Shown: positions 1 to 35,756, numbered from the stretch's first letter. The stretch: 35,756 nt of DNA from Opitutia bacterium (GCA_947458705.1 CANHAH010000015.1:1-35756), one strand, 5' to 3'. Notes: a model not told the origin generated them from the letters alone. Made by a program: numbers and translations.

Positions 1-34
1 AAAAAATGGGGCGGAAAAATCCGCCCCATTTTTT
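1..34. terminator. Bidirectional rho-independent terminator
   Basis: A perfect 15-bp inverted repeat (1-15 with 20-34) closes on a 4-nt A loop. It has a GC-rich core, an A-run on the left and a T-run on the right, so it can terminate from either side. It lies 16 bp past the stop of the minus-strand OPT transporter and probably also serves a plus-strand gene outside the window. Confidence 0.85.
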
Positions 35-50
35 ATTTTAAAATACCGCT

Positions 51-2360
51 TCACTCCGAGCGCGGTGCCGGAACTCGCAACAATTTCTCCCGCGCCACCA
101 GATAAAGAAATCCGATGAGCAACGCGAAGGGCACCAGCGACAACAAATCGGCATTAGAACCCGCGAAGAACGGATTGTTCGTCTCTGCCCATTTCTGGAG
201 CTTCGCATCCGTGTCGCTAAGAACACCAGCCAGGAACGCGATTACGATACCTGCAATCGCGCCGCCCGCGATATAGCCCGACGACAACAAAACGCCCGGG
301 CTCTTGTCTGTCTCGGCGACAAATTCTTCGTGATTTAGATGCGCATAACCCTTTTTTTTCCGCATCGCACGATCTACTAACCAACGTACCGCACCTCCAA
401 TAAATAGCGGCGCCGACGATGAAATCGGCAAATAAACACCAACCGCAAACACCAGCGAAGGAACACCACACAGTTCAAGCGTGAGGGCTATCATGACGCC
501 GAGTAGCACCAGCGCCCATGGCAATTTCCGATCAAGGATTCCTTTGATAATATAAGAAACTAGCGTGGCTTTCGGCGCGTCGAATTTTCGTACCGTCGAG
601 CCATCAGGCCGTTCGGTAAACTGACCGTTAATACCGGGATCAACTAACCAAACAGCCTTGCCCGCGTCGTTCACCAGATAGCGGCCCGCGGGTCCACCCG
701 TAGTGTCGGTTTTTTGCCACACGTGATACGTCGCCGTATCCTCGCGCGCCTGCGGACCGTGGAGCGGCTCGAGCTTTTCTAATTTCGCCACATCAGTGAC
801 GAGACCCGCGGGCGCAACTTTCGCCGCCGGCACGTAGACCGTCGCGGTGTTATTTAACGTCATCAAAATCGGACCCAAGAAAATCGCCGAACCCAACGCG
901 CCAAGTAGAATCGCGATCTGCATAAGCTTCGGCGTGGCACCCAGTAGAAACCCGGTTTTCAAATCTTGCGACGTCGTCCCGCCGTTGGAGGAAGCGATGC
1001 AAACTATCGCGCCCACGGACAACGCGGTCACGTAGTACGTGCCACCCGTCCAGCCCACGAGAAGAAACACCAAGCACGTGAGCAACAACGTCGCCACGGT
1101 CATGCCGGAAATGGGATTCGACGTCGAACCGACTTCGCCCGTGATACGCGACGACACCGTCACAAACAAAAACCCAAACGCCAAAATCATCAGCGCGCCG
1201 AGGAAGTTCATATGCAAAGACGGCGCAAGCATGATGCCTGCGAGCAACAACACGCAGCCGACGCCGACGAATTTCATCGAGAGATCGCGGTCCGTGCGCA
1301 GATCGCTGACCGCTTCGGCCTCGGCGCCCTCGCGTTTGAGCAAGCCGATGTCGTGGAGACCGCCCTTCACGCCGTGAAGAATTGTCGGCAACGCGCGAAA
1401 AAGACTAATGATACCGCCGGCCGCCACGGCACCCGCACCGATGTAAAGCACGTAGGCGCTCCGAATCGCGTGCGGCGACATTTCCGAAATAAGCTGCGTC
1501 CCCGGCGCAAGCGGGGCGCTGAGGTGATCGCCGAAAAATTTGATCAAGGGAATCAGCACGAGATAAGCGAGCACGCCACCAGCCATCGTGATTGAGGCCA
1601 CGCGTGGCCCTATGATGTAGCCGACGCCGAGCAACTCTGGCGAAATTTCCATACTAACGGAACCCGCCTTGAGAGGCGCGCCGAAGACTTTTTCAGGCGC
1701 GTCCTTCCAGCCCTTGAAAGCGATATTGAGCGTCTTGTAGAGCAACCCTAGCCCGAAGCCCGTGAAGATAATTTTCGCTCCGGGGGATTGTCCGAGCCCC
1801 GCAGCTTTGGCGGCCTTCATTTCGGCTTGGGCGGAAGGCGAAGCGAGCGCGCGATCTTCAGCGTTGGCGCCAGCTTTGAGCACGGCGGCGCAAGCCGTGC
1901 CTTCGGGGTATTTTAACACGCCGTGTTCTTTGACGATCAACGCACGGCGGAGCGGGATCATCATGAGAATGCCGAGCAGACCACCAAGCACGGCGACCAA
2001 CATGACGCGTGTGAGTTCAAGATCGAACCCGAGAATCAAAATCGCCGGCATCGTCACACCGACGCCAAACGCGATCGACTCACCCGCCGAGCCCGCCGTC
2101 TGCGTGATGTTGTTTTCCAAAATCGTCGAATCGCGCACGCCGAACTTCGACATCATGCGAAACAAAGCGAGCGAGATCACCGCGACGGGGATCGAGGCGC
2201 TCACGGTGATGCCGACTTTCAAAACCAGGTACAGCGAAGACGCGCCGAAGATCGTGCCAAGGATGACGCCTGTGATCACCGCGCGCGCTGTAAATTCGCG
2301 CATGACGACCGAGGGTAGAATAAACGGTTCGTGAGACTTCGGGCCGAATTGAGATGCCAT
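51..2360 (-). CDS. OPT family oligopeptide/metal-chelate transporter
   Basis: Inner-membrane secondary transporter of the OPT family, whose members carry small peptides or metal-siderophore complexes by cation symport; the substrate cannot be told from sequence. The protein has many hydrophobic segments, an N-terminal FTARAVITGVILG stretch followed by the conserved NNITQTAGSAGES segment, a central GEVGSTSNPISGMT motif and a C-terminal SSGYIAGGAIAG motif. A polar loop of about 100 residues (around residues 540-640) is typical of bacterial OPT proteins. The frame stays open to a TTG at 2453. I prefer the ATG at 2360 (769 aa) because it starts next to the family's conserved region and leaves about 115 bp for divergent promoters with mqo. 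It is followed by a strong terminator at 1-34 and is probably monocistronic. Confidence 0.88.
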   Translation of the reverse strand: MASQFGPKSHEPFILPSVVMREFTARAVITGVILGTIFGASSLYLVLKVGITVSASIPVAVISLALFRMMSKFGVRDSTILENNITQTAGSAGESIAFGVGVTMPAILILGFDLELTRVMLVAVLGGLLGILMMIPLRRALIVKEHGVLKYPEGTACAAVLKAGANAEDRALASPSAQAEMKAAKAAGLGQSPGAKIIFTGFGLGLLYKTLNIAFKGWKDAPEKVFGAPLKAGSVSMEISPELLGVGYIIGPRVASITMAGGVLAYLVLIPLIKFFGDHLSAPLAPGTQLISEMSPHAIRSAYVLYIGAGAVAAGGIISLFRALPTILHGVKGGLHDIGLLKREGAEAEAVSDLRTDRDLSMKFVGVGCVLLLAGIMLAPSLHMNFLGALMILAFGFLFVTVSSRITGEVGSTSNPISGMTVATLLLTCLVFLLVGWTGGTYYVTALSVGAIVCIASSNGGTTSQDLKTGFLLGATPKLMQIAILLGALGSAIFLGPILMTLNNTATVYVPAAKVAPAGLVTDVAKLEKLEPLHGPQAREDTATYHVWQKTDTTGGPAGRYLVNDAGKAVWLVDPGINGQFTERPDGSTVRKFDAPKATLVSYIIKGILDRKLPWALVLLGVMIALTLELCGVPSLVFAVGVYLPISSSAPLFIGGAVRWLVDRAMRKKKGYAHLNHEEFVAETDKSPGVLLSSGYIAGGAIAGIVIAFLAGVLSDTDAKLQKWAETNNPFFAGSNADLLSLVPFALLIGFLYLVAREKLLRVPAPRSE

Positions 2361-2475
2361 AGGGTAATTGGGTTGCGCCGACGATGGCGGAGTCTGCTTC
2401 ACCCGCGAGCCGTTATTTGCGAGTATGCACTGGCCACTCGTGTCGGACGCCAACTAGATTTCAGTCACCTCTTTT

Positions 2476-3975
2476 ATGAAATATTCTACGCACATCGAGA
2501 ACCCTCATGTTGTTCTAGTCGGCAGTGGCATCATGTCCGCCAACCTCGCAGCTTTGCTCAAGCGCCTCGATCCCAAGCTCACGATTCAGGTCTACGAAGT
2601 CACCGAGGATCTCGCTCAGGAAAGCTCCAACGGCTGGAACAACGCCGGCACGGGCCACGCCGGCATCTGCGAACTCAGCTACACGCCCAACCGCGAACCG
2701 GACGGCTCGGTCAACGTCAGTAACGCGATCAAGATTTTTGAGCAGTTCGAATACTCCAAACAGTTTTGGAGCTATGCCATCGCCCAAAGGATGATCGATC
2801 AGCCCAAGGAGTTCATTAACCCGGTCCAACACCTCAGTTTCGTCCACGGGCAGGATCAGGTGGATTACCTAAAGGCCCGGCACGCCGGCCTCTCTGCGCA
2901 CCATTTTTTTCGCGCAATGCAATACACAACCGATCGCGCGACTATCGGGCGCTGGGCTCCGTTGCTCACCGAGCAACGCGCTGAGGGACCTATTGCAGCG
3001 ACCAAGATGGACTCGGGCACCGACGTAAATTTCGGCAATATCGCCGGCAAGCTCTTCGCTTGGCTCTCGCGCCAATCCGGCTGCGGCATCGCGAGCCACC
3101 ACCGCGTCACCGATCTCAAGAAAATAGCCGTCGGCTGGGACGTAAGCATCCGTGACCTTGGCACCGGCGCCATACGTCACAATCGCGCCAAGTTTGTCTT
3201 CGTCGGCGCTGGTGGCGGCAGCCTGCATCTCCTCCAAAAATCCGGCATCCCCGAAGCGCGCGGCCTCGGAGGTTTCCCCATAGGCGGTCAATGGCTCGTC
3301 TGCGAAAACCCCGCGATCGTCGAACGCCACCAGGCCAAGGTCTACGGCCAAGCACTCGACGCCGCGCCGACGATGGCAGTACCGCATCTCGATTCCCGTA
3401 TCCTCGACGGCAAAAAAACACTCCTCTTCGGCCCCTTCGCCGCTTGGACGACCAAGTTCCTGCATCGCAAAGGCAGCATCTGGGACCTCCCTGGATCCGT
3501 CCGACTACATAATCTTACCACGCTGCTCAAAATCGGCGCGAGCAATCTTCCGCTCGTACGCTACCTCGTCCAACAAGGCACCCAAAGCATGGCCGACCGC
3601 ATGGCGGTGCTGCATATTTTTTATCCCGCCGCCAAAGCCTCCGACTGGAAACTCATCGACGCCGGCATCCGCGTCCAAGCGATCAAAAAAACCGACGGCG
3701 AGGCCGGCATCGTACACTATGGCACCGAAGTCATCACCGATTCCGAGTGCACAATCTCCGCGCTCCTTGGCGCTTCGCCTGGAGCCTCCGTGTGCGTTCA
3801 TATCGTGCTCGAGGTCATAAAAAAATGTTTCCCTGATTTAGTTAACTCTCCCGAGAGCCGCGCGCGCCTTAAGGAGATGATCCCGACCTTCGACGTGGAT
3901 ATTAAACTTCCAGAAAACGCCGCGTTCTTCCAAGCCCACAGCGACCAAGCTGAGAAAAATCTTCAGCTCATCTAA
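2476..3975 (+). CDS. mqo: Malate:quinone oxidoreductase
   Basis: Membrane-associated FAD enzyme that oxidises L-malate to oxaloacetate and passes electrons to quinone, replacing or supplementing soluble malate dehydrogenase in the TCA cycle. The 499 residues match the family length. The N-terminal FAD-binding dinucleotide fold shows GSGIMSA (residues 16-22), and the characteristic NNAGTGHAGICELSYTPN segment follows around residues 56-75. Further Mqo signatures include GTDVNFGNIAG and, near the C-terminus, LLGASPGAS. The ATG at 2476 begins just before the FAD fold, with no clear Shine-Dalgarno upstream. Rhamnulokinase starts 19 bp after the stop, so the two may share a transcript although they belong to different pathways. 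Confidence 0.95.
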   Translation: MKYSTHIENPHVVLVGSGIMSANLAALLKRLDPKLTIQVYEVTEDLAQESSNGWNNAGTGHAGICELSYTPNREPDGSVNVSNAIKIFEQFEYSKQFWSYAIAQRMIDQPKEFINPVQHLSFVHGQDQVDYLKARHAGLSAHHFFRAMQYTTDRATIGRWAPLLTEQRAEGPIAATKMDSGTDVNFGNIAGKLFAWLSRQSGCGIASHHRVTDLKKIAVGWDVSIRDLGTGAIRHNRAKFVFVGAGGGSLHLLQKSGIPEARGLGGFPIGGQWLVCENPAIVERHQAKVYGQALDAAPTMAVPHLDSRILDGKKTLLFGPFAAWTTKFLHRKGSIWDLPGSVRLHNLTTLLKIGASNLPLVRYLVQQGTQSMADRMAVLHIFYPAAKASDWKLIDAGIRVQAIKKTDGEAGIVHYGTEVITDSECTISALLGASPGASVCVHIVLEVIKKCFPDLVNSPESRARLKEMIPTFDVDIKLPENAAFFQAHSDQAEKNLQLI

Positions 3976-3994
3976 AAACTCACGCTCCTGCCCC

Positions 3995-5422
3995 ATGCCC
4001 ACGATCTATACCGCCGCCGTCGATTTCGGCGCCACCAGCGGCCGCGTCATCCTCGGCGCTTGGTCCAAAAATCGTCTCACGCTCAAAGAGGTACACCGCT
4101 TCCCCAATACCTTCCGTACTCTCGCCGGCCACGATTACTGGGATGTTGGCACGCTCTGGTACGAAGCGCAGACCGGTCTGCGCAAGGCCGTCACCGCCCT
4201 TCCTCGCGGCGCGAAAATTTCCTCCGTCGGTGTCGACGTCTGGGGCGTGGACTTTGCCCTCGTCAACGACGTGGGCCGCCTTGTCTTCCCGATTCACGCT
4301 TACCGAGATACTCGCACCCAACCCGGCCTCAAACGTCTCGCACACACCCGCGCCGCCTTGGAACGCATTTACGCAGCCACCGGTATTCCCAACGTCTTCT
4401 ACAATTCCTCGCTCCAATTAGAGGAAACCGTAGCCTCCTGTCCCGCCATCACCGATCTGGCGACGCGCTGCCTTTTTTTGCCCGATTATTTTAATTTTCT
4501 TCTTTCGGGCCGCATGGAAAACGAGTTCACCATCGCGAGCACCACGCAACTCATCGACGTGCATTCCAACGATTGGTCGCGTGCCGCGTTGAAACACTTT
4601 CGCCTGCCGCCGCAGTGGTTCACCAAGCCGATTCTTTCCGGCACCCGCCTAGGCCAAGTTAAAAATTTCCCCGAGCTTGCGGGCACGCAAGTCATCGCCG
4701 TACCCGGCCACGACACCGCGGCTGCTTACGACGCAATGCCCGCCAACCCCGACGGTTCCGATCTTTTCCTTAGCTCGGGCACGTGGTCGCTCGTCGGTTT
4801 CGAGAGCGATCGCCCGGTCCTCGGCGCCGACGCCCACGCCGCGCGTATCTCCAACGAACGCATCGGCGACGGCCGCTACCGCCCGCTCACCAACGTCATC
4901 GGCCTTTGGCTGCTCGAAGGCACCTTGAAGGACTTCGCGTCGCGCCCCGCCGACGACCAAGCCTGGACCGCGCTCATCACCGCCGCCGAAAAACTCCCCG
5001 CGCCCACCACGCTTCTCGACGTCACCGATCCCGCTTTTACGAATCCGACTTCGATGAAAGCCGCCATCGACGCTCAACTCAAACGCCGCAAGTTACCCGC
5101 TCCGAAAACCCTCGCCGCTTACACGCGCCTCATCTGCGACTCCCTCGGCCGCGGCCACGCCGAGGCGATGCGGGCCTTCGAGAAAATGGCGGGCAAAAAA
5201 TTCCGGCGCATTCTCATCGTCGGCGGCGGTTCTAAGAATCGCTTGCTCTGCCAAGCCACCGCCGATGCCGCCGGAATTCCGGTGGTATCCTTCGCCCTTG
5301 AAGGCACTGCCGTCGGCAACATCGCGAGCCAACTCATCGCGCTCAAAGCCGTCAAAAACCTGCCGACCTTCCGCCGCCTACTCGGCGCCAATCTGCAGCA
5401 GAAAATTTACGCACCACGCTGA
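3995..5422 (+). CDS. rhaB: Rhamnulokinase (FGGY carbohydrate kinase)
   Basis: Cytoplasmic FGGY-family sugar kinase, most likely phosphorylating L-rhamnulose to rhamnulose-1-phosphate. The N-terminal phosphate-binding loop DFGATSGR begins at residue 10, matching the rhamnulokinase form (Asp-Leu/Phe-Gly-Ala-Ser/Thr-Ser-Gly-Arg). The expected catalytic base is Asp240 in VPGHDTAAA, followed by the SSGTWSLVG adenosine-side motif and a C-terminal GGGSKN motif. At 475 aa it is of normal length. The assignment to rhamnulose rather than another ketose rests on these motifs and on the rhamnulose-1-phosphate aldolase fusion encoded 2.2 kb away. It lies 19 bp after mqo and ends just before a strong bidirectional terminator at 5441-5476. 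Confidence 0.92.
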   Translation: MPTIYTAAVDFGATSGRVILGAWSKNRLTLKEVHRFPNTFRTLAGHDYWDVGTLWYEAQTGLRKAVTALPRGAKISSVGVDVWGVDFALVNDVGRLVFPIHAYRDTRTQPGLKRLAHTRAALERIYAATGIPNVFYNSSLQLEETVASCPAITDLATRCLFLPDYFNFLLSGRMENEFTIASTTQLIDVHSNDWSRAALKHFRLPPQWFTKPILSGTRLGQVKNFPELAGTQVIAVPGHDTAAAYDAMPANPDGSDLFLSSGTWSLVGFESDRPVLGADAHAARISNERIGDGRYRPLTNVIGLWLLEGTLKDFASRPADDQAWTALITAAEKLPAPTTLLDVTDPAFTNPTSMKAAIDAQLKRRKLPAPKTLAAYTRLICDSLGRGHAEAMRAFEKMAGKKFRRILIVGGGSKNRLLCQATADAAGIPVVSFALEGTAVGNIASQLIALKAVKNLPTFRRLLGANLQQKIYAPR

Positions 5423-5440
5423 TCTCCCGCCGTTCCCGCC

Positions 5441-5476
5441 AAAAAAAGCGCGAGCTCTACGACTCGCGCTTTTTTT
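5441..5476. terminator. Bidirectional terminator between convergent rhaB and the M13 peptidase gene
   Basis: A7-GCGCGAG (5441-5454) pairs perfectly with CTCGCGC-T7 (5463-5476) around an 8-nt loop. The A-run and T-run make it a good terminator in both directions. It sits between the ends of rhaB (+) and the M13 peptidase gene (-). Confidence 0.9.
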
Positions 5477-5501
5477 GCCCGCGGCCTAACGCCACTGCGG
5501 A

Positions 5502-7511
5502 TCACCAGATCGTAACTCGCTCTGCAGGCGTACGGCGCATCGCTGCACCCTCGGGCACGCCGAAGGCGGCGGCAAATTCGTCGAGATTGGTGAGCGGACC
5601 ATTCGCCCGGAATTCACCGGGTGAGTGCGTATCGGTCATCACGCGCACGCGAAGATTTTCCGGGCGGATGTTGTTTCGCCAGATCGTCGCCCAGCTGAGA
5701 AAGAACCGCTGCTCGGGCTTAAAGCCGTCAATGGGCGTGCGTGGCTGGTCGGCGAGCGCCCGTTGCAGCGCCGCGTAGGCCACCTTCACGCCGCCGAGGT
5801 CGGCAATGTTTTCGCCGAGCGTGAGCTCGCCGTTAACATTGAGGCCGGGTAACGCCGAGTAGCCGGCAAATTGTTTAACCACCATCGCTGCGCGTTCCTT
5901 AAACTTGGCGGCACTCTCCGGGGTCCACCAGTCGGTGAGATTGCCCTGCGCGTCGTATTGACGACCTTGGTCGTCAAAGCCGTGCGTGATCTCGTGGCCG
6001 ATCACCGTGCCGATGCCGCCGTAGTTCACCGCATCGTCTGCTTTGGGGTCGAAGAAAGGCGGTTGCAAAATACCCGCCGGGAACGCGATGCCGTTCACCG
6101 AGGGACTAAAGTAGGCGTTCACCGTCGGCGGGGTCATGCCCCACTCGGTCTTGTCAACGGCTTTGCCGATCTTCTGCAGATTACGGCGGGCCTCAAACTC
6201 GGCGGTGCGGAACACGTTCAACACATACGGACCGCGGTCGATGACCACTGCGCTGTAGTCCTTCCATTTGTCGGGGTAACCCATTTTGACCGTGAAAGCG
6301 TCTAGCTTAGCGAGCGCGCGCGTTCGCGTAGTCTCGTCCATCCAATCGAGCGTTTCCAACCGCGCACGGAAAACAGCGCGCAGATCGGCGACGAGCTTTA
6401 GTACACGGGCCTTGGCCTCCGGCGGAAAATATTCGGCAACGTAGAGCTGGCCGAGTGCCTCGCCCAAGGACGAGTCGGTCTGGGCCACGATGCGTTTCCA
6501 GCGCGGTTTGAGTACTTTCACGCCGTTGAGCGTCGTGCTAAAGAACGCGAAGTTCTCATCCACAAACGATGCGCTAAGATGCGGCGCCGCCGCGCGCAGC
6601 AGGTGCCAGCGCAGGTAGTGCTGCCAATCGGCGACGGGGGTCGCGGTCAGCTCGATAGCAAAGGCTTTGTAAAAATCGGGATGCGCAAGATTGATCTCGG
6701 TAAACACCGGCGCGTCCACCTCTTTAAAGAAGGCCGCCCAGTCGAGTTCGCCGGTGGTCTTCGCCAAGTCGGCCACCGGCATCTTGTGGTAGCTCGCGTA
6801 GGGGTTGCGCAGAAGGACGCGCTTCAGCGAGGCGGTGGCGAGCTTAGTCTCGAGCGTCAGCACGGCGTTCGCCGCCGCTTCGGCCACCGCCGGGGAATCG
6901 CCGAGCAGGCCAAACATCTTGGTCACGTGGACAAGGTAGGCGCTACGGATAGTTTTCGATTTCTCGTCGTCGTGCAGATAGTAGTCGCGGTCCGGCAACG
7001 AGAGCCCGCCCTGCCGGAGCTGGGCGATCTCGAGGTTGCTGTTTTTTGCATCAGCTCCGCTGAAGAAACCGAAGCCGGCCCGGATTCCGGCCCGGTGCAG
7101 GCGCGCGATTTGGGCCATGACATCCGCCGGGGTCTTGATCGCGGCGATGTTGGTGAGGTGAGGCGTAAGCGGCCTCGCGCCAGCCGCCTCAATCGCGGCT
7201 TCGTCCATACCGGAGGCATAAAAATCACCGACCATTTTTTCGATCGCCGTCGGTGTCTGGGCCACCGCCACACGCTCGAGGATTGTGCGCAGGTTGAGTT
7301 GGTTGTTCTCTTGCAAAATCGAAAAACCGCCCCAGCGGCTCTCCTCAGCCGGCACCGGATTGTTCTTCAGCCAGCTACCATTCGCATAGCGGTAGAAGTC
7401 ATCTTGCGGGCGAACTTCGGGATCGAAGTTCTTGGGATTAATTTCGGCGTAAACGAGAGAGCTCAACGCGAGGACAATGGCGGCCTGAGCCGCTCGGATA
7501 ATAATTCGCAT
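5502..7511 (-). CDS. M13 family zinc metallopeptidase (PepO/neprilysin-like), exported
   Basis: Secreted or periplasmic zinc endopeptidase of the M13 family, which cleaves oligopeptides. A hydrophobic signal peptide spans residues 1-22, with probable cleavage after VYA. The M13 N-terminal region begins at about residue 28 with the typical DFYRYANGSWLKN segment. The zinc site HEITH is at 506-510 and the third-ligand motif GENIADLGG at 566-574 (Glu567). The substrate-binding NAYF motif precedes the zinc site, and the protein ends in Trp like other M13 enzymes. At 669 aa the length is normal for bacterial members. The gene lies between the rhamnose genes but has no visible link to sugar metabolism; a terminator at 7573-7600 separates it from the upstream aldolase gene. 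Confidence 0.93.
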   Translation of the reverse strand: MRIIIRAAQAAIVLALSSLVYAEINPKNFDPEVRPQDDFYRYANGSWLKNNPVPAEESRWGGFSILQENNQLNLRTILERVAVAQTPTAIEKMVGDFYASGMDEAAIEAAGARPLTPHLTNIAAIKTPADVMAQIARLHRAGIRAGFGFFSGADAKNSNLEIAQLRQGGLSLPDRDYYLHDDEKSKTIRSAYLVHVTKMFGLLGDSPAVAEAAANAVLTLETKLATASLKRVLLRNPYASYHKMPVADLAKTTGELDWAAFFKEVDAPVFTEINLAHPDFYKAFAIELTATPVADWQHYLRWHLLRAAAPHLSASFVDENFAFFSTTLNGVKVLKPRWKRIVAQTDSSLGEALGQLYVAEYFPPEAKARVLKLVADLRAVFRARLETLDWMDETTRTRALAKLDAFTVKMGYPDKWKDYSAVVIDRGPYVLNVFRTAEFEARRNLQKIGKAVDKTEWGMTPPTVNAYFSPSVNGIAFPAGILQPPFFDPKADDAVNYGGIGTVIGHEITHGFDDQGRQYDAQGNLTDWWTPESAAKFKERAAMVVKQFAGYSALPGLNVNGELTLGENIADLGGVKVAYAALQRALADQPRTPIDGFKPEQRFFLSWATIWRNNIRPENLRVRVMTDTHSPGEFRANGPLTNLDEFAAAFGVPEGAAMRRTPAERVTIW

Positions 7512-7572
7512 GTGGGCAAACTTTCTCCGGCCTGCGCACCGCGCAAGCCCGTTATCGTCAGCTTACGCGCAG

Positions 7573-7600
7573 AAAAAAGCCCCGGCCTGGGCCGGGGCTT
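7573..7600 (-). terminator. Rho-independent terminator for the aldolase/dehydrogenase gene
   Basis: A perfect 10-bp GC-rich stem (7577-7586 with 7591-7600) closes on a 4-nt loop. Read on the minus strand it is followed by a T-run (the A-run at 7573-7578). It lies 24 bp past the stop of the minus-strand gene ending at 7624. Confidence 0.85.
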
Positions 7601-7623
7601 GCGCAAAATTAAACTAACCGTGC

Positions 7624-9816
7624 TCAGCGCAGGAACGCTTCGTGCAAGCCGCCGTCAACGGTAACAATCTGGCCGGTGGTCTTGCTCAGGCGCTGCGACA
7701 CTAAGAGAAAATACGCTTCCGCCTGGTCGGCGGGCGTGATCGGCGCTTTCGTGAGCGTTCGGTCGGCGTAAAACTGAGCCAATTTCGATACGAGGGAATC
7801 GGTCGCTTCGTCGTCCTTATAAGGAATGTTGTATTTAGCGAGCGAGCCAATGACACGATCACGCGGGAACATCGCGGAGCCTTGGACCACGGTGGCGGGA
7901 GCGACACCGTTCACGCGCACCAGCGGCGCGAGTTCCATGGCGAGTTCACGCACGAGATGGTTGGCTGCGGCTTTTGAGCAATCATAGGCCAGCGAACCCT
8001 TTTTTGCGACGACGGCGTTGGCCGAAGTCGTGAGGACAAGTTGGCCCTTGAGACCTTGTTCTTTCCAAGTCTTGAGCGCTTCATCACCGACAATGTAACT
8101 GCCCGTGACGTTGACGCCAAAGGTAAACGCCCACTTGTCGTCAGGGATATGGCCCGTGGTATCACTCGGCCAGAAGACGCCAGCGGTGACGCAGATCGAG
8201 TCGAAGCCTCCGTAGGCGAGCGCGACGTCGTCAAGCATGGCGCGCACGCTAGCGCGATCAACGATGTTGGCCGCCAGACCGAGCGCGGGACCGCAGGCAG
8301 AGAGTCCGGAGCCGGCGACGCCGATACCAAGGCCGTATTTGTCGGTAATCTCTTTGGCCGTGGCTTGCGCAGTCTCGATCTTCATGTCGACGCACACGAT
8401 GTGAGCACCTTCTTTGACAATGCGGTGGGCGGTTTCTTTGCCGATACCAGAGCCGGCACCAACGACGATGACGACTTGGCGCGCGAGCTCTTTTTCGGCG
8501 GGCATACGCTTCAATTTAGCTTCTTCCAAGAGCCAATATTCAATGTCGAAGGCTTCCTGCTGCGGGAGCGCGATGTAGGTGTCGATCGCCTCGGCGCCGC
8601 GCATGACCTCAACGGCGCAATTATAAAATTCGGCCGTGACGCGGCTTTCAGATTTGTCTTTGCCCCACGCGATCAGACCAACACCTGGGATGAGAACAAC
8701 CGTGGGATTCGGATCGCGCATTGCCGGCGAGTTGGCGTGTTTGCACTTGGTGTAGTAAGCCGCGTAGTCCTTGCGGTAAGCCTCGAGGCCGGCGGCGAGT
8801 TTTTGCTTCAGCGCGGCGATGTCTTCGGCCTGGGGATTCCAGTCCACGTAGAGTGGCTTAATCTTGGTACGCAGGAAATGGTCGGGGCAGCTTGTACCAA
8901 GTTCGGCGAGACGAGCGGCGTCTTTGGAATTCACGAAACGTAGAATTTTTTCGTCGTCCTGTACGGTGCCGATGAGGCGCTTGGCCTTGGAAACTTGACC
9001 GCGGAACCACGGGAGGATGGCGGCGAAGGTCGCGCGACGTTGCTCAGGCGTAAGCGTGGCGTATTTGGCGCCGCCAAAAGCCGAGGCGTCGCCGCCCTTG
9101 GCCTGGTATTTAGTCTCGATAAAGGCGGAGGCTTTCTCGATGCAATCGAGTGTATAGGTATAGCAGGCCTTTTCTTCGTTATCCCAAGAGATGAAACCAT
9201 GCTGGCCCATCATGATAGATTTCACCTTCGGATTTTTTTGGACGATGGCCTGCATCGCGAGACCGAGCTCAAAACCTGGACGCATCCATGGCACGTAGGC
9301 CATTTCTCCACCAAAAATTTCGTGCGTGAGTTTTTCACAATGCTTAGAAGCCGCGATCGAAATGATCGCGTTGGGGTGCATGTGATCGACGAATTTTGCG
9401 GGTAGAAAACTGTGTAGTGGCGTATCAATCGAGGAAGCGCGGGGATTAAGGTTAAACGTGGCGTGCGCCTGCATGCCGACCATATCATCCTCAGCAGGAG
9501 CCTTTAGACCCTTGTCAGGGCGGGCTGCGTAGAGCTGCTGCATATCGAGCAATTTTTGCTGGTATAGAGAGGAGAAATTTTCGCGCGTACTCGTACGGAG
9601 ATCGCCGCCCGAGCCTTTGACCCAGAGTACTTCCGTGGACTGGCCGGTGAGCGGATCTTTCTCGGAAATTTTGGAAGAGGTATTACCGCCACCAGTGTTG
9701 GTGATACGTTGGTCGCTACCAAGAATGTTGGAGCGATAGACGAGGCGGCCGACAGGATCGAGGGCGGTAGCTTTGGCGTCGTCCCAGAGGAAGTTCACGA
9801 ATTTATAGGATTTCAT
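7624..9816 (-). CDS. rhaD: Bifunctional rhamnulose-1-phosphate aldolase / short-chain alcohol dehydrogenase
   Basis: Fusion enzyme of L-rhamnose catabolism. The N-terminal class II aldolase half splits rhamnulose-1-phosphate into dihydroxyacetone phosphate and L-lactaldehyde; the C-terminal SDR half is expected to oxidise or reduce lactaldehyde. The aldolase half (about residues 20-420) has GGGNTSSK near 42-49 and metal ligands His145, His147 and His206. The SDR half (about 445-730) has the nucleotide motif GAGSGIG at 453-459 and an intact triad of Ser598, Tyr611 and Lys615. The 730 aa length matches the known RhaD-dehydrogenase fusion family, recognised here from overall sequence as well as motifs. 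It is transcribed on the minus strand 24 bp after a second class II aldolase, so the two probably form one operon. Confidence 0.95.
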   Translation of the reverse strand: MKSYKFVNFLWDDAKATALDPVGRLVYRSNILGSDQRITNTGGGNTSSKISEKDPLTGQSTEVLWVKGSGGDLRTSTRENFSSLYQQKLLDMQQLYAARPDKGLKAPAEDDMVGMQAHATFNLNPRASSIDTPLHSFLPAKFVDHMHPNAIISIAASKHCEKLTHEIFGGEMAYVPWMRPGFELGLAMQAIVQKNPKVKSIMMGQHGFISWDNEEKACYTYTLDCIEKASAFIETKYQAKGGDASAFGGAKYATLTPEQRRATFAAILPWFRGQVSKAKRLIGTVQDDEKILRFVNSKDAARLAELGTSCPDHFLRTKIKPLYVDWNPQAEDIAALKQKLAAGLEAYRKDYAAYYTKCKHANSPAMRDPNPTVVLIPGVGLIAWGKDKSESRVTAEFYNCAVEVMRGAEAIDTYIALPQQEAFDIEYWLLEEAKLKRMPAEKELARQVVIVVGAGSGIGKETAHRIVKEGAHIVCVDMKIETAQATAKEITDKYGLGIGVAGSGLSACGPALGLAANIVDRASVRAMLDDVALAYGGFDSICVTAGVFWPSDTTGHIPDDKWAFTFGVNVTGSYIVGDEALKTWKEQGLKGQLVLTTSANAVVAKKGSLAYDCSKAAANHLVRELAMELAPLVRVNGVAPATVVQGSAMFPRDRVIGSLAKYNIPYKDDEATDSLVSKLAQFYADRTLTKAPITPADQAEAYFLLVSQRLSKTTGQIVTVDGGLHEAFLR

Positions 9817-9840
9817 GGAGTTTAAAAAAAGGGGCTGAGT

Positions 9841-10623
9841 TTAACGTAGTCCGAGCATTTTTTCGCGGTAAAGCTCATCAGGCCGACCAGCGATGCGCGC
9901 CGCCACCGCAGCGGACAGAAAACGTGGCGAACCGAGCGCAACGGCACCGGCGTAAATTTCTGCCGCTTTTACGGCCATCAGTGTCGCCGCTAATACCGCC
10001 TCGGGCGTACCGCCAAGTGCGATCAGGCCATGATTTTCGAGAAGGATCACGCGCGGGGCACGAGCGAGACGTTTCACGTAAGCGAGGACGCTACGGCGGA
10101 TCGCCTGCGCGAGCTTCAGACCGGGATCGACGTAAGGCACGAGCACGAATTCCGTCCCGCAGCACACGATCTCGTCAGGGCATAGTCGGCGCTTGGCGTA
10201 GCACTTCGCGTGCGGGGTGCACAGGATCGCATTCACTGCAATCGGATGAGTGTGGCCGACAAAATTCACCCCAGGCAACGTCAGGAGCCACGCGTGAAAC
10301 ATTGCTTCGACCGAAGGTTTTTTGCCCGCGGGATTCAAGCGAGCAGCCAATAAGCGTTCATCCACGGCGGTGTCAGGGAGCCCTTTTTCGTCTAGCAGCG
10401 AAACGAGCGGTTCAAACCGACATGCCGAAACGCCGGCTGGAGCGAGGGTAGCGAGATTCGAGCCGCTGGCTTTGACCAAAAACGTATCTGAATCGAGGCG
10501 GGTCGAGGTGTTGCCTTCACCGAGGATAGCGAGCTTGCGCTCCTCGCGACCGAGTTGATGCGAGAGTTCGAGCAACCGAGCAAGTGAATCGGGGGCGGGA
10601 ACAGTTGAAGGTTTCACAGCCAT
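9841..10623 (-). CDS. Class II aldolase/adducin family protein
   Basis: Zinc-dependent class II aldolase family, which cleaves or epimerises phosphorylated ketoses such as fuculose-1-P, rhamnulose-1-P or ribulose-5-P; the exact substrate is not clear. Numbered from the ATG at 10623 (260 aa), the GEGNTSTR phosphate-binding motif is at 35-42, the likely catalytic Glu is 106, and metal ligands are His124, His126 and His198 (in ENHG). The frame extends to 10677, but those 18 residues are unlike the family and the shorter start fits better. It lies 24 bp upstream of the rhaD fusion on the same strand, so a role in rhamnose or a related deoxysugar is inferred from context. All expected active-site residues are present. 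Confidence 0.85.
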   Translation of the reverse strand: MAVKPSTVPAPDSLARLLELSHQLGREERKLAILGEGNTSTRLDSDTFLVKASGSNLATLAPAGVSACRFEPLVSLLDEKGLPDTAVDERLLAARLNPAGKKPSVEAMFHAWLLTLPGVNFVGHTHPIAVNAILCTPHAKCYAKRRLCPDEIVCCGTEFVLVPYVDPGLKLAQAIRRSVLAYVKRLARAPRVILLENHGLIALGGTPEAVLAATLMAVKAAEIYAGAVALGSPRFLSAAVAARIAGRPDELYREKMLGLR

Positions 10624-10702
10624 GAAGAATCGACAGCAAAATGAGAGAAAGTGCGAGATTCCACCAAAATCTCTCAATCCAACCCTTTTCCGGTCTGGTG
10701 CC

Positions 10703-11545
10703 TCACAGCTCGACGTTGTCGATTAAGCGCACTTCGTCGATCCAAGCTGAGATGGCTAACAAACTACGGCCTGGGACGACTTCACGCAACGTCTCCATCG
10801 TTTGAGTATCAACGATAGCGACGTAAATCACCCTCACGCGACGGTGTTGTCCCATAATATGTGTCGCCTCGGCGATCAAGCGATCGGGACTGCGTACGCC
10901 GCTATCAGCCATTTCTTTGGCACGCTTGAGTGCCTTGCTGAGCGCGAGCGCCTCCTGACGTTGGCTGGGGGTGAACTCGCGGTTACGCACACCCGCCGCA
11001 AGGCCATCCGCTTCGCGCACCGTCGGCACCACCACAATCTCCAAGGGGAAATTCAACTCTTCGGCCATGCGGCGCACCACGGCGGCCCGTTGCGCTGTTT
11101 TTTGTCCAAAGAAAACTGCATGCGGCTGCAAGATGTTAAACAATTTCGCCATGACCGTGGTTATCGCCCGAAAATGCCCCGGTCGGGAAGCACCGCACAA
11201 CGGCTTACTCATCGCTTCCTCGCTCACGAACGTCGCATAGCCGCGCGGCAATAAGACCTCATACTTAGGCGAAAAAACTACATCGGCCCCGCAGGTTTCA
11301 CAAAGCGCGAAATCTTCGACCGGCGTGCGCGGATAGTTCTCGATACGCTCATTTGGACCGAACTGCAGCGGATTCAAAAAAATGGAAACTATAACCACAT
11401 CCGCACGTGCCTTCGCCGCATGGATCATCGCAGCCTGACCGGCATGAAGCGCGCCCATCGTGGGCACAAGCGCCAGCGTCTTGCCGGCCGCGCGCCATGC
11501 GGTAACCTCAGCAGCCATCTCCGTCACGGATTCAATTATCTTCAT
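10703..11545 (-). CDS. panC: PanC-like pantoate-beta-alanine ligase homologue with altered active site
   Basis: PanC normally joins pantoate and beta-alanine using ATP in pantothenate (CoA) synthesis. The 280-aa length and overall order match PanC: PTMGALH at 28-34, NPLQFG at 59-63, the RPGHFR segment with His124, then FGQK at 146-149. Several normally invariant residues are changed. The ATP-binding HxGH motif reads HAGQ (34-37), KDxQQ reads KTAQR (149-153), and SSRN reads GVRN (185-188). The Gln and His that contact pantoate/ATP in NPxQF (Gln61) and GHF (His124) remain. The frame is intact with no stop or frameshift. The fold is clear; whether it is an active pantothenate synthetase is doubtful. 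It may be a divergent enzyme or a paralogue. It diverges from dapL across 129 bp containing a dyad. Confidence 0.85.
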   Translation of the reverse strand: MKIIESVTEMAAEVTAWRAAGKTLALVPTMGALHAGQAAMIHAAKARADVVIVSIFLNPLQFGPNERIENYPRTPVEDFALCETCGADVVFSPKYEVLLPRGYATFVSEEAMSKPLCGASRPGHFRAITTVMAKLFNILQPHAVFFGQKTAQRAAVVRRMAEELNFPLEIVVVPTVREADGLAAGVRNREFTPSQRQEALALSKALKRAKEMADSGVRSPDRLIAEATHIMGQHRRVRVIYVAIVDTQTMETLREVVPGRSLLAISAWIDEVRLIDNVEL

Positions 11546-11576
11546 AGGGGGTACGCTGATTTGGACTAACGTCGGG

Positions 11577-11615
11577 CTTGAACAAACTCGGCTCGGCGCG
11601 TTTGTTCAAGTTTTT
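11577..11615 (+). promoter_or_regulatory. 11-bp dyad with T-run in the panC-dapL intergenic region
   Basis: CTTGAACAAAC (11577-11587) is repeated in perfect inverted form at 11600-11610 around a 12-nt spacer, followed by five Ts. It lies 60 bp upstream of the dapL ATG and about 32 bp from the panC-like start, between divergent genes. It could be a regulator-binding dyad or, because of the T-run, a leader hairpin acting as an attenuator for dapL. The AT-rich stem makes it a weak terminator. Confidence 0.45.
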
Positions 11616-11674
11616 CGCCTCAAGCCTTTCATCCTTTTCAGCAAACTCATAATAACATCTTACCGAACCACACC

Positions 11675-12904
11675 ATGATCCGCATCAACGAAAACTACAC
11701 CAAACTAAAGGCCTCCTACCTTTTTGCCGACATCGCAAAGCGTGTCAGCGCCTACGTCGCCGCGCACCCTGATAAACCCGTCATCCGCCTCGGCATCGGC
11801 GATGTGACCGAACCCCTCCCCACCGTGTGCACCACCGCACTCCACGCTGCCACCGATGAGATGGCCGTTCGTGCCACCTTCAAAGGCTACGGCCCCGAGC
11901 AAGGCTACGCCTTTTTGCGCGAAGCCGTAGCTCAAAATGACTACACGGCCCGCGGCTGCGCCATCGAAGCAGACGAAATTTTCATCTCCGACGGTTCTAA
12001 ATGCGATTGCGGCAACATTCAGGAAATCTTCGCCACCGAAGGCCTCAAACTCGCCATCCCCGATCCCGTTTACCCCGTCTACATCGACACCAACGTCATG
12101 GCCGGCCGCACCGGGCCCAACCTCGACGGCCGCTACGCCGGCATCACCTACCTCGATTGCACGCCGGCCAACGGCTACGTACCCGCCATCCCAAGCAACG
12201 CGACCGACCTCATCTATCTCTGTTTCCCTAACAACCCCACCGGCGCCGTCGCCACGCGCGCGCAACTCACCGCTTGGGTCGCCTATGCAAAGGCCAACAA
12301 CGCCATCATCCTATTCGACTCCGCCTACGAAGCTTACATCCGCGACCCGCAGATCCCCCACTCGATCTACGAAATCCCAGGCGCGCGCGACGTCGCAATT
12401 GAGTTTCGTAGCTTCTCTAAAACCGCCGGCTTCACCGGCACCCGCTGTGCCTACACCGTCGTTCCTAAGACCCTCGTTGCCTACGACCTCGCCGGTAAAA
12501 CTCACTCCGTCCACGCACTCTGGAATCGACGCCATACCACAAAATTCAACGGCGTCGCCTACCCGATCCAGAAAGCAGCCGCCGCAATCTATACGCCCGA
12601 GGGCAAAGCCCAGGTAAAAGCCATGACCGACTTTTACCTCGCCAATGCCGCGCTCATCCGCACCGCCGTCAACCAACTCGGTCTTAGCTGCGTCGGAGGC
12701 GACAACGCCCCCTACATCTGGGTCAACACCGGCCGCGATTCCTGGGAGTTCTTTGATCTGTTACTAAACAACGCCCAAGTCGTCTGCACACCGGGCGCCG
12801 GCTTCGGCAAATGCGGCGAAGGTCATGTGCGTATCAGCGCCTTCAACTCCCGCGCCAACGTTGAGACCGCGCTACAACGCATCGCCACGGCACTGAAAAA
12901 ATAA
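11675..12904 (+). CDS. dapL: LL-diaminopimelate aminotransferase
   Basis: PLP-dependent enzyme converting tetrahydrodipicolinate directly to LL-2,6-diaminopimelate in lysine and peptidoglycan synthesis. This route is known from plants, Chlamydiae, Verrucomicrobia and some other bacteria. The N-terminal signature runs from [17 protein letters not shown] into [12 protein letters not shown] (38-49). The PNNPTG motif is at 185-190, the PLP-contacting Asp/Tyr pair is in FDSAYEAY (214-221), and the Schiff-base lysine is Lys249 in [12 protein letters not shown]. The 409 aa length is normal. The ATG at 11675 lies directly before the conserved region. Hairpins follow at 12934-12994. The Asn-Tyr start and the [11 protein letters not shown] segment (72-82) distinguish it from ordinary aspartate aminotransferases. 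Confidence 0.95.
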
Positions 12905-12933
12905 GCGTGCGGAAACATCCGCCAAAAATAATA

Positions 12934-12961
12934 AGCGGCGGTCTAACACGAGATCGCCGCT
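12934..12961 (-). terminator. Terminator for the Mla-type operon (minus strand)
   Basis: AGCGGCG (12934-12940) pairs with CGCCGCT (12955-12961), extendable to 10 bp with one G-T pair around an 8-nt loop. On the minus strand it is followed by a T-rich tail (complement of 12922-12933). It lies about 50 bp beyond the stop of the operon's last gene at 13009. Confidence 0.6.
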
Positions 12962-12967
12962 GTGCAT

Positions 12968-12994
12968 CGGGCCGACCAAGGCCCGGTTTTTTTT
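12968..12994 (+). terminator. Rho-independent terminator for dapL
   Basis: CGGGCC (12968-12973) pairs with GGCCCG (12980-12985) around a 6-nt loop and is followed by eight Ts (12987-12994) on the plus strand. It is 63 bp after the dapL stop and next to the opposing minus-strand terminator. Confidence 0.8.
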
Positions 12995-13008
12995 GCCCAA
13001 GCCAAGCG

Positions 13009-13665
13009 TTACAACTTCGCCGGTAAAACCCCGACCACATCTTCGCTGAGCGCCGTCACCGCCGCGCTCAAACGCGAAGCCAACTGGGAAAAATCTTTGC
13101 CATCCCACGCTGTCTCGGGCGCGACAAAACGCCGACGCGCCACCACTTCACCGAGCGCACCGATCCGCGTCACCTCGATCATTGCAACGAGCCGCACCAC
13201 GCCAGAGCCACCGCCGGCAGACAACACGCCTTCGGCACGGATTAAGCGCACGCTGACATCAAAATCACGAGGCTCTTCAAAAGGAAAAGGTTGCACAAAA
13301 ACCCGCCCCACCGTCGGTGAGCTCAACAATTGCGCGCGCAAAGTATGCAAAATTTCTTGCTCGAGTGGTTCCGCCCAGCGCGCCTCCGGAGGAAACGACA
13401 GCTCGTTTTCTCCCGTGCGCACAACCAGCGAACCTTTCTTTAAATAGGGCGCGAGCTCCACGTTTCTCAGACCGATGCGCAATCCGACGTTGATGGATTG
13501 CGCACCTGCGGCGCCCGCTGGAGGCGCCGACAGCACGTAATAACGTGTAGCATCCGCCGTCGGCGCGGGGATGAAGTTACACCCCGTTGCAAGAAGCGCA
13601 TAGACGCCTAAAGTCAGAACCGCCCGCCACCCTAAATCCTGCGTGAAAAATTTTTGAGTGCTCAT
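13009..13665 (-). CDS. ABC-type transport auxiliary lipoprotein (PqiC/LptE-like)
   Basis: Predicted outer-membrane-directed lipoprotein that works with MCE-family lipid transporters. From the ATG at 13665 (218 aa) it has a hydrophobic N-terminus and a lipobox ending in Cys29 (LLATGC). It then shows the family's typical opening of a YYVLSAP strand and an IGLRNVELAPYLKKGSLVVRTGENEL segment, which in relatives carries the conserved P-x-Y-L. The open frame extends upstream to 13923 but overlaps the mlaD-like gene and is Arg-rich there, so the shorter start is chosen. It is the last gene of a four-gene operon, 37 bp after the MCE gene. It may bridge the MCE protein and the outer membrane; this is inference from family and context. 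Confidence 0.82.
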   Translation of the reverse strand: MSTQKFFTQDLGWRAVLTLGVYALLATGCNFIPAPTADATRYYVLSAPPAGAAGAQSINVGLRIGLRNVELAPYLKKGSLVVRTGENELSFPPEARWAEPLEQEILHTLRAQLLSSPTVGRVFVQPFPFEEPRDFDVSVRLIRAEGVLSAGGGSGVVRLVAMIEVTRIGALGEVVARRRFVAPETAWDGKDFSQLASRLSAAVTALSEDVVGVLPAKL

Positions 13666-13702
13666 ACGCGCGATGAAGAAAGTTAAAAGAGGGGAGAATC
13701 GC

Positions 13703-14704
13703 TCAACGCGGTGCCTTCTTACCGGTGAGCAGAGCATTGGGATTACGTTCGAGGAAATCAGCAAGGCGTTGCACCGCATCGGCGGCTTCGGAAAGTTTTC
13801 CGAAGGCCTCGCCGGCGCCTTCACCCAAACCTTGTTGCGCGTTAATGAAACTGCGCAGCGTGAGCGCGGTGGCATTGAAATTCTGTAGCGTCTCCTGCGC
13901 CTTACCGAGGGTAGCGTGGACATCCGCGCCAGCCGTCGAAACCTGGCCGTCGAGCTTCGCTAAGGTCGTGCGAAGATCGACCAGCGTAGCATTGAAATTG
14001 ACGAAAGCTTCCTTGAGCTCAGGTGAACTCGCGAGCGTTTCGACCGCCGCGCCGGTGCGTTGCCACTGCGTGCTTACGCTTTTCAGATCTAGGCCGTCAA
14101 CTTGACGGCGGGTGGTTGCGAGCAAGGTTTTCAGCTCCACAGAGAGTCCGTCGAAGTCTATCTTGCGCACCTTGGAAAGAATCTCGCTCACACTGGCCTG
14201 AAACTCAGAGATCGCCGAAGGCACCGCCGGCACGACGACGTACTTCAACTCTGTCGTCCGGGCATCAGCCGGGAACTCCTTGGGGTTCAAAAAATCCAGC
14301 TCGACAAACAACATGCCCGTCGCGAGTCCCAACACGCCGAGCTGGGCGCGCAGGCCGTGGTCAATCAACGTCTGTAATTCGCCGCGCTCCGCGACGTTGA
14401 TCAACGCGCCCTGACTGTCGGTGAGGGTGTTGCGACTGAATTCGCACGTTACGACGACGACCGAGTGGTTTTTGCGTTCGTCGTAGCGCACTGTGAGATC
14501 GGCCACACGGCCAACGCGCACACCACGCAACTTCACCGGAGAACCGAGATCGAGCCCGTGAATCGACTCGTCGAAATACACCACAAATCGCTGCGGCTTA
14601 GAGAAAAAATTCACGCCGCCAAACGCAAGCAACACGACGATACCGAGCGCAAACGCTCCCAGCGCAAAGGCTCCGACAATGGCAGGACTGACCTTGGTTT
14701 TCAC
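13703..14704 (-). CDS. MlaD-like MCE family lipid-binding protein
   Basis: Periplasmic substrate-binding subunit of a phospholipid transport ABC system. A single N-terminal transmembrane anchor spans residues 8-30. It is followed by the MCE domain (about 36-115), with the conserved LDLGSPVKLRGVRVGRV stretch. A long C-terminal tail of about 200 residues, rich in Leu, Thr and Ala with heptad-like spacing, probably forms the helical or coiled section seen in other MCE proteins. At 333 aa it is longer than E. coli MlaD (about 180 aa) but ordinary for non-enterobacterial MCE proteins. It lies third in the operon, after the ATPase. The lipid transported cannot be told from sequence. Confidence 0.9.
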   Translation of the reverse strand: MKTKVSPAIVGAFALGAFALGIVVLLAFGGVNFFSKPQRFVVYFDESIHGLDLGSPVKLRGVRVGRVADLTVRYDERKNHSVVVVTCEFSRNTLTDSQGALINVAERGELQTLIDHGLRAQLGVLGLATGMLFVELDFLNPKEFPADARTTELKYVVVPAVPSAISEFQASVSEILSKVRKIDFDGLSVELKTLLATTRRQVDGLDLKSVSTQWQRTGAAVETLASSPELKEAFVNFNATLVDLRTTLAKLDGQVSTAGADVHATLGKAQETLQNFNATALTLRSFINAQQGLGEGAGEAFGKLSEAADAVQRLADFLERNPNALLTGKKAPR

Positions 14705-14806
14705 GTAATTTAAAGAAGAATCAAAATTCGGTTAAAAGGACAGCCGGAAGCGACAATGCCAAAAAATAACAATCGTCGATAGCGCCAAGGCTGCGGCCGG
14801 CGGGCT

Positions 14807-15601
14807 TCATAAAATCGGGACCTTGCCCGTGCCGCGCGTTAGAAATTCCTTCACGCGGGGATCCTCGCTCGTCGTCGCGAGCGTCCGCGGCGCGCCTTCG
14901 GCGATGATACCCTGAGCCTGCTTTTCGAGCATGATGACCCGATCGGCGATATCATAAATCGAAGCCAATTCGTGCGACACCACCACAATCGTGGTGCCAA
15001 AAATCGCCCGGATTTCCACAATCAATTCGTCGAGCTTACGCGAAGTTACCGGGTCAAGCCCCGCCGAGGGTTCGTCGAAAAACAAAATCTCCGGATCGAG
15101 TGCCAACGCCCGCGCCAAACCCGCGCGCTTCTTCATACCGCCCGAAATCTCCGCGGGATAATAATCTTCGTATCCACCCAACCCTACTTGCCCGAGTTTA
15201 AGCGCGGATAATTCCTCGATCTCACGGCTCGTAAGCGACGTATATTCTTCAAGCGGCAACGCCACGTTCTGACGCAACGTCAGCGAACTCCAAAGTGCAC
15301 CGCCTTGAAAGAGCATACCGAAATGCCGCAATTGAGCACGGCGCGTTCCTGCATCTGCTTCCGAAAACGGCGCCCCGAGAAACCGCACGCTCCCGGCGGT
15401 CGGAGGATTCAAACCCACAAGATGCCGCAGCAACGTGCTCTTGCCGCAACCTGAACCACCCACGATAAAAAAAATCTCTCCGCGGGCGACGTTGAACGTC
15501 ACATCCCGCAAAATCGTCTGCTCGCCGTAACCACAGACTAAACCGCTCACCTCGATCGCCGGATCGCCGGTCTGAGCATGATTCCGTTTCAGATCGCTCA
15601 T
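14807..15601 (-). CDS. MlaF-like ABC transporter ATP-binding protein
   Basis: Cytoplasmic ATPase of an Mla-type lipid transporter. All nucleotide-binding motifs are intact in the 264 residues: Walker A GGSGCGKST (48-56), Q-loop Gln99, signature SGGMKKRAG (153-161), Walker B ending in Asp176-Glu177, and switch His210. The SGGMKKRAGLARA form of the signature is characteristic of the MlaF/Ttg2A/Mkl group rather than amino-acid or drug exporters. Its ATG overlaps the stop of the upstream permease by 4 bp (15598-15601), indicating translational coupling. The MCE gene follows after about 100 bp. Confidence 0.93.
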   Translation of the reverse strand: MSDLKRNHAQTGDPAIEVSGLVCGYGEQTILRDVTFNVARGEIFFIVGGSGCGKSTLLRHLVGLNPPTAGSVRFLGAPFSEADAGTRRAQLRHFGMLFQGGALWSSLTLRQNVALPLEEYTSLTSREIEELSALKLGQVGLGGYEDYYPAEISGGMKKRAGLARALALDPEILFFDEPSAGLDPVTSRKLDELIVEIRAIFGTTIVVVSHELASIYDIADRVIMLEKQAQGIIAEGAPRTLATTSEDPRVKEFLTRGTGKVPIL

Positions 15602-16725
15602 AGCCCAAGAATGTTAAATGCGACGGCGAAAAACGCGTCGGAAACGATGATCAACAAAATTGCTGTCACCACTGCTGAAGTTGCCGCCCGCCCCACTCCA
15701 GCCGCGCTGCGGTCCGCCTGCAAACCGCGCAAACAACCCGCTAAGCCGATCAATAGGCCAAACGTCAGCGCCTTGAACAAGCCTGTGTTCACGTCCGAAA
15801 GATCAATGATACTCTGAGTCTCAATCCAGTACGCCGCCGGCGGAATTTGGAGCACCCCGAGCGCTACCATCATGCCGCCCAAGATACCTACGCAATTAGC
15901 GTAAAGTGTCAGTAGTGGCATCATCAATCCAAGGGCTACGATACGGGGCAGCACCAAAAAATCTACCGGCGAAATTCCTAACGCAGCGAGAGCATCAATT
16001 TCTTCGTTAGCCTTCATGTTGCCAAGCGTCGCAGCAAACGCCGCGCCTGTGCGCCCCGCCAACACAATCGCCGCCATCATCGGCCCCATCTCGCGCACGA
16101 CCGACAGGCCCACTAGATCCGCTACATAAATATCAGCACCAAATTGCCGTAGCTGCACGGCTGCCTGATAGGCCATGATCAAACCAACTAGAAAACTGAT
16201 CAGGCTTACGATGGGCAACGCCATCGCGCCGCATTGCTGCATCTCGTCGACGCAGTCCCGCCAACGAAACTTATGCGGCAACCGCACTAGACGCCACGCG
16301 CTAATCACGCACTCGCCGACAAACGCGATGATTTCCCGAACTTTTTTCCATGCGTCCTGCGTCGCCAGTCCGACGCTTGTTAAAAAATTCTCCGAGCGAT
16401 CAAACGGCACACTAGTCTCATGCGAAGCGACTAACTGCCCGAGTAAGGTTCGCACCTTCGCCGGCACCGCCTCGAGATCGCAATGCGCCCCATGCGCCCG
16501 ACACCAATGTTGTACTTCAAATAGAAATAACAGCAGGGAAGAATCCCAGCGCTCCACCGCTTCCATCACGACTTTGACGCGAGCTGATTTGTCTAAGCCC
16601 ACGCAATCCGACCAGCGCACTGGCGCGGCCGTGATGCGCCAAACACCTGCCAAAAGCACCGTACAACCTCCCGCCTCCGATTGTACAGTCACACGGGCCT
16701 GCGGTTGATGGACGTTATCGGACAT
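15598..16725 (-). CDS. MlaE-family permease with N-terminal STAS-like domain
   Basis: Integral inner-membrane subunit of the lipid ABC transporter, first gene of the operon. Residues 1-115 form a soluble region resembling a STAS domain (in E. coli the corresponding MlaB is a separate protein). The permease domain covers about 140-375, with several hydrophobic helices and the coupling-helix motif EIDALAALGISPVDFLVLPR. The STAS-permease fusion is a known variant, so no separate mlaB is needed here. The 375 aa length fits such fusions. It diverges from the HAD phosphatase gene across an 87-bp gap that should hold both promoters; no convincing -35/-10 pair was found there. Confidence 0.92.
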   Translation of the reverse strand: MSDNVHQPQARVTVQSEAGGCTVLLAGVWRITAAPVRWSDCVGLDKSARVKVVMEAVERWDSSLLLFLFEVQHWCRAHGAHCDLEAVPAKVRTLLGQLVASHETSVPFDRSENFLTSVGLATQDAWKKVREIIAFVGECVISAWRLVRLPHKFRWRDCVDEMQQCGAMALPIVSLISFLVGLIMAYQAAVQLRQFGADIYVADLVGLSVVREMGPMMAAIVLAGRTGAAFAATLGNMKANEEIDALAALGISPVDFLVLPRIVALGLMMPLLTLYANCVGILGGMMVALGVLQIPPAAYWIETQSIIDLSDVNTGLFKALTFGLLIGLAGCLRGLQADRSAAGVGRAATSAVVTAILLIIVSDAFFAVAFNILGL

Positions 16726-16812
16726 GGACTCGGTTGTAGCGGTCTCCGCCTAAAACCAAACCCTAAAAATTTTCGTGCCTCCGCCCCACTCCCGACGCCA
16801 CATTTGTCCTTC

Positions 16813-17454
16813 ATGCAGTTTCGCACCCTTCTTTTCGACCTCGACGGCACGCTTATCGACCACTTCGCCGCCATCCATCGCTGCTACGCACACACTCTGC
16901 CACAACTCGGCCTACCCGAGCCCTCGCTTACCCAGGTACGCGACGCCGTCGGTGGCGGCCTCGAAAATGCTCTACTCAAGTTCATTCGCCCAGACCAAAT
17001 TCCGGTCGCCGTAAAAATCTACCGCACCTACTGGGACCGCACGATGCTCGACGACGTCGTCGCCCTCCCCGGCGCCCTTGCACTCCTGCAAAATCTGCAC
17101 ACGCGCGGCCAAACCGTAGCAATTTTTACTAACAAACACGCCCCATCCTCTCGTCTCATTGCCGAGCACCTCGGTTTCACGCCGTTCCTCGCCGGCAACT
17201 TCGGCGCTCAAGACACCCCGTGGCTCAAGCCCGACCTGGCCTTCACGACTCACGTCCTCACCACGCTAGACGCCAAAGCCGCTACGACGCTGCTCATCGG
17301 CGATTCACCATTCGACGTCCAAGCTGCGCTCAATGCCGGCTTCCCTTGTTGGGCCGTCACTACGGGTACACACCACGCCGCGGAACTTCATGCCGCCGGC
17401 GCCACGCGGGTTTTCGCAAACCTCGCCGAAATCCAATCAGCCCTTAGCGACTGA
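16813..17454 (+). CDS. HAD-family phosphatase (phosphoglycolate phosphatase-like)
   Basis: Cytoplasmic HAD hydrolase of the phosphoglycolate phosphatase (Gph) type. From the ATG at 16813 it is 213 aa. The motifs are complete: I FDLDGTL with Asp9 and Asp11, II TNK (106-108), III Lys139-Pro140, and IV GDSPFD with Asp164 and Asp168. A helical cap lies between motifs I and II, as in the Gph/beta-phosphoglucomutase group. The open frame extends upstream to 16681 but would overlap the divergent permease gene, so the internal ATG directly before motif I is chosen. The exact phosphorylated substrate is unknown. Its 3' end overlaps the convergent DUF2721 gene by 11 bp. Confidence 0.85.
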   Translation: MQFRTLLFDLDGTLIDHFAAIHRCYAHTLPQLGLPEPSLTQVRDAVGGGLENALLKFIRPDQIPVAVKIYRTYWDRTMLDDVVALPGALALLQNLHTRGQTVAIFTNKHAPSSRLIAEHLGFTPFLAGNFGAQDTPWLKPDLAFTTHVLTTLDAKAATTLLIGDSPFDVQAALNAGFPCWAVTTGTHHAAELHAAGATRVFANLAEIQSALSD

Positions 17455-17929
17455 GCCCGCGCACCCGCACGACTTCCAGTTTCAAAGCCTGCAGCGACAC
17501 CACGATGTCACGCAGAAACGCCGTCAACGCCGCGATCAAGCACGCGATACTCGCCAGAAAAATCACCACCATCTCAACGGCAAATTCGCGCTCCATCACT
17601 GCATCCACAAAAATGATCATCACGAGGACGCACGCGAGAAGCATGCTCAACCCAGCAAACATCACCGCCCGTTGCACCAGTCGCGCCCGCCGCCACAAAA
17701 TATCCAGCTGAAGCTCCAAGTGCTCGCGTTCGCCACTTTCTTGCGAAGCCGCCTGCCGCACTTGCCCCGCCAAGATCCGGGTGCGGTCCACCACGCGCGC
17801 CATCCGGTTAGTCAACGTAATCATCAAGCCGCCCACGCCGCTCAACAAAATCACCGGCGTGATCGCCAACTGAATCACCGGCAAAAACGAACTGGGTACG
17901 ATCGTATTCATCCAGCTAACCTGAGCCAC
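17444..17929 (-). CDS. DUF2721 family membrane protein
   Basis: Small integral membrane protein of unknown function, 161 aa. Hydrophobic segments lie around residues 16-38, 88-108 and 118-142, with a charged helix between the first two (LTNRMARVVDRTRIL, then an arginine- and glutamate-rich stretch). This pattern and the N-terminal AITPVILLSGVGGLMITLTNRM region match the DUF2721 family. A good Shine-Dalgarno (GGGAGG on the minus strand, 17937-17942) sits 7 nt before the GTG at 17929, so that start is preferred over the ATG six codons later. The gene diverges from recD2 with a very short gap and overlaps the 3' end of the HAD gene. Confidence 0.82.
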   Translation of the reverse strand: MAQVSWMNTIVPSSFLPVIQLAITPVILLSGVGGLMITLTNRMARVVDRTRILAGQVRQAASQESGEREHLELQLDILWRRARLVQRAVMFAGLSMLLACVLVMIIFVDAVMEREFAVEMVVIFLASIACLIAALTAFLRDIVVSLQALKLEVVRVRGLSR

Positions 17930-17954
17930 TAGCTCGCCTCCCGCAATCCTCGGT

Positions 17955-20300
17955 TTGCCACGCCTCGATTTCCTGCTTCACCTTCCCTCGCCCGTGCCAC
18001 CGCCCGCCGCCCATTCTACGCTCACCGGCGTCCTCGAACGCATCATTTTCCATAACGAGGAAAATCATTATACCATCGCGGAATTTCGTCCAGATACCCG
18101 CCCCGCTGCCATAAAAACTTCTTCCTCCTCAGAGGAGAAAATCGAAAAAGTCACTATCGTCGGCGCCCTTCCAAGCGTCGAATGCGGCGAGACGCTCCAT
18201 CTCACAGGCGAGTGGACCCAACACTCACAACACGGCGCCCAATTCAAAATAGCCTCCTTCAAAAGCGAACTCCCTGCCAGCGTCTACGGCATCCGCAAAT
18301 ACCTCGGCAGCGGTCTCGTGCCCGGCATCGGCAAAGCCTACGCCAATAAAATTGTCGACGCACTCGGCACCGACACATTCCGCGTCCTATCTGAAGAATC
18401 CGGCAAGCTCCGCGATGTCCCCGGCATCGGTCCGAAACGCGCTACCGCCATCAAAGCCGCCTGGGACGCCAAACGCACCGAGCGTGAACTCTACATTTTC
18501 CTCCAGACCTACGGCGTCACGCCCAGCCAATGCGTGAAACTGGTCGAGCGCTACGGAGCCCAAGCGAAACCCATTCTACTCGAGCAACCCTACCGCGTCG
18601 CTCGCGAGATCGACGGCATCGGTTTCAAAACCGCCGACCGCATCGCCATCAACCTAGGTTTCGCCAACGATGCCCCGCCCCGCCTCGACGCCGGCCTCAT
18701 TTACGCACTCGAGACACTCCAAGATGAGGGCCACACCGCCTACCGCGAAGCTGATCTTCAAGACTATGCTGCCACGATGCTGGAGACAAGTGGCGACCAT
18801 ATCACCGCCCGTATCGACGCCCTAGTTCAAGCCAAAGCCCTCTCGCGTCATCAACCCGCCGGCGTGGAAAACCCACTCCCCGGTTCCGCGCTGATCCAGC
18901 TCCCACACCACGACCGCGCCGAACAAAAAATTGCCGAGGTAGTTGCCCGCCTTGCCCGCACCGGAAGCAGCCTGCCTGCGATCAAAGCCGACGCTGCAGT
19001 CACTTGGGCGGAAGCCAAAGCCGGCTTCACTTTCCACGAGCTCCAACGTACCGCCGTCAAAAACGCCCTCACTAAAAAATTTACGATCCTGACCGGTGGC
19101 CCAGGAACGGGGAAAACCAGTATTTTGCGCGCCCTCGTCGAAATTCTGAAAGCCAAAAAGGTCCGCGTCCACCTCGCCGCTCCCACCGGCCGCGCCGCGC
19201 AGCGTCTGGCCCAGACCACCGGCGGCTTCGCGACTACGATCCACCGTCTCCTCAAATACGACCCCGCCGGCGGTGGCTTCGTCGCCAACGAATCCGCGCC
19301 CCTCGCCACTGATTTTCTCATCGTAGACGAGGCCTCGATGCTCGATAACCGACTCGCCTCCGCGCTCCTCCAGGCCGTTCCATCGCGCGCGCATCTGCTT
19401 CTTGTGGGCGACACCGATCAACTCCCGAGCGTCGGCGCCGGCAACGTCCTTAAAGACCTCATCGCCGTCGCCACGGCCGAGTCCTCACCGCACGCTCCGG
19501 CCGTCACGAGGCTTGCCGTCATCTATCGCCAACAAGGCCAAAGCCAAATCGTCACCACTGCCCACGCAATTAACGCCGGCGACCCCTCTCTGCCGCCAGC
19601 CGTCAACGAAGTATCCGCCACCCAAGTCTGGGCCGACCTCACTTTTATCGTCGCGACAGACGCCGAGGATTGCGTCCGCAAAACCCTAGAACTCGTCACC
19701 GCGTTCATTCCGGAAAAATTAAAATGGCCGCACCCGATTCGCGATGTGCAAGTCCTCGCCCCCATGCACAAAGGCGTTGCCGGCGTCGGCAATTTCAACG
19801 TCCAACTCCAAGCCGCGCTCAACCCCAGCCCGCGCGGAGCCAAAGCCCTGCGCACCCCGAGCGGCGAATTCCGCGCGGGTGACAAACTCATCCAACTGCG
19901 CAACAATTACGACAAAAACCTCTTCAACGGTGACATCGGCGTCATCACCGCGATCGACGCCGAGGGCGGTACTTTCACCGCGGATTTTGATGGCGACGTC
20001 CACACGTTTGAGCGCGGCGAGTTCAACGATCTCGCCCTCGCCTACACTGTAAGCATCCATAAATCTCAAGGCAGCGAATACCCCGTCGTGATCGTGCCGC
20101 TACTGAAGGCGCATTTCATGATGCTGCAGCGCAACTTGATTTACACGGCGATCACGCGCGGCCGGAAAAAAGTCTTCATCATAGGCGAACCCGCCGCCTA
20201 CGCCATGGCCGTGCGTAACGCCGAATCCAAAACGCGCACGACCCACCTCCGCGAAAAAATCGCTGCGACCGCGCCGTTGGCTGAGCGTAAAACGGACTAA
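17955..20300 (+). CDS. recD2: RecD2-type ATP-dependent DNA helicase
   Basis: Superfamily 1B 5'-3' DNA helicase of the RecD2 group, found in bacteria without RecBCD partners and linked to DNA repair. The N-terminal part (about 20-110) is the OB-like region with LTGVLERIIFHNEENHYTIAEF. Tandem helix-hairpin-helix elements follow around 121-128, 155-161 and 219-226 (GIG motifs). The helicase core has Walker A GGPGTGKTS (381-389), VDEASMLD (457-464) and GDTDQLPSVG (485-494). The C-terminal UvrD-like motif contains SIHKSQGSEYP, and the YTAITRGRKKV motif follows. At 781 aa it is of normal RecD2 length. The start is uncertain: TTG at 17955, or GTG at 17994, which begins closer to the conserved region. 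Neither has a clear Shine-Dalgarno. Confidence 0.93.
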   Translation: MPRLDFLLHLPSPVPPPAAHSTLTGVLERIIFHNEENHYTIAEFRPDTRPAAIKTSSSSEEKIEKVTIVGALPSVECGETLHLTGEWTQHSQHGAQFKIASFKSELPASVYGIRKYLGSGLVPGIGKAYANKIVDALGTDTFRVLSEESGKLRDVPGIGPKRATAIKAAWDAKRTERELYIFLQTYGVTPSQCVKLVERYGAQAKPILLEQPYRVAREIDGIGFKTADRIAINLGFANDAPPRLDAGLIYALETLQDEGHTAYREADLQDYAATMLETSGDHITARIDALVQAKALSRHQPAGVENPLPGSALIQLPHHDRAEQKIAEVVARLARTGSSLPAIKADAAVTWAEAKAGFTFHELQRTAVKNALTKKFTILTGGPGTGKTSILRALVEILKAKKVRVHLAAPTGRAAQRLAQTTGGFATTIHRLLKYDPAGGGFVANESAPLATDFLIVDEASMLDNRLASALLQAVPSRAHLLLVGDTDQLPSVGAGNVLKDLIAVATAESSPHAPAVTRLAVIYRQQGQSQIVTTAHAINAGDPSLPPAVNEVSATQVWADLTFIVATDAEDCVRKTLELVTAFIPEKLKWPHPIRDVQVLAPMHKGVAGVGNFNVQLQAALNPSPRGAKALRTPSGEFRAGDKLIQLRNNYDKNLFNGDIGVITAIDAEGGTFTADFDGDVHTFERGEFNDLALAYTVSIHKSQGSEYPVVIVPLLKAHFMMLQRNLIYTAITRGRKKVFIIGEPAAYAMAVRNAESKTRTTHLREKIAATAPLAERKTD

Positions 20301-20312
20301 ACGCTGTTGGGT

Positions 20313-23225
20313 TTAAAATTGCAGACTCGTCGTGACGGCGAGTTTACGCGGCGAGTATTGGTAAGCGAAGTAGCGAATCGTGCCATTAGTGCTGCGGGGT
20401 AACGCGATCACCTTTTGCTCGTCGAATACGTTAGAGACGTTGATCTGCACCGAGGCGCGCACGCGACGCGTGAGTTTGAAACCGTAAAGCGCGAAGACGT
20501 TATGCGTGAGTTCTTCGGGATAATAAAAAATCTTCCGCTTAGCGCCGGCCGCCGCATCGGTGTAATTATAGCCGCGCACGCCGAGGCGGTAGACGGAAGA
20601 GACGCCGAAAACCAGATCGCGCAACCGGCCTTCGCGGACCTGGAAACGGTTAATCAAACTGAAAGCGTCCTCGGCGTAGCCAGTGGTGCTTTCGCCGGCT
20701 TCGCGCACGACGATCACAGGCGCGGGCGGCACGAAGCCAAGTTGATGCTGCGTGATCGCCAAGCCCGTTCGCGTGGTGCCAACGCCGGGGGTCAACATGC
20801 CGAGCGCTTGCGCGTTGGTGATCTGGCCAGAATCAGGATCGAGCGTGGCGAAATACGGACTCGTGCGGTCTTTCAACATAGCAAGCGAGAGTGCTACGGG
20901 GGTCGAACCGGCGTTCCCGGGCACACTCGGTACGGTCAGGGCTGTGAGGGAGCCGTTGGTGCCTTTTACAGCGACGACTTGAGCGCCATTCACGGTCGTG
21001 GTGTTGAACTCGTCGTTGTAGAACACGGGGAGTTTGACGCTGTCGCGCTCGGAACCGTCGGCCTGAGTATAACTGAAGGTCGCTTGCCACCAGGTCATCG
21101 GCCGCATCGATAGGGAGGCAGTGAGGCCGTCAGATTTTTTGCTGTAGGTGTAGCCTTGGCCGCCGTGGCGGCCATTAAGGCCGTCAGGGTCAACGTCGTC
21201 GCGCACCGCGCCGAGGACGCCAGCAAAATTTTTCGCTTCGCTTACGTAGTAGGCTAGGTTGCCGGAGAGTCGGTTATTCCAAAGGGAAAACTTGAGACCG
21301 GCTTCTCGACTAACGCCTTTGCCGATGGGGAGAATTTGGTTGTAGATGTCGGTGTCCGTACCGAAGGCGATTTTCGCGTTGGTCGCGTAGTTGGCGTAAC
21401 CGCGGACGTCTTTGAGCGGGGTGTCGAAGACGAGGCCGAGGGTGGTGCTGTCGTAGCTGATCGGGCCTTTGGAAACGGCGGTGGTAACCCGGATTGTGTC
21501 GGCGGTTTCAAAGCGGAAGCCGGCCATGGTATCGATGCGGCCCTTCCACCAGGAACTGAAAACGCTGAAGCCGGTGCTTTCTTCGTTGGTGTCATCTTTG
21601 ATGTAGTTGGAAGTGATCTGGCCGGTCGCGGGATTGATCGCACCAGAGATTCCGAGGGGATTGCCCGCGGTGGCATTAACGGCGCCGGGATAAACCTGCG
21701 GCTGGAGTCGATAGCGTTTGCCATTGGGGTGAACGAGCTCGGTGGCAGGCCAAGGAATACCGCCGATGAGCGTCTGTGGAAATGCGGGCATCCAGATGGC
21801 CGGCATCACATTGCGGCCGGATTCAGTGTTAGTGATGGCGGCGAGATTTTGGATCACATTGCCGCTGGCATCGACTTCGTAGAAGCGCATGGAATTTTGC
21901 CACGTCCATGATTCTTGCTGAGAATAAAATGCGTTGATGCGATGGTCGCCCCAGCGCCCGAGATCGCGATGCGCCACCGCAGTGAACTTGTAGCCACGTG
22001 CGCCTTGGGCAGAGGGGCCGACATTGAGCGAGGTATTCATCGCCCAGACTTTTTTCAAAACGCCGCTGTCATCTCGGTAGAGGTTACCCGCCGCATCGGG
22101 GTGGAAAACTGAGGTGCTCGAAGGCGCGGTGGTGTTGTTGGAGCGGTCATCGTGGCCGTAGCGGAACTGAAAGGCGAGGTCGGGCGAAGGCGTAAGCTCG
22201 ACGGTGAGGCTCTTCGAGCGATTTAAATAATGATGCCGGGTGAACGCGCCGGTAAGCGAATCTTGGTTAGTGTAATTAATGAAATCATTGATCAACGCCG
22301 AGCCGCCGTTGCCGGTAATGTAGCGGGAAAGCTGGTTGTCCATCAGCTCGCCGGTAGTCAGGCGAAACGTCGTGGGCACGCGCACGGTGGCGTTAGATGG
22401 GCGCACGTGGTCGCGGCGGTATTGGCGATAGTCACCATATATTCCGAGCCATTTATAGGGCTGAAAGGTTCCCGCGATTTGCACGCCTTCCTGTTTCAAA
22501 CCGATGATCGGGCGAGAATACTGTTCGCGGCCTTTGACGCCGTTGAAGCGGATGCCGAGGGCTTTCGTGCCGAGGTTGAGATCCGACGTGTAGCGGTCCG
22601 AGCCTTCAGAATCGAAACGTGTCGTGAGCTTAGCGGTTTCGCGGCCGAGCCGAGCACGCTTGGAATTGATATTGATCACGCCACCGGCGTCACCCGAGCC
22701 AAAGAGGAGCGAGTTTGAGCCTTGCAAGGCCTCGGCGCTCTCGACGTCGAAGGAATCCATCAGTGAAGTATCGGATCGCAGAAACCCGTCGCGCCGCGGA
22801 TTGCTGATCGTGAGGCCGCGACTGGTCATGCTTTTATAATCGACGGTGTCGCCTTCCTGCATACCGCGTTGATCTTCCGTGCCAGCGCTAAAAATTGGCG
22901 CGCCGAGTCCACCAAAAGTCGAGAGCATCGTAGCGACGTCGATGATATCGAGCTCATCCATCAACGTGCGGTTAAAAATACGCGCATCCAGCGGGGTCTT
23001 GCTAAGCGAGGTGTTCGTACCGGTGACGGAGTTTGTGTTGTTGGCCTCGTATGTGTCACTAGTGTCACCTGTCACCTGAAAGGGATTGAGCAGCACGGTC
23101 TCAGTTTTCTCGGTGGTATTTTTTTCTGGCGTGGCAACTTGAGCCAAACTGAGCGCGCCACAGGCTAAAATTGCCGTAGACCAGCCAATACGATGGAGAT
23201 GCTTGGTGAAACGCAGGGTTTTCAT
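20313..23225 (-). CDS. TonB-dependent outer-membrane receptor
   Basis: Outer-membrane beta-barrel receptor that imports a ligand using TonB energy. It is 970 aa, with a signal peptide in residues 1-28. A short linker containing VLLNPFQVTGD follows, a box typical of Opitutaceae receptors. The plug domain (about 60-195) includes the DSFDVESAEALQGSNSLLFGSGDAGGVININSK-type segment, and the rest is barrel strands ending in Phe (VTTSLQF). No SusD-like partner is encoded beside it. The ligand is unknown; the divergent beta-helix lyase-like gene suggests plant or algal polysaccharide fragments, but this is only context. The two genes share a roughly 300-bp intergenic region with an operator-like dyad. 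Its 3' end lies 12 bp from the convergent recD2 stop. Confidence 0.93.
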   Translation of the reverse strand: MKTLRFTKHLHRIGWSTAILACGALSLAQVATPEKNTTEKTETVLLNPFQVTGDTSDTYEANNTNSVTGTNTSLSKTPLDARIFNRTLMDELDIIDVATMLSTFGGLGAPIFSAGTEDQRGMQEGDTVDYKSMTSRGLTISNPRRDGFLRSDTSLMDSFDVESAEALQGSNSLLFGSGDAGGVININSKRARLGRETAKLTTRFDSEGSDRYTSDLNLGTKALGIRFNGVKGREQYSRPIIGLKQEGVQIAGTFQPYKWLGIYGDYRQYRRDHVRPSNATVRVPTTFRLTTGELMDNQLSRYITGNGGSALINDFINYTNQDSLTGAFTRHHYLNRSKSLTVELTPSPDLAFQFRYGHDDRSNNTTAPSSTSVFHPDAAGNLYRDDSGVLKKVWAMNTSLNVGPSAQGARGYKFTAVAHRDLGRWGDHRINAFYSQQESWTWQNSMRFYEVDASGNVIQNLAAITNTESGRNVMPAIWMPAFPQTLIGGIPWPATELVHPNGKRYRLQPQVYPGAVNATAGNPLGISGAINPATGQITSNYIKDDTNEESTGFSVFSSWWKGRIDTMAGFRFETADTIRVTTAVSKGPISYDSTTLGLVFDTPLKDVRGYANYATNAKIAFGTDTDIYNQILPIGKGVSREAGLKFSLWNNRLSGNLAYYVSEAKNFAGVLGAVRDDVDPDGLNGRHGGQGYTYSKKSDGLTASLSMRPMTWWQATFSYTQADGSERDSVKLPVFYNDEFNTTTVNGAQVVAVKGTNGSLTALTVPSVPGNAGSTPVALSLAMLKDRTSPYFATLDPDSGQITNAQALGMLTPGVGTTRTGLAITQHQLGFVPPAPVIVVREAGESTTGYAEDAFSLINRFQVREGRLRDLVFGVSSVYRLGVRGYNYTDAAAGAKRKIFYYPEELTHNVFALYGFKLTRRVRASVQINVSNVFDEQKVIALPRSTNGTIRYFAYQYSPRKLAVTTSLQF

Positions 23226-23315
23226 AACAGAGAAAATTTTCAGTCAAAAAAGTTGTAGAATATTAAACCACTTAAAAACCAATCTGAAACCTGATTTGCA
23301 ATACAACCAACCCAA

Positions 23316-23346
23316 GGTCAGTGGACACATGACCCAACCAGTCATG
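23316..23346. promoter_or_regulatory. Operator-like repeated TGAC half-sites between TonB receptor and lyase-like genes
   Basis: Two overlapping inverted repeats share a middle half-site: GGTCA-N9-TGACC (23316-23334) and CATGAC-N7-GTCATG (23328-23346). Three half-sites in 31 bp, about 90 bp from the receptor start and 175 bp from the lyase-like start, suggest binding of a dimeric transcription factor controlling one or both divergent genes. The rest of 23226-23522 is AT-rich near the receptor gene, and no clear -35/-10 pair is evident. Confidence 0.4.
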
Positions 23347-23522
23347 CTATTGTTACACAGATTTTAGGCCAAAAAACCGCGTCGCCTCGCCGCCCGAGAC
23401 CTGCGTCATTTAAGCCAATGAAATTTTGTCGCTGGCACTTTATGCGCTGCGCTCGACCTATTTCCCTAATCGTGCGCTCTGATACCGCGCTCGATCTAAG
23501 TATTAAATTTTTAAACGTTCCC

Positions 23523-25061
23523 ATGCTAAGCTCTCTGTTTTGCCGCAATCTTACGCTCGGTGTGGCCACTTTTTTTCTCGTGCTCTCCAGCCTCGCAGGC
23601 GCACCCGTGTTTTCCGAACTTTGGGGCGAGGCCGGAGAAAAATGGTCTGCCCAGAGCCGTGTACCCGATTTTTCCTACGCTGGTTACCATCGCGGCGAAC
23701 AACCAATCCCAGAATTACCACGCGCAACTAACGTCCATGATTTCGGCGCCCGCGGCGACGGCGTAACCGACGACACCCGCGCCCTCCAAGCTGCGATCGA
23801 TGCCACTACGGCGGGCGCCGTCTATCTTCCGCCGGGGCGTTACCTCGTCTCCGATTATCTCCGCCTCACTCGCAGCGGCGTCGTCCTGCGCGGTGCGGGG
23901 CGCGAGCAAAGTATCCTCTGGTTCCCGCGTGGGCTCGACGTCATCCACCCGCGCAAAGGCCGCACGAGCACCGGCGCTCCAGCTAGCGGTTATTCCTTCG
24001 ATGGCGCGTTTGTCTCCATCCGCGGCGATTATCAGGCCAAATCGCTTGCCCAGGTCACCGCGGTTGCCCGCCGCGGCGAGCACAGCGTCGAGACGGACCG
24101 CGTCACAGGCCTGAGCGTAGGGCAACTTGTCCTCATCGTCGTACGTGAGACGCCCGACCAGAGTCTAAAAACCTATCTCTACAACAACGACCCAGGCGAC
24201 ATCGCCAAGGGCAAAGCCCTCGACACCAAAATGCTCGTGCGCATCAGCGCGATCAGCGACAAGCGTGTGACGTTTGACCGCCCGCTACGTTTCGAGACCC
24301 GCACGGCGTGGCGGCCAGAGTTACGCGCGTTTAATCCCACCGTAACCGAGGCCGGCATCGAGCACCTAGGATTCGCCTTTCCCGGCACGAAATACCGCGG
24401 CCACTTTAAGGAAGACGGCCACAACGCCATCGAGCTCCGCAATGTTTTCAACTGCTGGGTCCGCGACGTTGCCATCCACAATGGGGATCTCGGGGTCAAC
24501 ATCGTCGCCTGCCACAACACCCTTGATGGCGTTTTGCTGACCTCCGACACCACGCGCGGCACAGTCGAGGCCGGCGTCCCTGATTGCACGGGACACCACG
24601 CCATTCAGGTCAAAAATGCCGAAGATAATCTGGTCACCAACTTCGAAATCCGCGCCCCATACGTTCACGATCTCACAGTCGAACACGCTTCAGGCAACGT
24701 CTTCGCTCAGGGCCGCGGCCTCGACCTCAATTTCGATCACCATAAAGACACGCCGTACGAAAATCTTTTCACCGACATTGACTGCGGGCGCGGCACGCGC
24801 GTCTGGCGTTGCGGCGGCGGCGCCAGCCTAGGCCGCCAGAGCGCCGGCTGGGAAACGTTTTGGAATATCCGCGCCGCACGCCTAATCGAGCCTGCGCCGA
24901 AAACGTGGGGCCCGGTCACCATGAATTTTATCGGCTTGCGCACCAAGTTCCCCAGCAAACTCGATAGCTCCGGCCCATGGTTTGAAGCGATCTCGCCCAA
25001 AGACCTCTCGCCGGCCAACCTTCACGCCGCTCAATTCGCTCGGCGTCTCGCCCAACCCTAA
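23523..25061 (+). CDS. Secreted right-handed beta-helix protein (pectate-lyase-3 / GH28-like)
   Basis: Predicted exported carbohydrate-active protein. From the ATG at 23523 (512 aa) it has a signal peptide (about residues 1-26, ending near SLAGA). The mature part then reaches the ATNVHDFGARGDGVTDDTRALQAAI motif at about 68-92, the hallmark of the pectate lyase superfamily and GH28-related beta-helix proteins. A YLPPGRYLVSDYLRL stretch and many short Val/Ile-rich coils follow, consistent with a parallel beta-helix. An upstream frame extension to 23418 lacks a signal-like sequence and is not preferred. The substrate and lyase versus hydrolase chemistry cannot be assigned; catalytic residues are not obvious. 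It diverges from the TonB receptor, so a shared uptake or degradation role is plausible. Confidence 0.82.
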   Translation: MLSSLFCRNLTLGVATFFLVLSSLAGAPVFSELWGEAGEKWSAQSRVPDFSYAGYHRGEQPIPELPRATNVHDFGARGDGVTDDTRALQAAIDATTAGAVYLPPGRYLVSDYLRLTRSGVVLRGAGREQSILWFPRGLDVIHPRKGRTSTGAPASGYSFDGAFVSIRGDYQAKSLAQVTAVARRGEHSVETDRVTGLSVGQLVLIVVRETPDQSLKTYLYNNDPGDIAKGKALDTKMLVRISAISDKRVTFDRPLRFETRTAWRPELRAFNPTVTEAGIEHLGFAFPGTKYRGHFKEDGHNAIELRNVFNCWVRDVAIHNGDLGVNIVACHNTLDGVLLTSDTTRGTVEAGVPDCTGHHAIQVKNAEDNLVTNFEIRAPYVHDLTVEHASGNVFAQGRGLDLNFDHHKDTPYENLFTDIDCGRGTRVWRCGGGASLGRQSAGWETFWNIRAARLIEPAPKTWGPVTMNFIGLRTKFPSKLDSSGPWFEAISPKDLSPANLHAAQFARRLAQP

Positions 25062-25075
25062 CTCCCGCCGCCGCC

Positions 25076-25270
25076 ATGTGCCTTGAATGTCTTGAACGCT
25101 TCGGCGTACCGCTCGATCCCGCACACCACGCCGCGCTAAAGCGACGCCCCAACCGCCACGTCCGCCGGGTGAAAAAAATCACTCCGCCCGCGGCTACCGC
25201 AACCTCCGCTTCCACCGCCGCACCCAAGACCAAAGCCACTCAGCCCGCCCGGCCTATTTTTCAGCGCTAA
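25076..25270 (+). CDS. Small hypothetical protein with N-terminal CxxC
   Basis: Possible 64-aa protein beginning 15 bp after the beta-helix gene, on the same strand. It opens with MCLECLERFGVPLDP, whose Cys-x-x-Cys could bind metal. A basic stretch (RRPNRHVRRVKK, residues 23-34) follows, then a low-complexity Ala/Thr/Pro tail. Codon third positions are GC-rich like those of the neighbours, which supports real coding. There is no good Shine-Dalgarno and no recognised domain. It may be translated with the upstream gene, or may be a chance frame. Confidence 0.4.
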   Translation: MCLECLERFGVPLDPAHHAALKRRPNRHVRRVKKITPPAATATSASTAAPKTKATQPARPIFQR

Positions 25271-25346
25271 CGACTTGGCGAAACGCCAACTCGCGCTACG
25301 GTTTTTCTTCAAAAACATTCCTCCTTCTTTTTTAGCCCCTTATTTT

Positions 25347-28151
25347 ATGATTAAACGTCTCCTCGCCTTCGCCCTCGCCGCCTTCGCTATCGGCTCCGCG
25401 CTCCGCGCCGCCGAATCCCCGATCCCCACTAAGATCGACGGCTTCACTTTCGTCCGCACCGTCGGCGGCATCTCCGAATACACGCTCGAGAGCAACGGGC
25501 TCACCGTCCTGCTCATGCCCGAACACTCCAGCCCCACCCTCACGTTCATGGTCACCTACCGCGTGGGCTCGAAAAACGAAGTCACCGGCACCACCGGCGC
25601 CACCCACCTGCTCGAACACCTCATGTTTAAGGGCACGGAAAAATTCCTCCGCTCCAAAGGCACCGGCGTAGACCAGCTCCTCGAAAAAACAGGCGCTCTT
25701 TACAATGCCACCACCTGGCTCGATCGCACCAACTACTACCAAAATCTTGGCAGCGAACACCTCCCGATGGTCGTTGAAATGGAAGCCGACCGCATGCGCA
25801 ACTTGCTGCTGCTCGAAACCGACCGCGCCCCCGAGATGACGGTCGTGCGCAACGAATTCGAACGCGGCGAAAATTCCCCGTTTCAATCCCTCATCAAAGA
25901 AATCTTCCAAGCCGGCTTTGTCGCCCACCCCTACCACCACTCCACCATCGGCTGGCGCAGCGATATCGAAAAAGTTTCCATCGAGAAACTCCGCGAATTT
26001 TACGACACCTACTACTGGCCCAATAACGCCACCGTCTCCATCATCGGCGATTTCCAGACGCCCGCCGCCCTAGGCCTCATCAAACAATTTTACGGCGTCT
26101 ATCCGAAATCCCCCAAGCCCATCCCGCAACTCTACACCGAGGAACCTGAACAGACCGGCGCCCGCCGCGTCACCGTCAAACGCAGCGGCCAACTCGGCGT
26201 CGTCGCCGTCGGTCACAAGATGCCCGCCGCCACCCACGCGGATTACCCGGCCATGGCCGTCCTCAGCGCCATCCTTACTGACGGCAAAAACAGCCGGCTC
26301 TACAAAGCCCTCACCGATAAAAATCTCACCACGGGCGTTCAAGCCTTCGCCGGCTTCAACCACGATACGACCATGCACATCATCTTCGCCCCACTTGCGC
26401 CCGGGGCAAAACACGATGAGGTCGAAAAAATCACCATCGAAGAAATCGAACGCTTGAAAAAAGATGGCGTCACCGAGACCGAAGTCGCAGCCGCTGTCGC
26501 CAAGACCCTAGCTGACGCTGCCTTCCAACGCGACGGCTCCTTCGCCATCGCCGGCAACCTCAACGAATGCATCGCCGCCGGTGATTGGGCCTTGTTCTAC
26601 TCCCTCGAAGAGACCGCTAAGAAAGTCACTCTCGCTGACGTCCAACGCGTCGCCAATCGTTACCTAAACGTTGACCAGAGCACCACCGGTTGGTTCGTCC
26701 CCACTGCAGCCGGTGGCTCCCCTGGCGCCAAACCCACGGCTAAACCCGCCCCAAAGCCCGCCCTTAGCGACGGCCCCTACTACTACCGCACGCCCGGCCT
26801 AGACGATGCGGCCCTCCACGCTCCGCTCGCCCTCGCCGAAAACTCCGCCGCCAGCTCTGCGCCCGCAGTCAGCTCTAGCGCCAAAATCGCCCCCAACGCC
26901 GTCCGTACCAAAATCGCCGGCATGGATGTCATCGCCTACCCCACCGGCGTGAAACAGGTCGTCACGATGAAAGCTTCCTTGCCCGCAGGTGACGCCTTCG
27001 CGGCCGACGGCAACCCAGCCATTCCCACCCTAACCGGCATGCTCCTCGACCAAGGCACCACGAAGCAGGATAAATTCGCCATCGCCGAAAAACTCGAATC
27101 CGTCGGCGCCACCCTTTCCTTCAGCGTCGATACGCAGGTCGCCACCGTGAGCGCCAAGTGCCTTAAGAAAGACGTCCCGCTGGTCATCAGCCTCATCGCC
27201 GAGCAACTTCGCACCCCGGCCCTCTCGGCCGAGGAATTTGCCAAGGCCAAGAAACAATACGCCGGCAGCCTCAAGCGCTCACTCGAAAACACCGACTTCC
27301 GCGCCGCCGACGCCTTCACCCGTGCTGTCTATCCCATCGGTCACCCCAACCGCCAGACGCCCGCTGAAGAAATGCTCACCGCCATCGAATCCGCCACGCT
27401 CGAGGACGTCATCGCCTTCCACAAAAAATACTACGGCCCCGATCACCTCACCCTCGTCGTTGTCGGCGACCTCGACATTCCGCAGATCCAAAAAGAACTC
27501 GCCAGCGCCTTTGCCGGCTGGACGGGCGGCGCCGCTCTCATTCGTCCCGCCAAAGCCACACAGACCGATGCAGCCAAAGACCAAAATGTGTTCATGGCCG
27601 ACAAGACCAGCGTGAGCGTGGTACTCGGCCAATCCAGCGGCCTTAAATACAACGACGCCGATTACCAAGCCCTCCGAGTCGGCACCGCCATCCTCGGTAG
27701 CGGCTTCACCGGCCGCCTTATGGCCAACGTCCGCGACAAAGAGGGTCTCACCTACGGCATCGGCTCGAGTCTCGCGCGCGACACATTCAGCGACGGCGAC
27801 TGGAAGATCACCGCCACCTTTGCCCCCGCGCTCCTCGAAAAAGGCCTCGCCTCCACCCAGCGCCAATTGAAGATCTGGTATGAAGCCGGCACCACTGACA
27901 CCGAAGTCGAACGCCGCAAGAGCAACCTCGTCGGCTCCTTCAAAGTAGGCCTCGCCACTACCGACGGTCTCGCTGGCGCTATGTTGAGCGCCGTGCACCG
28001 CGGCTACGATCTGAACTGGCTCGACGAATACCCCAGTAAGATCAACGCCCTCACCACCGCCGATGTAAACGGCGCGATCAAAAAATACCTCAAGCCGGAG
28101 AATATGATTTTAATCAAAGCCGGCACCGTGCCCGGAGCCCCCGCTAAGTAA
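25347..28151 (+). CDS. Two-domain M16 family zinc peptidase, exported
   Basis: Periplasmic pitrilysin-type (M16) metallopeptidase. From the ATG at 25347 (934 aa) it has a signal peptide (residues 1-21). The inverted zinc motif HLLEH at 87-91 (His87, Glu90, His91) and the third ligand Glu near 170 (VVRNEFERGE) are present, so the first half is catalytically complete. A Pro/Ala/Lys-rich linker (about 477-500) leads to a second M16 half (about 540-930) without an HxxEH site, the usual arrangement of two-domain M16 proteins. The frame is open upstream to a TTG at 25275, but the chosen ATG begins directly at the signal peptide. A perfect 10-bp GC-rich hairpin (28165-28174 with 28180-28189) follows the stop without a T-run. 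Confidence 0.93.
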   Translation: MIKRLLAFALAAFAIGSALRAAESPIPTKIDGFTFVRTVGGISEYTLESNGLTVLLMPEHSSPTLTFMVTYRVGSKNEVTGTTGATHLLEHLMFKGTEKFLRSKGTGVDQLLEKTGALYNATTWLDRTNYYQNLGSEHLPMVVEMEADRMRNLLLLETDRAPEMTVVRNEFERGENSPFQSLIKEIFQAGFVAHPYHHSTIGWRSDIEKVSIEKLREFYDTYYWPNNATVSIIGDFQTPAALGLIKQFYGVYPKSPKPIPQLYTEEPEQTGARRVTVKRSGQLGVVAVGHKMPAATHADYPAMAVLSAILTDGKNSRLYKALTDKNLTTGVQAFAGFNHDTTMHIIFAPLAPGAKHDEVEKITIEEIERLKKDGVTETEVAAAVAKTLADAAFQRDGSFAIAGNLNECIAAGDWALFYSLEETAKKVTLADVQRVANRYLNVDQSTTGWFVPTAAGGSPGAKPTAKPAPKPALSDGPYYYRTPGLDDAALHAPLALAENSAASSAPAVSSSAKIAPNAVRTKIAGMDVIAYPTGVKQVVTMKASLPAGDAFAADGNPAIPTLTGMLLDQGTTKQDKFAIAEKLESVGATLSFSVDTQVATVSAKCLKKDVPLVISLIAEQLRTPALSAEEFAKAKKQYAGSLKRSLENTDFRAADAFTRAVYPIGHPNRQTPAEEMLTAIESATLEDVIAFHKKYYGPDHLTLVVVGDLDIPQIQKELASAFAGWTGGAALIRPAKATQTDAAKDQNVFMADKTSVSVVLGQSSGLKYNDADYQALRVGTAILGSGFTGRLMANVRDKEGLTYGIGSSLARDTFSDGDWKITATFAPALLEKGLASTQRQLKIWYEAGTTDTEVERRKSNLVGSFKVGLATTDGLAGAMLSAVHRGYDLNWLDEYPSKINALTTADVNGAIKKYLKPENMILIKAGTVPGAPAK

Positions 28152-28164
28152 GGTGGGTAAAAAT

Positions 28165-28189
28165 CGGCGGGGAGCACCCCTCCCCGCCG
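28165..28189 (+). terminator. GC-rich hairpin after the M16 peptidase gene
   Basis: CGGCGGGGAG (28165-28174) pairs perfectly with CTCCCCGCCG (28180-28189) around a 5-nt loop, 14 bp after the stop. No T-run follows on either strand, so it may be a weak terminator or an mRNA 3'-end stabiliser between convergent genes. Confidence 0.45.
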
Positions 28190-28218
28190 TTCCGCACCCC
28201 AGCGTGGCGATGCAACGC

Positions 28219-28443
28219 TCAATGCAGGTTCTGCAAAACCTGCAAGATGTGCATCGCCTTGGCGAAGTCGCCGGCATCAATCGCATGAAACAAAGCCTTT
28301 TTGAGATCGTGGATCGTATCCACATCGCCGGCCCAATCGGCCGGATTCACGCTGAGATCTAGGTTCGTATGCCGCTCATATAGCGCGGCCGTTTGCCGTA
28401 GGGCCGGCACCGCGGGAGCGGGACTAATCATGGCGATATTCAT
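28219..28443 (-). CDS. Small hypothetical protein with strong ribosome-binding site
   Basis: A 74-aa protein of unknown family. An almost ideal Shine-Dalgarno (AGGAGGA on the minus strand, 28452-28458) lies 8 nt before the ATG at 28443, in a window where most genes have weak ones. This is good evidence for translation. The sequence has no signal peptide or membrane segment. The N-terminal 35 residues are mixed; the C-terminal half (about 43-74, DTIHDLKKALFHAIDAGDFAKAMHI) looks like two amphipathic helices resembling a helical-repeat unit, with conserved-looking Ala-Gly-Asp. It is convergent with the M16 peptidase gene, and upstream lies a 370-bp stretch without an evident gene. Confidence 0.6.
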   Translation of the reverse strand: MNIAMISPAPAVPALRQTAALYERHTNLDLSVNPADWAGDVDTIHDLKKALFHAIDAGDFAKAMHILQVLQNLH

Positions 28444-28813
28444 TGTAACAGTCCTCCTGTTAAAAGTGATATCTAGGAGAGGGAGCTCGGAGACCTCTCT
28501 GAGGAAGCAGAGTCTCGCGCTAGTAGAAAATTAATAAGGCATTCAAAGTTGAAAAAAGAGGTGATTTATCCTGGTGAACCCAGGCTCGATGAAGGCAAAC
28601 GCTCAATGAGTGAGCAGACCGGCGGCGCGTGGATGTTCATAGCGGAAAAACAAGAACCAGAAGGCATATAATCACCTGCCGGTTTTTATTGGTTTAACAC
28701 CCCGCATCCTACACCCAAAATACTGCAAGGGTGACGCATCTTTTGGCGGAAACCCCTCATGCCTTGCCATACATGGCATTACTAAATGAGCCCACGCTAA
28801 GTGGCGAACACGC
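28444..28813. other. Intergenic stretch without a recognisable gene
   Basis: About 370 bp, less GC-rich than its surroundings. It presumably holds the promoter and leader of the small minus-strand gene ending at 28219. Small dyads are visible: CCTGG-N5-CCAGG around 28570-28584, and TGCCAT-ac-ATGGCA (28765-28778) nested between CTCAT and ATGAG arms. I found no credible protein, tRNA or known riboswitch; an unannotated small RNA cannot be excluded. Confidence 0.35.
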
Positions 28814-29014
28814 GTGCGACAGCGTCTAGGCTACCTGCTCACGCGAGCCGGACACACGCGGACGGCCGAGATGCTTCTTCCCGGTCTGGCACCCACCCTT
28901 TGGGTTGAACTGGACCCGCTGGCGGCGAACGATACTGAGTTTTCACCCGATCCCATCGACCGTGATCCGCGCTGGCGAGTAATCGTGCGACGCATGCCGG
29001 AGGCAGACACATGA
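28814..29014 (+). CDS. Possible small hypothetical protein (66 aa)
   Basis: Open frame with a GTG start at 28814 and an upstream in-frame stop at 28787. The product has a basic N-terminus (MRQRLGYLLTRAGHTRTAEML) and an acidic middle ending FSPDPIDRDPRWRVIVRRMPEADT, which does not look random. No Shine-Dalgarno precedes the GTG and no family is recognised. A hairpin starts 2 bp after the stop (29016-29041). It could be a real small gene or a remnant of a longer one. Confidence 0.3.
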   Translation: MRQRLGYLLTRAGHTRTAEMLLPGLAPTLWVELDPLAANDTEFSPDPIDRDPRWRVIVRRMPEADT

Positions 29015-29015
29015 T

Positions 29016-29041
29016 CCCAAGAGCGAATCTTACCTCTTGGG
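29016..29041. other. 8-bp hairpin without T-run, upstream of the SDR gene
   Basis: CCCAAGAG (29016-29023) pairs perfectly with CTCTTGGG (29034-29041) around a 10-nt loop. It directly follows the 66-aa frame and precedes the candidate SDR promoter at 29083-29111. It lacks a T-run on either strand, so it could be a protein-binding dyad or an RNA 3'-end structure. Confidence 0.4.
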
Positions 29042-29082
29042 GGCAGGTTGTGGCATTTAAATGTATTTTCTGCAGCGAAGAT

Positions 29083-29111
29083 TTGTCGTCGGACTATTTC
29101 CTCTCTAATTA
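29083..29111 (+). promoter_or_regulatory. Candidate promoter for the SDR-inositol oxygenase gene string
   Basis: TTGTCG (29083-29088) and TAATTA (29106-29111) are separated by exactly 17 bp. The -10-like box ends only 6 bp before the ATG at 29118, so if used, transcription would start at or next to the start codon and give a leaderless mRNA. This fits the lack of a Shine-Dalgarno before that ATG. The -10 match is imperfect. Confidence 0.3.
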
Positions 29112-29117
29112 TAGGCC

Positions 29118-29891
29118 ATGAATTCTACCTTTTCTGCTTCAGCGCCGGCGCCGGTTGTACTCATCGGCGGTGTCACGGGCGGCATCGGCTCCGCCCTAGC
29201 CCGCCGGCTCGCCGCGGCCGGCGTCTCGGTCGCGGGCTATGCGCGCGACGCCGGTAAACTCGCCGCCCTCCAAGCCGAATTGCCCGGATTACTCACCCTC
29301 ACCGCCGAGGCCACCCAGCCCGCCGAGGTCGAAGCCGCCGTCGCTGCCACGGTCGCACATTTCGGCCGGCTAGATGGTTACGTGCACGCCGTGGGTTCGA
29401 TTTTAATTAAAGCCGCCCACCAGACGCGCCCGGAGGAATGGCTGCGGGTCCTAGATCTCAACCTCAACTCCGCCTTCTATGGTTTACGTGCCGCGCTAGG
29501 CCCGATGCAGACCCAAAACCACGGGAGCATCATCTTCGTGAGTTCCGTCGCCGCGCAAGCCGGCTTGCCCGCGCATGAAGCCATCGCCGCCGCCAAGGCC
29601 GGGATCGACGGTCTCGTGCGCTCCGCCGCCGCCAGCTACGCGCCACGCAATATCCGCATCAACGCCGTCGCGCCGGGCCTCGTCGATACACCGCTCGCCG
29701 CCCCACTGCTCGCCAGCGAAGCGGCGCGTGCGTTTTCCGAAAAGATGCACCCACTCGGGCGGATCGGCCGGCCCGAGCAAATCGCCAGCCTTATCGCTTG
29801 GATGCTCACGCCCGATGCGGACTGGGTCACGGGCCAGATCTACTCGATCGACGGCGGCCTCGCGCACCTGCGCCCCCGGCCCAAGGTCTGA
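29118..29891 (+). CDS. SDR family protein lacking the catalytic tyrosine
   Basis: Short-chain dehydrogenase/reductase fold, 257 aa. The nucleotide-binding motif GGVTGGIG is at 17-24, Asn116 is in the NLNSA motif, and Ser142/Ser143 and Lys160 are in place. The C-terminal INAVAPGLVDTPL segment and the ending with TGQIYSIDGG are classic for SDRs. However, the YxxxK catalytic motif reads IAAAK: the tyrosine position is Ile156. The nearest polar candidate is His153. A similar His-Glu-Ala-Ile-Ala-Ala-Ala-Lys arrangement occurs in some SDR proteins, as far as I recall, so this may be a divergent subfamily rather than a dead gene. The inositol oxygenase gene starts 107 bp downstream on the same strand. 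No substrate can be assigned. Confidence 0.88.
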   Translation: MNSTFSASAPAPVVLIGGVTGGIGSALARRLAAAGVSVAGYARDAGKLAALQAELPGLLTLTAEATQPAEVEAAVAATVAHFGRLDGYVHAVGSILIKAAHQTRPEEWLRVLDLNLNSAFYGLRAALGPMQTQNHGSIIFVSSVAAQAGLPAHEAIAAAKAGIDGLVRSAAASYAPRNIRINAVAPGLVDTPLAAPLLASEAARAFSEKMHPLGRIGRPEQIASLIAWMLTPDADWVTGQIYSIDGGLAHLRPRPKV

Positions 29892-29998
29892 GCGCAGCGC
29901 GCATTTTTCGGTGAGTTTGAACAACCTCCGCTGGACTCGGCGGGGCTCTTGGCTCAACGTCGGCGGTACCCCACAGCGTCAATCCCCATCGCACCACC

Positions 29999-30910
29999 AT
30001 GTCCCCTAACGTGAATCCCGCTTCCAGCCAACCCCTCGCTAGCCTCGATGAGTGGGAAGATTTTCTGAAAGACAAATACCCCGAGCCCGCACCGGCCCCC
30101 GCGCGCAAAGCTCCGGCCGTCGGCACCGCGCCCGACAAGCAGAAGGAAGAATTCCGCGTCTACGAAGCCGAGGCGCGGCCCACGGTGCGCGAGTTTTATC
30201 GGCTCAATCACACGCACCAGACGCACGAATTTGCCGTCGCCAAGCGCCAAGAATATCTGGGCCTAAACCGCATGACCATGGGCATCTGGGAGGCCATGGA
30301 ATACCTCAACCAGCTCGTGGACGATTCCGATCCGGACACCGATCTTTCGCAGCTCCAGCATCTGCTCCAAACCGCCGAAGCCATGCGTCGCGACGGCCAG
30401 CCGCGCTGGATGATCCTCACCGGCTTGATCCACGATCTTGGCAAGATCCTCTGCCTTTGGGGCGAACCGCAATGGGCGGTCGTGGGTGATACGTTTGCGA
30501 CGGGGTGTGCGTTCTCCGACAAAAACGTTTTTCCGCTATTCTTTGCCGCCAACCCCGACAGCCAGATCGCGCGTTTCCAGACGCCCAACGGCATCTACGA
30601 ACCCGGCTGTGGCTTGGATAAAGTCATTCTCTCCTGGGGCCACGACGAATACATCTATCACGTCGCGAAAGACTACCTGCCCGCCGAAGGCCTCGCGATG
30701 CTGCGCTACCATAGTTTTTATCCGTGGCACCGCGAAGGCGCGTATGACCAATTCTGCACGCCCGCCGATCGCGCGCTGATGCCGTGGGTTTTAAAATTCA
30801 ACACCTACGATCTCTACACCAAGAGCCACGAAGCGCCCGACGTGAAGATGCTGAAACCTTATTACGAGGAACTCATCCGCGAGTTCTTCCCCGAGAAAGT
30901 GCGTTGGTGA
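29999..30910 (+). CDS. myo-Inositol oxygenase (MIOX)
   Basis: Di-iron oxygenase of the HD-like fold that converts myo-inositol plus O2 to D-glucuronate. Compared with mammalian MIOX from memory, all iron ligands are recognisable: His121 ([11 protein letters not shown]), His145 and Asp146 (HDLGK), His215 (WGHDEY), His238 (RYHSFYPWH) and Asp271 (FNTYDLYTK). Lys149, the HTHQT motif (71-75) and the DDSDPDTD segment (108-115) are also conserved. The 303 aa include an N-terminal extension of about 45 residues rich in Pro and Ala, which replaces the more divergent N-terminus of animal enzymes. MIOX is best known from eukaryotes and occurs in scattered bacteria. Its neighbours are an SDR and a racemase-like gene; the usual bacterial inositol dehydrogenase (iol) genes are not visible. 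Confidence 0.95.
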
Positions 30911-30977
30911 GGCGCGCCCGCACGCCCGCGCGGGAGTTGGACTTGAGCCGCTCACTAATCACGCGCTAAAAACAACG

Positions 30978-31652
30978 ATGCACCTAGGCCTCATCGTTGG
31001 CATCGGTCCGGCGGCGACTGATTTTTACTACCGACATCTCATCCACGCCTTCGCACAAGCGGGCGCGAAACTGGAGCTCACGATGGCGCACGCCGACACC
31101 CCGACCTTGTTGCGCCACCAAGCAAGCGGGAATGCCCGCGGCCAAGTTGAAATCTATCAACAGCTCGCCCATCGCCTAAGCGCGGCGGGAGTAGAGATTT
31201 TGGCCGTCACTTCGATCGCTGGGCATTTCTGCATCGAGGAATTCAAAGCTGTCTCGCCCTTGCCCGTCATCGATCTTGTGACGGAGGTGCGCCGAGAAAT
31301 CTCCGCGCGTAAGTTTAAAAAACTAGGTCTGATCGGGACGCGGGTGGTGATGGAAACAGCCTTTTACGGAGCCATCAAAGAGGTTGAAATCATCGCGCCG
31401 CCGCCAAGCGAACTCACCGCCGTACATGATGCCTATGTCGCTATGGCGAGCGCGGGGGCCATCACCGAGGCGCAACGTCAGGTCTTTTTTTTCGCCGGGA
31501 AAAACCTAATGGAAACAGCGGGGGTCGACGCGGTGATGTTGGCTGGGACGGACCTCGCCCTCGCGTTTCACCAGCGGGAGTCGGGCTTTGCCACTTTGGA
31601 TTGTGCCGCGATTCACGCCGACGCGATTTTTCGGACCGTTCGAACGGCTTGA
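30978..31652 (+). CDS. Asp/Glu racemase superfamily protein lacking both catalytic cysteines
   Basis: Aspartate/glutamate racemase fold, 224 aa, with the typical start LGLIVGIGPAATDFYYRHL and the KKLGLIGTRVVMETAFY segment of the second lobe. In active members two cysteines act as acid and base, in PCNTxH and GCTE motifs. Here the first motif reads VTSIAGH, with Ser79 in place of the Cys, and the second reads LAGTDL, with Gly190 in place of the Cys. The frame is intact, so this is either a lyase/isomerase relative with different chemistry or a non-enzymatic member. Racemase-superfamily relatives include maleate isomerases and arylmalonate decarboxylases, which use different Cys patterns. It lies 67 bp after the inositol oxygenase gene on the same strand. 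Confidence 0.82.
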   Translation: MHLGLIVGIGPAATDFYYRHLIHAFAQAGAKLELTMAHADTPTLLRHQASGNARGQVEIYQQLAHRLSAAGVEILAVTSIAGHFCIEEFKAVSPLPVIDLVTEVRREISARKFKKLGLIGTRVVMETAFYGAIKEVEIIAPPPSELTAVHDAYVAMASAGAITEAQRQVFFFAGKNLMETAGVDAVMLAGTDLALAFHQRESGFATLDCAAIHADAIFRTVRTA

Positions 31653-31718
31653 TCGCAGATCTCAACCTGACTGAATGAGAACGGCGAAGCTTGGCGGGAA
31701 GCGTCGCAGGGTTTTAGA

Positions 31719-32339
31719 GTGCTCAACATGCACCTCGATTTCGCCACGCTCAAACGTCCCGAAGCTTACGCGTGGATGACGACCACGATTCTGCCACGGC
31801 CTATCGCCTGGGTCGCGACGCTCTCCAGCGAGAGCAAAACGAACCTCGCGCCGTTTTCGTTTTTTCAGGCCATCACGGCGAATCCACCGACGTTGATGTT
31901 TGTGCCCGTCAACCAGCGCGACGGCTCGCCGAAAGACACATTGCGCAACATCGAGGCCACGCGGGAATTTGTAGTGAACGTGGTGCCCCACGCGCTCGCC
32001 GAATCGATGAACGCCTGTGCCGCGCTCTTGCCACACGGTGAGAGCGAATTTGAAGCATTTGGCATCGCGGCTGCGCCGAGCACGCACGTGCGCCCGCCGC
32101 GCGTGGCGGCCTCACCGGTTGCGTTCGAGTGCACGCTGCACAGCATCGTGCACATCGGCGAGGGCGCCGGTGCGGCCAATGTCGTTTTTGGGCGCATCCT
32201 TGGGATGCACGTGGACGACCAAGTGATCGGAATCGATGGTCTACCCGACGCGGCGAAACTAGATCTCGTGGGCCGCCTCGGGCGCGAGGATTATGCGCGC
32301 ACGAGCGAGCGTTTCACGATCAAGCGGCCCGATCGTTGA
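31719..32339 (+). CDS. Flavin reductase family protein (FMN-binding split barrel)
   Basis: Flavin reductase-like split-barrel protein, 206 aa, with the family's LPRPIAWVATLS motif (about residues 26-37) and NLAPFSFFQAITANPPTLMF segment, where the flavin binds. Typical members reduce FMN with NAD(P)H or serve as flavin-dependent oxidoreductases; the substrate and partner are unknown. The start is the GTG at 31719, with an AGGG 7 nt upstream, or the ATG three codons later. It follows the racemase-like gene by 66 bp on the same strand and ends 13 bp from the convergent alginate-lyase-family gene. It is the last gene of the plus-strand string starting with the SDR. Confidence 0.85.
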   Translation: MLNMHLDFATLKRPEAYAWMTTTILPRPIAWVATLSSESKTNLAPFSFFQAITANPPTLMFVPVNQRDGSPKDTLRNIEATREFVVNVVPHALAESMNACAALLPHGESEFEAFGIAAAPSTHVRPPRVAASPVAFECTLHSIVHIGEGAGAANVVFGRILGMHVDDQVIGIDGLPDAAKLDLVGRLGREDYARTSERFTIKRPDR

Positions 32340-32352
32340 GCAGGGCTAAATC

Positions 32353-33537
32353 TCAGCGTAGCCAGAGAACTGGCTGGCGCACGGGTAAGTTGCGGCGCAC
32401 CTCTTCGATCGTGGGATCGGCGTCGAGTTTTTGCCAAAGCTCGACCCAATCGGCGCGGCCAGCAGCCAAAGCACCAAAGATCAAGGCGGGTTGGCGCACG
32501 GGCCAGTTGTCCCAATACATAACGTCGGGCTTGATCAGCTCCGGCGCAGTGCCCGGAGCGGCGGTGGCGGGGACGGGTTTGCGGGCGGTTTTGAGCCAGG
32601 CGTTTTTATCAGCGAGGAAGGGAGCGAGGAAGGAGACCCCGCGCACTAGGCTACGACCATCGGCGAGTTGGAAATTCATAAGATCATCGCCGGGCTTAGA
32701 GAGCACAACGGCAATGGCGGTCATAACGTCGAGGTTGAAGATTGAGTAGCCGTAGGGCTTGGTGCGGGCGAGCTCTTGCGGGAAACTGCCGTCGGCGGCC
32801 ATCTGATTGGGGAGGTGGCTGGCGATGAGGCGCTGGCGACATTCGGCGAGGACGGCGGCGTCGCCTACCAGTCGCGCGAAACAGGCAGCCTGGAGTGTCC
32901 AGCACGTGCCGTGGTTGTTCTTGGCGTTACTCTCGTCGACTCCGTACGGGTGCGTGCGAATCCAAGTGAGGTACTCACGGAACCAACCCGTGATGGCAGC
33001 GTCGGCGGCGGGCGTGAGGGCTTTGGAGCCGCGCAGAGCTTCAACGCCGAGGGCGACTTCGGCGAGGTGCACGGTGTCAATGACGCCGATGCTGCGGCCC
33101 GTACTGCGGCCTTTAATCGCCTGCGAATAAAGCAGGTTGGGATTCATCTTAGTCACCGGATCGACAAACCACGCTTGCAGGTGGCGCACGGCGGCCGCGG
33201 CGTAAACTTCCTCATGGGAGACTGTGTAGGCGGCACTGAGAATGCCGAAGTCGCGAGCAAAACTCAGGAGCAACTGACGGTGAGCGACAAAATTATCGGG
33301 GTTGGTCAAACCGTCGCGCTGAATGTACGGCGCGTCGGGATTTTTGGGATCTGGCCACCAATAATCCCCTTCGGAGGAAAAATCATGAAGGCCCCCCGCG
33401 CTGCGGGGGTTGCGAGCGGTAACGAGGGTCTTAGGCTCGACGCGGACGGAAACTTCGGCGGCGGGCACCAGCCGCGGAAGCTCGACGGTGCCGAGGTCAA
33501 ACTGGGGTAAGGCTAAAAGGGCAAATAAAGCGAACAT
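32353..33537 (-). CDS. Alginate lyase family polysaccharide lyase (PL5/PL38-like), exported
   Basis: Predicted periplasmic polysaccharide lyase of the alginate lyase superfamily with an (alpha/alpha)n-barrel fold; relatives cleave alginate or glucuronan by beta-elimination. The 394-aa protein has a short hydrophobic N-terminus (MFALFALLALPQF). It then shows the signature DYWWPDPKNPDAPYIQRDG (58-76) and the catalytic NNHG motif (Asn207, Asn208, His209), followed by the TCW that is typical of the family. I cannot decide between mannuronate and glucuronate substrates from the sequence; I lean to a PL38-type from the DPKNPDAPY segment. It is convergent with the flavin reductase gene and downstream of phoD on the minus strand, separated by 86 bp. 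No other alginate genes are present. Confidence 0.88.
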   Translation of the reverse strand: MFALFALLALPQFDLGTVELPRLVPAAEVSVRVEPKTLVTARNPRSAGGLHDFSSEGDYWWPDPKNPDAPYIQRDGLTNPDNFVAHRQLLLSFARDFGILSAAYTVSHEEVYAAAAVRHLQAWFVDPVTKMNPNLLYSQAIKGRSTGRSIGVIDTVHLAEVALGVEALRGSKALTPAADAAITGWFREYLTWIRTHPYGVDESNAKNNHGTCWTLQAACFARLVGDAAVLAECRQRLIASHLPNQMAADGSFPQELARTKPYGYSIFNLDVMTAIAVVLSKPGDDLMNFQLADGRSLVRGVSFLAPFLADKNAWLKTARKPVPATAAPGTAPELIKPDVMYWDNWPVRQPALIFGALAAGRADWVELWQKLDADPTIEEVRRNLPVRQPVLWLR

Positions 33538-33623
33538 GGTGATAGGGTAAAACGTGGCAGCGTGCGACAGACCGCGCTCGGGGCAAGCGCGAGCGGGTTA
33601 CTATCGTTAAGCACAAGTGGATT

Positions 33624-35201
33624 TTAGAGCCGGTGGAGCACGGGACGACCGCTCTCCACAAGGTAAGAGGCTCGGGTGGTCACGGGCGCGCCGGCTCGAA
33701 TCACGTAGGGTACGGTGCGGTAATCCGTGCGCCAGGCCTTAGGCGTAAGTTCGCAGCGTACGTAGCCGCGTTCGGCGTTGAAGAACTTTAGAAACGGATT
33801 TTCACTTAACAGGTGTTCGTAAGCTTTCGGCAAGGCAGCGCCGTCACCACCGGAGCTAATCGAGGTGCCGACAAACTCAGTGCCAACGGACATGGAATCG
33901 AGTTGGTCGAAATCAGCGATAAGTTCGTTGGCCCAGTTGGAATGGATGTCACCCGTGATCACGACTGGGTTTTTAATCCGCTTTTCTTGGAAATGCCGCA
34001 ACACACGGCGGCGCTCAAATTCATAACCCGGCCACTGATCCATGCTGTATTTCACCTCAGGACCGCCAGCCCTATCCACACGAGCCATCATCACTTGTTG
34101 CGCAAGCACGTTCCAGTGAGCCGAGGAGCGTTCAAGGCCGCTAAAAAGCCAGTCGCGCTGGCGCTCACCTAAAAGGGTGCCTTGGGGATCAAGCAATACG
34201 GGCGTTGGGGCTTTGTTACCATCACCGAGCGGCTGGGGCGTTCGGTATTGCCGAGTGTCCAGGACATGAAATTGGGCAAGTCGGCCAAAACTGAGGCCTC
34301 GGTAAAGTAGCATATCTGGACCGGTCGGTAACGCCGAGCGCCGAAGCGGCATATGCTCAAAATAAGCCTGATAGGCGGCCGCCCGACGCCGGAGAAAATC
34401 GGCTCGTTTCGCTGGTTTCTCGGGGTGGTCGGCGGCGTAGTTATTAGCCACTTCGTGGTCGTCCCAGGTCATGATCCACGGCGCCATCGCGTGCGCAGCC
34501 TGCAAATGCGGATCCGTTTTATAAAGCGCATAGCGCAACCGATAATCATCGAGCGCCAAGCACTCGAGCCCGAGGTGGCGGCGCACGCGGTCAGCTACGC
34601 CAGGGCCCTCATAGATGTAGTCACCTAGATGGACTACGAGATCAACGTCCTCCTGCGCTAAATGTTGGTAGGCAGTGTAGTAGCCAGTCTCGTAGTGTTG
34701 ACACGAAACAAACGCGAAGCGCAGTCGCTCCGGCAACGCGTCCCGGGGCGGCGCCGTGCGCGTGCGACCCTTGGGACTAACTTCAGCGCCGACCTTAAAT
34801 TGATACCAATACCAGCGGTCCGGCCGCAGCCCCGCCACCTCGACATGCACGGCGTGCGACCAATCAGCCCGGGCGGTCGCCGTGCCCGACTGCACGACGC
34901 GCGACATCCCCTCATCGTCGGCAATTTGCCAAGAGACTTCCACCGACTCAGCCCCCATTCCTCCCCCCACTTCAAGCGGGCGGGGTGCTAGACGTGTCCA
35001 GAGCACCACCCCATCCGGCAACGGGTCGCCCGAGGCCACACCCAACGAAAAAGGGTAGCCAGCAAACGCGAACCTCGTCCCTACAGCACCCCGGGCTCGC
35101 GTGGAAAGTAAAGCCGCGGCGGCAAATGACGCACCGCCCGCCAAAAACGAACGACGACTAAGATGTTGAGCACCGGGCAAGGGGTAAAGCGGAGGGTTCA
35201 T
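33624..35201 (-). CDS. phoD: PhoD-type alkaline phosphatase/phosphodiesterase, Tat-exported
   Basis: Secreted metallophosphoesterase of the PhoD family, releasing phosphate from mono- or diesters. The N-terminus carries a twin-arginine signal SRRSFLAGG (15-23) followed by an Ala-rich hydrophobic region, consistent with export of a folded metal enzyme. A PhoD N-terminal domain (GVASGDPLPDGVVLWTRLAP) precedes the catalytic domain. Metal ligands are in FVSCQHYE, HLGDYIYEG, MTWDDHEVANNY and ITGDIHSNW, all intact. At 525 aa it is of family length. It diverges from carB across about 200 bp. No pho-box was clearly recognised, so phosphate regulation is likely from family knowledge but not shown. Confidence 0.93.
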   Translation of the reverse strand: MNPPLYPLPGAQHLSRRSFLAGGASFAAAALLSTRARGAVGTRFAFAGYPFSLGVASGDPLPDGVVLWTRLAPRPLEVGGGMGAESVEVSWQIADDEGMSRVVQSGTATARADWSHAVHVEVAGLRPDRWYWYQFKVGAEVSPKGRTRTAPPRDALPERLRFAFVSCQHYETGYYTAYQHLAQEDVDLVVHLGDYIYEGPGVADRVRRHLGLECLALDDYRLRYALYKTDPHLQAAHAMAPWIMTWDDHEVANNYAADHPEKPAKRADFLRRRAAAYQAYFEHMPLRRSALPTGPDMLLYRGLSFGRLAQFHVLDTRQYRTPQPLGDGNKAPTPVLLDPQGTLLGERQRDWLFSGLERSSAHWNVLAQQVMMARVDRAGGPEVKYSMDQWPGYEFERRRVLRHFQEKRIKNPVVITGDIHSNWANELIADFDQLDSMSVGTEFVGTSISSGGDGAALPKAYEHLLSENPFLKFFNAERGYVRCELTPKAWRTDYRTVPYVIRAGAPVTTRASYLVESGRPVLHRL

Positions 35202-35398
35202 ATTAGCGCAAAATAAGTGATCACCGATTACTAAAACCTGCTTGGTCCCCAGTTCGACTCCATTCCCCCATATTTTTGAAACAAATTAGTGACGGTTTTT
35301 CTGGTGGCCTTGGTTACCTCAGAGCGGATTTTCAGCAGGTGCGCTTTCCCGCTTGCCGCGCGTTTCAGCGCGCTCAACCCTCGCCGAAATCTACGCTC

Positions 35399-35756
35399 AT
35401 GCCTAAACGCCCTGATCTGAAATCCATCCTCATCATTGGTGCCGGTCCGATCGTCATCGGTCAGGCTTGCGAGTTCGACTACTCTGGCACCCAGGCCTGC
35501 AAAGCCCTGCGCGAAGAAGGCTACCGCGTCATCCTCGTGAACTCCAATCCGGCCACGATCATGACCGATCCGGAGTTCGCCGATGTCACTTACATCGAGC
35601 CGCTCAATCTCGAGATGCTCGAGAAGATCATCGCCGCCGAACGCCCGTCCGCGCTCCTCCCCACCCTCGGTGGCCAGACCGCGCTCAATCTCTCCATGGA
35701 GCTCAACAAGGCCGGCATCCTCGCCAAATACGGCGTGGAAATGATCGGTGCCAAGC
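35399..35756 (+). CDS. carB: Carbamoyl-phosphate synthase large subunit, 5' part
   Basis: N-terminal 119 codons of CarB, running off the window end. It opens [20 protein letters not shown], continues with the [19 protein letters not shown] and [22 protein letters not shown] motifs, then [17 protein letters not shown]. This is the pre-ATP-grasp part of the carboxyphosphate-forming half, used for arginine and pyrimidine synthesis. The ATG at 35399 is the family's usual start. No carA is adjacent upstream in the window. A short CGCGC-N6-GCGCG hairpin around 35359-35375 lies in its leader. Confidence 0.97.

Follow-up and report, generated by a model that had tools for sequence, protein, structure and literature searches.

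A myo-inositol oxygenase (MIOX) gene in the genome of an Opitutia bacterium lies within a string of four genes, raising the question of whether these genes together constitute a pathway for inositol or uronate use or are simply neighbours. The string is located in a 35,756 bp stretch of DNA (GCA_947458705.1, CANHAH010000015.1:1-35756), which in its entirety is referred to here as the window. An initial annotation proposed that the neighbours of MIOX may act as one cluster on D-glucuronate or an acid derived from it. Its description of the layout agrees with the ORF calls, in which genes for an SDR-family protein (SDR), MIOX, an Asp/Glu-racemase-family protein (RAC) and a flavin-reductase-like protein (FLR) are co-directional, with gaps of 107 bp (SDR/MIOX), 67 bp (MIOX/RAC), and 66 bp (RAC/FLR). 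The features are as follows:

29018..29117, + strand: SDR upstream region, AT-rich, a putative promoter region
29118..29891, + strand: SDR gene, SDR-family protein of the Tyr-less subfamily, 257 aa
29999..30910, + strand: MIOX gene, myo-inositol oxygenase, 303 aa
30978..31652, + strand: RAC gene, Asp/Glu-racemase-family protein, 224 aa
31719..32339, + strand: FLR gene, flavin-reductase-like split-barrel protein (PF01613), 206 aa
32353..33537, - strand: alginate-lyase-family gene (PF05426), a convergent neighbour at which the string stops

Pfam profile searches place SDR in adh_short_C2 (200.8 bits), MIOX in PF05153 (367.6 bits, cut-off 25, with the catalytic domain covered), RAC in Asp_Glu_race (PF01177; 66.1 bits, cut-off 31), and FLR in Flavin_Reduct (PF01613; 80.4 bits, cut-off 27). 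Translation of FLR may start at either the GTG at 31719 or the ATG at 31728. Elsewhere in the window, inspection by eye shows look-alikes of two genes of the kind used for L-rhamnose, one for a sugar kinase of the rhamnulokinase type and one for a fused aldolase/SDR-type dehydrogenase (3995-5422 and 7624-9816), and of an Mla-type lipid-transport ABC set comprising a permease, an ATPase, an MCE-domain protein, and a lipoprotein (13009-16725).

Judged from the sequence, a single transcript for all four genes is possible, as the short gaps would permit it. A terminator scan found no terminator-like sites in the three gaps, as the initial annotation had also noted, and the number in the region as a whole (7, compared with 5.1, sd 2.2, in shuffles) is within the shuffled range. 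The GC content of the SDR upstream region is 44%, compared with 55–66% in the three internal gaps, and a block 5' of SDR (TTTTTCTGCAcCGgAGATTTGTCGTCGG...ATTTCC) is conserved in the alignment across clade A; a promoter scan of this region identified no consensus promoter 5' of SDR. The dN/dS ratios are 0.04–0.19 across all four genes, reflecting purifying selection and indicating that they encode maintained, functional proteins. The possibility that any are pseudogenes is ruled out by these ratios together with the invariant motifs. Co-direction of four neighbouring genes is by itself unremarkable by chance, such that conservation must supply the evidence for a functional association, and conservation is limited.

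MIOX is most likely an ordinary inositol oxygenase, converting myo-inositol and O2 to D-glucuronate. Alignment to a solved inositol oxygenase (2huo, E 2e-77) places all six di-iron ligands (H121, H145, D146, H215, H238, and D271) and the two substrate lysines (K149 and K275), so the active site is predicted to be intact, as had been proposed. No uronate catabolic genes adjoin MIOX, and in the window's genome a UxaC gene is located directly 3' of a UxaE-like gene on a different contig (C6). From this gene content, MIOX-derived glucuronate can probably enter the hexuronate route, and it would be passed to the UxaC glucuronate isomerase and the UxaE-like epimerase. The presence of MIOX beside uronate genes in bacteria is already known from Francisella sp. 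TX07-7308, where MIOX adjoins uxuB, uxuA, kdgK, kdgA, uxaC, and a symporter gene, and a route from the bacterial MIOX to the UxaC isomerase was proposed (PMC3479022). Both genomes thus carry MIOX and UxaC, but the uronate genes adjoin MIOX only in Francisella.

Elsewhere in the Verrucomicrobiota, MIOX proteins are 65–83% identical to that of the window and their genes are co-directional with their neighbours. At 24 of these loci a Peripla_BP_4 binding protein is the partner, and the further partners are a BPD_transp_2 permease, xylose-isomerase-like proteins, or a LacI regulator with a sodium:solute symporter; in contrast to the window, MIOX is thus accompanied by a sugar ABC transporter or LacI/symporter genes rather than by SDR, RAC, and FLR. 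At L029, L045, L063, L070, and about 20 further loci, the Peripla_BP_4 gene is next to MIOX, with BPD_transp_2 present in nine, likely encoding an inositol importer. A literature search for MIOX with Verrucomicrobia or Opitutaceae returned nothing relevant.

Most of the genomes available for comparison are incomplete MAGs (that of the window, G000, is about 80% complete) with genes called by a simple codon-usage script, and in this set MIOX is present in 32 of 252 family genomes, including 11 of the 13 in the window's genus. The complete SDR-MIOX-RAC-FLR order is found only in the window and two other loci (L010 and L014), all from a portion of a single subclade within one genus of the Opitutaceae, and the four-gene order is therefore not conserved across the Opitutaceae, as the initial annotation had suggested should be examined. 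A further locus (L011) has MIOX-RAC-FLR on a contig that begins at MIOX, and two others (L012 and L013) have MIOX followed by FLR and no RAC, even though the L012 MIOX protein is 98% identical. In a second subclade (L015, L018, and L019) only SDR-MIOX is present, and in L016 and L017 the SDR and MIOX genes are 1.4 and 5.6 kb apart, respectively. SDR and MIOX are both present and linked in 11 of the 13 genus genomes and both absent from the other two; they are thus kept or missing together in all 13 and travel together within the genus, and the sequence of the gap between them is well conserved within clade A. No case of SDR beside MIOX was seen among the loci read outside the genus, and the same genes were not found with MIOX across related genera, as would be the pattern of a conserved MIOX pathway cluster.

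Comparison of loci within the genus suggests how SDR came to adjoin MIOX. In L017 (and L236) three genes separate them: a LacI regulator gene on the minus strand, a TonB receptor gene, and a gene for a 617-residue protein (X617). X617 matches no Pfam family and its similarity to polysaccharide lyases and hydrolases is insignificant, and it may be a distant member of either group. The LacI gene of L017 is divergent from the TonB receptor, X617, and MIOX genes (2458-7928). In L016 the interval contains a truncated LacI gene (78% over 123 aa) along with two broken pieces of X617 (77% and 88%), with no TonB receptor gene, and these LacI and X617 remnants (L016 2845-4103, and likewise in L195) have the appearance of a decay intermediate. 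No trace of the intervening segment remains in the window or in the other subclades. L016 and L017 lie towards the outgroup in the MIOX tree, with moderate support. The same LacI (58%) is also present near a sodium:solute symporter and MIOX in another genus (L022), indicating that the association of LacI with MIOX predates the arrangement in the window's genus. The SDR-MIOX adjacency thus appears to be derived, and the simplest history is decay of the operon segment between them: a divergent LacI/TonB receptor/lyase-like/MIOX operon would have lost its first three genes, and SDR would adjoin MIOX because of that loss.

The right part of the string varies in composition. RAC is related over its full length, at 25–30% identity, to Asp/Glu racemases of the PF01177 fold family (3ojc, 2zsk, and relatives). 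The canonical racemase motif pair, CNTxH and GCTE, supplies the two catalytic cysteines, but in RAC both are replaced, by S79 and G190. Orthologues outside the genus are found in G282 and G283 (66–67%) and in G277 (45%, a copy with two stops), all without either cysteine, and the G282 copy is near an ilvD-type dehydratase gene and away from MIOX. Two of these three genomes (G277 and G283) are MIOX-bearing, which is above expectation (P = 0.02, ignoring relatedness), and there RAC is unlinked to MIOX. Cys-less and one-Cys relatives are common, and Cys-less ones are also found in other Verrucomicrobiota; L218, L219, and L121, for example, encode Asp/Glu-racemase relatives without either cysteine, of the AANTPH/AGTEL type. 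RAC-bearing and RAC-free loci are interleaved in the tree, such that RAC has either been lost at least twice or been spread by recombination, and its distribution within the genus would reflect patchy insertion or loss. An AlphaFold model of RAC from the single sequence (pLDDT 41.5) is too poor for a fold search or for reading the active site. The closest solved relative of FLR is the 2-nitrobenzoate nitroreductase 4z85 (E 1.8e-30). FLR orthologues (76–83%) are on contigs without MIOX in G464, G465, G468, G469, and G470, representing most of the remaining genus, and FLR probably joined the string from another place in the genome. The orthologue in G468 immediately precedes the ATPase gene in an AttH-type ABC operon (L239 1618-2602).

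The SDR protein has a Rossmann SDR domain, with matches to 396 PDB sequences at E values no higher than 1e-15. The catalytic N115, S143, and K160 are present and invariant among close orthologues, and the glycine-rich motif is kept. In the YxxxK motif, the catalytic tyrosine is replaced by isoleucine in the window (I156) and in every orthologue, and by I or V throughout the clade. H153 is invariant, and the motif, HEAIAAAK in the window, is H-(E/D)-A-I-(A/S)-A-A-K in all orthologues. The loss of classic catalytic residues from SDR and RAC described in the initial annotation is thus upheld, and because the substitutions are shared by all orthologues they are not sequencing errors. The idea that either protein was altered specifically for MIOX is ruled out, as the changes are subfamily-wide. 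In FabI-type enoyl reductases the catalytic tyrosine is seven residues before the lysine, a position matched here by His153. Among the matches of the SDR profile to solved structures, the five alignments listed are all of the canonical type and none provides a structure with the Tyr-less motif, and an AlphaFold model built with nine close sequences (pLDDT 54.7, active site <50) is too poor for a fold search or for reading the active site.

SDRs with H-x-x-[IV]-x-x-x-K group in a single clade (support 98/95), separate from SDRs that have the tyrosine and spanning the Verrucomicrobiota and three proteobacterial classes and including plasmid-encoded SDRs of Legionella lytica, Caballeronia, Burkholderia, and Mesorhizobium, the last on a long branch with a variant motif (HASVSMAK). 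The serine and lysine are present in most members, and the asparagine in all except the Legionella SDR. Within the family, SDR orthologues (at least 57%) are present in 38 of the 239 genomes outside the genus, and only one of the 21 MIOX-bearing genomes there has one, compared with 3.3 expected. At nine loci read, SDR comes after a gene for an AttH/CrtC-type lipocalin, and in eight of them the whole operon is present (ABC ATPase, FtsX/MacB-like permease, lipocalin), which SDR typically ends. These Opitutaceae operons carry an orthologue of the window SDR (59–79% identical) with the same Tyr-less motif but, unlike the window, no MIOX. Where ABC-AttH genes are seen in the window's genus, they survive elsewhere in the genome and lack SDR, and none were found in the window's genome (about 80% complete). 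One MAG (G473) has two SDR copies, on C132 (L194) and C56, that are 97% identical to that of the window; one is on a short contig with no MIOX shown, and strain mixture or contamination is likely.

In other lineages, genes for Tyr-less SDRs often have photolyase, B12-MerR, furan-fatty-acid, or haem genes as neighbours, which gives them surroundings of the light or singlet-oxygen stress type. Their neighbours encode a photolyase-related protein, a CFA-type synthase, and an amine oxidase in L257; a MerR regulator, folE, and hemH in L258; CFA synthase, fasciclin, msrPQ, photolyases, and hemH in L262; and a B12-binding MerR regulator and SOUL haem protein in L196, L202, and L207. No light-related genes recur beside the Opitutaceae AttH-SDR operons. 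Annotated SDR genes are part of the RpoE-ChrR singlet-oxygen core regulon and of a light-induced LitR operon (PMC7074977, PMC5507510, PMC9758184). These proteins (RSP_1087, PSPTO_1119, and PME6630) are of the same superfamily as the window SDR and may belong to the Tyr-less clade; their neighbours (photolyase, CFA-type synthase, flavin oxidoreductase, folE) resemble those of the plasmid Tyr-less SDRs, whereas the window SDR has none such.

We conclude, at a probability of roughly 0.78, that the string does not represent a dedicated pathway but brings together genes that evolve independently, in an arrangement that is recent and limited to the genus. The proposal that the neighbours act as one cluster on glucuronate or a derived acid is not supported, given the narrow synteny, the variable presence of RAC and FLR, and the spread of SDR unlinked to MIOX, and a dedicated inositol/uronate pathway is rejected as unlikely on synteny. 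It is nonetheless conceivable that this is a young but real operon, in which an SDR and a RAC with altered sites were recruited for glucuronate or a derived aldonate or lactone, with FLR supplying reduced flavin. Such an operon would account for the co-direction, the short gaps, the conserved gap sequence in clade A, the joint retention or loss of SDR and MIOX in the genus, the purifying selection on all four genes, and the weak RAC-MIOX co-occurrence. However, the Tyr-less site is also found in dozens of genomes lacking MIOX, indicating that SDR was not altered for an inositol/uronate role; near-identical relatives have no RAC at this position, FLR is elsewhere in most of the remaining genus, and the uronate genes are elsewhere too, and we consider a young operon improbable.

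If the genes are instead independent, the role of SDR probably lies in lipid or redox housekeeping and not in the use of inositol. That it is a working oxidoreductase with His153 in place of the tyrosine, acting on a lipid, pterin, or tetrapyrrole-related carbonyl under photo-oxidative stress, is a tentative suggestion that falls somewhat short of even odds. It draws on the retention of the H-x-x-[IV]-x-x-x-K motif in one supported clade with Ser, Lys, and Asn mostly kept, on the B12-MerR, SOUL, photolyase, CFA-type synthase, folE, hemH, and msrPQ neighbours in other lineages, on the annotated SDRs of the RpoE-ChrR and LitR systems (PMC7074977, PMC5507510, PMC9758184), which may belong to this clade, and on AttH-like lipocalins, which both structure and context have tied to oxidative stress and lipid metabolism (PMC2954199). 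Against this, the AlphaFold model has low confidence at the active site, deletion of RSP_1087 leaves the fatty acid profile, including furan fatty acids, unchanged (PMC7380195), and there are no light genes in the neighbourhood of the window SDR. SDR and RAC could also be non-catalytic proteins whose folds are retained for ligand binding or sensing, since each has lost a classically required residue yet is under purifying selection; but SDR retains Ser143, Lys160, Asn115, and the glycine-rich motif, and relatives of RAC with a single cysteine or none are common, which makes this rather doubtful. The racemase superfamily also includes enzymes with atypical sites, such as arylmalonate decarboxylase and an L-Asp/Glu-specific racemase, and these too count against a non-catalytic RAC.

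The Tyr-less SDR clade is conserved across phyla, and its members are currently annotated as FabG-like oxidoreductases. They could represent a distinct, widespread class with H-x-x-[IV]-x-x-x-K in place of YxxxK, a role in membrane-lipid or photo-oxidative stress, and a non-classical proton relay, although for now we would put this forward only as a speculative proposal. The string itself shows that a plausible pathway cluster can arise when a neighbouring operon decays, which calls for caution in guilt-by-association annotation.
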